Of a DNA stretch of 52,601 nucleotides, positions 1-52,601 are shown piece by piece (the first letter of the stretch is position 1; the number at the start of each line of letters is the position of its first letter). Source of the DNA: Verrucomicrobiota bacterium (GTDB lineage Bacteria; Verrucomicrobiota; Verrucomicrobiia; Opitutales; Seribacteraceae). The translations under genes were made by a program, and so were the position numbers. The stretch covers positions 1 through 52,601 of the forward strand of contig JAOLZO010000017.1 of NCBI GenBank assembly GCA_028343845.1, given 5' to 3'. The notes beneath the pieces were generated by a model. The model made no database searches and was not told the DNA's origin. It saw only the letters and a list, made by a program, of their open reading frames with translations.

Positions 1-951
1 TTGAGCCCTGCCGAATCCATTGTATCGGGCTATCGTATTGTTATCGAAATAGACTCCGGTGCATGGGGCCAACATGAACAGCCATGACTGTCCATCGTAG
101 CACACGTTGAAGGACACTCTCCAGTTATGGATTTCCTGTCGAAATGGCGGCCAATCATAGTCCCAGCTGGATTCGATGAACCCGGCATTTCCTTCCGAAT
201 AGTTATGATGAACGTAGATGTTTTTCTTATGGTATTTGCCGCAATCTATTTCGATGGCGCCGCCGTCTGAGCCCCACGGGCTGTCTTTGGTCCCAAAGTT
301 CTTGATGGTGTTGTATGACACTTCCTGGTTTCCGATGTTTAAGTGTATCCCCATCGGCCCCCAGCTGCTTTTTGAGGTTCGCCAGAGCGCATAGCTCGGA
401 CCATCCAGATAATTCTCCGTGATCAGGGTATGCTCGCCGGCCGACATGATGCCCTGGCCGGTCTTGATGAATTCATTGTTTCGGATGATGCAATGATCCG
501 CTCCGCGCTCGATTCGAAGAGCGGCCAATCTGGTCATGATGATCATTCCCGATACGCGCTCGCCCGGGGTATCGTGAAAATGCAGGTTTTCCACAATGAG
601 GTAATCGCCGCCAAGGATGAGCGCGTTCCCGCTGGCATCGCGGGTAGTGGGATTGGTAAACGTGGGCAGGTCTCCCTTTCCGTATGAAGTCAGCCGTATC
701 GGCTTGGCCGCCGTGCCGGATTCACTGATCCGAATATTGCCGGAAAAGGCAGACCCCCTCTTGAAGTGGACTACGTCGCCTGCCGCCAGTGATGCTGACT
801 CCGCTTTCTTATGGGACTTCCAGGGCGTGCGCATCGAGAGACCGTCATTGCCATCCGATCCATCGACCGAATCGACGTAATAATCAGCGCCACTGGAATG
901 AGTGGCCGTGAAGAAAAGAAAGAAGGCAAAAAAGATGATATATGGCTTAAT
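1..951 (-). CDS. Secreted right-handed parallel beta-helix protein (partial, ATT start)
   Basis: An open frame of 317 codons without a stop runs from 951 to the window edge, so the C-terminus is missing. It begins with a hydrophobic signal peptide (KPYIIFFAFFLFF, then a short polar stretch before ADYYVD). It continues with the pattern typical of PVC parallel beta-helix proteins: YYVDSVDG near the N-terminus, a GDVVHF turn, then rungs such as LIVENLHFHD, CIIRNNEF, TLITENYLDG and NIYVHHNYSEG. Such folds occur in polysaccharide lyases and related carbohydrate-active proteins; no catalytic residues can be assigned. The frame has no ATG, GTG or TTG before the signal peptide. The only sensible start is ATT at 951-949, preceded by AAGGA at 962-958 with six bases between. 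It lies one base downstream of the sulfatase stop codon, so the two are co-transcribed and probably translationally coupled. Fold and export are confident; substrate is unknown. Confidence 0.8.
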   Translation of the reverse strand, partial: MKPYIIFFAFFLFFTATHSSGADYYVDSVDGSDGNDGLSMRTPWKSHKKAESASLAAGDVVHFKRGSAFSGNIRISESGTAAKPIRLTSYGKGDLPTFTNPTTRDASGNALILGGDYLIVENLHFHDTPGERVSGMIIMTRLAALRIERGADHCIIRNNEFIKTGQGIMSAGEHTLITENYLDGPSYALWRTSKSSWGPMGIHLNIGNQEVSYNTIKNFGTKDSPWGSDGGAIEIDCGKYHKKNIYVHHNYSEGNAGFIESSWDYDWPPFRQEIHNWRVSFNVCYDGQSWLFMLAPCTGVYFDNNTIARYNGFGRAQ

Positions 952-952
952 C

Positions 953-2311
953 TTATTTCCTTTTCGGTTTTTTCTTCTTGGTTCCGGGAACCTTGCGCAC
1001 GCCGGTTACGCGCTCATAGTCGATCTTGGCCCCCTTCGTCGGATAGTCGTCCAAGGCCGCCTGCAGGCTCTTGCGGACAGCGCTTGGTTCCGCCCTTTCA
1101 CCCAGAGGTTTCTCTTCGCGTACGTCATTGATCACGTCGAAGAAGCGACCGTCACGATAGAGCTTGTGGCGCTTGTTGCGCGCCCAGGCGACCTCCCAAT
1201 GGGAATACATCGTATCGAATTTCTGCGAGAACGGACGGGGAAAGTAGTAGCCGTAAATCCACTCCCGCTTCTTGCCTTCCTTCCCCAGGCATTGGGGCCA
1301 GAAGCTCCACCCGTCTCCCTTGGTGATTTTCTTGGCCGGTAGATCCGCGGCCTCGACGATGGTCGGGAAAAGATCGGAAAAGCAGATCAGGTCCTTGTTC
1401 ACCTGGCCGGCCTTGATACGCCCGGGAAGGTTGACGATCAACGGCACCTTGGTTCCATGGTCGTGGGTGTAGCCCTTGCCGCCCTTGCGCTGCGTACCGA
1501 AAAAGTCGATAGTCAGGGTGGAGTTGGTCCCATTGTCCGCCGTGAAGATCATCAAGGTATTCTCACGCAGTCCAAGCTCGATCAGGGCGTCCTCGATCCG
1601 TCCGACGCAATGATCCATGTAGGCCACCATGTCGATGAAGTTCCGCTTCGCATTCTTGCTCTTGCGATCCTTGCTTCGTGGGGTCGGATCAAAAGGATTG
1701 TGCGGCAGGTTCATCGGGTAGTAGGCGAGAAACGGCTTGTCCTTGTTCGTCTTGATGAAGTCGATCAGGTAATCCGCGATGACCGTCGATCCGTATTTTT
1801 CCTCCCCGTGGTTGATGACCTTGCCGTCATGCATCAGGGAGGGTTTCCAATAACGACTGCGTGCCGTCCCCGGAATGTTCCAGACGCAATGCCGGTCAAA
1901 GCCAGCTTCTTTTGGCGAGATGCCAGTTTGAGTAGTCAGCAACTGCCACTTGCCCGCCACGGCGGTGGCATATCCCTGAGCTTTGAAGTGATTGGCAAAA
2001 GTCGGTTCGCCCTTGGGGAAGACTCCAAAGTCGACGTAATTGAACACGTTCGATTTTCCGGTCATCAGGTTCACGCGACTGGGCGTGCACAACGGCGTCG
2101 AGTGGCAGTGGTCGAAGCGCATGCCCTTGGCCGCGAGGGCGTCAAGACGGGGTGTCGAGAACTCCTTGCTCCCGTAAGCGCTGAAACATTCATACCCGAC
2201 GTCATCGGCCATGATGAGCACGACGTTTAGTTTTTTTGATTCCGCCTGGCTCACGGAAGCGGTCTGCAGAAGCACCGCAAGAAAGAGTATTATGACTTTA
2301 TTTATGGACAT
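953..2311 (-). CDS. Type I (formylglycine-dependent) sulfatase, exported
   Basis: This is a 452-residue sulfatase of the alkaline-phosphatase superfamily (arylsulfatase/CAZyme-associated S1 type), which hydrolyses sulfate esters. It has a signal peptide ending near SQAES. NVVLIMADDVG (residues 29-39) supplies the paired metal-binding aspartates. The signature CTPSR at residues 75-79 contains the Cys converted to formylglycine. A second metal-binding region reads IFTADNGT (around residue 257), and GGKGYTHDHGTKVP follows downstream. The C-terminus is lysine-rich (GTKKKKPKRK). The beta-helix gene begins immediately after its stop, suggesting a two-gene unit acting on a sulfated polymer. Which sulfated substrate cannot be read from sequence. 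A separate anaerobic or formylglycine-generating maturase would be needed and is not in the window. Confidence 0.93.
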   Translation of the reverse strand: MSINKVIILFLAVLLQTASVSQAESKKLNVVLIMADDVGYECFSAYGSKEFSTPRLDALAAKGMRFDHCHSTPLCTPSRVNLMTGKSNVFNYVDFGVFPKGEPTFANHFKAQGYATAVAGKWQLLTTQTGISPKEAGFDRHCVWNIPGTARSRYWKPSLMHDGKVINHGEEKYGSTVIADYLIDFIKTNKDKPFLAYYPMNLPHNPFDPTPRSKDRKSKNAKRNFIDMVAYMDHCVGRIEDALIELGLRENTLMIFTADNGTNSTLTIDFFGTQRKGGKGYTHDHGTKVPLIVNLPGRIKAGQVNKDLICFSDLFPTIVEAADLPAKKITKGDGWSFWPQCLGKEGKKREWIYGYYFPRPFSQKFDTMYSHWEVAWARNKRHKLYRDGRFFDVINDVREEKPLGERAEPSAVRKSLQAALDDYPTKGAKIDYERVTGVRKVPGTKKKKPKRK

Positions 2312-2351
2312 TGTTCGCCAAAATATAGGTTAAGCATTACCTTCAAAAGAA

Positions 2352-2717
2352 ATGAAATATCGAGATCAATGCGCAAGGTTGTCCAAATTACAGGATTCTG
2401 GCGATAACGAAGAATGCTGGAAAGAATTCTACACCGAAGACGTCGTGAGGCGAATCACTGGGCTTGAGCCGCTTGTCGGCCGTGACGCATGCCGAGAACA
2501 AGTGCAGCATTTCATAGACGGCTTGACAGGGGCGCCAAAGATTGAACCCACCGCGATCGCATTCGATGATGAGAATCAGGTAAGCATTGTCGAGTTTCGG
2601 CACGACTTCAGTCATAAGGAGTGGGGCGAGATTTCTCAGATGCAGACACACGTCCAGCGGTGGCGCGAAGGCAGGATCTATGAAGAGAATATCTACGTCA
2701 TAAATCTAAAGTCGTGA
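2352..2717 (+). CDS. SnoaL/NTF2-like small protein
   Basis: The 121-residue product has no signal peptide. Its layout matches the SnoaL-like/NTF2-like cone fold: an N-terminal helix with the W-x-E-F-Y-TEDVV start, GRDACREQVQHFIDG for the second helix, then beta strands ending QRWREGRIYEENIYVINL. Members of this superfamily are isomerases, hydrolases or ligand-binding proteins, and the exact function cannot be assigned. It is divergent from the sulfatase, with about 40 bases between the two starts that must hold both promoters. A purine-rich AAAAGAA stretch precedes the ATG. Fold assignment is fairly secure; activity is unknown. Confidence 0.75.
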   Translation: MKYRDQCARLSKLQDSGDNEECWKEFYTEDVVRRITGLEPLVGRDACREQVQHFIDGLTGAPKIEPTAIAFDDENQVSIVEFRHDFSHKEWGEISQMQTHVQRWREGRIYEENIYVINLKS

Positions 2718-2787
2718 CGGAAACGAAAACGTGCTTTATCTGGAATCCAATCAAACGCTCATAATTAATCTCCTCTGACTCGCACAA

Positions 2788-3516
2788 ATGCACGCTTACG
2801 GATCTCTTATCGCAACCTTTGCCATTGCTTTGGCCTTGCCTTGTCAAATACATGCTGAGAACGGCAAGACACGGGAGTTGTCCGCTTGTGATCCAGTGGC
2901 CACGGCCAGATGGGTCACCTGCCTCTATACCCTGCAGAAGGGCAAACTTGCCTTCGATGCAGGAAATGCAAACCGCTTGCATGGCCAGATTTCGCTGACT
3001 GCGAATGCCAAGGTCGGTCCGGGCGAAGACGGGCATATCATCATCGACCAGAAAGGTTTTTTGCCTGTTAGCTACGGAAAATCGGCGGGATATGAAACTT
3101 TTTTCTTCACGACTCCCCTGACCCACGTCAGTCCGTTAACCTTGGATGATTTCGTTCCCTACGACAAAGATATCGTGGTACAAGAGGATTCCTCCATGTT
3201 CCGCAAGCTTGGAGAAGCCTTGCATTACCACTTCACAGGCCTTGCAACAAAGAAGCCCGATCATCATCGTGTCGAGGACGTCCTTGGCTATCCCGCTGAC
3301 TATTACGTCTGGGAGGTGGGAGGCTCAACCGTTTTTCTCAAAGCGTACCAGGGAAACGACTCCCATGGTTTGATGCTACGGGTTTGCTCAAAAGCGACTG
3401 AGGTGGGACGTGCTGAGATCGCGCGTCAGCGAAGCCGTATCTCCAGAGCCAAGAGCTCGGCGAAGAAAGAGGTTTTTCGAGGCTGGGGCGAACCACTGGA
3501 GATCACGAACGACTGA
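2788..3516 (+). CDS. Secreted protein of unknown function
   Basis: I do not recognise the family of this 242-residue protein. The first 24 residues form a signal peptide (ATFAIALALPCQIHAENG). The mature part is soluble-looking, with two cysteines early (SACDPVATARWVTC), a central segment rich in aromatic residues (YGKSAGYETFFF), and a basic, Arg/Ser-rich stretch near the C-terminus (ARQRSRISRAKSSAKK). Spacing to the preceding NTF2-like gene is 70 bases on the same strand, so co-transcription is possible. It converges with the small lipoprotein gene at 3556-4047. The coding frame is continuous with normal composition. Confidence 0.6.
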   Translation: MHAYGSLIATFAIALALPCQIHAENGKTRELSACDPVATARWVTCLYTLQKGKLAFDAGNANRLHGQISLTANAKVGPGEDGHIIIDQKGFLPVSYGKSAGYETFFFTTPLTHVSPLTLDDFVPYDKDIVVQEDSSMFRKLGEALHYHFTGLATKKPDHHRVEDVLGYPADYYVWEVGGSTVFLKAYQGNDSHGLMLRVCSKATEVGRAEIARQRSRISRAKSSAKKEVFRGWGEPLEITND

Positions 3517-3555
3517 CTGGAAAACAATCCTCATCGATCAGAGTAAGGATTCTCT

Positions 3556-4047
3556 TCATCTCATTTCAGTCGGCGCTTTAAGCAAAATGTCTTTTGAGGA
3601 GTTCACATCTATAATAAGGCCCGTTTTTCTGACAAAGTTCATGGGCGCATCGAAGGTAGATAGTTTTCCGGTCACAAAGACGCGCGTTGGTTTGTCTGCG
3701 AAATCGGTGGCTTCGAACAGAGCCACTAGTTCGTCGTGTCTGTCGTCTACGCGAATGAGAATGCTAAAAGACTGACCCACGTCGTCCGAAGGTTTGGCTT
3801 TTAGATCGAACCTCCATTTTCCAGGTTGGTTAACACCCGAGTCCTTGGGAAACACGTTGCCGCCATCCACATAACCCCAAACCTTGAGAACTTTGCCTCG
3901 ATGAGCCAGCACTTCCTCACGGTTTTTGGCGAAACCTTTTTTGCTGAATGAGGAAGCCGGTACATACCCGCCTATCGGTTTGTCCACACAACCCCCAAGA
4001 AGCAGGGGCGCTATCAAAATGATTAGAAACAAGGGTAAGGAATTCAT
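3556..4047 (-). CDS. Small lipoprotein, possible OB-fold domain
   Basis: The 163-residue protein begins with a lipoprotein signal peptide whose lipobox is LLGGC, giving a lipidated Cys at residue 20. The mature part contains two beta-rich stretches, KVLKVWGYVDGGNVF and PTRVFVTGKLSTFDAP. They resemble the strands of an OB-fold domain found in small envelope proteins ('HxGKxxxVxGxV' type). That domain assignment is by pattern only. It lies 70 bases downstream of the SGNH-esterase reading frame on the same strand and could be the last gene of that long block or have its own promoter. It converges with the secreted unknown gene at 2788-3516. Function unknown. Confidence 0.65.
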   Translation of the reverse strand: MNSLPLFLIILIAPLLLGGCVDKPIGGYVPASSFSKKGFAKNREEVLAHRGKVLKVWGYVDGGNVFPKDSGVNQPGKWRFDLKAKPSDDVGQSFSILIRVDDRHDELVALFEATDFADKPTRVFVTGKLSTFDAPMNFVRKTGLIIDVNSSKDILLKAPTEMR

Positions 4048-4117
4048 GGATGCAGGGCTAATCGCTCATTTTAAAATAAGGAATCATTGCTATGGATGGT
4101 CGGGGATAGAGCCAAGT

Positions 4118-5560
4118 TCAATCTACTGGAAGCTCGATCGGAACTTCACAGAAGGTGAGGGCCGCGAGGTCATTTACGCCCCAGATGATGGATTGATCCT
4201 GCCTCCATTTGCCGCCTCTGACGTAGGAAAGGTTCTTGGCCGCGGTGGGCCCGGCTAGTTTCAAAGTGATGGTTTTTTCGGAGCCACCCACGGCGGTCAG
4301 CTCAGCCGAGTCATCATCGAGATAAAACCGCTCGATGATTTCTTCGTCCCATTTCAAGTCCTGATCGAAAACCAACCTGATTTCGTCTTTCCTGTCGCTG
4401 ACATAAGAGACGCTCCGGATATTGGGCGGCGTTATCGAGGTCTTCGGTTCGACCCCATAGTTGTATTGGTTCACCAAGGGAACCAGTTGCCTAGCCATCG
4501 CCGCATAGCCTTCCGCCAAGTAGTGGCAACCACCACCCGGCCGGATACCGAGGGTCGAAAGAACGCTCATGTTGGAGAACTGCTTGGGCAATTGTCTTTG
4601 CCGCTCCCGCAAGCGGTCGCCTTCAACCGACCGACTGCCACAGGCCCCCGGCCAAATCTGATGGATATAGTAGTGTTTTATATTCGGATAGTCCTGCTTC
4701 CAAGCCGCCGACATGCGGATGAAATATTCTTCATAATTCACCCAACCATAGGCACCGCTCGCTCCTGACTCTCCCTGATCGTTTTCCCCCTGATGCCAAA
4801 GTACAGCGCGAACTCCGTGCGTAAGTTTCGCTTGTTGCAAGCGCCACAAAAGCCGGCCGTATATGGTGGTCACGTCCGTCGGGTCGGCCTCGTTGCGCTG
4901 GTGCTGGTCAACCCGGGTTCCACCCTGTGCCCCATTGATGATGCAGATGGGAATCTTATGGGTTTCGATAAGCGTCTTGCCCAGCTCCACGCCCCAATAG
5001 CCAATTTGGTAATGATGATGATTTGGGCCGCCGTTGAAAGACAAGGCGTTGCCCCAGACCGCGTCCCGGGCTCTATCCTTGTTCGTGCTCGGCGTACCGA
5101 AGCTGCGCAGCCAGGGGCTGCGGTACGGATGCACGACTCGTTGGTCCGTCCAGGCTTCGGCATTGGACTGGCCCTGAATGACGAAGACGTCGCCGCAGAC
5201 CAAGTCGTTGGCTTTTTCCAGAATCGTTTCGGCCCCGCCACGCTTGATGCCGAACTCCGTGCGATAGGCAATCAGGCCCGCCTGCAAGCTTGCGGCCAAG
5301 GCGTACTTTTTGTCGGCTCCGATCTTCTGGCCCTGCGTGTCGATCAGCTTGTCCCCGGCATAGAGCCTGAGGAATACCGAATCAGCCGGTTCCGTGAGCG
5401 TTCCTCTGTAGTGAAGCGTTCCCTTTCCCTTGTCGTCGCGAGAGTAGAACTGATGATCCACCGGTTTCTCATCGGCGGAAGGAATGCGTTTCACCCAGTC
5501 ATCCTGCTTTGTTTCGACCACTTCGATCCGGACGGAGCGTGATACCACGCCCCCCCCCAT
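4118..5560 (-). CDS. SGNH sialate O-acetylesterase-like domain (3' half of a split gene)
   Basis: This frame encodes the catalytic half of a carbohydrate esterase of the sialate O-acetylesterase/SGNH type, which removes acetyl groups from sugars. Visible motifs are the nucleophile block VIQGQSNAEAW, GYWGVELGK, the oxyanion block NGAQGGTR, the WHQGEND block and a C-terminal GGGCHYLAEGY carrying the probable catalytic His. The normal Asp of DxxH is not seen there. About 90 residues of beta-sandwich-like linker precede the SGNH domain. The frame has no signal peptide and no Shine-Dalgarno sequence. The only ATG before the esterase (5560) lies inside the nine-base homopolymer junction with the upstream frame. 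I therefore read it as the second half of one protein with the 5499-7199 frame. Removing one base from the homopolymer would fuse them into an about 1026-residue exported enzyme. Confidence 0.85.
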   Translation of the reverse strand: MGGGVVSRSVRIEVVETKQDDWVKRIPSADEKPVDHQFYSRDDKGKGTLHYRGTLTEPADSVFLRLYAGDKLIDTQGQKIGADKKYALAASLQAGLIAYRTEFGIKRGGAETILEKANDLVCGDVFVIQGQSNAEAWTDQRVVHPYRSPWLRSFGTPSTNKDRARDAVWGNALSFNGGPNHHHYQIGYWGVELGKTLIETHKIPICIINGAQGGTRVDQHQRNEADPTDVTTIYGRLLWRLQQAKLTHGVRAVLWHQGENDQGESGASGAYGWVNYEEYFIRMSAAWKQDYPNIKHYYIHQIWPGACGSRSVEGDRLRERQRQLPKQFSNMSVLSTLGIRPGGGCHYLAEGYAAMARQLVPLVNQYNYGVEPKTSITPPNIRSVSYVSDRKDEIRLVFDQDLKWDEEIIERFYLDDDSAELTAVGGSEKTITLKLAGPTAAKNLSYVRGGKWRQDQSIIWGVNDLAALTFCEVPIELPVD

Positions 5561-7199
5561 TGTCGAGGGCAAGCTCAATGGTCAGGTTTCCGCTGTTCTG
5601 GGCCCGTTGCAACACCAGCTTTCCGTTGCCAGATTCGTTGATCGTGGCCATGCCCGAAACCTTCCATGAGTAGTTCAGTTCGCCGGCCCCTTTGGACTTC
5701 ATCTCCTTTAGGTTGCTGATCGAGGGTACGATCTCCAGTTCATCCCTGCCATTCCACCTTTTGGGAGCTTTGAGCGTGTACGCGGGATCCGGTACGCTCT
5801 CCCGGATGGCAATTCGGATGGTCCGAGTTTTCACACCGGATGCGAAGACCGCCCTGAACTGCAAGGTGACCGATTTGTCTTCGGCAACCCGTCCGGCGTC
5901 AAAAGTATGGTTGAAGCGGTCGACGGCGAGGATCTCCGACTGGTCGCCATCCTGCAAAACCCAGTAGACCTTTCTGGCTCCTCCCGCTTTGGTGGACAGG
6001 GCGATCGAGGATCCCTCCTCCATCTCCAAATTTGACTCCGAGACCGAGAACTCGTCCCCATCCTGAACCAGTGGTCCGACCAATGACTGCAAAGGCTTCT
6101 GGTTCTCGAAACAGAGCTTCAGCCAGTTGGCCGAGCGGGCCACTGATTCGAAGCGCACCTCGTCGAGAGCGCCATTGAAAGGTCCGCGCCCGTTTCCATG
6201 ATCACCCAGATCAACGGGTGTTGACGTCGGGGTTCTCAACGTACCGAGCTTGCTAACTTCCTCCCCGTAGTTGTTGATCGTCCGCTCCAGAATGCCATCG
6301 ACGTAAAAGCGGACCATGTCCCCGGAAACGGCAAGGGCGACGTGCCGCCATTCGTTACGGGGCAAGAGGCTGGCGCACCTTGGGTCAAAGCCGTAGAGAT
6401 GAAACCGGGGCTGCCCTCTTCCCGTCATGGTGAAATAAGACAAGCCCATGTTCGGCTTCTGCCCCCGTTCCGGCTCACCCCATCCGCCAATTGACGCCTG
6501 AGCCCAGTTGCGCCCCTCGAAGCTGGTCGGGTTTACCCAGGCCGACATCGTACGGTCGGCATTGCCCGAGGGCATGCAGGTCACCCGACGGCCCGACTTG
6601 GCCCCGGGCGGACGGATGACGAGAATTTGATTCACGCCGAACTCCTGGGCGTCACCGATGATGCCGGTAGCATTGACCGTTGGCTTGTCCGGTCTGTTGA
6701 CGCCGTCCAGGTTGTTGGAAGTGGCGTCTTCCAAGTTGTCACCCAAATGCCAGACAGCGGCGAATCCTTCCGTGGTTCGGAATACATGCTCGCCATTACT
6801 TTCAGTGGAAACCTTATCATTGCCCCAATGCATCTTGATCGCCTGCTGATCCTTGCCCTTGATGGTCGGGATCCGTACCCAAATATCGGCCTCGCCACCC
6901 TCTGCATCCCAGCGTTCGATTTGGTAGGCCAATGGCTTGCCCGTGGAGGAGAAGCGGATGTCCTCGCCCTGGGGTTTCGCCTCGCTAAAATCGAAGTAGT
7001 CCTTGTTGAGCCGAATCAGCAACGGGAAGTTTTTCTCGACCGCCGATGCCGGCAGGTCCGCTCCGGCAGAGTCCGTGACGAGGTACGTCGAGCCCGAGTG
7101 TTTCCAGTCGTCATACTGAGCCGACGCCTGAGAAAGGAATCCGGCGAAAACCAAGACAAGGATCAATCGGGGCACATAAAAGGACGCATTCATTTTCAT
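5499..7199 (-). CDS. Secreted DUF2341-LamG protein (5' half of a split sialate O-acetylesterase)
   Basis: This 566-residue frame starts with a signal peptide (LVFAGFLSQASAQ). A DUF2341-like domain follows (about residues 50-130; NFPLLIRL, DIRFSSTGKPLAYQIERW, ADIWVRIPTI). A LamG/concanavalin-like domain occupies about 165-370 (TMSAWVNPTSF, WRHVALAVSGDMVRFYVDGI, GALDEVRF), then linker beta domains. The final 18 residues after DNGGG are basic and unlike the family, because the frame shifts at a run of nine G (coding strand, 5558-5550). The true continuation is the SGNH esterase in the next frame. Its start overlaps the stop of the previous gene by one base (TAATG), with GGAGG five bases upstream, so it is translationally coupled. 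LamG and DUF2341 domains presumably target glycans. Two readings are open: sequencing error, or real slippage/phase variation. Confidence 0.85.
   Translation of the reverse strand: MKMNASFYVPRLILVLVFAGFLSQASAQYDDWKHSGSTYLVTDSAGADLPASAVEKNFPLLIRLNKDYFDFSEAKPQGEDIRFSSTGKPLAYQIERWDAEGGEADIWVRIPTIKGKDQQAIKMHWGNDKVSTESNGEHVFRTTEGFAAVWHLGDNLEDATSNNLDGVNRPDKPTVNATGIIGDAQEFGVNQILVIRPPGAKSGRRVTCMPSGNADRTMSAWVNPTSFEGRNWAQASIGGWGEPERGQKPNMGLSYFTMTGRGQPRFHLYGFDPRCASLLPRNEWRHVALAVSGDMVRFYVDGILERTINNYGEEVSKLGTLRTPTSTPVDLGDHGNGRGPFNGALDEVRFESVARSANWLKLCFENQKPLQSLVGPLVQDGDEFSVSESNLEMEEGSSIALSTKAGGARKVYWVLQDGDQSEILAVDRFNHTFDAGRVAEDKSVTLQFRAVFASGVKTRTIRIAIRESVPDPAYTLKAPKRWNGRDELEIVPSISNLKEMKSKGAGELNYSWKVSGMATINESGNGKLVLQRAQNSGNLTIELALDNGGGRGITLRPDRSGRNKAG
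5550..5558 (-). repeat. Nine-base C/G homopolymer at a reading-frame break
   Basis: The plus strand shows nine consecutive C (nine G on the coding strand). Upstream of it the DUF2341-LamG frame is open; downstream the SGNH-esterase frame is open one base out of phase. Eight G would give DNGGGVVSRSV with both halves in frame. Such tracts are classic sites of sequencing error, but also of polymerase slippage and phase variation. Confidence 0.9.
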
Positions 7200-8335
7200 T
7201 ATTCCTCCCGCCTTTCAGGATTGGACCCGCGCTTCGTTGGTTTATTCCCGATACGCGCAATACGAACAAGCACTTTATCTCCCACGGGTTGACTTACAGC
7301 AACGCCCAAGGAACGACTGGGGTCTGAATTCCGGTTGTCTTTTTCGACATGAAGTGAGCGACGGGATGCGACTAGTACGTCTCCGGGTTCGACAGGCCCG
7401 CTGACTTTGGCCCAGGCGAGTCCGCGCACCATAACAAAGGTACCTGCGTCATCGACCTTCGCTACCACGAAAGGCAATTTCTCTCCGTGCTTGCTGACAG
7501 GCTTGACGCTCAACCGGGCGCTGGTGTCGAGGGCAACAACATCGCCTTTAACCAGACCATCCGGTGCATGCATAAAGACCATGACACCGGCAGGATCGTC
7601 CCTCTGAGGGACGGGTAGTCCTAAATTACAAGATACAAAATGGGCATCTCCAATCCACAGTCCGCCGCCGGAAACGTAGAGGCCGGGCATGGTGAGTATC
7701 CCGTCATCGGCATCGTTAGTCCCCCATGTCAGCACTGGTTCGGAAACCGAGTCTATGTGGTGCAAACCAGCGGAATCAGGAGAGCCTCCTCTTCTCCTGA
7801 AGTTATAGAAATTACCAAATCCGACTTCCGTGTTATGCGTTTGATATCTCCACCTGGCTCCCACCGGTTTTCCATCCTTGTCGAGTTTCTCGATCATCAA
7901 GGGCAAGTTCATCTCTCCGCCGCTTGGCATCGTATTAAGAGATAATGCGGGTTGAGTTTCATCCGCAAGAATTGTTCGTGGTTCGCGAGGATCGCAAATC
8001 GATACGTCGTCGTGGTCATACAGAAGAACTGCTGCAGGAGAAAGGATGCGTAATCTGTATTTTCCATTTGGAGCAGAGAAACCGTATCGTCCGCCTGCGT
8101 CGGCAGTGATGGGATTCGCAAGAGGTTTCTTACCCTGCGAATCGGCGAATACGTCAGCTAGGTCCATGGTGCCGGCAACCATAACAAAGACTTGCGCATT
8201 CGCGACCGCTGCTCCGGTCACAGGGTCGGCGACTCGCCCGTGATGCGTCTTCATTGCGTACCCATATCCAGGCAATATGAAGAAGATTATGGATAAAACC
8301 AAATAGACATAAAAGATGGGTGTGGATTTCATCAC
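7199..8335 (-). CDS. Secreted tail-fibre-like protein (third of three related proteins)
   Basis: The 378-residue product has an N-terminal signal peptide/hydrophobic segment. It carries an N-terminal beta domain with the pattern seen in phage tail-fibre and carboxypeptidase-regulatory-like proteins (VFADSQGKKPLANPITADAGGRYGFSAPNGKYRL). A variable central region follows. A C-terminal domain carries GDVVALD, FVMVRGLAWAKV and PGDVLVAS, then SLGVAV. The same N- and C-terminal patterns recur in the two genes upstream. It starts at GTG 8335 (or ATG 8332), with AGGAGG at good distance; that site overlaps the stop of the preceding gene. Its own stop overlaps the esterase start (TAATG). The gene is embedded in a run with an esterase, so surface display and glycan binding is a plausible role. 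No enzymatic motif is visible. Confidence 0.7.
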   Translation of the reverse strand: MMKSTPIFYVYLVLSIIFFILPGYGYAMKTHHGRVADPVTGAAVANAQVFVMVAGTMDLADVFADSQGKKPLANPITADAGGRYGFSAPNGKYRLRILSPAAVLLYDHDDVSICDPREPRTILADETQPALSLNTMPSGGEMNLPLMIEKLDKDGKPVGARWRYQTHNTEVGFGNFYNFRRRGGSPDSAGLHHIDSVSEPVLTWGTNDADDGILTMPGLYVSGGGLWIGDAHFVSCNLGLPVPQRDDPAGVMVFMHAPDGLVKGDVVALDTSARLSVKPVSKHGEKLPFVVAKVDDAGTFVMVRGLAWAKVSGPVEPGDVLVASRRSLHVEKDNRNSDPSRSLGVAVSQPVGDKVLVRIARIGNKPTKRGSNPERREE

Positions 8336-8346
8336 TAAAGAACCTC

Positions 8347-9540
8347 CTATTTCAAGAGTGCAAAGACAAACCCAGCTCTCTTCTCACCTGAGTTCTCAAC
8401 TGCCCAGCCGATAATTCTATTTATATCCATTTGGGTATTGTCCACTTCGGCGCATCCCGATTGGGCAGACGCGACCAACGTGTCACCTGGTTTAACGACT
8501 TCCCCGGTTTTAAGCTGAACAAAGGCTTCCCCTGCCGAGGCATAATAGGTAAAGCCGACGGCTCTAACCACGGGGTGAAGTTCTCCTTTGCCGGTTGCAA
8601 GTTTGAACTCTCCGCTAGCTAGGTCGACCACCCGCACCTCGCCGTATATCTGCGGTTCCGGTAAGAAGGGTCCGCCAAAGGTGGTGCTAAATGCGAAAGG
8701 AGACGTGATGCCCTGGTAGCGGGCTCGAAAGTACCGGGTGTTCTCATCAAGTCCTTCGCCAACCTTTAACAGAGAGCTGGCAGTATAAACGGGACCGCCC
8801 GGAGCATGGCTTAGCGCATTATTGAAAACAGGAGCAGTGCCGGCTGGCCCGGATGGCGCAACTGAATATTTCAGATACCCGTCAGCCCAACCGCCGGCGG
8901 CAGTAGCCGTGGTCTTGAATAATATGCACACGTCTTCGATATCGCGCGGTGCCCACGTCTCGTTTCCTGACGCATCTTTTTGCAGGTCCGTATTGTATAG
9001 AAGCATGTAGCTGCGGGGTGGCGCGGGCTCACTGCCCGTGCCGACGTAATGCATGCGCCAAGGACCCTTGGTCTCGATTTCCGGCCCATCCTCACGACGC
9101 AGTACAATGGAACTGCTGGTTTCGACCTCGTCGGAATCAATATGCGTTAAGGTCAGGGCAACCTCTTCAGAAGTCGCTGTTAAGGTGTGAGGATCGCTTG
9201 GGTCCAAGACATGCACCTCGGGATCAATTATCCTTTTTTCACCCCCGATTTCCTCAACGGTGGCATAGCGACCGTTATCCGCATAGAACCAGTACACGCC
9301 ATCGCTGGAAGTGGTGACAGGATTTGCAAGTGTGACAAGCCCTTCGGAATCACTGTAAAGAGTCGCTAACTCAGCGCCCGAGTAAACATGGACTTGGGCA
9401 CCCGATTTCGGGGCTCCGGTATCGAGAAAGAGCTGCCCGTAATGCTTCGCTTTGCCACATGCGTTCCCTGCCCAAAGAAGGAGCGCGATGGCACCAAGAA
9501 CAATCTTCGACGAAAGTGATTTGCTATTATGGTCTAACAT
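8347..9540 (-). CDS. Secreted tail-fibre-like protein (second of three)
   Basis: The 397-residue protein has a signal peptide ending near NACGKAK. The N-terminal domain shows QVHVYSGAELATLYSDSEG followed by TLANPVTTSSDGVYWFYADNGRY. This is the repeat pattern common to tail-fibre proteins and to both neighbours. The middle is unique and includes a Tyr/Trp-rich segment (WRMHYVGTG, YMLLYNTDL). The C-terminal domain shows VRAVGFTYY, then PGDTLVASAQSG and IIGWAVE, matching the ends of the flanking paralogues. It lies 15 bases downstream of the discoidin-containing gene and 11 upstream of the next, so it is clearly part of the same transcript. Function is not known; by family it is more likely a binding or structural surface protein than an enzyme. 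Confidence 0.7.
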   Translation of the reverse strand: MLDHNSKSLSSKIVLGAIALLLWAGNACGKAKHYGQLFLDTGAPKSGAQVHVYSGAELATLYSDSEGLVTLANPVTTSSDGVYWFYADNGRYATVEEIGGEKRIIDPEVHVLDPSDPHTLTATSEEVALTLTHIDSDEVETSSSIVLRREDGPEIETKGPWRMHYVGTGSEPAPPRSYMLLYNTDLQKDASGNETWAPRDIEDVCILFKTTATAAGGWADGYLKYSVAPSGPAGTAPVFNNALSHAPGGPVYTASSLLKVGEGLDENTRYFRARYQGITSPFAFSTTFGGPFLPEPQIYGEVRVVDLASGEFKLATGKGELHPVVRAVGFTYYASAGEAFVQLKTGEVVKPGDTLVASAQSGCAEVDNTQMDINRIIGWAVENSGEKRAGFVFALLK

Positions 9541-9555
9541 CGAATACGTCCCCGA

Positions 9556-11262
9556 CTAAGGTATAATGGTTAGGCGTGAAGTGGTGCTCACTGTCCCGAT
9601 AACTGCACGGGGGTCGACTGCCGCGGGAGCGGCAACTGCCTGCAGCGAACCCGCTCCCTGAGTGACAAGTAAATCACCTATGCTTATAGCTCCTGCCGTG
9701 CTGGGAACCATTCTCCCCGAAATCATAACGAATACGCGGGAACCGTCCTTTTTATAAACCACCGCGGGATTCTCATCGGCAAACTTGCGCGGCTTGATCA
9801 CGCCGAAAGGATCGGAAGGATCCAGTACGACCACGTTCCCGCGGTTTAGATTTCCCCCGGTGTTATTCTTTACTTCCATTGCGAGTCCTTCGTGCCCCCC
9901 ATTAAAAGCTTTGGCTGACATCTCTCCGTCCGCAGACACCCGGAACAGGGTTTCCATGACAGGCGACGTAAGGGTAGTAAAAGAGTCGTTTCCATACTCG
10001 AGGGAATGATCCTCCCCGTTGATACGAAACACATAAGATTGATTTTTGATGGTCCGTTTTTTCCACATGTTGGTTGTTTCATCCCAATCGGCGTTTAACG
10101 TCTGCGCCCAACCCTGTTTACCCTTGTTGACGATGATCCGGTATGGCGTTGGGGGATTATTGGCATCCGTGGATCCTGGCCGACCAAGTGACAATGCGTT
10201 GTTCCCACCACTCGTTTTCTCCCCTCTCTCGACGAGAGTAAGCGGAGGCGCATTTGAAGACGATCGAATGCTATGCGGAGCGTTGGGATTAATCATGGTG
10301 ACACCGCTTAAGGAATAACTGACAGAGGGGTGGGAGACATGAATATCGTATTCTCCATTGGCAACGTAGAAACGGAATTTGCCGTTCGCATCGGTAGTTA
10401 TGGGATTAGGCCGTTCGATAAAGTCGTCCGTGGTCGTTGCATAAACCACACTCTTTACAGGCACCTCGGTCGCGCCCGCTTCAGTTTCCACGGTGATTTC
10501 CCATATCGAAACATTTCCATAGGCGGTATCAGACGACCTCGTTACGTCGACCATGACGTAACGTCCGACTGGATTGGAAATATGGATTTTTGCAGTACCC
10601 TCCTCATTGTCCGGAATGACCGCCGTCCGGTTTACAAAGTCCCACTTGTCAGCGACTCCGTAAATTTTTCGGTACGGACTCTTTACACCGCCAGGCAGAC
10701 CCTTGCCCGTCGCAATGGTCTTCCATTTTTCCGGACCGCCGCCGGCCTTGCCATTCTTTTTCAACCCCATGGCTATGGCCTGGGCCTCCGTCAGTAACCG
10801 GACCGTGTAGTCTACTGCGGCGGAATTCTGGAAGTCGACCCAAACGGATCGCAACGGGACGTCCGCTCCGCAATCGACCCAAATCCATTGGTGGTTGCTG
10901 GAGGGTCGCGCAAAGGGAGGCAAAACGCCTGCTGCAGACGACCACCGCGTGCTTGGCTTGTCGTCAAAGGCCTGCTGGCCAGACAGGTTCCATCCGGTCG
11001 AAGAGACGTCGTGCGTCGCCGAGGTCAAGTTAAGAAAGGAAGCAAACTTCGTTGTGCCTGCACTTTCACCCTTGAATAATTTCCCTTTAATTTTGGTTCC
11101 TGCTTCATAAACAAGCACTGATGCCCCTGGAACAGGAGTACCCTTCGTCGACAACACAACGTCCGAGTAATATGCATGCGGTGGTTGCCCGAACACATTG
11201 GCCGCCAGACCCACCATCATTCCCAATAAAAGCAGCCGCTTTGTTCTTACCATTCGTTTCAT
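9556..11262 (-). CDS. Secreted tail-fibre-like protein with inserted discoidin (F5/8 type C) domain (first of three)
   Basis: The 568-residue product has a signal peptide (LLLLGMMVGLAANVFGQ). The N-terminal tail-fibre-like domain begins SVLVYEAGTKIKGKLF and is then interrupted. Residues of about 75-255 form a coagulation factor 5/8 type C-like domain. Its marks are an ATHDVSSTGWNLSGQQAFDD start, TRWSS, WIWVDCGADVPLRSV, VGRYVMVDVTRSSD and an ISIWEI-like end (VSIWEITVETE). The tail-fibre pattern then resumes with NPITTDANGKFRFYVANGEYDI. The C-terminal domain has RGNVVVLD, VFVMISGRMV, IGDLLVTQG and AVIGTV. Discoidin domains usually bind sugars on polysaccharides. Start at 11262 (alternative ATG 11253). 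It begins a four-gene set ending in the sialate esterase. Confidence 0.75.
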   Translation of the reverse strand: MKRMVRTKRLLLLGMMVGLAANVFGQPPHAYYSDVVLSTKGTPVPGASVLVYEAGTKIKGKLFKGESAGTTKFASFLNLTSATHDVSSTGWNLSGQQAFDDKPSTRWSSAAGVLPPFARPSSNHQWIWVDCGADVPLRSVWVDFQNSAAVDYTVRLLTEAQAIAMGLKKNGKAGGGPEKWKTIATGKGLPGGVKSPYRKIYGVADKWDFVNRTAVIPDNEEGTAKIHISNPVGRYVMVDVTRSSDTAYGNVSIWEITVETEAGATEVPVKSVVYATTTDDFIERPNPITTDANGKFRFYVANGEYDIHVSHPSVSYSLSGVTMINPNAPHSIRSSSNAPPLTLVERGEKTSGGNNALSLGRPGSTDANNPPTPYRIIVNKGKQGWAQTLNADWDETTNMWKKRTIKNQSYVFRINGEDHSLEYGNDSFTTLTSPVMETLFRVSADGEMSAKAFNGGHEGLAMEVKNNTGGNLNRGNVVVLDPSDPFGVIKPRKFADENPAVVYKKDGSRVFVMISGRMVPSTAGAISIGDLLVTQGAGSLQAVAAPAAVDPRAVIGTVSTTSRLTIIP

Positions 11263-11301
11263 GAATGTTTTGCGCTTATCAGGGGTTTCTCGTTGGTGCC
11301 G

Positions 11302-12159
11302 CTACTTCTTCCCTCTTTGCGTATTCTTCTCGATGAAAGCCCAAGTTGCCAATCCCCAGGCGTTTTCAGTCATGCAAATCGGGTTGTGAAGAAATTTCCT
11401 GGTAGGGTCTTTCTTGTTCAAACAACAGGAGCCAGCCGGGTAAGCGGCGATATCATTAGGCAACTGAAAATAGTCATAAGAAATCTTCAATTGGTCGAGG
11501 GAATCCCTAAACTTCCTGGTGTTGAGTCCCCCCTGCACCAAACGCAACTTCAGGGATTCTTGGATAGCTTTGGTTTTCTTTCCGTATTCAGGCACATAAT
11601 TGCGGGCCTGTGGATCGGTGAAACTGGTCCCCCCTCCCGCGTCCAGAGCCACTGCCGTCGAGAAGACGTCGAGGTGCTTGGCTCCCCAATAGATCGAGCC
11701 GGCCGCCCCCATGGAAAACCCCATGATGGTTCGCCCACCACGATTCCGGGTGAGGGCGTGTTCCTTCTCAAGATAAGGAAGCAGTTCGTTGAGGACGTTG
11801 GTTTCCGCCCGTTTGTCCTTGGCCCCGTCCCGCCACACCGTGCCCCCGTATTTCTCAGGGAAGACGACGGCGAAGTTTCCGATTTTGCCCGCCTTGCGGG
11901 CCGCTTCGTAACTTTGCATGACCTGAGAGGAGGCGTTGCCCCCTCCTGCCCCATGGAGAAAAACGATGAGCGGATAAGGCCCCTTGTCTTTGGAATGTCC
12001 CGGGGGAAGGTACAAGGTGTAGATGATCTCATCCCCCGTGACGGGTCCCTTGTAAGTGAGGTTCTTTTGGTATCGGCCCTCATGAACGCCCGATCCGGGT
12101 TGAGCCTGCATGACGCAAACACTTAGGGCGGCGAGGACGAGGATGGGCAGTATTGTCAT
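11302..12159 (-). CDS. Secreted alpha/beta hydrolase (esterase-like)
   Basis: The 285-residue protein has a signal peptide (LVLAALSVCVMQAQ) and the layout of the esterase/PHB-depolymerase-like alpha/beta hydrolases. IIYTLYLPPG leads in, PLIVFLHGAGGG (65-74) forms the oxyanion hole, and IMGFSMGAAG (146-154) carries the nucleophile Ser149. Substrates of relatives include acetylated or feruloylated polysaccharides and short-chain polyesters. The C-terminal third is unusual. The strand that normally ends in a catalytic Asp reads LRLVQGGLNTRKF, and where the His is expected there is NDIAAYPAG. A His occurs later (FLHNPICM). Whether the triad is complete is therefore uncertain. It lies between the DUF1552 gene (43 bases upstream) and the tail-fibre-like set (39 bases downstream). 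Confidence 0.82.
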   Translation of the reverse strand: MTILPILVLAALSVCVMQAQPGSGVHEGRYQKNLTYKGPVTGDEIIYTLYLPPGHSKDKGPYPLIVFLHGAGGGNASSQVMQSYEAARKAGKIGNFAVVFPEKYGGTVWRDGAKDKRAETNVLNELLPYLEKEHALTRNRGGRTIMGFSMGAAGSIYWGAKHLDVFSTAVALDAGGGTSFTDPQARNYVPEYGKKTKAIQESLKLRLVQGGLNTRKFRDSLDQLKISYDYFQLPNDIAAYPAGSCCLNKKDPTRKFLHNPICMTENAWGLATWAFIEKNTQRGKK

Positions 12160-12202
12160 GGAACGAATCTTCTCTTTACTCTTAGCCTCCCACGATGCTC
12201 TT

Positions 12203-13603
12203 TTAAGAAAGGAACTGTTTGATGGGGCCGGTTTGATCGTGGCCGAATTTAGTCAGTCCGGTATCAAGCGCACCGTAGTGCTCGATGGGGTTGCCGTAGG
12301 CATTGAGCAAGGTGGTGTAAAAGTTTCCGAGGGTGCTGTGACCGGCTTGTCCGTAGTTGGGCAAGCGTACGTATTGGCGGCGCAAGTCGACGCGGGTGTT
12401 GTCACCGGCCAGAACGACGAAGGGATACTCGGTTCCATGGGAATGGTGGGTTTCTCCACCGTCGGGAAAATAGAAAATCATGGTATTGTCGAACATCGTT
12501 CCTCCGGCTTCCGGGACGCTCTTGAGACGGGTCACGATTCGATCGACGAGGGTCATGTGATGGGTACGGGCCAACTCACGGATGGTCTCCGCCTTGAGGC
12601 CGCCGATCACTTTGTTGTGGCCGACATCGTGCATGTTCACCTTCTCGCCTTCGATTCCGGGTAACCCCGTATAGCGGTGACCCAACTCGTCGACGGTGAA
12701 GGCCACGACGTTGGTAAGGCCCGAGATGAGGGCACCGAGCAATACCTCGGAGTGGCCAACTTGACGGTCCAGAGTCGTCATCCCGGGGTCGAGGTATTTC
12801 GGATCGAGCTTGGGAACGTGCCGGCGGATGACGTCGGACATGGCGTCGATCTTGCGGTTGCGTTCACGGATCGCTTCCACCGAATCGGCATAATTCCCGA
12901 CCTTGGATTTCTCAAATCCGCCGAGCGAGCCTGCCGTGACCCCTTCGTTCTGGGCGACGAATTCAAGCACCTTTCGGTCGAGTTGGTATTGAGTCTTGGC
13001 GGACTGGTCGGTTGAAACAGACTTAAAGAGTTCCTCCATCGCAACACGCGGCGAACCGAAGGCATAATTGGGTTGCTGCGGACCACGGGCCGAAAAACCG
13101 GTTGCCACGTCGTCCAGGGTGCCGCGGGCATTGCCCCCTCCCAGAGGGAAACAAGCCAGCTCGATATGATCGGCGGGAGAGGGAAAGAGTTTGGCCAGTT
13201 CAAAGTCGACGGTGGCCCACTTGATGGAACTGGGGCGTTCGTTGGCTTTGAACACACCCAGCGAGGAACACCAGGAATGATGGCCCGTCGTGCACATCTT
13301 GCCGGAGAGCCCCTGCAGGATGGTGAGGTTTTCCTTGTGGGCGGAAAGTGGGTCCATCCATCCGGGAAGGTCGTGCGAATCGAGGTCGAGCTGGAAGGGC
13401 TCTTTGCGCTTTTCCTTTTCGAGGGTTTTCTCATCCAGACCGGGTGGCACCATTACGCGGGGCCAAAGACCGTTGCCGCGGTGCATGAAAATGAAACGCA
13501 TGGGGGGCTTAGCTGGTTGGGCAGCCCATGATGAGCCCTTCGCAAACGCCAAGGCGCCCGCTCCAAGGAGGGATTGCTTAAGGAAATCTCTACGTGTGTT
13601 CAT
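12203..13603 (-). CDS. DUF1552 family protein, Tat-exported
   Basis: The 466-residue protein starts with a twin-arginine signal (NTRRDFLKQSLLGAGALAF), so it is exported folded to the periplasm. The remainder matches the DUF1552 family, found in Planctomycetota and Verrucomicrobiota next to DUF1592 cytochrome proteins: RFIFMHRGNGLWPRVMVPPG, LQGLSGKMCTTGHHSW, GTEYPFVVLAGDN near the C-terminus and TLGNFYTTLLNAYG. The fold is related to DUF1501/alkaline-phosphatase-like proteins; no reaction is known. It follows the DUF1592 gene by 13 bases on the same strand and the two almost certainly work together. A second DUF1552 protein is at 20883-22145. Confidence 0.9.
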   Translation of the reverse strand: MNTRRDFLKQSLLGAGALAFAKGSSWAAQPAKPPMRFIFMHRGNGLWPRVMVPPGLDEKTLEKEKRKEPFQLDLDSHDLPGWMDPLSAHKENLTILQGLSGKMCTTGHHSWCSSLGVFKANERPSSIKWATVDFELAKLFPSPADHIELACFPLGGGNARGTLDDVATGFSARGPQQPNYAFGSPRVAMEELFKSVSTDQSAKTQYQLDRKVLEFVAQNEGVTAGSLGGFEKSKVGNYADSVEAIRERNRKIDAMSDVIRRHVPKLDPKYLDPGMTTLDRQVGHSEVLLGALISGLTNVVAFTVDELGHRYTGLPGIEGEKVNMHDVGHNKVIGGLKAETIRELARTHHMTLVDRIVTRLKSVPEAGGTMFDNTMIFYFPDGGETHHSHGTEYPFVVLAGDNTRVDLRRQYVRLPNYGQAGHSTLGNFYTTLLNAYGNPIEHYGALDTGLTKFGHDQTGPIKQFLS

Positions 13604-13616
13604 GGTAAAAATTGGA

Positions 13617-16127
13617 TTATTTACGGTACCTGAAGGAGTCAGAGGTTAAAAGGGAAATAATGACCTCTTTGAAACTTCCTCCGCTTCGGAGATAGGCCTG
13701 ATCGGCATCGATGAGGGTTTGGGAATCGGACGTAAATTCGTTGCGTCCCATGTAAAAACGGAAGGCATGGCGGATGATCGATTGGCGGACACGGGCTGAC
13801 TTGGCCAACCGGTCGATCAGATCAAAGGGGTCGGAGACTTCGCCGTCCAGGTTCGAGTCACCGGTGCCCCGCAACGCTCCCGAGGTGCGCACGGATTTGG
13901 TTTTATAGAGGTTGGCTCCATTTTTCTTCTTTGCCTTGGATACGAGTTGTTCCTCGTACTCCAAGGGTTCCTCGTGGCGGTAGCGCCCGAAGTCGTCGAA
14001 CACCTCGAAGGGAAAACCAAGCGGGTTCATGCGCTCGTGACATTTCCGGCATTCGGCTTGTCTGGTAACCGACTCGACCCGTTCGCGCAGGGTCTTGTGA
14101 GGATCCTCGGGTACTTGGGCGTCCACCGTGATGGGCACGTCGGGTACGCTTCCGGCTAGCAGTTTTTCCCGGATCCAGCGTCCGCGCTTGATCGGATCGG
14201 TATGAAAATTTGAGGAGTGAGCGATCAACCAGGCGGGGTGAGTAAGCAAACCTTTGCGTTGCGAAAGATCAAAAGGTTGCTCGACCGGGTAGTCCCAGAA
14301 CTCAACATCGTCCAAGCCCTTGTGGTTTTTGTTCTCCACTCCCCCGTAACGGAAAGGATTTGGCGTGGGCGGCAGGTTGTAAAACACCGAATGGTTGTAG
14401 GTGTAACCATGAGCAAAAGAAGGTGTCGTAAACGGCGTGCGCCCCTTGCCGATCGTTTCCCCCCAGAAATGCATGTGGCGCATAAATTCGCGCTTGGATT
14501 TCGTACCCGAAACCCGAACGGATTTCTTTGTGTTTAGAAAATCCAGATTCTCCTCGATGACCTTCTCCGGGTTTTCCTTCCAGTCCGTGTCCTTGAGCCT
14601 TTCGTAGGCTTGCGTCCATTCTGCAATGATCTTACGACCCGTTTCGTTGTCTTTGTCGTGGTAAACGAAAAACTCTTCGGTGGTCAGGAGGTTTTCGAAA
14701 ACCTTCTCGTCCTTCTTCAGGTACCAATCCACCACCCGGTCGGCTTCCTTGATCAGGAACCCGGGGGTGCCCAAGGTGCCGCGCCCGGGATTCTGGTAGT
14801 AACCATCGCTGCGCTCGATATCCTTGAAAACCTTGGCTGCTTTCGGATAGCCGAAGAATTCACGGAAGAAGCGGACGATCTTGGGGTGCGAAGTTTCATG
14901 GGAGCGCATGTTCTTACCGCTGATCTTATGGTCCACGGGCCCCTTGTAATAATTTTCGTCGGCAAGCAGACGCACCACTTCGCGACGGTAGTCGTTCTTG
15001 GATTCGAGACGCCCCTCTTGGGCGGCCTTGGATAGTTCGGGGTCAGGACTACGGTCTCCCAAGGCGTAGGCGATGGCCAAACTGCCTTCTTGGGCGGTGA
15101 GCTTGCTCCGACCGAATTCGTCAGGTTCGCCATTTCCCAATTCCAAACGATAAAGAAAATCGGACTCCAGCAAGACGGCAAAGAGCATTTGCCGCAACCC
15201 TTCCGAATTCCCGGCCAGTTCAATCGAAGAGCGTAACAGGTCGACGTATTTGGCAAGCTCCTCCTTCATCGGTTGGCGCATCAATACGCAATCGAACTGT
15301 TTCTCCACCGCAGCTTTCATTTCCTCGTCCGTCGGGGGCTCTGCCTTGAGGACGATTTTCTCAAAGGCCTCGGGCGTGACTTTGGGGTACCAGCGGTCTT
15401 TGCTACTCAAGCCTTTGAGCAGTTCCTCTTTTTGCGGAGTCTTCAGGCGGGCGGCAAAAATTTGTTTGCCCGCTATCCATTTGGCGTTTCCCAGCATCAC
15501 CAACAAATGTCCCCCATCCAAGGTCGTGACGTCATAATCACGAACCCCCGAACGATCGGGCAACAGGAACGGGTTCTTCACTCCATCAAACTGGCGGGTT
15601 GAAAACCCTCTTCTTTCATGGTCAGATAAGCCCAAAACGTTCATAACCCTTTCGTGGAAAATCCTCGGGCTGACCAGCCACCTCCGAGCGGGCGAGAACG
15701 GTTTGTCCGTAATCTCCCCGCTGAAGAGTTTCTCATGATCAACGTAATTTCCATAATTGGGGTAACGCAACTTTTCCTCTAGGGAGGAAGCCTTGTGCTT
15801 GCGAAGCTCCGCGTTCATCCAATCATACAACTGGTCCCGCTCCGTTTCGCTGGGCTGAGCTTTCCTTTTTTGGGGTGGCATCTCTTTGATGAAGATTTGC
15901 TCCTGCACCCGGTTTAACAAATGCAAACGGTCCTTCAGGGCCAAAGTCGCCAAGTTGTCCAGCCGGACCTCCCCCTTCTTGGTCTCGTCGTCATGGCAAT
16001 CGAAACAGTAATTGACCATCAGGTCCTCCATCTTATCGGGCATGACAAACGGAGCGGACCAAAGCCCTCCCCCACCCCAAAGAAAGGAGGGAATCAAAAC
16101 CAAAAGAAACCTAATCCAAAGAGTCAT
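13617..16127 (-). CDS. PVC cytochrome protein (DUF1592/DUF1588/DUF1585)
   Basis: The 836-residue exported protein has an N-terminal signal peptide and a PSCyt1-type c-heme motif CFDCH (residues 41-45). A central DUF1592-like region follows (AYALGDRSPDPELSKAAQEG, FFREFFGYPKA). DUF1588 lies around 610-720, with RGRWIREKLLAGSVPDVP and the second CxxCH (CRKCHERMNPLGFPFEVFDDFGRYR). DUF1585 is at the C-terminus (RQSIIRHAFRFYMGR and a closing SLLTSDSFRYRK). These proteins are assumed to be periplasmic redox enzymes or electron carriers; no substrate has been established. The canonical DUF1587 segment of the paralogue at 22192 is not obvious here, so this is a divergent subgroup. Its partner DUF1552 gene follows directly. 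Confidence 0.9.
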   Translation of the reverse strand: MTLWIRFLLVLIPSFLWGGGGLWSAPFVMPDKMEDLMVNYCFDCHDDETKKGEVRLDNLATLALKDRLHLLNRVQEQIFIKEMPPQKRKAQPSETERDQLYDWMNAELRKHKASSLEEKLRYPNYGNYVDHEKLFSGEITDKPFSPARRWLVSPRIFHERVMNVLGLSDHERRGFSTRQFDGVKNPFLLPDRSGVRDYDVTTLDGGHLLVMLGNAKWIAGKQIFAARLKTPQKEELLKGLSSKDRWYPKVTPEAFEKIVLKAEPPTDEEMKAAVEKQFDCVLMRQPMKEELAKYVDLLRSSIELAGNSEGLRQMLFAVLLESDFLYRLELGNGEPDEFGRSKLTAQEGSLAIAYALGDRSPDPELSKAAQEGRLESKNDYRREVVRLLADENYYKGPVDHKISGKNMRSHETSHPKIVRFFREFFGYPKAAKVFKDIERSDGYYQNPGRGTLGTPGFLIKEADRVVDWYLKKDEKVFENLLTTEEFFVYHDKDNETGRKIIAEWTQAYERLKDTDWKENPEKVIEENLDFLNTKKSVRVSGTKSKREFMRHMHFWGETIGKGRTPFTTPSFAHGYTYNHSVFYNLPPTPNPFRYGGVENKNHKGLDDVEFWDYPVEQPFDLSQRKGLLTHPAWLIAHSSNFHTDPIKRGRWIREKLLAGSVPDVPITVDAQVPEDPHKTLRERVESVTRQAECRKCHERMNPLGFPFEVFDDFGRYRHEEPLEYEEQLVSKAKKKNGANLYKTKSVRTSGALRGTGDSNLDGEVSDPFDLIDRLAKSARVRQSIIRHAFRFYMGRNEFTSDSQTLIDADQAYLRSGGSFKEVIISLLTSDSFRYRK

Positions 16128-16155
16128 GCCTTGAAGATTTTCAAAGGTTGGTCAA

Positions 16156-16860
16156 TCACTTCGCTTTCACCAACTCGACCGCCGCCTTAACATAGCGTTT
16201 CCCCAAGGTTTCGTAGCCCTCCGGTTTGATCAAATGAAGAGCGTTCTTTTCTCCATTGAGATCATCGGTATCGATCCATACCGCTCGTTGCGAAGCGTCG
16301 GCAAAGGCTTGCTGGGCCTTGCGAATTCGTTCCCAATGCGGGTTTTCAATTCTTTTCTTGTCCCGTCTCCGGTAGAGACCACTGTCGCTGAGCCTGCCGA
16401 TGATGAAGTTGAGGTCGGTGCGCTTCAGGTCTTGTTCCAGTTGCTTTTTCAAACCGTTGAGACTGGCGAGGTAGACGTCGCTGTTTTGGGCTTTGGAGTC
16501 CGCCTCTCCCTGCATCCATATGAAAGTTATCGTCCGGATCTTTTCGCCGTCAATCTTGGTCTGGGTAGCTCCCATCATGGCATCGTATATCTTTCCTGCA
16601 CCCGGGTCGGTCTCTCCTTTGCCGCTTTTCCATTCCTTGTACCATTTGGAAATCGGTTGTCCGCCCTGGGCATGGAAGGTCACGATGACGTTGTCGGCGC
16701 CCAGCGCCTCGTTGATTCCCGGGGTAAACCATAAAGCCGGTTTGAAACGGGCCATGTTGGACTGACCGGAGAGAATGAACAAATGCTTGCCGGACTCTTC
16801 GGCCTTCAGCAAGCCGCACAAACTCACAATCGTAAAGATCGGTAGTAAGAATATTTTCAT
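16156..16860 (-). CDS. Secreted SGNH esterase (sialate O-acetylesterase-like, DUF303 type)
   Basis: The 234-residue enzyme starts at ATG 16860, which gives a clean signal peptide (MKIFLLPIFTIVSLCGLLKA); the longer frame upstream adds an unlikely N-terminus. Motifs are FILSGQSNMARF (nucleophile Ser), FHAQGGQPISKWYKEW (oxyanion Gly), FIWMQGEADS and a C-terminal LHLIKPEGYETLGKRY containing the probable catalytic His. This set is typical of carbohydrate acetylesterases of the sialate O-acetylesterase group. It sits 28 bases upstream of the DUF1592 gene and 126 bases downstream of the ceramidase-like gene, the largest gap in this block and a possible internal promoter. No Shine-Dalgarno sequence is visible. 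Confidence 0.85.
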   Translation of the reverse strand: MKIFLLPIFTIVSLCGLLKAEESGKHLFILSGQSNMARFKPALWFTPGINEALGADNVIVTFHAQGGQPISKWYKEWKSGKGETDPGAGKIYDAMMGATQTKIDGEKIRTITFIWMQGEADSKAQNSDVYLASLNGLKKQLEQDLKRTDLNFIIGRLSDSGLYRRRDKKRIENPHWERIRKAQQAFADASQRAVWIDTDDLNGEKNALHLIKPEGYETLGKRYVKAAVELVKAK

Positions 16861-16986
16861 TTTTATGAAATCCCGAGATTTTTTTGGGCTATTCAAAGCG
16901 ATTACAGTAAAGAAATCCCTAATGATTACAACCAATCCCTTGCGGAAATAGAAAGGTTAGAGACGGAGACCAAAGACCAAAAAAGA

Positions 16987-19782
16987 CTAGTCTTCGCTTG
17001 CCGGCGTAAGTTTTACGGACCGGAAATGAGCGCCGAGCTCTTCGACCGTCAGGGCGCGGTCGTAAAGAGCGACCTCGTCAAGGCTGCCTTTGAGGTTGGC
17101 AAAGTTGTCATTGCGGCCTCCAAGGAAGAACTGCGGGTGGCTTTTCGGGTAGGAACGGGGGAACTTGCCATCGATATCTGGCTTGGGGTTACCGTTGAGG
17201 TAGACCCGAATGCGCTCGCCCTCACGCACCATGGCGACATGGTGCCAACTCTTGGGTGCAACTTTGACCAACCCGGTCAACAGACCTTTGCTTTGGTTTC
17301 CTTGATAAACGAGGAGCCTGCCTGCGGAGGCGTAGTTTCCACCGATCCCGAGATGATCGCCCTCGGCTTCTTTCATGCCGTCGATGCCCCGCGAAAAGAG
17401 ATAGGCGGTCACGGAGCGGCTATTGTTGGGGAGGCTGTTGCGAAACCAAAACTCGATGCTGTAGGTATCCCCAACCCCTTCCACCTCGGCACGCATGCGC
17501 CCCCCCGTAAAAGAGTCATTGTCGGAGGCATTGGGACCGGATCCTTTTTCAAACTTTCCATGCCGGGCCTTAGTTGCGCTATCCTTGGCTGAATCACGCA
17601 GGGGCCAGTAGGCGATGGGCTTGGACTGCATGACTGCTCTGGCATAGGCATCGGTAGAGCCACGCGTCATCGCAGGCCGTGGTGGCGGAGGTTTGGGTGG
17701 AGGAGTTATGCCGGAAAGGGCGTGCAGTCTCTTGGCGTCCTTTCCGGATAGTGAAGATTTGAACCAGGCGACCTCGTCGATTCGACCCTCAAAGGGCAGT
17801 TCGCCACCCAAGCGCCAGGGGCCCGATGGTTGGCCCGACAGTTCGGCTTGAATTTCGGGTTCGGGATTGCCGTCGAGAAAAACGTTGAGGATGGAATTAT
17901 CCCAAGAAAGCAATACTTGGCGCCATGTCTTAAGACCAAGCTCGGTGGTTCCCTTGAAATCCTTTTCGCCAACCTGAAGAACGAGGTGGCCTCGGGCTTC
18001 GCCGTCTGCCTTGCCTCCGATGCGCAACCGAAAGGATTTGCCCTGTGCAACGAGGTCTCCCGTGTTGTCCCGCACCGCGCCCGACATGCCGTTCCAAAAC
18101 CAGAAGGACAAGCTGCGGGCATTGGGGATAGTGGCGGAGACCGTTCCGCCAGCCAGCTGCAGGGAAGCATTCCGCGAATCTCCGGAAAACGATGGATTCT
18201 CCGGACCAGGCAGATGGTAAGCCACAACGCCGTCGATTTCGCCCTGAACCTCATTGCCGGATGCATCAGCCAAGCGACCGCCCTCGAATTCCTCGCACCG
18301 CAAGTAAGCCAATGGCTTCTCTGCCAAGACGGTCTTGGCATAGGCTCCATGGAAAGGAGCAGGTTCACGGCGCGGCTTGCCGCTCAGAGACTCAAGGGAA
18401 CTGAGTAGGACCTCCACGATCTTGGGTTCAGCACCGACCTCGAGCCCGGCGGTACGGGCAGGCCATGTGGTGTAGCCCCCAAGGGCATGCTGGGCGGGTG
18501 GCGGAATGTATCCGGCCGCTCCGTTGGCCAACTCGACGTTGAAGGTGGCGGGAAAGGGACTGCGGGCCTTTAGCTTCAGTCCGGTAATCGAATAGACTTC
18601 GTTGGGAAGCGTGGTGATCCCCAGGTCCCCGATTCGCAGGGTCTGAAGCACTAGCTTTTCGGTCGGGTTCTCGTCAATGAACCGAGCCTGTTCGGCGTAG
18701 ACCTCGGGCCGGTTTTTCGGGCGCCTGCCCTGCATCTTGGCGAGTAGCTTGTCGGCCCAGGCGAGGCGTTCGGCATTGGGCAAGCGTCGGGACAAGGTGA
18801 TGACTTTCTGATCCATGGCCAAGTGCGGAGAAGATTGATAGCGGATGCCTTCCAAGGTCTTTGCCGCAAGCTCGACAAGTCCGTCTGCATACCGGGATAC
18901 GTTCGAGCCCTTGTTAGGCTTGCCGTAATTCATCCAGTGTAGATCACCACTGGTTCCCTGAGACATGGCGCAAACGGGAGCGTGGCCTTCGGATTCCAAG
19001 CGCGTGGACAAGCGGTCGGCAAAGAGGCCGAAGTAATCCGCCGGTCCACCACCACCATGGTAATGCATCGAGAAATTGGCCAGCACGGCGAGTGGCTTGC
19101 CTTGCGACGTCTGAATGGAGATCACCGAGAGTTGATCGTCAATCGGGGCGGAGGGCCCGACGTAGCTTTGGTTTTGGTAGCCCGGGTGCATCATAGCCCG
19201 GACCGTCCGGTTGCCGAAGGGATCGAATTGCATGCGGTCAGGCCGAGTAATCCAACGGCGGCAATGAGTGAACCCCGGTGTCCGGACTTGGGCCCATCCG
19301 ATGCGGGCGGGTTCAAGCTTGGCATGGGCCTGCCGGATGCCCTCGGCAATCTTGGGAGGCAGGAATTTGGTATACGCAGGGTCGGCCCTCGTCCCGAGGC
19401 AGTAATTCATCACGCTGGGTGCACTGTGGGTGTGGGTCGCGGCGATGAGAATGCGGTCGGTCGGTATGCCCGTTTTCTTGGAGGCTAACTTCTTCGCTTC
19501 GTCACAGACGGTCCGCGGAATCATGCAACTGTCGACGATGGCAATCGCGATGCTCGCCTTTCCCCGCTGCAGGACGAAGCAACGGGCCTTGAGGTCCCCG
19601 GGGTTCATCTTCCCGCGCTTGCGCTCGGTGAACCCTCCGCTAACCAGATACGACTCGAAGGAACCGGTCACGTCCTGGACGTAGGCCCCGGCCCGCAAGG
19701 GCGGCTCTTCGGATTGCGCAAAGGCGGCCCGACTGATGAGAAGAGCGAAAAATACAAATAGCCGGCTGTATTTACCGCTCAT
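16987..19782 (-). CDS. Secreted neutral-ceramidase-like hydrolase with two LamG domains
   Basis: The 931-residue protein has a signal peptide (FFALLISRAAFAQ). An N-terminal neutral/alkaline non-lysosomal ceramidase-like domain spans about 30-465. Signs are RAGAYVQDVTGSF, the zinc-site-like ATHTHSAPSVMNY, NFSMHYHGGGG, MSQGTSGDLHW and TLPNEVYSITGLKLK with a closing GYIPPPAQHALGGY. Two LamG/concanavalin-like domains follow (about 480-700 and 725-925), each beginning AVMQSKPIAYWPL or KTVLAEKPLAYLR and ending in an IDEVAWF/LDEVALY strand. Between them is a proline-rich linker (TPPPKPPPPRP). True ceramidases cleave N-acyl sphingosine. In PVC bacteria this domain is common and probably acts on other amides or esters; LamG domains suggest a polymer substrate. 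It follows the isochorismatase-like gene by 36 bases. Confidence 0.85.
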   Translation of the reverse strand: MSGKYSRLFVFFALLISRAAFAQSEEPPLRAGAYVQDVTGSFESYLVSGGFTERKRGKMNPGDLKARCFVLQRGKASIAIAIVDSCMIPRTVCDEAKKLASKKTGIPTDRILIAATHTHSAPSVMNYCLGTRADPAYTKFLPPKIAEGIRQAHAKLEPARIGWAQVRTPGFTHCRRWITRPDRMQFDPFGNRTVRAMMHPGYQNQSYVGPSAPIDDQLSVISIQTSQGKPLAVLANFSMHYHGGGGPADYFGLFADRLSTRLESEGHAPVCAMSQGTSGDLHWMNYGKPNKGSNVSRYADGLVELAAKTLEGIRYQSSPHLAMDQKVITLSRRLPNAERLAWADKLLAKMQGRRPKNRPEVYAEQARFIDENPTEKLVLQTLRIGDLGITTLPNEVYSITGLKLKARSPFPATFNVELANGAAGYIPPPAQHALGGYTTWPARTAGLEVGAEPKIVEVLLSSLESLSGKPRREPAPFHGAYAKTVLAEKPLAYLRCEEFEGGRLADASGNEVQGEIDGVVAYHLPGPENPSFSGDSRNASLQLAGGTVSATIPNARSLSFWFWNGMSGAVRDNTGDLVAQGKSFRLRIGGKADGEARGHLVLQVGEKDFKGTTELGLKTWRQVLLSWDNSILNVFLDGNPEPEIQAELSGQPSGPWRLGGELPFEGRIDEVAWFKSSLSGKDAKRLHALSGITPPPKPPPPRPAMTRGSTDAYARAVMQSKPIAYWPLRDSAKDSATKARHGKFEKGSGPNASDNDSFTGGRMRAEVEGVGDTYSIEFWFRNSLPNNSRSVTAYLFSRGIDGMKEAEGDHLGIGGNYASAGRLLVYQGNQSKGLLTGLVKVAPKSWHHVAMVREGERIRVYLNGNPKPDIDGKFPRSYPKSHPQFFLGGRNDNFANLKGSLDEVALYDRALTVEELGAHFRSVKLTPASED

Positions 19783-19818
19783 CGAAGATCTGGATTAGGG
19801 CGGAAGCTTGCAGGTTTC

Positions 19819-20676
19819 CTAACGTTTGTCTTCACCGAAACGGAATGGTTTGCCCCCTACGATCGCGTCGCTCGTGAAGGTGGGACACCAGTAACGCTCG
19901 ACGTGCCCGATCACCAAGTCATTTCCCGTAAAGTGATCAACTCCGGGAGGGCGTTGCGGGTTATACATCGTGTCTGTCATGTCACGCATAAGGGCAACGT
20001 TTTTTCCCACCTTGACCATTTGCCTGATACCAAAAGGTCTGCCCAAAACGCACATGTTAAGATGAACCCCGCAAAGAATCACGTTATCGATTTTCTTCAT
20101 CGCAAGGAGGTTGTAGGTTTCCTGCCCATTGTCGGTAATGGCATCTCCCTTTTCAATACCGATGCGTTTGATTTGTTTCGTCCAGGCTTCGCGAATGGCG
20201 CACTTCGGTTCAGGGCAACTGCACCCCATGTCCGAATCATCAATCGGCAACACGCCCTCGAACGCCGGGTCCGGCCAACACCATTTGGTCCCCCATCTCT
20301 CTTTTACGCTCAGTGGAACAGGAGACTTTGCGAAGGGAGCGCCCTGAGCGTATTTGCGTTGCGGAGCGCTTTTGTAAAAATCCACCACGCTACTGGGCGC
20401 ATGAATGATCAAGATTCCCATTGAGCGGGCCTTCTTTACCACCTCGTTCATCGGGTCAGCCAGTTCAACCACCCTACGGGCCGCTGACTTGCACCAATGA
20501 TCATCCCACATGTCGCATATGATCAGGGCGGTTTGAGATGCTTTCCATTCAACCTTGTTCGTAGTAGCCTGATCGAGATCAGGTCCAGTCCTCGAACGCA
20601 AGGCAAGGGAGAGCTTTGCTTCAGCGAAAAGCGACATTGGAATAAGGGTGAGCAGGGTGAGCAGGGACGTTTTCAC
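19819..20676 (-). CDS. Exported isochorismatase-like cysteine hydrolase
   Basis: The 285-residue protein belongs to the isochorismatase-like/nicotinamidase superfamily, which hydrolyses C-N or C-O bonds with an Asp-Lys-Cys triad. ALIICDMWDDHWC supplies the Asp and VILCGVHLNMCVLGRPFGIR the Cys nucleophile. Unusually for the superfamily it has a signal peptide, so it acts outside the cytoplasm. The frame opens at GTG 20748, but GTG 20676 gives a compact signal sequence (KTSLLTLLTLIPMSLFAEA) and is chosen here; GTG 20688 is another option. It also carries a cysteine cluster (GCSCPEPKC). It heads the minus-strand block and is divergent from the DUF1552 gene at 20883. Confidence 0.82.
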   Translation of the reverse strand: MKTSLLTLLTLIPMSLFAEAKLSLALRSRTGPDLDQATTNKVEWKASQTALIICDMWDDHWCKSAARRVVELADPMNEVVKKARSMGILIIHAPSSVVDFYKSAPQRKYAQGAPFAKSPVPLSVKERWGTKWCWPDPAFEGVLPIDDSDMGCSCPEPKCAIREAWTKQIKRIGIEKGDAITDNGQETYNLLAMKKIDNVILCGVHLNMCVLGRPFGIRQMVKVGKNVALMRDMTDTMYNPQRPPGVDHFTGNDLVIGHVERYWCPTFTSDAIVGGKPFRFGEDKR

Positions 20677-20882
20677 ACACAAGTGCACAATAAAACCCGA
20701 CCCGTTTGCAACCTCTATTTGGGGAATACGTCGTTTACCTGGCTTCACCTTGGAGTCAAAAGGGGCAAAGGTCAGCCTTGCCCCAGAAAATGGCGGACGG
20801 CCTGTTTTTCATGTTAGACATGCCATTTTTCACGTGTTTCAATCTAGGTTCTTAACCAGTAACACTTTAAACGCACATTTTC

Positions 20883-22145
20883 ATGAGACCCGCATTGACA
20901 CGAAGAAACTTCCTGCGCGCAGGGGGAGTGGCGATCGCCCTTCCGATGATGGAATCCCTCTCTCCGGTCGCCCGGGCGGCCGATGGCAAAAAAGCCGTCA
21001 AGCGCATGGTCTGCCTGTCGAACAACTACGGGGTCTACCAAAAGGCATTCTTTCCCACAACCGGTGGAACCGACTACGAGCTCTCGCCCACGCTTCATCC
21101 GCTGGCCAAGCATCGCAAGGATTTCAACGTGTTCTCCAACCTCGATCACGGCCTGACCGGGGGACATGCTTGCGTACCGACCTTTCTAAACGGAATCCGT
21201 CCGGACATGTCATCGAGCTTCCCCGAGGGTAACATAAGCATGGATCAGAAAGCGGCCGAATTCGTCGGTGCGGCTACCCGTTATCCATCCATGACCCTGA
21301 AGGTAAAGGAAGGCAACCAAACCAGTTTCACCCGCACGGGCGTGCAGGTGCCTTCGATCGACGTCACGGCCATGTATCGCAAGCTGTTCCTGGAGGACTC
21401 CCCCGATGCGAGGAAACAGGAGCGACTGCGCCTGAAACGACATGGTAGCATTCTGGACTCGGTGCTCGACAAAGCCAAGGCGGTGAACCGTGAATTGGGA
21501 AAACAGGATCAACAGAAGTTCGCTGAATACCTGGATTCCGTTCGCAGCCTGGAAAAGAAGATCGATTTGCAGGAACCCTGGCTCGACCGGCCGAAGCCTG
21601 CTACCGAAATGGAGGAGCCGCGCCCCCAACCGCAGACCGCGGATGAAATGAAGATCATGATGGAGATGATGGCACTGGCGATCGAAACCGATTCCACCCG
21701 CATAATGACGCTCGCCAGCGGGTTTGCAAATGGCGACTTCGGTCTGCAGGGAGGTTATCATGGCTTCTCTCATCATGGAGAGCGGCCGGACCATACCGAT
21801 GCATTGAAGAAGATCGAGCGCAACCAAATCGCGCAAATGGCTTACCTCATCGATCTGTTGAAAGGGAAGGAAGACCCGATCAACGGGGGCACGCTTTTCG
21901 ACCACACCATGATTCTTTTCGGCTGCGGAATGGCGACTGGCACCCATTCGTGCAAAAACATGCCTCTCGTCCTTGCCGGGGGAGGATTCAAACTGGGCGA
22001 GCACGTCGTTTTGCCCGAGGGCAAGTTCGAGCGGGTGAAGGCGTGCAACCTTTTGTTATCAATGCTGCAAAACTTTGGTTTGGAAGTCGACCGCTTCGGT
22101 ACGAGCACCGGAACGCTTACCGGACTAGGGTTAAAATCGGCCTAG
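20883..22145 (+). CDS. DUF1552 family protein, Tat-exported (second copy)
   Basis: The 420-residue protein starts with a twin-arginine signal (TRRNFLRAGGVAIALPM) and matches DUF1552: KRMVCLSNNYGVYQKAFFP, LSPTLHPLAKHRKDFNVFSNLDHG, a long helical region (SVLDKAKAVNRELGKQ, YLDSVRSLEKKID), and a C-terminal DHTMILFGCGMATGTHSCKN and LPLVLAGGG-like stretch (MPLVLAGGGFKLGEH). It is followed after 46 bases by the DUF1592 cytochrome gene on the same strand, its usual partner. Compared with the copy at 12203 the gene order in the pair is reversed and the sequence is clearly divergent, so the two pairs are old paralogues rather than a recent duplication. Biochemical role unknown. Confidence 0.92.
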   Translation: MRPALTRRNFLRAGGVAIALPMMESLSPVARAADGKKAVKRMVCLSNNYGVYQKAFFPTTGGTDYELSPTLHPLAKHRKDFNVFSNLDHGLTGGHACVPTFLNGIRPDMSSSFPEGNISMDQKAAEFVGAATRYPSMTLKVKEGNQTSFTRTGVQVPSIDVTAMYRKLFLEDSPDARKQERLRLKRHGSILDSVLDKAKAVNRELGKQDQQKFAEYLDSVRSLEKKIDLQEPWLDRPKPATEMEEPRPQPQTADEMKIMMEMMALAIETDSTRIMTLASGFANGDFGLQGGYHGFSHHGERPDHTDALKKIERNQIAQMAYLIDLLKGKEDPINGGTLFDHTMILFGCGMATGTHSCKNMPLVLAGGGFKLGEHVVLPEGKFERVKACNLLLSMLQNFGLEVDRFGTSTGTLTGLGLKSA

Positions 22146-22191
22146 GTTTATCGCGTTACAAAAACAAGGGCGCCAAAGAGAAAAGGGAATT

Positions 22192-24741
22192 GTGAAAAAA
22201 CAAGTTCTCGGATTTTCATTTCTTTTGAGTTTTGCTTCCTTGTGCAAGGCCGACCCGAAACTGGAGGCGCACAGGCCCTTTCTCAAGACGCACTGCTTCG
22301 AGTGCCACGGATCCGAAAAACAAAAGGGCGAGTTGCGCTTCGACACGCTCGGGACCAATCTTTCCGAACTGCAAACCCTCGAGGCCTGGCAGGGCATTCT
22401 TGATCAGCTCAATCTCGGGGAGATGCCACCGAAGAAGCAGCCCCAGCCTCCCTTCGAGGATAATGCCAAAGTGATCAAGGGACTTACCTCCGTTTTGCAA
22501 AAGGCCTACGCGGCCCGCAAGAGCACGGGTGGACAGGCGGTCATCCGGCGGCTCAACAAATTCGAGTTGCGCAACACGCTGCGTGACCTGTTCTACGTCA
22601 ATCATCCCGATTTCGAACCAACCGTGGTCTCCGGGCTTTACGATTTCAATGGCAACGGCATCACTGCCCAAAAGACGATCGAGCCGACCCGGAGTTTTCA
22701 GGACGACGAAGAGGCGGAGGGTTTCGACAATATCGGACAGCAACTGGTGATGTCTGACTTTCTGCTGAAGATGCTCATAGGCGCCGCGGAAGAGACGATC
22801 GCCATGGCGACTTACAACGAGCCGCAAAAACCTTTTGAAGCGGAAACCTTCACCGCGCCGATTTGCACCAAGGCTCTGGCTGGCGGAAGCCTAGGCAAAT
22901 ATCAGCGTGACAAGAACGAGACCTACGACGAGGTCTTTCAGCGCTGGGACCGCTACAACCGGATCGGTCCGGACAAGTATATAGGCGGGATACGCCGGCC
23001 GGCCAACTACAGGATCACCGTAGAGGTCTCCGCCCACAACCCGAAGCCGGATGCATGGGGCAACTGGACGGTCCGCGAGGGAGGTCTTATTCATCAGGGC
23101 CGCCAAAATTCCGAAGAACCATTCGAGATCGGTCTCTACCTGCAGCGCAATGAGCACAAGCGCGGAGCGCGGCACCACCGTGTCAAAAGCTGGACCTTGC
23201 CCGGTGATGGGAAGAAGCGTACCTTCTCTTTCGAGACCTGGATTGACAACCCGTGGAGTACTTGGATCGGTTGGGAGAACGGTCCCTGGTTCCGGCACAA
23301 TGCGTGGCACATCCTGCTCGAACAATGGTATCCGACAGAATACGAGAAGATCGACCGCAAGCAGAAAGAATTCAAGAAGGAGGTCGCTGCCGTACTGTTC
23401 AAGAAAGGCTATCTGGGACCGACTCTGCGGGTACACAGCTACCGTATCGAACCCATGCCCCAAGCGTGGCCGCCCCAAAGCCACACCGCCCTGTACGGAA
23501 CGGGTCCGATCGAAGAGGCGGATCTGCAAAAGCTCTTTCACGCCTTCGCCGAGCGGGCCTACCGGCGCCCGGTCGCGCCCGGGGAGATGGATACTTTCGT
23601 CGACCTGGCGGAACAACTGATAGCGGATGGCAATTCGAAACAGGAAGCGATGAAAGGCGCTTACTCCGCCATTCTCTGTTCGCCCGACTTCGTATACCTG
23701 AGGCAGAATCAAGGAGAGCTCAACGACTTCGCCCTGGCTTCGCGCCTAAGCTATTTTCTCTGGTCGTCCATGCCTGATGAAGCGCTCATGAAGCTTGCCC
23801 GGGCAGGAAAATTGTCGAACCCCGCAGAGTTGCGCCGTCAGACCGAGAGGATGTTGAAAGATCCGAAAGCGGCCGCGTTTGGCAGACATTTTCCAGAACG
23901 TTGGCTGAAGCTCCACGAACTCGGGCGCATGGAGCCGGACAAAAGAGGTCCCTATGGGCATTACTTCCGGGTGAAGGACTTCCTGATCCCGCAGGTCGAT
24001 GCGTTTTTCAGCGACCTCTTGGAAACCAATGGTCCGATCCGCAACTTCATTGATTCGGATTATACTTTCATGAACAAGCTACTCGGCGAACTGATCTACA
24101 AGCAGAAGGTGGTGGGCGAGCACTTGCAGAAGGTGAAGCTTGAAGACACGCGACGCGGCGGCTTGCTGACCATGCCTGCGGTCATGACCGTTACGGCCAA
24201 TGGGGTGGACACCTCACCGATCGTACGCGGCGTATACGTACTCGAAAACATTCTCGGCACTCCCCCACCCTCACCACCGCCCGACGTGGAACCGCTTTCG
24301 CCTGACCTGCGCGGGGTGAAAACCCTCAAGGAACAATTGGCGATCCACCGCAACCAGGAGGCGTGCAGGAGTTGTCACCAGAAGATAGACCCCATGGGCT
24401 ATGCGCTCGAGAGTTTTGACCCGATCGGGCGTTGGCGCGACAACTACCCGAAGGTGGACAAGAAAGCCAAGCAAGCGCCCCCGATCGATACCGCAGCAGC
24501 ACTGGCGAACGGTCGCGAAGTCAAGGGCCTCGTCGAGTTCAAAGCCATGCTCATGGAGCGCGAATCACAAGTCGCCCACTGCCTGACTGAAAAGATGCTA
24601 ACCTACGCCACGGGGCGTCTCCTCGAAGCCGGCGATCGTGGGGAAATCGACCAAATCACGGCCGAACTGAAGAAAGACGGAAACCGTCTGCGCGACTTGG
24701 TTCACTTGGTCGTGCAAAGCAAGATCTTTCTCAACAAGTAG
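22192..24741 (+). CDS. PVC cytochrome protein (PSCyt1/DUF1587/DUF1592/DUF1595/DUF1588/DUF1585)
   Basis: The 849-residue protein begins at GTG and has a signal peptide (LGFSFLLSFASLCKA). Domains in order are PSCyt1 with heme motif CFECH (35-39) and EMPPKKQPQP; DUF1587 (RRLNKFELRNTLRDLF); a variable insertion; DUF1595/DUF1592 (FAERAYRRPVAPGE, LASRLSYFLWSSMPDEAL, FGRHFPERWLKLHELG); DUF1588 with the second CxxCH (CRSCHQKIDPMGYALESFDPIGRWR); and C-terminal DUF1585 (AHCLTEKMLTYATGRLLE, closing VHLVVQSKIF). This is the complete canonical architecture. It is thought to be a periplasmic c-type redox protein of unknown substrate, working with the DUF1552 protein encoded just upstream. Confidence 0.93.
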   Translation: MKKQVLGFSFLLSFASLCKADPKLEAHRPFLKTHCFECHGSEKQKGELRFDTLGTNLSELQTLEAWQGILDQLNLGEMPPKKQPQPPFEDNAKVIKGLTSVLQKAYAARKSTGGQAVIRRLNKFELRNTLRDLFYVNHPDFEPTVVSGLYDFNGNGITAQKTIEPTRSFQDDEEAEGFDNIGQQLVMSDFLLKMLIGAAEETIAMATYNEPQKPFEAETFTAPICTKALAGGSLGKYQRDKNETYDEVFQRWDRYNRIGPDKYIGGIRRPANYRITVEVSAHNPKPDAWGNWTVREGGLIHQGRQNSEEPFEIGLYLQRNEHKRGARHHRVKSWTLPGDGKKRTFSFETWIDNPWSTWIGWENGPWFRHNAWHILLEQWYPTEYEKIDRKQKEFKKEVAAVLFKKGYLGPTLRVHSYRIEPMPQAWPPQSHTALYGTGPIEEADLQKLFHAFAERAYRRPVAPGEMDTFVDLAEQLIADGNSKQEAMKGAYSAILCSPDFVYLRQNQGELNDFALASRLSYFLWSSMPDEALMKLARAGKLSNPAELRRQTERMLKDPKAAAFGRHFPERWLKLHELGRMEPDKRGPYGHYFRVKDFLIPQVDAFFSDLLETNGPIRNFIDSDYTFMNKLLGELIYKQKVVGEHLQKVKLEDTRRGGLLTMPAVMTVTANGVDTSPIVRGVYVLENILGTPPPSPPPDVEPLSPDLRGVKTLKEQLAIHRNQEACRSCHQKIDPMGYALESFDPIGRWRDNYPKVDKKAKQAPPIDTAAALANGREVKGLVEFKAMLMERESQVAHCLTEKMLTYATGRLLEAGDRGEIDQITAELKKDGNRLRDLVHLVVQSKIFLNK

Positions 24742-24758
24742 GCCGGCATTGCCGGTCC
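24741..24758. terminator. Small GC-rich hairpin between convergent genes
   Basis: GGCCGGCATTGCCGGTCC can fold into a short stem with one bulge, starting at the last base of the DUF1592 stop codon. It lies in the 50-base gap between two convergent genes, where a terminator is expected. There is no T tract on either side, so this is weak. Confidence 0.3.
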
Positions 24759-24791
24759 TGCAAAGAGAGATGCGGAAAGGCAAAGTGGGGA

Positions 24792-27700
24792 TTACTTCTT
24801 CGGCTTCACCTTAAAGTGATGAAGGACGTTGCGGACCAAATTGCTGAGGGGTTCGTCATAGTACATGGCCCATGCGGTTGCGATGGATCCGGTATGAAAA
24901 ACCCGGCCGCCCTCGGGACGTTCCCAATAAATGATCTCGGCAATCGTTTGCTCGTCCCCCACCCTCTTGCGATGTCCCTCGGCATTGAAATCGAGGACGT
25001 TTCGATTACTCTGGCTGCTGGCGATTGTGACGATGCCCTCCGGTTCGACCAGCCCCTTCAGGGCGGGGTTCTTGGTCGCCCGTAGCAAAGTCGATAGCCG
25101 CACGTCGTACTCGTGTCCGACGGCACCCTTTTTCGTATTGGTAAAACCAAAGGGCTCTCCCTTTTTCAGATCGATCTGATGAGGCTGGCCAAACAGGAAA
25201 TGGTCAGGCAGATCGACTTGGTAGTTCGCAAAATTTCCACCGCCCCATCCGATGCATTCCAAACCGACCAGTTTCCAGGCCGGGTATCCACAAAAGCGCA
25301 TCAGGCTGCCCCGTTTGAAATCATGGCTATGGTAAAGCTCGCCCACTTTGGCCAATTTTCTTCCTCCGATTCCACCGCCGAATTTGCGACACTCCATGAC
25401 CTCTCCGGTCTCATCGAAGCTCACGCGCCAGAACATGGTGTTACCTGACATGACCACGGCCGCCCCGCCCGCCTTGAGGTAATCATCCATCCCGTCGTAA
25501 GCCGGAGCCGACCAGTACTCGCTATGCCCGTTTACCAGGACCGCTTTGTACCCTTTCAACACTTCCGGATTACGATCCAGATCCCGGTCGGTAATGACGT
25601 CGTATTCATACCCGTGTTTGTCTAGCCAAAGATGCAGGAAACGCTCTCCGCGAAGCAGATGGCTGTATCCTCCGCCAATATAGGTCTTGTTGGGACCGCC
25701 CGCCGGCCAAGGCACTTTCAAGCCCACCTTGTAGGTCGGTTGCCCGTTGCGGTGGTCGCTGTAGAAACTGTACTTGGGAGCTCCGGGGTGGCTGTTGCCC
25801 AAGCCGCCCGTACCCATATTGATCAAGCCCTTGCCATGGTTGACGGGAAAGGGAACCGAGTTGTATGCCAACCAAGTATTCGATGAGACAAGGACCAGCA
25901 ACGGGGCCTTCGGCTTGGACTCGGGACGCCTCACGATGAAGGAGGTATGGTAGCGCATCGGCTTTCCCTTCAACTTGAAGTCGAAGCGTCCGGCGTAGAC
26001 ACCGGACTTGGCATCGGGCGGCAGACGGAAACGGTGGTTCACCTTCCAACGGGCATTGTATATTTCGTCGGACGCCAGACGGAGCCCGTGTCCACGTTTC
26101 TCATCCTTGGTCGGATCGTACTGCGAATCATGCCGGTTGATGGCCGAAGCATTGAAACTCGGACCCCCGATCATCCAGGTTCCCCGGTTGACGATCCGGG
26201 CATCACGCCCGAAATCGCTCGCATCGGCAACTTGCTTTCCTTTCTCCTCGGTGAACGGCCAGCAGGCGAGCAATCGATCGTTTTGGGGAACGCTCAACCC
26301 ACGGTCGGCAAAACGTTTCTTTACTTGATCTTCATTCAGCGCCCGATCGTAGACGGCGCACATCGCGACGTCCCCGTTATGGAAATTCACTGCCTTTCCC
26401 TCTTCTCCGTAAGCCCCGATGCGCAAAGCGGTCTTGCCAGGTCGGGTCGTACCGGAAAAGGCAACCTCGGCCACCCGTTTGCCATCGACATAAATGCGCT
26501 TTTTCTTTCCGTCCCAACTGCCGACCAAGTGGTGCCATCGGTGAGCCTTGATCAATCCGGCTTTGGTTTGCTGAAAGGCGGTGGCATCGTAAGCCCCGCC
26601 CGAGCCGGTACCAAAGACGATCTTCCCTTCGCTCAGGAACAAACCGATGCCACAGCGTTCAGGATAATCGTGCTGGGTAACCAAGCCCTGCCAACCGGAC
26701 AACTGAAACGGACGGATCCAACATTCCAAGGTCAATTGAGAAAGGCTTCTGTGGGCAGGCAGCCCCTTGGCCACGTGCAGGTACGATCCGGGATGAATCG
26801 GTTGAGCTTGCGGTTGTTCGACCTGAAAGGACTGCAAGACAGGATCCTTGTCACGGTTCTCCGGATCGGCTCCCAACTTGACCACGGACAAGTCGTAAGG
26901 TACGGCGCTGCTTACCCGGAACTCGATCTCCTCACCGGCAGCAATGCTCTTTTGAGCATAGGCATGCAGACCGGGCAGGTTGATTGCATGGTGCGGAGGG
27001 ATCTCGTCTTTCGGGGCGGATGAAAGCGCCCCTTTCGCTTCTTTGAGGTAAGCCACCACATCGGCGATTTCCTCGGGTTTCAATAGGTTGTCGAACACCT
27101 CGGGCATCAGGGAAAGGTTGGAATACTTGGCTTGGTTGATCTCTTTGAAGGGAATGGCTTGCTCAGCCCCGGGCGCAGGACCAAGGACCATTTCGCCAAC
27201 GGAATCCCGGCGGAGCAAACCGGCTGCTTGGCCCTGTTTCGTTTCCACGGTCACAAGCTCGTAATAACGGGCGATGGTGGAACTTGGGTAAACGATTGCC
27301 TCAAGCAGGTCACGCTCGGTGCGGATAGCTCCGATCCGGGTGAGGTCAGGCCCGAAATCGACTCCCTTGTCCTCCTTGACGTGACAGGTGATGCACAGCG
27401 ATTTGGCCGGGTCATTGAAAAGTTTCTCTCCCCGAAGAGGATCCCCCTCGGGCAAGAATTCGGCAAGCTGCTCGAGACGCTTGGATTGGCGGGCTTCCTT
27501 GGCCGGATCCGGTTTCACGGTATCGGCCAGTTGGATCTCGGGCATGACATACTTCGACGGGCTTTGCTCGTCGACCTTGCGCATGCGCATCACTTGTTCG
27601 GTCATCGGATGACCGGCTGGAAGCCCCTCCTCATCTCCGATTTCATAGAGGGCATAAGTAATGGCATGGTTAAGAAAAGGATCCGTTTTTTGCAGGCCGG

Positions 27701-29276
27701 CTTCGAGCAAAGGCTTCACTGCCAGACTGTTCCCTATCCTGCCCAGAGCCATGGCGGCCAGCCGGCGCTCACGAGCATCTCCCGTATCGAGGAGCCCAAG
27801 TAACGGCTTAACCGCCCCGGCATCAAACCAAAGGGCTACGCTGTGAATGGCAGCCATTCGGACATCCGAATTCTCGTCCTTGAGGAAATCCCGGACGGCA
27901 GCCCGAGCCGGCTTACCGGGGATACGGTTGAGCGACCAAAGGGCGGGTTTGCGAGCCTTGGCTCCCTTGAGCTCATCAACATTGCTTGGCTCGGCAAGAG
28001 TTTCGATGGCACGCTTGACCACGGCGGGCCGCTTGTAGGAGAGCCACTCGACCTGAGGCTTTTTCCAGTCTAGTTTCAAGCCACGGGGATCCTTGGAAGA
28101 AGGCGCGTTCTTCCGTTGAATCCGATAGATTGCACCGAGAACGTCGGGCTTGGCGACCTTGGAGGTCGGGCAACAGATCATGTACCAGCTTCCGGTATCC
28201 GCCACCAAAAGGCTCCCATCCGCATCTTCGATCAGGTCGGTGGGATGAAAGTCGCTTTGGTCGCTCTCCAGCAGCACGCTCATCTGAGCCGAATAAGTCG
28301 ATCCGTCACGGGACAGCCGGTGCCGGGATATTCGGCGCAGGTTGAAATCGGCGCAGAGCAGATCGCCCCTCATTCCGAGCGCCTTGCCTTGAGGCATAAC
28401 GATTCCGGAAGATGCGGAGGGGCCCATCTGCGAAAGGACGGGCAACAGGCCACCCGAACTTGGGTGAGGGGAAAGAACACGGTCGTTGCGCTTGCCATAG
28501 GTTCCCCCGTACACCGCGTGCAGGATACCATCGCGCCTGCCGGGCTTCGACAAATCAAAGAAGGTACCGCTTAAAAAACGTTCCCCTGATTCGCTGAATG
28601 CGAGCCCTACGGGGTTGTTCATCCCACCGGTGATGACCACTTCGAGTTGAGTGCCATCGGGCCGGGCTCGATAGATATGAGCGGCGCTCGATTTGAAGGT
28701 CTTCCCGTTGCCCAGCACGTGGCTTTGCGGAGCAAAGGCTCCTTTGCACCAATAGAAAAGTCCGTCCGGACCAAGGTAGGGCCCGTGCAAATCATTCCCG
28801 CACCCCTCGATGGAACCGCCGTCGAACCAAACGGTCCGCTCATCCGAAACGTGGTCGCCATCCGTGTCGGTGAACTTCCAAATATGCGGGGGCGCTCCGA
28901 CGTAGACGGAACCTTCATAAACCAGGATGCCTTCCGGAAAAGGCAGGCGCTCCGCAAAGACGGTTGAGTCATCGAAGGTGCCATCGCCATCCCGGTCGAC
29001 CAAGCGCAAGACCCGGTGGCTCGGGTTCTTGAGTTGCTTGGGGGCCTTGTCCGTGTTCCCCGAGCTATCCGTGACGTAGAGCGATCCATCGATGTCGAAA
29101 TACATGTGGATGGGACGCTTCACCAAGGGAGGGGCGGCAACCTGCTTCAAGGCATAGCCATCGGGAAGCGTAAAGGTATGCGGGGGAAACTTGACCTTCT
29201 CCACGCCATGGGCGGAAGCAAAGGCTGAAAGGAGGAAAACCTGAAGCAGGAATTGAAACGGTCGGGCCGGAATCAT
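24792..29276 (-). CDS. PVC heme-binding dehydrogenase / HEAT / LamG / dimethylformamidase-like fusion
   Basis: The 1494-residue exported protein has a signal peptide (LLQVFLLSAFASAHG). A PVC-type beta-propeller dehydrogenase domain of the Pirellula/Verrucomicrobium N-terminal family spans about 35-395 (FTLPDGYALKQVAAPPLVKRP, RLVDRDGDGTFDD, LPFPEGILVYEGSVYVGAPP). HEAT-like repeats lie about 415-550. A c-heme domain follows with CITCH at 628-632 and DFGPDLTRIG. A LamG domain spans about 840-1000 (LTLECWIRPF, WHHLVGSWDGKKKRIYVDG). The C-terminal about 370 residues resemble the N,N-dimethylformamidase large-subunit C-terminal domain (LVLVSSNTWLAYNSV, YDVITDRDLD, LVNGHSEYWS, FHTGSIATAWAM). The DMFase-like part suggests amide hydrolysis or a related glutamine-amidotransferase-like fold; whether the iron ligands are kept cannot be judged by eye. 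It begins nine bases after the 29286-32528 gene. Confidence 0.85.
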   Translation of the reverse strand: MIPARPFQFLLQVFLLSAFASAHGVEKVKFPPHTFTLPDGYALKQVAAPPLVKRPIHMYFDIDGSLYVTDSSGNTDKAPKQLKNPSHRVLRLVDRDGDGTFDDSTVFAERLPFPEGILVYEGSVYVGAPPHIWKFTDTDGDHVSDERTVWFDGGSIEGCGNDLHGPYLGPDGLFYWCKGAFAPQSHVLGNGKTFKSSAAHIYRARPDGTQLEVVITGGMNNPVGLAFSESGERFLSGTFFDLSKPGRRDGILHAVYGGTYGKRNDRVLSPHPSSGGLLPVLSQMGPSASSGIVMPQGKALGMRGDLLCADFNLRRISRHRLSRDGSTYSAQMSVLLESDQSDFHPTDLIEDADGSLLVADTGSWYMICCPTSKVAKPDVLGAIYRIQRKNAPSSKDPRGLKLDWKKPQVEWLSYKRPAVVKRAIETLAEPSNVDELKGAKARKPALWSLNRIPGKPARAAVRDFLKDENSDVRMAAIHSVALWFDAGAVKPLLGLLDTGDARERRLAAMALGRIGNSLAVKPLLEAGLQKTDPFLNHAITYALYEIGDEEGLPAGHPMTEQVMRMRKVDEQSPSKYVMPEIQLADTVKPDPAKEARQSKRLEQLAEFLPEGDPLRGEKLFNDPAKSLCITCHVKEDKGVDFGPDLTRIGAIRTERDLLEAIVYPSSTIARYYELVTVETKQGQAAGLLRRDSVGEMVLGPAPGAEQAIPFKEINQAKYSNLSLMPEVFDNLLKPEEIADVVAYLKEAKGALSSAPKDEIPPHHAINLPGLHAYAQKSIAAGEEIEFRVSSAVPYDLSVVKLGADPENRDKDPVLQSFQVEQPQAQPIHPGSYLHVAKGLPAHRSLSQLTLECWIRPFQLSGWQGLVTQHDYPERCGIGLFLSEGKIVFGTGSGGAYDATAFQQTKAGLIKAHRWHHLVGSWDGKKKRIYVDGKRVAEVAFSGTTRPGKTALRIGAYGEEGKAVNFHNGDVAMCAVYDRALNEDQVKKRFADRGLSVPQNDRLLACWPFTEEKGKQVADASDFGRDARIVNRGTWMIGGPSFNASAINRHDSQYDPTKDEKRGHGLRLASDEIYNARWKVNHRFRLPPDAKSGVYAGRFDFKLKGKPMRYHTSFIVRRPESKPKAPLLVLVSSNTWLAYNSVPFPVNHGKGLINMGTGGLGNSHPGAPKYSFYSDHRNGQPTYKVGLKVPWPAGGPNKTYIGGGYSHLLRGERFLHLWLDKHGYEYDVITDRDLDRNPEVLKGYKAVLVNGHSEYWSAPAYDGMDDYLKAGGAAVVMSGNTMFWRVSFDETGEVMECRKFGGGIGGRKLAKVGELYHSHDFKRGSLMRFCGYPAWKLVGLECIGWGGGNFANYQVDLPDHFLFGQPHQIDLKKGEPFGFTNTKKGAVGHEYDVRLSTLLRATKNPALKGLVEPEGIVTIASSQSNRNVLDFNAEGHRKRVGDEQTIAEIIYWERPEGGRVFHTGSIATAWAMYYDEPLSNLVRNVLHHFKVKPKK

Positions 29277-29285
29277 TGGATCCCC

Positions 29286-32200
29286 TTACTCAAGGACATG
29301 GATGGTGTTGTCAATTCTTCCCTTCGTGGAATGCCCATCGGCAAACTTGAGGTCGTAATCGATCTGCATCATGTGGACGGGCTTGAGGTTTGGAATATGG
29401 AGGGCAACGGTCTTGCCATCGTCTGACAATTGAACTTTTTGAATCTTCAGATCATCGACCGGAATCTCGGGCGAACCATAAGCATGTGACCATTTCAAGT
29501 TCCAAGCTCCCAACTTGTACTTCGTCAGGTCCGAAGCTTCGGGCTTGCTCAGTTTTTCATGAAAGCCGATCTCGATGAGGTCTTTTTTTACTTGGAGTGA
29601 CTTGGGCATGTAAACGGGCTTGCCCGTGTAACGGATCCGGTCCAACCCCCCGTTGCTCCTGGCATTGGTTTGCCAACCCTTAAGGCCAGAAGCGTAGAGC
29701 TGTCCGTCCCTCTTGTTAATCCGGGCACGCATGGCGCTACTGCTCAAGGGAACGTTCAAGCGGGTCACTCCACCCTGAACCTGACCGTTCTTTTCTTCCT
29801 TGAGCACGAGGTACATCTTGCTTTGCCCATACGAGAGGTGGAGCAACTGATCCTTGAGCGGCCCCCAGCGGTCACTAGTGACCCAAGCTTGTCCGCCTCC
29901 GGAATTATCAATACCCCGGCGCTTGCTCATCCATACGAGGGGCTTGGGAGTTTCCTCCGGGTCGAGATGACGGGCTTGCTTCCCTTCGACGGAACTTGTC
30001 TTGAGCTTGTCCTTGTGCTCGTAGGCGTCCACCACGCCGTGAAACTGGCCGGGCTTGACCCAGTGCAAAGGAGCTGTCGGAACGAAGGTTCCTTCGTTGT
30101 CACCACAGGTAACCTGTCCGTCCGGCCCCACTCCGATCCCATTGGGAGCGCGAAATCCACTGGCATGATGGGTCAGGCGCTTGCCATCCTTGCTTACCCG
30201 CAAGATCGCCCCATGGTGGTTGCCCATTCTCTCGAATCCGCGACCACCCGCCCGGACCGGACATCCCATGCTGAAGTAGAAATCTCCATCGGGACCCGTT
30301 TGCAAATCAAAGCAGAAGGCATGAAAGCCCTCGGTCAATTCCCAGTCGTTGTTGAAGTTTTCCAGAAAATCCGCTTCTCCGTCCTGGTTATAATCATGGA
30401 AGCGGGTGACTTGGTTGTCCCCCACCGTGTAAATCATACCATCCGAAATAGCCAGACCGAGCGGTTCGTGCAAACCGGTGGCAAACCGTTTCCAGCGAAC
30501 GTTCTCCAGTTTTTCATCGATGCCCGAAACAATCCACACGTCTCCGTCCCAGGTGCAAACCGCCGCCGTCTTGCCATCTTCGAAAAAATCAAAGCCACCT
30601 ATGCGCATGCGTGATTCAAACGGGTTTCCAAAGGGGACCCCTATGCGATCCACTACGTAAGCCCGATCTTCTTTCTCCGCCAATTTGCTCTTCACGGCAA
30701 TGGGTTCTCCCCACTGGGCCGGACCACCACGGGTCAGGGCACTCAAGTTCTCCGCTTTGCCGGCAGCGGCTTTGACTGCAGGTTGATAGGCGGGATCGCC
30801 GTCCCACATGGCCAACTTGATCCGATGCTTGCCGGCGGGGATCTTGAGCAGGGCCAATCCTTGCTCGAAGACTAACCGGGTACTCTTCGGACCGCTGGTT
30901 ACGAAAAAGTTGCAGCGCATGCCCTTGTTTGCCACGACCAAGGTACGGTCTTTTTGCTGCCCCGAGCCTCCTTCGGCAAGAACCAGAACGGAAGAGTCGG
31001 GGTTGTCGGTTTCCAAGCTTCGGGTAATGGCCGAGAGTCCGTTTTCCTCAATCATGCCCGGCATGTCGAGCACGCTGCCCTTCCCCACGGAATAGGAAAA
31101 AATGGCCCGGCCATCGTGAACGTAGTGCCCTTTGAAATGGGCCCAATCCTTGGGCAGATGTCCCAAGGGCGGAAATTTCTCGAATTTGGAAGGGCGGGGG
31201 TCCGTCAGGCTTCCATCTTTCGCCCACCCTGGACGTATCCCCGTTTGAAAAAGATTACCCCTCATCTTGGTCACGGCTGTCTTTCCATGGGCCCCTCCGT
31301 AGGGCATCCCGTTCGGAGACAAACTGTCGGGGTCAAACCAGCCCATCGTATAAGCCATGGTATCGCTATCGAATACGACGGTTGCCTTACGGTCTTTTCC
31401 CAGAGGAACCAAATGCGCTCGAGAGACAATGTAACGGACCTCCTTGCGGGATTTGCGGATATCCTCCTGCAGGGCACGGGCACGGTTTGACAATTCGTGG
31501 AACTGGCCGACGTCTTTCCTGATAAGTTCGACCTCCGAAATTTGCATGGGAATCTTTCCTTTCCCGGACAGGGTAGGAAAAGTCAGTTTGTATTTGGAGT
31601 AGGCTTTGTCGTTTTCGAAAGATATGCCTTTGGCTTGGTTCCGGGCCTTGAAAGGAGGGATGTCTGCTTTGGCAATTTCAGTGAACTTCGTGCCGTCGTT
31701 CGAGCCGGAAAGAACGAAGCTACGGGGGTCCCTTTCCGGAGAATCGTTACCCGAGGTAAGGCTTATTCCCGAAACGACTCCTTTGGCCGTATCCAGGATC
31801 AGTCCACTACCCTCTCCGTCAAAGTTCAGGTACTTGCTGTTGGGGTTATTATCGATCGCCCGTTTGGGTTGTTCCTTTGCGGGAGAATTGCCGGAGGTGC
31901 CGATCACCTTGTCCGAAGGCTTGGACAGGTCCGCGCTTTGCAAGTGAGTCATTTGCTCCAAGGTCAAACCTTCGAGCTCCTTGGCTCCGGATTTTCTGAC
32001 TTCCGAAAGAAGCTTCCTCTCCCGTGCATAAAGAGCCTTGACCTCGGCCGAAGCACTTTGACCCGGGGGCCATGAGGCGACGGCTTCCGTCTCGATTCCA
32101 GTGGAGACGATGGGTCCGTACCTTTCGGTAAAGAAGCCTTTTTTTGAAACCACCTTAGATGGTTTTTTCTCCTCGAATCCTGTAGCCATCTCGATCACCA

Positions 32201-32528
32201 AGCTCGTAATCTTGCGGATCTCGGAATCCGTGAGATCCAAATGTCCGCCACGCGGAGGCATCTTGACCAAGGACTTGGAATCCGCCGGGCTCCCTTGGGT
32301 AATGAATTTGACGATTGGATCCGCTACCCCCTTCTTGACCAACTCCGACGTCATCAGGCTCGGGAAGACTCCTCCCACTCCGTTCAGGTCGGGCCCATGA
32401 CAAGGGGCGCACCGTTGGAGCAAGAGAGGAGAAACCTCGGCAGCTTGGACTGAGGTGAATGAAAGGAATGGCGCAAGCAAGGGGAAAAGGAATGGCTTGG
32501 CCAAAGTGGAGAGACGGGCTTGGGTCAT
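29286..32528 (-). CDS. Multidomain c-type cytochrome / discoidin-like / beta-propeller protein (DUF6797-type)
   Basis: The 1080-residue protein has a signal peptide and an N-terminal mono-heme cytochrome c domain (CAPCH at 40-44, Met-ligand candidate MPPRGGH). A discoidin-like domain lies around 210-340 (KRAIDNNPNSKYLNFDGEGSG, FVLSGSNDGTKFTEI). The central region recalls the PVC family annotated DUF6797 (VVFDSDTMAYTMGWFDPDSL, PLGHLPKDWAHFKGHYVHDGRAIFSY). A glucose/sorbosone-dehydrogenase-like beta-propeller follows (VCTWDGDVWIVSGID, GLHEPLGLAISDGMIYTVGDNQ, GFRAPNGIGVGPDGQVTCGDN), then a C-terminal beta domain. It is expected to oxidise a sugar or alcohol and pass electrons to the heme; the substrate is unknown. 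It is transcribed together with the 24792 gene. The DUF6797 label is from memory of the pattern. Confidence 0.8.
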   Translation of the reverse strand: MTQARLSTLAKPFLFPLLAPFLSFTSVQAAEVSPLLLQRCAPCHGPDLNGVGGVFPSLMTSELVKKGVADPIVKFITQGSPADSKSLVKMPPRGGHLDLTDSEIRKITSLVIEMATGFEEKKPSKVVSKKGFFTERYGPIVSTGIETEAVASWPPGQSASAEVKALYARERKLLSEVRKSGAKELEGLTLEQMTHLQSADLSKPSDKVIGTSGNSPAKEQPKRAIDNNPNSKYLNFDGEGSGLILDTAKGVVSGISLTSGNDSPERDPRSFVLSGSNDGTKFTEIAKADIPPFKARNQAKGISFENDKAYSKYKLTFPTLSGKGKIPMQISEVELIRKDVGQFHELSNRARALQEDIRKSRKEVRYIVSRAHLVPLGKDRKATVVFDSDTMAYTMGWFDPDSLSPNGMPYGGAHGKTAVTKMRGNLFQTGIRPGWAKDGSLTDPRPSKFEKFPPLGHLPKDWAHFKGHYVHDGRAIFSYSVGKGSVLDMPGMIEENGLSAITRSLETDNPDSSVLVLAEGGSGQQKDRTLVVANKGMRCNFFVTSGPKSTRLVFEQGLALLKIPAGKHRIKLAMWDGDPAYQPAVKAAAGKAENLSALTRGGPAQWGEPIAVKSKLAEKEDRAYVVDRIGVPFGNPFESRMRIGGFDFFEDGKTAAVCTWDGDVWIVSGIDEKLENVRWKRFATGLHEPLGLAISDGMIYTVGDNQVTRFHDYNQDGEADFLENFNNDWELTEGFHAFCFDLQTGPDGDFYFSMGCPVRAGGRGFERMGNHHGAILRVSKDGKRLTHHASGFRAPNGIGVGPDGQVTCGDNEGTFVPTAPLHWVKPGQFHGVVDAYEHKDKLKTSSVEGKQARHLDPEETPKPLVWMSKRRGIDNSGGGQAWVTSDRWGPLKDQLLHLSYGQSKMYLVLKEEKNGQVQGGVTRLNVPLSSSAMRARINKRDGQLYASGLKGWQTNARSNGGLDRIRYTGKPVYMPKSLQVKKDLIEIGFHEKLSKPEASDLTKYKLGAWNLKWSHAYGSPEIPVDDLKIQKVQLSDDGKTVALHIPNLKPVHMMQIDYDLKFADGHSTKGRIDNTIHVLE

Positions 32529-32570
32529 GGAAGAGCTTGGGTGTTGTTACCCTTCATATTGAAAGGGAAA

Positions 32571-32581
32571 CGGATCATCCG
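32571..32581. promoter_or_regulatory. 11-bp palindrome in a divergent intergenic region
   Basis: CGGATCATCCG is a perfect 5+1+5 inverted repeat. It lies between the divergent genes at 32528 (minus) and 32712 (plus), 43 bases from the former start. It could be an operator half or chance; no other copy was noticed in the window. Confidence 0.25.
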
Positions 32582-32711
32582 CAATCAATTAGGACCGTCC
32601 GAACGCGAAAGATTGCGGGAAGACTCCATGCCCTTCGGTTGAAGGAACCGATCAAATATCTTCTTGTCCCGATCGACACCTTGGGAGACCATGCCGTTCA
32701 CTGCCAAAAAT

Positions 32712-33440
32712 ATGAAATTCATCCTTACCTTACTCCTTTCCAGCCTCTTGCTGTCGGTTTCGACGGGCAAAGACAAGAAGATCCTCTTTCTTGGCAACAG
32801 CTACACCGCCCAAAGCGCCAATTTCATCAAAGAGGTCTTCAAACGGGAAGGAGGCTCGTACGAGTTGCGCTTCGGAACCCCCGGGGGGAAAGATCTGCAT
32901 TTTCATCTCACCAACCCGACAAGCCAAAAAGCTCTCCAGTCGGCCAAATGGGATTTCGTCGTGATCCAGGACCAAAGCCAAAAGCCCGGACTGGGAGGAC
33001 AATACACCCAAGGCTTTCATACTGCGGCGAAGGGACTTTGCTCAGCCATAAGGAAACAAGGAGCGAAACCTTGCTTCTTCATGACTTGGGGCAGGCGGGA
33101 TGGGGACAAGCGCAATACGCACGTCTATCCGGACTTCATCACGATGCATGGGAAAATCAGCGAGGCATACCAGAAGGCGGGTCGGGAAAACGGCTCCCTG
33201 GTTGCTCCGGTCGGTCAGGCCTTTTCCATTATTCACAGTCAGGACAAAGCCTTGTTCCGGAAACTTTATAAGAATGACGGGAGCCACCCTTCGGCCGAGG
33301 GCGGCTATTTGGCCGCCTGCGTTTTGTGGGGAACCCTCTCGGGCAAGGATCCCAGTTCGATCCGCTGGAACGGATCCTTGAACTCGCGACATGCCAAGGT
33401 TCTGCGTGCAGCGGCAGCAAAAGCGCTGATGAAAAAGTAA
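32712..33440 (+). CDS. Secreted SGNH-hydrolase family protein
   Basis: The product is 242 residues when started at ATG 32712, which gives a compact signal peptide (MKFILTLLLSSLLLSVSTG). ATG 32691, preceded by GGGAG, is an alternative adding seven residues. SGNH blocks are visible: ILFLGNSYTAQ (nucleophile Ser), FVVIQDQSQKP, a TWGRRDGD segment and the C-terminal NDGSHPSAEGGYLAA containing the Asp/His pair. It resembles the DUF4886/SGNH esterases of Bacteroidota and PVC bacteria that act on acetylated or acylated glycans. It is divergent from the cytochrome gene at 32528 and converges with the YHYH protein, three bases apart, so the two transcripts must terminate inside each other. Confidence 0.83.
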   Translation: MKFILTLLLSSLLLSVSTGKDKKILFLGNSYTAQSANFIKEVFKREGGSYELRFGTPGGKDLHFHLTNPTSQKALQSAKWDFVVIQDQSQKPGLGGQYTQGFHTAAKGLCSAIRKQGAKPCFFMTWGRRDGDKRNTHVYPDFITMHGKISEAYQKAGRENGSLVAPVGQAFSIIHSQDKALFRKLYKNDGSHPSAEGGYLAACVLWGTLSGKDPSSIRWNGSLNSRHAKVLRAAAAKALMKK

Positions 33441-33443
33441 GTG

Positions 33444-34442
33444 CTAAGGCCGTCTTCTCGGTGGCCCGGGAGGCCGGCCATGGGCATGCGGAGGTCCGCC
33501 CCGCAACTTTAATGGCTCGGCCTTGAAATATCTTGGGATCACCGGCCAATTAGCGGTAAGAAAATAGGCGTAGGTTCCTTTCGGAAACTCTTTGGTCACG
33601 GTGAACCGACCATTGCATTGGTCCAAGTCCCCCGATCCTTTGACGTATTCGTAGTCTTTGCTGAAGGTTCCGTCGTATTTGCCTCCCGGTCCTTTGGGTT
33701 GCGCCGGTCGGTTTCCCTTTTTCAAGCGGTAACTGCTTCTCAGTTCCTTGATGGCGGATTTCGAATCCCTGACATCCGCATAGCCGTACAGGGCATAGAT
33801 GGGGAAACCATCCATCGCATAACCGATTAAGGGGGAATGCTTCTTCTCGGTCACTTCAAGCTGCCTGAGCAAGCCCATGGGCAAACCATGATAGTGATAG
33901 GCGCCACTGGGTTGAACGTGGGCGTTGTTTTCGTCGACCCCTAACGGAACCGCCCCGCTCAGGGCTTCGTAATTCCAGTCGGATTGCCGATTGCCCATGA
34001 AGAACTCCGCGGTTCCCGGATCGAAAAGCACACCGTTGAGAGCAATGCCGAATGGGGTGTTAGGCGGACCCCGTCCCGTATCGTTATGCAAGGAAACGGG
34101 GGCTTTTGCGGGCTTTTGGTTAGCGGGAATGGAGAACCCATAAGCCTGTTGACCAATGGTATGAGGGTTTCCGCGGTTGGGGAAGCGCCCGACCTTATGT
34201 TCGGGGATTCCGTTTGCCGTGACCTTGATTTGCTTACGGCTCTGCTCAAATGACTGCTTGCTCTGAAGACTCAAGGTTTGGGTTGCGGGAACGGGCGACC
34301 AGGTCCTTTTTTGGGTAACCGAATGCTTCCTCATTGGAGGCCTGCCCGGACGGGGTTGGGAAAGAAGAAGCGTTCCGGAAAAAAAGAACAACATGGCTAT
34401 GGGAAAGAGTCGAATAAGGCTCCGGTGTCTCAATAGGTTCAT
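33444..34442 (-). CDS. Secreted YHYH-domain protein
   Basis: The 332-residue protein has a signal peptide (FPIAMLFFFSGTLLLSQ), then a proline-, arginine-rich start. The YHYH domain named after its signature is present: HVQPSGAYHYHGLP, followed by LIGYAMDGFPIYALYGYAD and a C-terminal GKYDGTFSKDYEYV, LDQCNGRFTVT and YAYFLTANWPVIPRYF. YHYH proteins occur in marine bacteria, often with metal- or phosphate-related genes; no reaction is known, and the conserved His/Tyr suggests metal binding. The tail is a low-complexity Pro/Arg/Gly stretch (GGPPHAHGRPPGPPRRRP). It is divergent from the IclR regulator gene. Confidence 0.9.
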   Translation of the reverse strand: MNLLRHRSLIRLFPIAMLFFFSGTLLLSQPRPGRPPMRKHSVTQKRTWSPVPATQTLSLQSKQSFEQSRKQIKVTANGIPEHKVGRFPNRGNPHTIGQQAYGFSIPANQKPAKAPVSLHNDTGRGPPNTPFGIALNGVLFDPGTAEFFMGNRQSDWNYEALSGAVPLGVDENNAHVQPSGAYHYHGLPMGLLRQLEVTEKKHSPLIGYAMDGFPIYALYGYADVRDSKSAIKELRSSYRLKKGNRPAQPKGPGGKYDGTFSKDYEYVKGSGDLDQCNGRFTVTKEFPKGTYAYFLTANWPVIPRYFKAEPLKLRGGPPHAHGRPPGPPRRRP

Positions 34443-34538
34443 AGTAAGCTGATTTCAGTAAGGTGATATGCCCTTGGCAACTGGAATCTCAAGTGAAAGG
34501 ACCACGATATTAATTTAAAAAGTCCTAAACTTTTAGCT

Positions 34539-34572
34539 TTTTGATATTTGAATTGTGATTTATATATCAAAA
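34539..34572 (+). promoter_or_regulatory. Inverted repeat upstream of the IclR gene (probable operator)
   Basis: Perfect 9-bp arms TTTTGATAT (34539-34547) and ATATCAAAA (34564-34572) are separated by 16 bases in an AT-rich 131-base divergent intergenic region. The right arm ends one base before the IclR start codon. IclR-family proteins bind palindromes and often repress their own gene, so this is a candidate autoregulatory site that could also serve the YHYH gene. Confidence 0.55.
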
Positions 34573-34573
34573 C

Positions 34574-35365
34574 ATGAATTCCTTAGCAGAGCAGAAATAC
34601 AACGTGCCCGGCTTGGACAGAGCCCTTACGATCATCGAGTTACTCAACGAAAACCCAAGCGGACTTTCGGTGAACGAAATTGCGGCTTCGCTCAATTTTC
34701 CAGTTAATAGCGTGTATCGGATCATGTCCACGCTTGAGCGTAGAAACTACGTCGTCAAGCGCGTTGGCGCAGCGGGCTACGTGCTTTCCGAGAAGCTGCT
34801 TGGCCTGGCCACCCCGGTTGTTGGGGATCCTTCCTTTATCGAGAATGCCATTCCGCACATGAGAGCTCTTCGCGACCTCACCAAGGAAAGCACCCTTGCT
34901 GGGGTTATGCTTGAAAACGAGGGCGTCGTCTTGGAGCAAGTGGAAGGGGTGCACAACTTTAGCTTTAGCGTTAAGCCCGGCTTGCGTTTTCCTCTCCACA
35001 CCGCAGCCCCGGGAAAAGCGTTCCTTTCCCATTTGGGGGTGGAACTCCGGGAAAAAATCGTAAGCGGACTGAAACTCAAGAAATTCACCGATAACACCCT
35101 TACGTCATCACAAGATCTTCTTAAGGAATTAAATGAAGCTGCCAAGCTTGGCTATGCGGTTGACCGGGAAGAAGAGATGGAAGGTCAGGTTTGTGTTGGC
35201 GCAGCCGTTCTCAACCGAAGCGCCGAACTTGCGGGGGCCATTTGGATCGTTGCACCCTCCAACCGTCTGCCCGAATCCGAAATTTCCCGAGCTGGGTTGC
35301 AGGTGAAGGAAGCGGCGGAAAAAATCTCTTCCAGCCTTGGTCATGTTTTGCTTCAAGTCGCTTAG
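34574..35365 (+). CDS. IclR-family transcriptional regulator
   Basis: The 263-residue protein has an N-terminal winged helix-turn-helix (about residues 13-62: LDRALTIIELLNENPSG, SVNEIAASLNFPVNSVYRIMSTLERRNYV). The IclR effector-binding domain follows (about 80-255: MRALRDLTKESTLAGVMLENEG, LRFPLHTAAPGKAFLSHL, GYAVDREEEMEGQVCVGAAVLN). Family members sense small carboxylates or aromatic and sugar-acid intermediates and control adjacent catabolic genes. The DUF1549/DUF1553 gene follows after 34 bases and is the likely target. No Shine-Dalgarno sequence precedes the ATG; an inverted repeat immediately upstream suggests autoregulation. Confidence 0.95.
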   Translation: MNSLAEQKYNVPGLDRALTIIELLNENPSGLSVNEIAASLNFPVNSVYRIMSTLERRNYVVKRVGAAGYVLSEKLLGLATPVVGDPSFIENAIPHMRALRDLTKESTLAGVMLENEGVVLEQVEGVHNFSFSVKPGLRFPLHTAAPGKAFLSHLGVELREKIVSGLKLKKFTDNTLTSSQDLLKELNEAAKLGYAVDREEEMEGQVCVGAAVLNRSAELAGAIWIVAPSNRLPESEISRAGLQVKEAAEKISSSLGHVLLQVA

Positions 35366-35383
35366 TCCTTATTATATCATACA

Positions 35384-35413
35384 AAATCCCATTTAAATAA
35401 TGAAATCCCATTT
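35384..35413 (+). repeat. Direct repeat straddling the start of the DUF1549/DUF1553 gene
   Basis: AAATCCCATTT occurs at 35384-35394 and again at 35403-35413, a period of 19 bases, with the ATG at 35400 between them. It could be a tandem protein-binding site or chance; the second copy is also coding sequence. Confidence 0.4.
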
Positions 35414-38342
35414 CACCGGCCCTTTTTTATCATTGGTCCTTGTGCCCTTGTTTTCTTTTGCCCAAAAGGAAATCGGCAAAGAGGACCTTGCTTTCTGGAA
35501 AGATGAGGTCAAGCCGCTCCTTCAGGAAAGCTGTTGGAAATGCCATGGCGCAGAAAAGAAAATCAGAGGCGATCTGGTCTTGACCACTCGGCAAGGGATT
35601 TTGGACGGTGGAGAAATTGGACCCGCGATCGATCTGGAAAAGCCTGATGCAAGTCTGCTCCTGCAAATGATCTCTTACAAGGACGAGAACCACGAAATGC
35701 CCCCGAAGGGTAAACTGTCGGATGAACAGATAGCCACCCTTGAAAGTTGGGTAAAGCGCGGTTTGCCTTTTCACCCGGAAGATGAAGTCATTTTCCACCA
35801 CGAAAAGAACGAAAACTTCAGCAATACGGTAGTGAACGAGCGGACCAAGGCGCACTGGGCCTACGTCAAGCCTGTCGACCACTCCCCTCCCTCAGGCACC
35901 GGAGCCAAACACCCCATCGATGCTTTTATACTAGACAAGCTAAACAAGTCAGGACTGCCTGTTAATCCGCCAGCCAACCCTGCAGCGCTTCTTAGAAGAT
36001 CCCATTTTGACTTGGTTGGATTGCCACCGGAAATTGATCAAGTCGACGCTTTTCTCAAAGATAACTCTCCAGAAGCGTTCGAGCAAACGATCGATCGTTT
36101 GCTCGCTTCCCCTCAATACGGGGAAAAGTGGGGTCGCCATTGGTTGGATTTAGTCCGCTACGCTGAAACCAACGGCTATGAACGTGATAGCGACAAGCCC
36201 ATGGCATGGCGATACCGTGATTACGTGATACGAGCATTTAATGAGAACAAGCCCTACGATCGTTTCGTACAGGAACAATTGGCGGGTGATGAATTGCCGG
36301 AGGCAGATGCGGATGCCATAACTGCTACCGGCTTTCAGCGCTTGGGCATATGGGACGACGAGCCTGCAGACAGGGAACTTGCCCGATATGATTACCTCGA
36401 CGACATACTGCGGACTTCAGGAGATATATTTTTGGCTATGTCTATCGGCTGCGCCCGTTGCCATGATCACAAGATCGACCCGATACCTACTAAGGATTAT
36501 TATTCCATGCTCTCTTTCTTCGCCAATGTCTCGCCCCATGGCAAAGGGGGCGCCAATTTGGTTAAAGTTCAGGGTGCAAAAGGAAATTCTCAATTCTCAA
36601 ACCAATTCGAAAAATGGTCCCGTAGGGAAAAAGACTTGAAGCGTCAAATCGATAACTTTGAAAGTAAATTTCTGGTTAAGTTTGAGGAAGATCTTTTGTT
36701 GGAAAAGTCATCTAAGATAAGAAACAAGCCGGTCGTCTTGGTTTCCGATGCGAGGGCTGGAACTTCGACTTGGAGTTTTTCTACGGAAAAGCCCACGGAT
36801 GATTGGTTTGAGGTGGGATTTGATCATTCAAAATGGAATTTGGGCAATGGAGGGTTTGGACGAGAGGGGACTCCCGGATCCAAGGTCAACACCAAGTGGC
36901 ATACGCCGGACATCTGGCTAAGGAAAAACTTCCGTTTGGCCGCCATCCCCAAAACCTTGCGCGTCACCATCCACCATGACGAGGACGTCCAAGTGTACCT
37001 GAACGGCAAACTCATACTCGAAAGAAAGGGGCATGTTTCCAAATATGAGACCCACGACGTCTCGAAAGAAGCCGCCGACGTTTTGCAAACGGGCAAAAAC
37101 GTGATCGCAATTCATTGCCAACAGACCTCCGGCGGGCAGTATGTTGACTTGGGATTGGATAGTTTCGATGAAGCGGTTGATCTCGCCGCCCTCATCCGAA
37201 AGCATGCCAAAAGCCTCATGGGAGACGGAGCATACAACAACTACAAAGCCCGATCACGCGACTTGCAGAGACATTTGCCCACGAGGCCTAAGGAGAACGA
37301 ATTCGAAGTGATGGCAGTAGGGGAACGGGGCAATAATATAATCCGCATTCTCCAGCGGGGAAACCCTGTCCTAAAAGGTGACGAAGTAAGCCCCGCGTTT
37401 CCTTCGGTTTTGACTTCGCAAGCCGCTGTCATTCCTGCAGATTACAAAACCGATAAATCCTCAGGAAGAAGACGGGCCTTGGCCGAGTGGATTACATCAA
37501 AGGAAAACCCTGCCACCGCGCGGGTGATGGTCAACCGGATCTGGCAGCATCATTTTGGCCGTGGGATCGTACGCAGTACCAGTGACTTTGGATTCCAAGG
37601 GAATCTTCCAACCCACCCCAAGCTTCTGGATTGGTTAGCCGTTCGATTCATGGAGTCAGACTGGAACATAAAAGCCATGCACAAGCTTATCATGACCTCG
37701 CAAGCCTATCAGCGTTCCTCCGATCCATCTGACGAGTGCTTCGAGAAGGACCCTTTGAACGACCTTCTGTGGAGGTTTGACATGAGAAGACTGGGAGCCG
37801 AGGAAGTGAGAGATTCGGTGCTTGCCGCCAAGGGAACGATCAACCTTCAAATCGGCGGGCCCAGCGTAACCCCACCGCTTCCCGACGTTATTTTGGCCAC
37901 TGCATCCAGAAAGGGCGCAGGTTGGGGTGGTTCAACTCCCGAGCAAGCAAACCGCAGGAGCGTTTACGTGAAGGTCAAAAGATCGATGCAAATGCCAATC
38001 CTGATCAACCACGACATGGCGGATACCGACTCCACCTGCCCAGTGCGCTTCAGTACAACTGTGCCAACTCAGGCTCTCAATATGCTGAACGGAAAGTTCA
38101 TGAACGACTCGGCGAAAACGTTTGCCGAAAGAATCCGCAAGGAAGCGGGAGAAGACCCTGCCAAACAAATCGCGCATGGACTTAAGCTGATCTTGTCACG
38201 AACACCATCCTCCGAGGAGATCAAAGGCGCTATCAATATGCTCGAGGACATCAAGACGTCCGCCAAGCTCTCCGATAAAGATGCCCTCGACCGTTTCGCT
38301 TTGCTGGCGCTCAACCTCAACGAATTCCTTTACCTCGACTAA
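35400..38342 (+). CDS. PVC cytochrome protein (PSCyt1/DUF1549/DUF1553) with inserted sugar-binding-like domain
   Basis: The 980-residue exported protein has a signal peptide (LSLVLVPLFSFAQ). PSCyt1 carries heme motif CWKCH (45-49), GDLVLTTRQGILDGG and HEMPPKGKLSDEQ. DUF1549/PSCyt2 follows (about 160-375: PIDAFILDKLNKSGL, LRRSHFDLVGLPPEIDQVDAFL, YGEKWGRHWLDLVRYAET) with a second heme motif CARCHDHKIDPI. A galactose-binding-like jelly-roll spans about 450-600 (FDHSKWNLGNGGFG, TPDIWLRKNF, VQVYLNGKLI). C-terminal DUF1553 spans about 690-950 (RRALAEWITSKENPATARVMVNRIWQ, HFGRGIVRSTSDFG, FDMRRLGAEEVRDSVL). It is a presumed periplasmic redox protein of unknown substrate, paired with the DUF1501 gene 20 bases downstream and preceded by an IclR regulator. 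Confidence 0.93.
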   Translation: MKSHFTGPFLSLVLVPLFSFAQKEIGKEDLAFWKDEVKPLLQESCWKCHGAEKKIRGDLVLTTRQGILDGGEIGPAIDLEKPDASLLLQMISYKDENHEMPPKGKLSDEQIATLESWVKRGLPFHPEDEVIFHHEKNENFSNTVVNERTKAHWAYVKPVDHSPPSGTGAKHPIDAFILDKLNKSGLPVNPPANPAALLRRSHFDLVGLPPEIDQVDAFLKDNSPEAFEQTIDRLLASPQYGEKWGRHWLDLVRYAETNGYERDSDKPMAWRYRDYVIRAFNENKPYDRFVQEQLAGDELPEADADAITATGFQRLGIWDDEPADRELARYDYLDDILRTSGDIFLAMSIGCARCHDHKIDPIPTKDYYSMLSFFANVSPHGKGGANLVKVQGAKGNSQFSNQFEKWSRREKDLKRQIDNFESKFLVKFEEDLLLEKSSKIRNKPVVLVSDARAGTSTWSFSTEKPTDDWFEVGFDHSKWNLGNGGFGREGTPGSKVNTKWHTPDIWLRKNFRLAAIPKTLRVTIHHDEDVQVYLNGKLILERKGHVSKYETHDVSKEAADVLQTGKNVIAIHCQQTSGGQYVDLGLDSFDEAVDLAALIRKHAKSLMGDGAYNNYKARSRDLQRHLPTRPKENEFEVMAVGERGNNIIRILQRGNPVLKGDEVSPAFPSVLTSQAAVIPADYKTDKSSGRRRALAEWITSKENPATARVMVNRIWQHHFGRGIVRSTSDFGFQGNLPTHPKLLDWLAVRFMESDWNIKAMHKLIMTSQAYQRSSDPSDECFEKDPLNDLLWRFDMRRLGAEEVRDSVLAAKGTINLQIGGPSVTPPLPDVILATASRKGAGWGGSTPEQANRRSVYVKVKRSMQMPILINHDMADTDSTCPVRFSTTVPTQALNMLNGKFMNDSAKTFAERIRKEAGEDPAKQIAHGLKLILSRTPSSEEIKGAINMLEDIKTSAKLSDKDALDRFALLALNLNEFLYLD

Positions 38343-38362
38343 TCGAACCTGAAAGTCTCGAC

Positions 38363-39829
38363 ATGAACAAACCACAGAACACATTTTGTAATCAAATTCA
38401 CCGAAGAGAATTCCTGCGTGATCTAGGAGGAGGCTTTGCCGCCCTCGGATTGACCAGCATGCTCGCCCAAGATGGGTTTTTCTCAAGCAAGGCAATGGCT
38501 AAGGAACTGCCTAAGTTCGTTAACCCACTTGCACCAAAGAACCCTCCCCTCCCCGGCAAAGCGAAGTCCGTAATCTTTCTTTTCATGTACGGAGGGCCAA
38601 GCCACGTCGACACCTTCGATCACAAGCCAAACCTCTATCCCCTTGACGGGAAGACTATCGACGTAAAAACCTTCGGGCGCGGAGGAAAGCGCAACAAAAG
38701 TCGTGTCGTTGGCCCCAAGTGGGATTTCAAACCTTACGGGGAATGCGGAAAGATGGTTTCCGACTTGTTCCCGCACGTCGGTTCCTGTGTCGACGACATC
38801 GCCTTCCTTCACTCCATGACAGCCGAGTCTCCCATTCATGGATCGGCCATGCTCATGATGAATGCAGGTAATTTGCTCTCTGGTCATCCGTCACTTGGTT
38901 CTTGGGTCAATTACGGACTGGGAAGCGTAAATGAAAATCTGCCCGGTTACGTCGTCATGTTGGACAAGACCGGAGGACCGATAAGCGGAGCAAAAAACTG
39001 GTCAAGCGGATACATGCCTGCGAGTTATCAAGGAACCGTTTTACGTTCTCAAGGTACGCCTATTTTGGATTTGGAAAATGCGCATGGCATGAAGCGCCCC
39101 GATCAACGCACTCTGCTCAATCATCTCAGGACGATGAACGAAGGGCATCTCTCAACCCGCTACGACAATACGAATTTGGCCGCCCGAATCGCATCTTATG
39201 AGCTCGCCTACAAAATGCAGGCATCCGCCCCCGAGGCAGTAGATATCGACCAGGAACCCGAACATGTCAAAAGCCTGTACGGAATAGACGGTTCGAAAAC
39301 CGAGGATTTCGGCAGAAAATGCCTCCTGGCCCGTCGTATGGTAGAACGCGGTGTGCGCTTCATCCAAGTTTACTCCGGGGGAAACCACAACGATGCCAAC
39401 TGGGATGCTCACGGCGATCTGGTCAAGAACCACACTTACCATGCGGGTAATACCGACAAACCGATTGCGGGCTTGCTCAAGGACCTCAAACAACGAGGCC
39501 TGCTCGATGAAACCCTTGTTGTCTGGGGTGGTGAATTCGGACGTCAACCTACTGCCGAATATGCCAAAGGAACTGGGCGGGATCACAATTCCTACGGGTT
39601 CACCATGTGGATGGCCGGAGGAGGGATCAAAGGCGGCATAAGCGTTGGAGAAACCGACGAACTGGGTAGTCAAGCCGTGGTTGACCGTTTCCACGTTCGT
39701 CGATTGCACGCCACCATCCTGCGACTCCTCGGCTTGGATCCAAACGATCTGACCTATTTCCACGGAGGCCTGGATAAAAGCCTTGTCGGGGTGGAAGGGG
39801 CTGAACCGATCGATCAGGTAATCGCTTAG
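38363..39829 (+). CDS. DUF1501 family protein, Tat-exported
   Basis: The 488-residue protein starts with a twin-arginine signal (HRREFLRDLGGGFAALGL) and has the DUF1501 layout, related to the alkaline phosphatase/sulfatase fold: KSVIFLFMYGGPSHVDTFDHKP, MTAESPIHGSAMLMMNAG, RMVERGVRFIQVYSGGN, HAGNTDKPIAGLLKDLKQRG, VVWGGEFGRQPT and a C-terminal LDPNDLTYFHGG. These proteins accompany DUF1549/DUF1553 cytochromes throughout Planctomycetota and Verrucomicrobiota. The motifs retain metal-binding-type Asp and His, but no reaction is established. A terminator-like hairpin follows at 39879-39906. Confidence 0.94.
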   Translation: MNKPQNTFCNQIHRREFLRDLGGGFAALGLTSMLAQDGFFSSKAMAKELPKFVNPLAPKNPPLPGKAKSVIFLFMYGGPSHVDTFDHKPNLYPLDGKTIDVKTFGRGGKRNKSRVVGPKWDFKPYGECGKMVSDLFPHVGSCVDDIAFLHSMTAESPIHGSAMLMMNAGNLLSGHPSLGSWVNYGLGSVNENLPGYVVMLDKTGGPISGAKNWSSGYMPASYQGTVLRSQGTPILDLENAHGMKRPDQRTLLNHLRTMNEGHLSTRYDNTNLAARIASYELAYKMQASAPEAVDIDQEPEHVKSLYGIDGSKTEDFGRKCLLARRMVERGVRFIQVYSGGNHNDANWDAHGDLVKNHTYHAGNTDKPIAGLLKDLKQRGLLDETLVVWGGEFGRQPTAEYAKGTGRDHNSYGFTMWMAGGGIKGGISVGETDELGSQAVVDRFHVRRLHATILRLLGLDPNDLTYFHGGLDKSLVGVEGAEPIDQVIA

Positions 39830-39878
39830 TTTTTCTACGCGCAGGACAAGGGGTTTCCTCACAGATACCCGTTGCCAT

Positions 39879-39906
39879 AGAGTCGCCCTTGGGCTAGGCT
39901 CTTTTT
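39879..39906 (+). terminator. Probable intrinsic terminator after the DUF1501 gene
   Basis: AGAG (39879-39882) pairs with CTCT (39899-39902), and an inner GCCC/GGGC stem lies within, followed directly by a run of T. It is 50 bases past the DUF1501 stop and ends only a few bases before rlmN, so it separates the two transcripts or attenuates read-through. Confidence 0.6.
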
Positions 39907-39909
39907 CGG

Positions 39910-40971
39910 ATGAGGAATATGAAACCCTTGCTTTTGGATAGCCCTTGGGATGATTGGGAGCTGGAAGGCGCCCCCGCCTATCGAGTGGAGCAAATACGCG
40001 ACTGGATTTTCGAAAAAGGAATTCTGGATTGGGAAGAGATGTCAAACTTACCCCGTTCGCTACGGGATGAGCTGGCTAAAATTTGGGATACCATACCCAT
40101 GGAACAGGTCCGCATACAGGGTTCGGCGGATACCACCCAAAAATTTCTTTGGCGGTTACGTGACGAACAGTTGATCGAAGGTGTTCTTATCCCCGCCACA
40201 ACAGGCACGAAAGGAGTCCGTTCCTCACGCTTGACCCTATGCGTTTCGACACAGGTTGGATGCGCTTTGGGTTGCAAGTTCTGCGCAAGCGGTCTGGACG
40301 GTCTCAAGCGAAACCTATCGACTGGCGAAATCATTGGTCAAATCCTCTTGGCCCGGAAGGAGGCGGGGCGAAGAATCGACAACCTTGTTTTCATGGGGAT
40401 GGGCGAGCCACTGGCCAACCTGCGGTCAGTGCGACCGGCTCTTGATCAGATTCTTTCACCCAAGGGGTTGGGCATAGGGGCCAGGCACATCACTCTCTCG
40501 ACGAGCGGATTGGTCCCGAAGATTCTCGAGCTTGCCAAGTATCCGGCCCAAGTCAGACTGGCTATCTCCCTGCATGGCGGAGACAACCAGACACGGGAGA
40601 GGATCATGCCTATTAACCGGACCTATCCGATCGAGCAACTACTGGAGGCTTGCGAGAGATTTATCGAAGAACGAAAGAAAATGATCACCCTCGAGTACAT
40701 CCTCATCGAGGGCATCAACGACGATTTGGCTCAAGCTGAACTTCTTGCCAATCATGCCCGCCGGTTGAACGCAAAGGTCAACCTGATCCCTTACAACCAA
40801 GTCGAAGGACTGGAGTGGAAAAGACCGGAACTTTCACAGATCCGGGCATTTCATAAAAAAGTGGAAGAAGGAAACGCTCCGCGGGTGACCTTGCGCATGG
40901 AAAAAGGACACGACATCGATGCTGCTTGCGGACAGTTGAGGCTTAGAGAAAGTTCGGTCGATGCTTGCTGA
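39910..40971 (+). CDS. rlmN: 23S rRNA (adenine2503-C2)-methyltransferase
   Basis: The 353-residue radical-SAM enzyme methylates C2 of A2503 in 23S rRNA and A37 in some tRNAs. The [4Fe-4S] cluster Cys triad is C118-x3-C122-x2-C125 (CALGCKFC), preceded by LTLCVSTQVG. It carries LVFMGMGEPLAN, ITLSTSGLVPKI, LAISLHGGDNQTRERIMPINRTYPI and NLIPYNQVEG. The second catalytic Cys sits near 340 in DIDAACGQL. ATG 39919 (fourth codon), preceded by GAGG at 39914-39917, is an equally likely start. It has no operon partner: a terminator-like hairpin precedes it and it converges with the DUF1080-like gene 40 bases away. Cfr can be excluded because the family features match the housekeeping RlmN and the neighbours are not resistance genes. 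Confidence 0.97.
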   Translation: MRNMKPLLLDSPWDDWELEGAPAYRVEQIRDWIFEKGILDWEEMSNLPRSLRDELAKIWDTIPMEQVRIQGSADTTQKFLWRLRDEQLIEGVLIPATTGTKGVRSSRLTLCVSTQVGCALGCKFCASGLDGLKRNLSTGEIIGQILLARKEAGRRIDNLVFMGMGEPLANLRSVRPALDQILSPKGLGIGARHITLSTSGLVPKILELAKYPAQVRLAISLHGGDNQTRERIMPINRTYPIEQLLEACERFIEERKKMITLEYILIEGINDDLAQAELLANHARRLNAKVNLIPYNQVEGLEWKRPELSQIRAFHKKVEEGNAPRVTLRMEKGHDIDAACGQLRLRESSVDAC

Positions 40972-41011
40972 AAAACAATACCTCTCTCGGCTGCAAACCT
41001 AAGATGTCAGA

Positions 41012-41644
41012 TCAAAGTTTCTTGATCTTGAGATTTCGAATGACTCCGGTCGTGGCGTAGGTACAAATTCCAAAAGGCACGGACATCTCTATTTCCCCAA
41101 AGCGCATGCTGACCTTTCGGCCTTCGACGTCAGTATCGATGACCATTTTGTCATTCAGCCAAACCTGAAGTTTCGCTTCCGTTACGCGCAAACGGACGTC
41201 GTACCATTTGCCATCCTCGAAAACATACGCGTCTCCGGTATCGTTTTCGGATGCGTCAAAGTCGTCGAGGCTTGAAATACCGATCAACGATCCGCCCCAA
41301 CCTCCCAGTACCAAGGTGGCATGAGATTCCTTGAAAGGGAACGTGAGCCCGCAAAAGAAGTCACTACCCATCGTGCGTTTGGCCTGGAGGGATACCTCGT
41401 AATTCATCTTGGGCAGTTCGGTTTTGCCCTTCCAATGGACTCCGCTTAATTCCGCGCCCATTTCCAAAACGAGGCTTCCGTTCTCGTCGATGAGCACTTC
41501 ACCCTTTCCGGCAAAATCCGTTCTTTCCCAATTATCAAGACTAGTCCCGTCAAACAGGACGATATCCCGGTTGCATCCGGACATGAATAATAGCGCTACG
41601 CCAATCGTTAAGGGAAAGATTAAGGGTTTCATAAAGTTCATCAT
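41012..41644 (-). CDS. Lipoprotein with DUF1080-like (3-keto-disaccharide hydrolase) domain
   Basis: The product is 210 residues from ATG 41644, which overlaps the gluconokinase stop as ATGA; a TTG at 41653 is less likely. It has a lipoprotein signal with lipobox FMSGC. The mature part has the concanavalin-like pattern of DUF1080: IVLFDGTSLDNWERTDF at the start, YEVSLQAKRTMGSDFFCGLTFPF, GKWYDVRLRVTEAKLQVWLNDKMVIDTD and a C-terminal VIRNLKIKKL. Members include 3-keto-glycoside hydrolases, but many PVC copies are uncharacterised. It is the last gene of the TPR/ExbB/ExbD operon, and its role there is unclear. Confidence 0.82.
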   Translation of the reverse strand: MMNFMKPLIFPLTIGVALLFMSGCNRDIVLFDGTSLDNWERTDFAGKGEVLIDENGSLVLEMGAELSGVHWKGKTELPKMNYEVSLQAKRTMGSDFFCGLTFPFKESHATLVLGGWGGSLIGISSLDDFDASENDTGDAYVFEDGKWYDVRLRVTEAKLQVWLNDKMVIDTDVEGRKVSMRFGEIEMSVPFGICTYATTGVIRNLKIKKL

Positions 41645-42147
41645 GATTTCCAATCGTCTAGGCGGGAAATGATTTCGGCAAGTACTAAGTGCCCGGGGTT
41701 AACAACGTTTACTTGAAAGCCTTGCTCGCCACCCTCAAGCGCTTCCAGGGTTTCATATTGGCTGGTCAAGAGTCCGGGGTCGAAAAAATGCCCTGTCCGC
41801 TCCTTGATTCGAGGTTCAATTACTTCCCGAGGAGCATGCAGGTGGACGAAGACAAGATCGGCTCCCTTCGAGCCAAGAAGCTCGCGGTAGCTTCTCTTTA
41901 GAGCCGAACAACTTATGATCAGAGGGTGAGTCCTGTCGCATGCAAGTTCTGCCAATTTTTTCAACCAACCCATACGGTCGCCGTCATCCAAGGGAATGCC
42001 AGCTCCCATTTTTTTCTTGTTTTCCGAAGTATGGAATTCGTCACCCTCGACGAATTCCATATTCAATTCCCTGGCCAGTGCTTCTCCAATGAAAGATTTT
42101 CCGCAACCGGATACCCCCATAAGCACGATACTGCGGACACCCTCCAT
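41641..42147 (-). CDS. gntK: Gluconokinase
   Basis: The 168-residue cytoplasmic kinase phosphorylates D-gluconate to 6-phosphogluconate, feeding the pentose phosphate or Entner-Doudoroff routes. The Walker A motif GVSGCGKS lies at 11-18. It is followed by FVEGDEFHTSENKKKMGAGIPLDDGDRMGWL, the substrate-binding segment typical of GntK (written here as the family pattern spanning about residues 32-62), then ISCSALKRSYRELL and GHFFDPGLLTSQYETLE. Length and motifs fit the family exactly. It is the only obvious central-metabolism gene in an operon of envelope proteins, with 23 bases from the glyoxalase and a 4-base overlap with the lipoprotein downstream. Confidence 0.93.
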   Translation of the reverse strand: MEGVRSIVLMGVSGCGKSFIGEALARELNMEFVEGDEFHTSENKKKMGAGIPLDDGDRMGWLKKLAELACDRTHPLIISCSALKRSYRELLGSKGADLVFVHLHAPREVIEPRIKERTGHFFDPGLLTSQYETLEALEGGEQGFQVNVVNPGHLVLAEIISRLDDWKS

Positions 42148-42170
42148 TTCGTCACCCTTGGAAGAAAAGC

Positions 42171-42563
42171 TTAAAGGGCGGCCTTTTCAATCACTTCGAC
42201 TTCGTAACCCTCGGGCGCATCCACAAATGCAAAGACGGAACCAGACGAACTCTTGGTGGGACCATCACTAAAAGAATAACCGACCTGCTGAAGGTGCTGG
42301 GCAAATGCCTCCATACTCTCGACCTCAAAAGCTAGGTGCATCAGGTCTTCCTGCACCTGTACGGAGCCAGAGCCTGGATAGTAGGTAATTTCGATTTCCT
42401 CCTCACTGTTGGGCACGGCAAGAAAAACGAGTTTAGAACCACGGGGAGATTCATGCCTGCGCGAGACCTCCAAACCAAAAACTTTCTCGTAAAATGCTAC
42501 GGTCTTATCCAAGTCGTCCACACGCATACGGGTGTGCAAAAACTTGGAAACTACGGGAGCCAT
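42171..42563 (-). CDS. Glyoxalase I-like (lactoylglutathione lyase family) protein
   Basis: The product is 130 residues from ATG 42563; the longer open frame would overlap the ExbD gene and adds a basic non-family N-terminus. All four metal ligands of the GloA type can be aligned: His10 (FLHTRMRV), Glu58 (EIEITYY), His76 (DLMHLAFEV) and Glu123 (YEVEVIE). AFYEKVFGLEV and FAFVDAPEGYE are also typical. It probably isomerises the hemithioacetal of methylglyoxal or a similar substrate; bacteria lacking glutathione use other thiols. It starts 13 bases after the ExbD stop and is co-transcribed with the motor genes. Confidence 0.88.
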   Translation of the reverse strand: MAPVVSKFLHTRMRVDDLDKTVAFYEKVFGLEVSRRHESPRGSKLVFLAVPNSEEEIEITYYPGSGSVQVQEDLMHLAFEVESMEAFAQHLQQVGYSFSDGPTKSSSGSVFAFVDAPEGYEVEVIEKAAL

Positions 42564-42576
42564 TAGTGAAGAAACC

Positions 42577-43035
42577 TTATTGAAAGGCAAAGGTGACCTT
42601 TTGCACACCGGCTTCCGAGCATGCATTAAGAACACTGATCGACGCCTGATGCTCAGCAATTCCCGAGGATTCGATCTGTACCTTCAATTCGGCCTCCGCC
42701 TTTGTCTTAGCTCCGGAACTGATCAACTGATCCCTCATGCCCTTTTGTTGCTTTAGGTTGCCGACCAAATCAGGCATCTCGTAGTCCAACCCGTCTTCTA
42801 TTTCCGATCCGTTGAGGTAAACTTCCCCTTCGTCACCGATGCGCACTTTTACCATTTCCATTGGATTGACGTCACTGCTTTGCGGTTTGCCCGGCAATTG
42901 GATGGAAAGCTCGGCTTCGGGCTGTTTGAGCATGGTCGTAACCATAAAATAGATGAGCAACAAAAAGGTAACGTCAATCATGGGTGTAAGGTCGACCGTA
43001 TCCTCGTCTGACAAAATTTTCTTGAGTGTTTCCAT
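42577..43035 (-). CDS. ExbD/TolR-family proton-channel subunit (second copy)
   Basis: The 152-residue inner-membrane protein has the ExbD/TolR topology. A short cytoplasmic N-terminus leads to one transmembrane helix with the proton-binding Asp in DLTPMIDVTFLLLIYFMV, then a periplasmic domain (AELSIQLPGKPQ, VKVRIGDEGEVYLNGSEI, LKVQIESSGIAEHQAS). With ExbB/TolQ it forms a proton-motive-force-driven stator. It begins 20 bases after the first ExbD gene. The two copies have clearly diverged periplasmic parts, suggesting a heteromeric stator or two different partners. Confidence 0.92.
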   Translation of the reverse strand: METLKKILSDEDTVDLTPMIDVTFLLLIYFMVTTMLKQPEAELSIQLPGKPQSSDVNPMEMVKVRIGDEGEVYLNGSEIEDGLDYEMPDLVGNLKQQKGMRDQLISSGAKTKAEAELKVQIESSGIAEHQASISVLNACSEAGVQKVTFAFQ

Positions 43036-43055
43036 AGTTCCTTGACCTTATGCCC

Positions 43056-43478
43056 TCAGGATGGTGGGCCCGTTGCTACCTGCCAAGTACCGAAGATCAC
43101 GTCAGCCATCCCGGCATTACCAATTTCCCTCATAACGTCCTGCACAACGGCATGAGTAACCTTCGGATGAACCCGAAGAAAAACTTTCCATTCGGGATTT
43201 TTTTGCACAACCGTGGGAATTTGCGAGATATCAATCTCCGCTTCTCCCCAGTAGAACTTTTGCCCTTCGGGGGTCTCGTCGATACTTATGATGGTCCTCG
43301 GAGGGGGCTGTTCCTTTACCGCCGAATTACTTGCCACGGCCATTGCGGAAAGTTCGACATACTGTTCGGACATTCTCTGGGCCACGACCATGAAGAAAAC
43401 AATGAGAAGGAAAACAACGTCAATCATCGGAGTAAGGTCCGGCGCATCGTTTGTCTCCGGTGGCTTAAAACCTTTCAT
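43056..43478 (-). CDS. ExbD/TolR-family proton-channel subunit (first copy)
   Basis: The 140-residue protein has the single transmembrane helix DLTPMIDVVFLLIVFFMV with the conserved Asp. A periplasmic domain contains an unusual proline run (KEQPPPRTIISID) and VFLRVHPKVTHAVVQDVMREI. AGGA lies just upstream of the ATG. It follows the ExbB/TolQ gene by 45 bases. One ExbB with two ExbD genes is the arrangement known for the Myxococcus AglRQS gliding motor and for many PVC and Bacteroidota gene clusters; the partner of this pair is unknown. Confidence 0.92.
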   Translation of the reverse strand: MKGFKPPETNDAPDLTPMIDVVFLLIVFFMVVAQRMSEQYVELSAMAVASNSAVKEQPPPRTIISIDETPEGQKFYWGEAEIDISQIPTVVQKNPEWKVFLRVHPKVTHAVVQDVMREIGNAGMADVIFGTWQVATGPPS

Positions 43479-43523
43479 TTTCCTAAAAGTCCAATCGGAA
43501 AAAGCTTAATGAATCCGATTCGA

Positions 43524-44354
43524 TCAAGCAGGAGGCATCGGAGGAGCACCAGGTGCAGGAATTCCTGAGTCTCCGGCTTCTTCCTCGTAATATTCCTCTC
43601 CTCCACCTTCTCCGTCAAATCCTCCACGGGCAGCGCGGACAAGGGTAAAGACCATTTCACCGGCAACCCGGTTGACGTCCGCCACGATGGTTCCGAACTT
43701 GGTCTTGTAAATGAAATACGCGATAAGAGTTGGGATGGCCACGACTAGCCCCGATGCTGTCGTCCAAAGGGCGCTACCGATGTTACCGGCCATCTTCTGA
43801 CTCGACTCTCCCCCCATTCCGGAATCCTGAAGAACCGTAAAAGCTCCGATCATACCTACGACCGTTCCAAGCAGACCGATCATCGGGGCAATCGAGCCAA
43901 TGGTGTTAAGCAAATTAATCCAGGTAAAGGGTTTGGCTAGTTCTAGACCCGAAGTCTCCTCCAAGCCCTTTTCAATGGATTCGATATCCAATTCGTCATC
44001 CTGAATACGGACAAGTCCGCCTTTGAGGACTGCGGTTACGGGTAGCTTGTACTGTTCGCACAGGGCAATGGCGCCATCGATGTTGAGTTGTTGCAGTTCC
44101 TGCATGATAGGTTCCACTACGTCCGGCTTTACGAAAGCCCCCTTTCGTATGGCAATACCATTGTAAATAATCAGGGTAATCCCTCCGAGAATCAAAATCG
44201 CAAAAGGAATAAGGAACGTCCAGCCCAAGGAGTCCATCAGTTGGGCACCGAAGCTCTTTGTTTGGGCTTGAGCCACAGTGACCAACAAGTCAGGACAAAG
44301 CGCGACTAGGGCCAAGGCTGGTGTTAGTAATATTCGGGTGTAACCTTTGTTCAT
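43524..44354 (-). CDS. MotA/TolQ/ExbB-family proton-channel protein
   Basis: The 276-residue inner-membrane protein starts at ATG 44354; the earlier frame start would add 19 residues before the signal-like helix. It has an N-terminal signal-like hydrophobic segment (LTPALALVALCPDLLVTVAQAQ). Three core helices follow: TFLIPFAILILGGITLIIYNG; NTIGSIAPMIGLLGTVVGMIGAF with the conserved Thr; and SALWTTASGLVVAIPTLIAYF. The C-terminus is acidic, then proline-rich (GGGEEYYEEEAGD, IPAPGAPPMPPA). It is the stator subunit that with ExbD conducts protons to drive an envelope machine. It follows the third TPR gene by 60 bases and precedes two ExbD genes. Confidence 0.93.
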   Translation of the reverse strand: MNKGYTRILLTPALALVALCPDLLVTVAQAQTKSFGAQLMDSLGWTFLIPFAILILGGITLIIYNGIAIRKGAFVKPDVVEPIMQELQQLNIDGAIALCEQYKLPVTAVLKGGLVRIQDDELDIESIEKGLEETSGLELAKPFTWINLLNTIGSIAPMIGLLGTVVGMIGAFTVLQDSGMGGESSQKMAGNIGSALWTTASGLVVAIPTLIAYFIYKTKFGTIVADVNRVAGEMVFTLVRAARGGFDGEGGGEEYYEEEAGDSGIPAPGAPPMPPA

Positions 44355-44414
44355 AATGATTTGTTTTTGTTTTCTGCTATGATTGCCAAGTGCGGGATAA
44401 GGGTCAACCAAGGA

Positions 44415-45680
44415 TTAAGGGGCAGGCTCATCGCCATCGTCTGTTCCGGCGGGCGGAAGATTGGCTAAACGGCTTTTGCTCTCGGCCTCCCATTTTGTGT
44501 CCTTGAAGAACATCGAAACCTGCTTGTATACGTTTCGGGCTGGATCTGTAAGTTCGAGTTTTTCATAAGCGGCGCCGGCCATCATGAGAGACTCGGGTAA
44601 CCAATCAAGGCCTACCCGAGCCGAAATGATACCCTCGGTCACCTCGAGTACGGACTGCCTGTAATATTCGGCCGCTTGAGCTTCGGAACCTGCGGCTTCA
44701 AATCGTCTCGCGTACTGCACGCGGATAAGGGAGCGCACCAATTTGTACAATGAATATTCTCCGGATTGCCTGGAAGGCGGGTTCTCGTCGAGCTTCTTGA
44801 TCGTCTGCAAGGCGGTGTTAAAATACTTGCTGGCGTATTGGTTGTATCTCTTGTCCCTAGCCGCCGCTGCGGAATATTGCTCGTACAATTTGACGTAACA
44901 GTAAACAGGCCAAATTCGCAGAATTTCCTTGTAGGGACTGCCAGGGGATTTCATCACGATAGGAGATAGCCTGGCGTATTCCGAAATCGCATCGGTGTAC
45001 AATTTTTGCTCACGGAGCGAATCAGCCAACTTCAAATAAGCAGCATGATCTCCGGTATTGTTCCTTATGGTCACCTTTTGCAGAAGGGCGCGGGCAATCT
45101 TGGCCGATTTTGGGTTGGCCGCAATCATCTTGCCAGCCAACTCCAAGGATAATTCCGAAAATTCACGGTACCCGAATTCGTCCAATTTGCTCAGTTTCAA
45201 TCGGGAAAGGATGTAAAACGCCTCCTCAAATTGCTCCATCGCGACGAGAGCCTGAACGTAGGTCAAACAAACGTCGTGTATCTGGAAATACTCTTGGGGG
45301 ATTTCCAAGTAGAGCAAGAGTTTGTACATGGTGGGGCGAAGCAGGGGTAACAACCTGGGGTCATATTGCTCATCGGAAAGAAGCTGGATGGTCTTGCGTA
45401 AATCCGTTGACCATTCGTACTGAAAACGACTGATGTTTTGTTTCTTAAGACCGCGAAGTTCCAATTGGACACTCCCTGCCCCTTCCATCTTGGCATAGAT
45501 AATGCCCTTCGATCCATCCAATCCCAAAAGACCCATAGGCTTGGGGTTTGGACTGGTACCGTAATAAACCTTTACGGGCAATTGTCCTTGGTGAACCTTG
45601 AAATAATCCTTGCTTTGCTGACCATGGGAATAACCCAAAAAGGAAAGAAAAAATACTGGCAAAAGAAGATATTTCATCAT
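44415..45680 (-). CDS. Exported TPR-like protein (third in ExbB operon)
   Basis: The 421-residue protein begins at ATG 45680, which overlaps the stop of the preceding gene as ATGA, giving a signal peptide (LLLPVFFLSFLGYSHGQ). An N-terminal beta-rich part (VHQGQLPVKVYYGTSPNP, KGIIYAKMEGAGSVQLELRGL) precedes an array of helical TPR-like repeats (LTYVQALVAMEQFEEAFYILSRLKL, YLKLADSLREQKLYTDAISEYARL, SLMMAGAAYEKLELTDPARNVYKQV). It is probably a periplasmic scaffold. Position directly before the ExbB gene suggests it couples the proton channel to an outer-membrane or peptidoglycan partner. No enzyme motif is seen. Confidence 0.78.
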   Translation of the reverse strand: MMKYLLLPVFFLSFLGYSHGQQSKDYFKVHQGQLPVKVYYGTSPNPKPMGLLGLDGSKGIIYAKMEGAGSVQLELRGLKKQNISRFQYEWSTDLRKTIQLLSDEQYDPRLLPLLRPTMYKLLLYLEIPQEYFQIHDVCLTYVQALVAMEQFEEAFYILSRLKLSKLDEFGYREFSELSLELAGKMIAANPKSAKIARALLQKVTIRNNTGDHAAYLKLADSLREQKLYTDAISEYARLSPIVMKSPGSPYKEILRIWPVYCYVKLYEQYSAAAARDKRYNQYASKYFNTALQTIKKLDENPPSRQSGEYSLYKLVRSLIRVQYARRFEAAGSEAQAAEYYRQSVLEVTEGIISARVGLDWLPESLMMAGAAYEKLELTDPARNVYKQVSMFFKDTKWEAESKSRLANLPPAGTDDGDEPAP

Positions 45681-47992
45681 TTCAGGAACTTTCTTTGCCA
45701 AGCCACGTATTGCTTGTTAACTATACCGATTTGATCCGCTTGACCTGATTGCTCATAGCACCTGATCGCTTGGTCGAATGCCTTGGGGACCCACTCGATT
45801 GCGCTAGGAAAGTTCAAGGTTGTTTCAAGGTAAAGAAAAGCGGCTGCTGAATAGTCCTTGAGCGCCAACTTGGATTCTCCCATCATGAATGAGCACCTGG
45901 CCCTTACCTCAAGAGGCGCATCCGTATCACCTCTCACCTCGCTAAAGGAAGCGTGTGCTTGTTCGATTGCGGATTGATTGTTCGCTGACTTTCCTACCTG
46001 CAACAAGCAATTCCCATTTCTGACACGGGCGTCGTTTGCACTCTCGTGTCCCCAGGAATTATTAAGCGCCTGGGTGTAATGATTGGCCGCCTTGCCGAAG
46101 CTTTTCTCCTTTTCATTCGCCTGTCCTATCAAGTAATGGGCGTCAAAAAGGAAAGGTCCACCGGTATCTCCAAAAACGCTGATCAAGCGTTCCATGGCAG
46201 CGATTGAATCCTTGGGGGAGATTTTGATAAATTTTTCTGCCATCCATACGAGAACCGAAGGACTGGCTACGGGGAAATCACTCCTTTGCGGGGTGTAAGT
46301 TCCTCCGGCGGATGAACCCATGTTTTCCAGGGCGGCACGCATCCTGAGTTCAAGCGCCCGCTGGCCCGACGATTTTGCACTTTCCATCAACTTCGCAAAT
46401 GCGACCCCTGGAGAAAGGTCCGATGGGAAGTTTGCCCTCAAGCCTTTGTATTTCTTCAAGTAGCCTTTGAATTTGGACGCATAGTCGGGGTTGACGAAAA
46501 TGGCAGAGCGGAATTTGGTCACCTCGGTATAAATATCCGAGTCCATTCCTTTGTAGGTCGAGGAGAGGAAAGGCAGCAACTTTCTCCGATCCTTAAGAAT
46601 CTCTTCCACCGTTCCGGAAATCGTTTCTTCAACACCTTTGCGACTTCTTGAAGTAAAGGTTACGGGCTGGGCGGGGGTCTGCAGTTTTTCCAAAAGATCA
46701 AGTGTTTTTCCATAAAGATCATCATACTCCTTAAACTTATCGGAATATTTTTTCAGGATACCATCAACCCCGACGTTCATCGGATCATTGCCATACTTCT
46801 CGATATCCTTGAAGTACATGGCCAACATCTCGGAAGGGCGGCCTTGTTTCTCGCAGGCAAATCCTATCTTCTCAGTTGCTTGAGATATTTGCGCTCCTTC
46901 ATTCCCTGTTTGCGCCTCACTGTATTCCCTGAACAAAGTTTCCATATCCTTGTACAAGATCAAAGAGACGATATCGAACGTCTCGGCATAGTCGACGTTC
47001 CCATTACCATTCAGATCGGCTTCATCGAAGGACGCTTCCTTGAAAATCGGGGCGTCTGAAAATTCGGTTTTGGTAAGCTCGCCGTTGTTGTCCTTGTCCG
47101 GAAAAGAACGCTCTTCCCAACTACTCTTGTCGGAAAGCTCTACCCCTTTGCCTGCAGCGGAGTTGGCATAATAGAATTTCTTGGTGCCTTTGTTGAAAAC
47201 AAGGCTTCCTCGAGGGTAATAAGTCTCTGCAGAATAATCGATTGCGGACGGCAATATTTCGGCCACCACGCCTTCCGGGTTATCGGCAATCCTTTCAAGC
47301 AGACCACCTTCGTTAAAGGTTGCATCGTTAATGAGCCTAAGGGGCACCTGCTCAGACTCCCGAACAAGAGCATAATTTTCCTGAGCCTTCTTGATTTGGG
47401 CATAGGTGGGTTGTTCATCCTTTTTAACCACACTGATAGTAAGGTCCCCCAAACTGAGATAGGCCTCTGGCAATCGCGCATCACCTTTGTATTCCGCCAC
47501 GTACTTTTCAAAAAGACGGATTGCATTGTGGTTGTCGGAAGATCCCTGACAGGCGACTGCCAAACTGAAAAGGGCTTCTTTCTGGCTCGTTTTGCTCGGG
47601 TAGTAACTGGCTTTGCCGCCACTCGTCCATTTTGCATTAATGTTCGCCTGACCAGTACTGATTGTCCTTCCCCCACCAACCTTGTCGGAAATCTTCCAAA
47701 CCGAACCATTGAACCACATGAAAAAGCCCTCGCCGTTTGAGTAGACCTCCGTGTCTCGTCCCTGAGGGTATTTTTCGCCGGTCGATAGGTAAATACCGTT
47801 GGGATCAGGAATGACGACCGGTTCAGGTTCGGGTTCGGGCAATTCATCCACAGGGTCGGGGTTTTTAGGTGCATCATCCGCGGCAGCTTGATCCGGATTT
47901 GCTTCCGCAGGATCTTCATCTCCGCCACATGAAACGAACAGTAAGCTAACCGCAGTCAGCCACAGGAAGCAAAACCCGCTACTCACTCTCAT
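45677..47992 (-). CDS. TPR lipoprotein with paired EF-hand motifs (second in ExbB operon)
   Basis: The 771-residue lipoprotein starts at ATG 47992, six bases after AAGGAG; the open frame extends further upstream but without a signal. The lipobox LLFVSC lies near residue 20, followed by an acidic Pro/Glu-rich linker (PDPVDELPEPEPEPVVIPD). TPR-like helical repeats follow (QKEALFSLAVACQGSSDNHNAIRLFEKYV, DAHYLIGQANEKEKSFGKAANHYTQAL). In the middle are two EF-hand calcium loops: DKDNNGELTKTEF and DLNGNGNVDYAETF. It is expected to sit in the outer or inner membrane leaflet and bind Ca2+. It overlaps the previous gene by 14 bases and the next by four, so the three TPR proteins are translationally coupled and presumably form one complex. 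Confidence 0.8.
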   Translation of the reverse strand: MRVSSGFCFLWLTAVSLLFVSCGGDEDPAEANPDQAAADDAPKNPDPVDELPEPEPEPVVIPDPNGIYLSTGEKYPQGRDTEVYSNGEGFFMWFNGSVWKISDKVGGGRTISTGQANINAKWTSGGKASYYPSKTSQKEALFSLAVACQGSSDNHNAIRLFEKYVAEYKGDARLPEAYLSLGDLTISVVKKDEQPTYAQIKKAQENYALVRESEQVPLRLINDATFNEGGLLERIADNPEGVVAEILPSAIDYSAETYYPRGSLVFNKGTKKFYYANSAAGKGVELSDKSSWEERSFPDKDNNGELTKTEFSDAPIFKEASFDEADLNGNGNVDYAETFDIVSLILYKDMETLFREYSEAQTGNEGAQISQATEKIGFACEKQGRPSEMLAMYFKDIEKYGNDPMNVGVDGILKKYSDKFKEYDDLYGKTLDLLEKLQTPAQPVTFTSRSRKGVEETISGTVEEILKDRRKLLPFLSSTYKGMDSDIYTEVTKFRSAIFVNPDYASKFKGYLKKYKGLRANFPSDLSPGVAFAKLMESAKSSGQRALELRMRAALENMGSSAGGTYTPQRSDFPVASPSVLVWMAEKFIKISPKDSIAAMERLISVFGDTGGPFLFDAHYLIGQANEKEKSFGKAANHYTQALNNSWGHESANDARVRNGNCLLQVGKSANNQSAIEQAHASFSEVRGDTDAPLEVRARCSFMMGESKLALKDYSAAAFLYLETTLNFPSAIEWVPKAFDQAIRCYEQSGQADQIGIVNKQYVAWQRKFLK

Positions 47993-49763
47993 TGCCATCT
48001 CCTTCCAACGGTTGCTCCTCCGGTTGTACATCCAGCACTTGGTTCGGGTCGTCCAGAGGGAGTCCCTTGACATTCACCCCGAGAACGGCCCCAAGCAAAG
48101 GTTTCGCTTCCTCGAACTTCCCGACCATAGTCAAGGCAAGGCCACTCATGTAATGCACCGATGGCATTGCAGGACTGTTACGGAATTCCGGGCGGTTGAC
48201 ATAGCCTTTCGCCGGGTTCATGACGCCTTCCTCGAATCCGGCGAATTTTTCCAACATGTCAGCATATCTCTTGGTCTCGAAGTACACGGTGCCCATCAAA
48301 TTCACGAAATCACGAGCGTACTTCCTGTCTTCTTCGGTAGATCCGGAAGCATGAGCCAGTTCAAGGTAGTCGTCACACAGAGCAAAAAACCTGTCATAGT
48401 AGCTCTTGGCCTTGGCAGAAGCTTTCTCCGCCATGTCCCTTTCGGAGGTCGAAACCGCATTTTGCAGGCTTACGGCAAGCTTTCTTTGCGTTTCAGCCTC
48501 CAACCGATAGGCATTTGCCATGATAAAGGTAACGTCCGGCCTAAAAGACATCCATTTCTTGTTGGCCAGATACTCCTCACCAAGTTCGATCGATTTCTCC
48601 CGGTGCTTGACCGTATTTGCGGAGGCAAAGGCGGCGTAGATGAAATTCTCCACTTGATTATGCTTCGGGAAATCCTTGTACAGCCAGTAGAAGGCCCAAA
48701 AAGACTCCCAATCTCTCTTGGTATCCTGGAAGTTGTCGGCCTTTTTCCATCGGAGCGTGGTGGTGAAGGAAGGAGTTTTTTTGGCCATGTCCAACTGACC
48801 TTTGGCGTTGGTCAGTTTCATGGCCAAGCCATTCGACTTGTCCTTGAGGATGGATAGCCGCCTTCTGGGCAAAACCTTGGCGTTGAGAGCCAAAAACTGA
48901 TCGAGTTGAGAAAGCTCGGTCTGCAAGCGCTTCTCCCGGTCGGTATAGTAAACGATGATTTCCTCGGTCGTCATGGTCAGGGAGAAAAAGAGGGAAGCCT
49001 CCACATGCCTCTCCTTTGCGGTCAAATCGGCCGCGCCCTTCATGAGGTTAATGTTCAGCCGCAGGTCATACCGGGCCGGGGTATCCATGGATAGGCGGGG
49101 AAGAAAAGGGAAGATTTCATCGATTCTTTTTTTCTCAACGAACATCTCGGTCAAGCAGGACACCGCATAAGCAGCCCGGTCCTCGTCCTTGGCCAAGTCT
49201 GCATACTTCAAAAGTTCCCTAAAGGAAGGCTCTCCCTTAACCCAATTTTGCTTGATGTGATAACATTGCGCCCGACCGAAATAAAGGCTGAGCAATTCAC
49301 TCCTCTTCTTAATCTGTTTTTTGTACGGCTTGCCCGGATCAAGCAGGGTTTCGATAACCCGGGCGGCTTCCTCCCACTCATGGAGAGCGCGGAGACAGTC
49401 GGTTCTTCTTTGCAAGGCCATGACGGCCTTGGGATCAGTGGGGAATTTTTCTGCGAAAAAACCAAAGGCGCTTGCGGCTTTGCCCAAGAATTTTTGGTTG
49501 CCCGTTTTTCCAAAACTCTGAAGATAGCCAATACCCCGGACAAAACCAAACTGCTGGAGTATTTTTGCAACGGCCGGATCCTTTTCGTCCTCAAAGCGAA
49601 CTTCCAATTCGTCCAAGTAGGGGGAGGCCCCCGCAAAATCATTAGCAGCTATCTTTGCCTGAGCCTCGGAAATCACCTGCCGAAGAGGCATGTCCGACGG
49701 GTTTTGGGCGGATGCGTAGTTTACCGCAAAGCAAGCCATGCATAGCAAGAAGGCGGACTTCAT
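47979..49763 (-). CDS. Exported TPR-like protein (first in ExbB operon)
   Basis: The 594-residue protein is counted from ATG 49763, which gives a signal peptide (LLCMACFAVNYASAQ). The rest is almost entirely helical with TPR/Sel1-like repeats: QAKIAANDFAGASPYLDELEV, AASAFGFFAEKFPTDPKAVMAL, LRALHEWEEAARVIETLL, LSGLALTMVGKFEEAKPLLGAV-type ends. It carries a coiled-coil-prone segment around residues 290-350. The C-terminus is acidic (VQPEEQPLEGDGNESE). It is probably a periplasmic adaptor. It opens the nine-gene operon with ExbB, two ExbD and lipoproteins. The about 116-base gap to the dppF stop upstream is the likely promoter region. Confidence 0.78.
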   Translation of the reverse strand: MKSAFLLCMACFAVNYASAQNPSDMPLRQVISEAQAKIAANDFAGASPYLDELEVRFEDEKDPAVAKILQQFGFVRGIGYLQSFGKTGNQKFLGKAASAFGFFAEKFPTDPKAVMALQRRTDCLRALHEWEEAARVIETLLDPGKPYKKQIKKRSELLSLYFGRAQCYHIKQNWVKGEPSFRELLKYADLAKDEDRAAYAVSCLTEMFVEKKRIDEIFPFLPRLSMDTPARYDLRLNINLMKGAADLTAKERHVEASLFFSLTMTTEEIIVYYTDREKRLQTELSQLDQFLALNAKVLPRRRLSILKDKSNGLAMKLTNAKGQLDMAKKTPSFTTTLRWKKADNFQDTKRDWESFWAFYWLYKDFPKHNQVENFIYAAFASANTVKHREKSIELGEEYLANKKWMSFRPDVTFIMANAYRLEAETQRKLAVSLQNAVSTSERDMAEKASAKAKSYYDRFFALCDDYLELAHASGSTEEDRKYARDFVNLMGTVYFETKRYADMLEKFAGFEEGVMNPAKGYVNRPEFRNSPAMPSVHYMSGLALTMVGKFEEAKPLLGAVLGVNVKGLPLDDPNQVLDVQPEEQPLEGDGNESE

Positions 49764-49879
49764 AAACTCAAACTTTTGATTGATAGCAGTCAAGGGCAGG
49801 TATCGCATAAATAAAAGCCTTTGATCACGACTCCCGCAAGCCTTTTTTCAAAGCCCGCGCTTCGGATGGTCAAGTTGGA

Positions 49880-50941
49880 TTAGGCGTCCACGCAACAGGG
49901 ACAATCCAAAACCCAATGACCTTCGGAAACCTCCTTGAGTTCCAGCGCAACATCAATGCTTGCCTTGTAGTTGTCGGCCTTTATCCGATGACCGAAGGCG
50001 CAACCGGGAGGCGGATCGATCGGAGAAGGCACGTCGCCGGGTATCACAACCTTCTTTCTCTTAACAGTCGGGTCAGGAACCGGAATCGCCGAGATCAAGG
50101 CCTTGGTGTAGGCGTGCATGGGGTTTGCATAAAGTTCTTCCGCAGGAGCGATCTCTACGATTTTCCCCAAATACATGACGGCGATCACGTCGGACACGTG
50201 CTTCACCACGGCCAAATCATGAGCGATGAACAAATAACTCAACCCCAATTCATTTTGCAAGTCCATGAGCAGGTTGAGCACTTGGCTTTGGACGGAGACA
50301 TCGAGGGCAGAAACCGGTTCGTCGAGCAAAAGGAGATCAGGATTAAGGGCAAGAGCCCGGGCAATCCCGATGCGTTGGCGCTGACCTCCCGAAAATTCGA
50401 AAGGATAACGGGAGGCCGCGCTTGCCGGCAACCCAACCTGTTCAAGCAATTGGGAAACCCGTTCGGCGCGTTGGGCCTTGTCCCCGATCCGGTGGATTTC
50501 GAGAGGCTCGCGGACGATCGAGCCGACCGTATGCCTGGAATTGAGGGATTCAGCAGGATCTTGAAAAACCATTTGGGTAACTCGACGATAGGCATTGAGC
50601 CCGGATCGATCGGTTTTCAAAATGTCTTTCCCCTGAAATTTGACCGTTCCTGCCGTTGTCTTGACCAAGCGGACGACCGCCTTGGCAAGGGTGGATTTCC
50701 CACAACCGGACTCACCGACCAAGCCAAGGGTCTGCCCCTCCTTCAAACTGAGACTAACTCCATCCACAGCCTTGCAAGAACCCACGGCTCGTCGAAATAC
50801 CCCGCCCCGCACTGGAAAATGAACCCGAAGGTTCTCGATTTCCAAAATGTTTTCGCTTTCATTCATCGCGTACTTGCCAAGCGTTGTCAGGAAATGAGCC
50901 CGAAGATCATTAATCTCCAAAATGTTTTCGCTCTCGCTCAT
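49880..50941 (-). CDS. Oligopeptide ABC transporter ATP-binding protein (DppF/OppF type)
   Basis: The ATPase is 353 residues from ATG 50941, which overlaps the DppD stop as ATGA. Motifs are Walker [10 protein letters not shown]-loop [16 protein letters not shown], signature [15 protein letters not shown], Walker [13 protein letters not shown], the switch His FIAHDLAVV, and the C-terminal oligopeptide-transporter extension with [19 protein letters not shown]. It energises uptake of peptides or related solutes through permeases not in the window. Odd feature: the N-terminus is a tandem duplication. [17 protein letters not shown] (from 50941) and [17 protein letters not shown] (from 50866) are 75 bases apart, and the second is the canonical start of the family. 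The longer form has a 25-residue extension. Confidence 0.93.
50816..50941 (-). repeat. Imperfect 75-base tandem duplication at the DppF N-terminus
   Basis: The first 17 codons from 50941 and from 50866 agree at about 40 of 51 bases and 13 of 17 residues. Both begin with ATG, so the gene has two possible family-like starts. The divergence shows the duplication is not recent. Confidence 0.8.
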
Positions 50942-51936
50942 GGTTTTGTGCAAACGGGACATGCCTCCACCCAATGATTGGGCGAGATTTCAAGATAAGG
51001 GGGTCTCTGCTCCAGCATTTCCGTGGAATGATTCAATCCGCTCCGGGGAGCGAAACGGCAACCGGGCTTAAGTTCGGAAAGGCTGGGAACCATGCCCTCG
51101 ATCGCGACAAGTTTGGTTTTCGGAACGCCATCGAGACGAGGGATGGAAGAAAGAAGGCCCCGGGTATAGGCATGCCTGGGGTTGGCAAAAAGCTCACCGG
51201 TACCGGCTCTCTCGACAATCCTTCCTGCGTACATCACGCACACCTCGTCGCAAGTTTCGGCAATCACCCCGAGATCATGAGTGATAAGCAATACCGAGGA
51301 TCCTAGGTTTCCTTGAAGTTCATTGAGCAATTCGAGGATTTGCGCCTGCACCGTCACGTCCAGAGCAGTGGTCGGTTCATCTGCGATGATAAGCTTCGGT
51401 TTGCACGCCAAGGCCATGGCGATGACCACGCGCTGCCTCATTCCTCCTGACAATTGATGCGGGTATTCCATAACACGCATTTCAGGGGAAGGAATCCCTA
51501 CTTTATCAAGCATCTCGATCGACTTTTCCCATGCCTGCTTTTTATCAACCTTTTGATGGAGCAGGTAGACTTCACTTAGTTGAGCGCCAATTTTCTTTAC
51601 TGGATTCAAGGCATTCATCGGCTCCTGAAAGATCATCCCGACCTCATTGCCCCGGACATCCCTCATTTTCTCCGGAGAAAGCTTGAGCAAATCCTCGCCT
51701 TGGAAGGTAATGCTCCCGGCAAGAACTTTTCCCATTGGCTTGGGCAACAATCGCATGATCGAAAGCGCCGTCACGCTCTTCCCGCAACCCGACTCGCCGA
51801 CCAACCCAAGGGTCTCCCCTTGGCCAACTTCCAGATTCACGCCATCCAGAGCCTGAACCTCTCCCTCGTCCACCTCGAAGGCGACCGAAAGATCCCTAAT
51901 CTCAAGAAGGGCTTCGCTCTGGCTTTCAGTAGTCAT
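50938..51936 (-). CDS. Oligopeptide ABC transporter ATP-binding protein (DppD/OppD type)
   Basis: The 332-residue ATPase has [13 protein letters not shown], Walker A GESGCGKS (47-54), Q-loop [17 protein letters not shown], signature [15 protein letters not shown], Walker [17 protein letters not shown], switch [15 protein letters not shown], and the oligopeptide C-terminal extension ([20 protein letters not shown]). It pairs with DppF to power a dipeptide/oligopeptide-type importer. It lies 19 bases downstream of the substrate-binding protein gene and overlaps dppF by four bases. Confidence 0.95.
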
Positions 51937-51955
51937 TCAACAAAAGTCACGTCCG

Positions 51956-52601
51956 TCAATTGGCCTTGTACTTCTCATAAACCCGAACCGTTGGCTTTTC
52001 GGAAACCGATTCGCCTTCTTCCTTGGCCTTGAGAATTTTCTTCTTTTCAGATTCCTCAATCCAAAAGACCTGAAACTCCTCGTAATCACGGGTTTCCTTG
52101 GGTCCCCAGTCCTCGGGAAATTTGATCCAGTTCCAATGCCCCACCCTCATCCAGGGCTTCTTCCATGCCGGAACGTAGACGCCGTGATCATGAATCATAA
52201 CACTTAGCCGATGAGCCATTTCGGTTATTTTGCCCAAGTCTTCCTCAGGGCGATACAGATCAATCAAGCGATCGATCTCCTTGACCGCCGTTTGGGTGAA
52301 ATTATTAGTGCTGGTCTTGGTCGTGAGGTTTGGTTTCAGTGAACCGTCAGCCTCGAACTTCGAGTCTCCCTCCTCCTCATAGGCGTTATCGGAATGATAG
52401 GGTTCCCAAAAACGGGGAAACAGTTCGACGAAGGAGTTGAATGCGGAAAAGACAACTTGGTGGTTCTTTTCCCCAGCGGTTTTCCAAGCAGCAGTTCGCT
52501 CTAAAATCTTTAGCTTAAGCTCAAGCCCTGCCTTCTTGGCCTCCTCCTTGAGCACGACCAGAACGTCTTCGTAATGCTTGTAGCCAGTCATTACTTCGAC
52601 C
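51956..52601 (-). CDS. Oligopeptide-type ABC transporter substrate-binding protein (C-terminal part)
   Basis: An open frame of about 215 codons enters from the right edge without a start; the frame is still open at 52600. The sequence resembles the C-terminal lobe of family 5 extracellular solute-binding proteins: LKLKILERTAAWKTAG, KEIDRLIDLYRPEEDLGKITEMAHRLSVMIHDHGVYVPAWKKPWMRVGHW (read here as the typical run of about residues 100-150, with helix, then Y-V-P-x-W) and FQVFWIEESEKKK. The tail is lysine/glutamate-rich. It precedes dppD and dppF on the same strand. The permease genes normally found between the binding protein and the ATPases are absent. Confidence 0.82.
   Translation of the reverse strand, partial: VEVMTGYKHYEDVLVVLKEEAKKAGLELKLKILERTAAWKTAGEKNHQVVFSAFNSFVELFPRFWEPYHSDNAYEEEGDSKFEADGSLKPNLTTKTSTNNFTQTAVKEIDRLIDLYRPEEDLGKITEMAHRLSVMIHDHGVYVPAWKKPWMRVGHWNWIKFPEDWGPKETRDYEEFQVFWIEESEKKKILKAKEEGESVSEKPTVRVYEKYKAN

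Follow-up and report, generated by a model that had tools for sequence, protein, structure and literature searches.

The window (the whole stretch of 52,601 nucleotides that was analysed) carries the gene of a putative exported carbohydrate esterase whose coding frame is broken at a run of nine G, and we consider that this split is probably a length miscount of the G/C run in the consensus of the draft assembly. In the living organism there would most likely be a single gene, encoding one exported protein that is about 1,020-1,030 residues long and has the layout signal peptide, DUF2341, LamG, linker and SASA/SGNH esterase, and the surplus G would have come from library preparation, sequencing or assembly, not from the cells. 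A miscount is suggested by breaks that are confined to long G/C runs, fall in unrelated genes and have one sense, in a draft that is 64% complete. It is also favoured by the one-piece state of the gene in 92 of 97 places, by purifying selection on both halves, by the finding of MutS and MutL, and by the alignment with the relative G016, in which the tract is the sole uncompensated indel inside a gene.

A coding frame shift at a run of nine G

The run at 5550-5558 reads C9 on the forward strand and G9 on the reverse strand, and it is the sole run of nine in the window. A run of this length is unsurprising (1 observed versus 1.44 expected from 100 dinucleotide shuffles of the window); what goes beyond chance is not its existence, but the shift of the coding frame exactly at this tract. 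The features of the locus are the following:

5550..5558, reverse strand: G9 run with a +1 shift of the coding frame (from the sequence, codon-frame calls, the G016 alignment and the layout rule)
5499..7199, reverse strand: upstream frame, 566 aa, with a signal-peptide-like N-terminus, DUF2341, LamG, linker and a 16-residue tail
4118..5581, reverse strand: downstream frame, open from stop to stop, which holds the SASA/SGNH esterase domain
6759..6968, reverse strand: DUF2341, upstream-frame residues 78-147 (Pfam PF10102, E 4.2e-17)
6126..6563, reverse strand: LamG / Laminin_G_3, upstream-frame residues 213-358 (Pfam PF13385, E 5.7e-16)
4688..5191, reverse strand: SASA carbohydrate-esterase domain, downstream-frame (486 aa) residues 130-297 (Pfam PF03629, E 2e-12)
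5165..5167, reverse strand: Ser of the GQSN motif, invariant in three aligned homologues

As the original prediction had claimed, the G9 run separates a DUF2341-LamG frame from an esterase frame, and in the sequence as given there is no continuous frame through 5550-5558. The upstream frame opens with MKMNASFYVPRLILVLVFAGFLSQASAQ, which resembles a signal peptide as judged by eye, and GGGAGGAATA stands ahead of its ATG. Past the tract it gains RGITLRPDRSGRNKAG and then stops; the basic tail foreign to the family that had been predicted is indeed out of family, with a length of 16 residues past the tract instead of 18. The downstream frame, previously placed at 4118-5560, exists and reaches further, to 5578 if begun from a TTG and to 5581 when read from stop to stop. 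It has no ATG before codon 278 of the 476 that follow the junction, and only GTG and TTG occur earlier. The stop of the preceding gene and the start codon at 7199 overlap.

In the esterase piece, S121 (GQSN), the block W244-N249 (WHQGEN) and a late histidine, H335, are invariant across the three aligned homologues. We take these to be SASA/SGNH esterase motifs, and the GQSN serine is presumably the nucleophile, in line with the roles of such residues in the SGNH/SASA families. The sole hit of a PDB search with the esterase piece is a weak one, to sialate O-acetylesterase 9ega (E 0.0097), and a literature search found nothing on DUF2341 together with LamG. Judging from the domains, the DUF2341/LamG half probably binds polysaccharide and the SASA half probably removes ester groups. 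The order DUF2341, LamG, SASA is present in the window with the pieces taken apart, and in three relatives it is found each time in a single protein.

One-piece relatives and selection on both halves

Relatives were sought in a genus set of 27 genomes and in two wider searches, which contributed the best 80 of 308 loci and, out of 372 genomes from the order, another 15; the 372 were drawn from a larger group, and the two wider collections may share genomes. Within the genus set, matches to the esterase half occur in four of the 27 genomes, namely the window genome, G016 (90% identity, open frame of 1,036 codons), G024 (a contig-end fragment) and G009 (a weak match). The LamG half and the esterase half were searched separately in 99 loci, which correspond to 97 distinct places once the window genome and a duplicate place of G016 are set aside. 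The halves share one frame in 92 of the 97 places and are split in none (a count that includes the best 80 of the 308 loci); the other five are uninformative, four of them (L090, L166, L175 and L180) starting at a contig end and one (L179) having no LamG half. Among the best 80 of the 308 loci, the nearest are titled Roseibacillus, Akkermansiaceae, other Verrucomicrobiales and Planctomycetota. The search for one-piece homologues that had been proposed earlier thus found them in abundance and, with the three relatives that hold all three domains in a single protein, bears out the claim that the two frames are one gene. The window gene resembles the exported DUF2341-LamG-SASA proteins of these draft genomes, mostly Verrucomicrobiota and Planctomycetota, in having the same domains in the same order; however, a G9 run absent from the relatives interrupts its frame.

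Both pieces appear to be under the same constraint. Between G000 and G016, dN/dS is 0.150 before the tract and 0.173 after it. When L087 is used to polarise the codon changes, the G000 branch has 17 nonsynonymous and 32 synonymous ones before the tract and 8 and 23 after it. Purifying selection acts equally on what precedes the tract and on what follows it, and therefore the gene is not an old pseudogene. As far as codon changes can tell, the esterase half is translated under constraint, until recently or still.

In the nearest relatives the junction is encoded by mixed glycine codons. The longest G-run was counted over 30 bases before and 18 bases after the junction in the 95 of the 97 loci that extend far enough upstream, with the junction placed without gaps (the placement is poor for L179). 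It is 2 in 71 loci, 3 in 11, 4 in 9, 5 in 3 and 7 in 1, and in the two closest relatives it does not exceed 4. Since the relatives carry G-runs of 7 at most near the junction, the tract is not a conserved contingency site. A search of viral contigs by exact pattern, meant to find a second, independent copy of the site, returned 0 stretches, in a collection where records of the same or a very near genome may be absent.

The window aligns with G016 at 91% over 4137-15668. In this 11.5-kb alignment the remaining gaps are self-cancelling pairs, one 3-base gap, or intergenic, as is the single gap at 12184, which lies between the frames 11302-12159 and 12203-13603. Meanwhile, the G016 orthologue of the window gene 8347-9540 contains an in-frame C9 run (L024:6650-6658) that is absent from the window gene, which indicates that synonymous changes create and erase such runs.

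Other G/C runs in the draft assembly

The assembly, a draft of 107 contigs, contains 29 G/C runs of 8, nine of 9 and seven of 10, and none longer. All 45 of these lie within the fetched loci; for runs of 6-7 and for A/T runs, the counts cover those loci, about 245 kb. For comparison, the tracts of at least 9 that were covered in sister genomes are 22 of 22 in G016, 6 of 6 in G012 and 9 of 15 in G019. By the layout rule, the window genome has five split tracts, all shifted by +1, and three in frame, with 8 of 16 unclassed. The corresponding numbers of split, in-frame and unclassed tracts are 0, 16 and 6 in G016, 1, 4 and 1 in G012, and 0, 8 and 1 in G019. Among classed tracts, five split and three in frame in the window genome versus one and 28 in the pooled sisters gives a Fisher p of 0.0007. 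The one split tract of the sisters is a G10 run in G012 (L073:2040-2049), which splits a coding frame by +1. Besides the esterase tract, the split tracts of the window genome, each a G/C run of 9-10, are:

L022:3011-3019: chorismate-binding enzyme, split, +1
L014:3058-3067: ResB-like protein, split, +1
L015:3036-3044: GSDH-type dehydrogenase with cytochrome c, split, +1
L016:3055-3064: cadherin-repeat protein, split, +1

These genes were compared with relatives as well. The chorismate-binding enzyme has a match at 60% identity or more in 23 of 26 other congeners; its frame has 479-537 codons in 22 of them, 350 in G006, where it lies at a contig end, and 398 in the window genome, and its halves lie in a single frame in all five relatives checked. 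The halves of the ResB-like protein are likewise in a single frame in five of five relatives, at about 35% identity. For the dehydrogenase, G020 (89%) has a single frame of 590 codons, and an alignment of its DNA over the site shows a gap of one base and no run. For the cadherin-repeat protein, the downstream half alone was compared, and its relatives are contained in long frames.

Frames were also called with a sliding codon model, for which 124 long frames of the window genome served as the training set; its calls depend on the threshold. For runs of 9-10, it gave five shifted and four in frame in the window genome, and two and 26 in the sisters. One of the shifted calls, L010, is the dnaG/rpoD border, and L016 is split by the layout rule and not by the sliding call; L009 was called shifted under an earlier threshold, and a gene ends just ahead of its tract. 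Of the G/C runs of 6-8 within the fetched loci, 64 are in frame, and four shift calls resemble gene borders; for the runs of 8 in this assembly, the numbers are 21 in frame and one shift call, which is a gene border. Of the A/T runs of 8-9, the six that allowed a call are all in frame, and the A/T runs called shifted, by the program alone, are sixteen of 6 and one of 7. In G022, three very long G-runs (about 20, 11 and 27 Gs) stand within 72 bases (C22:6131-6202); they may reflect faulty assembly or a genuine G-rich element.

The breaks thus lie at long homopolymers regardless of gene function. In this they are like the homopolymer errors of draft assemblies (PMC4235727 and PMC4965091). According to the former paper, poly-C and poly-G of eight or more have a high error in Illumina data, and the latter describes slippage in PCR and an NGS error that rises with repeat number. 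However, drafts usually count such runs rightly, as seen from the runs of 8 and from the sister tracts of 9 or more, 28 of 29 of which are in frame, and this speaks against a miscount. Human data (PMC4240813) place most indel error at A/T runs and not at G/C, a bias that does not favour a miscount either; here the six A/T runs of 8-9 with a call are in frame. Whatever their cause, at least five genes of this draft are cut at G/C runs of 9-10, and its split genes are therefore not yet readable as pseudogenes, separate proteins or switches.

Alternative readings and gene neighbourhood

The alternative that survives best, although we regard it as unlikely, is that the tract truly has nine G in the sampled strain, in which case the esterase half would have been cut off by a recent, unprogrammed slip, either fixed or polymorphic, at a G-run that arose by chance. 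Real +1 lengths are possible because G runs longer than seven are hypermutable in bacterial cells (PMC4235727); the tract is young, with relatives that lack it, and a loss of this kind would be too new to have left traces in selection. However, such a slip does not sit well with four more G/C runs that are shifted alike, ordinary-metabolism genes among them, or with the sisters, whose classed runs of 9 or more are nearly all in frame. The presence of MutS (open frame of 887 codons) and MutL (629 codons) in the genome also argues against it. A mutator genome is less likely because of these two genes, known from sequence and with predicted function, and was rejected. If the lengths are real, they would amount to an unusual, widespread change of G-run length in a bacterium that has mismatch-repair genes.

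It is very unlikely that the G-run is both real and of varying length among cells of a natural population, with one lineage releasing either a secreted DUF2341-LamG polysaccharide binder or the complete LamG-esterase. If the four remaining split tracts are counted in, such a lineage would shuffle exported and metabolic functions through G-runs despite its mismatch-repair genes. Highly improbable, too, is an evolved slippage switch, either a phase-variable locus or slippage of RNA polymerase or the ribosome, that would alternate between a secreted binder and the full enzyme. The tract does sit between the binding and the catalytic halves of an exported protein, and its length is in the range called hypermutable in PMC4235727; in being an intragenic G-run of such a length, it is like the poly-G/poly-C tracts of phase-variable contingency loci in Campylobacter jejuni and Neisseria (PMC4965091 and PMC4235727). 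Unlike at those loci, the tract is unconserved, the split genes have mixed functions and mismatch-repair genes are present. A switch predicts a kept tract and a bias towards surface genes, and neither is seen: the longest G-run near the junction is 7 in one of 95 relatives and 2-5 in the other 94, and the split genes extend beyond surface proteins, in a small number of five. The C9 run that arose in frame in a neighbouring gene of G016 likewise points to runs that come and go. A conserved contingency or recoding site was rejected, as the relatives lack the tract. The last reading, two separate proteins or an old pseudogene, is hardly credible despite the two open frames in the given sequence, as the downstream frame goes without an ATG for 278 codons, none of the 92 informative relatives has two genes, and selection is unrelaxed after the break; two independent genes and an old pseudogene were both rejected on these grounds. 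Of the three causes named in the original prediction (error, pseudogene or slippage switch), error is the one that is likely; equal selection on the two halves tells against an old pseudogene, and a switch is unsupported in view of relatives without the tract, metabolic genes split in the same sense and the mismatch-repair genes. Homologues encoded as two separate genes with their own starts, which had been raised earlier, occur in 0 of the 92 informative places.

The same strand carries three large frames upstream of the esterase, at 7199-8335, 8347-9540 and 9556-11262. The first and the third have CarboxypepD_reg matches below the cut-off of Pfam, and the second has none; further upstream, 11302-12159 encodes a PF00756 esterase on the same strand. 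Near the split gene, the window also carries a sulfatase at 953-2311 (PF00884, E 2.5e-49), in keeping with a polysaccharide-degrading neighbourhood.
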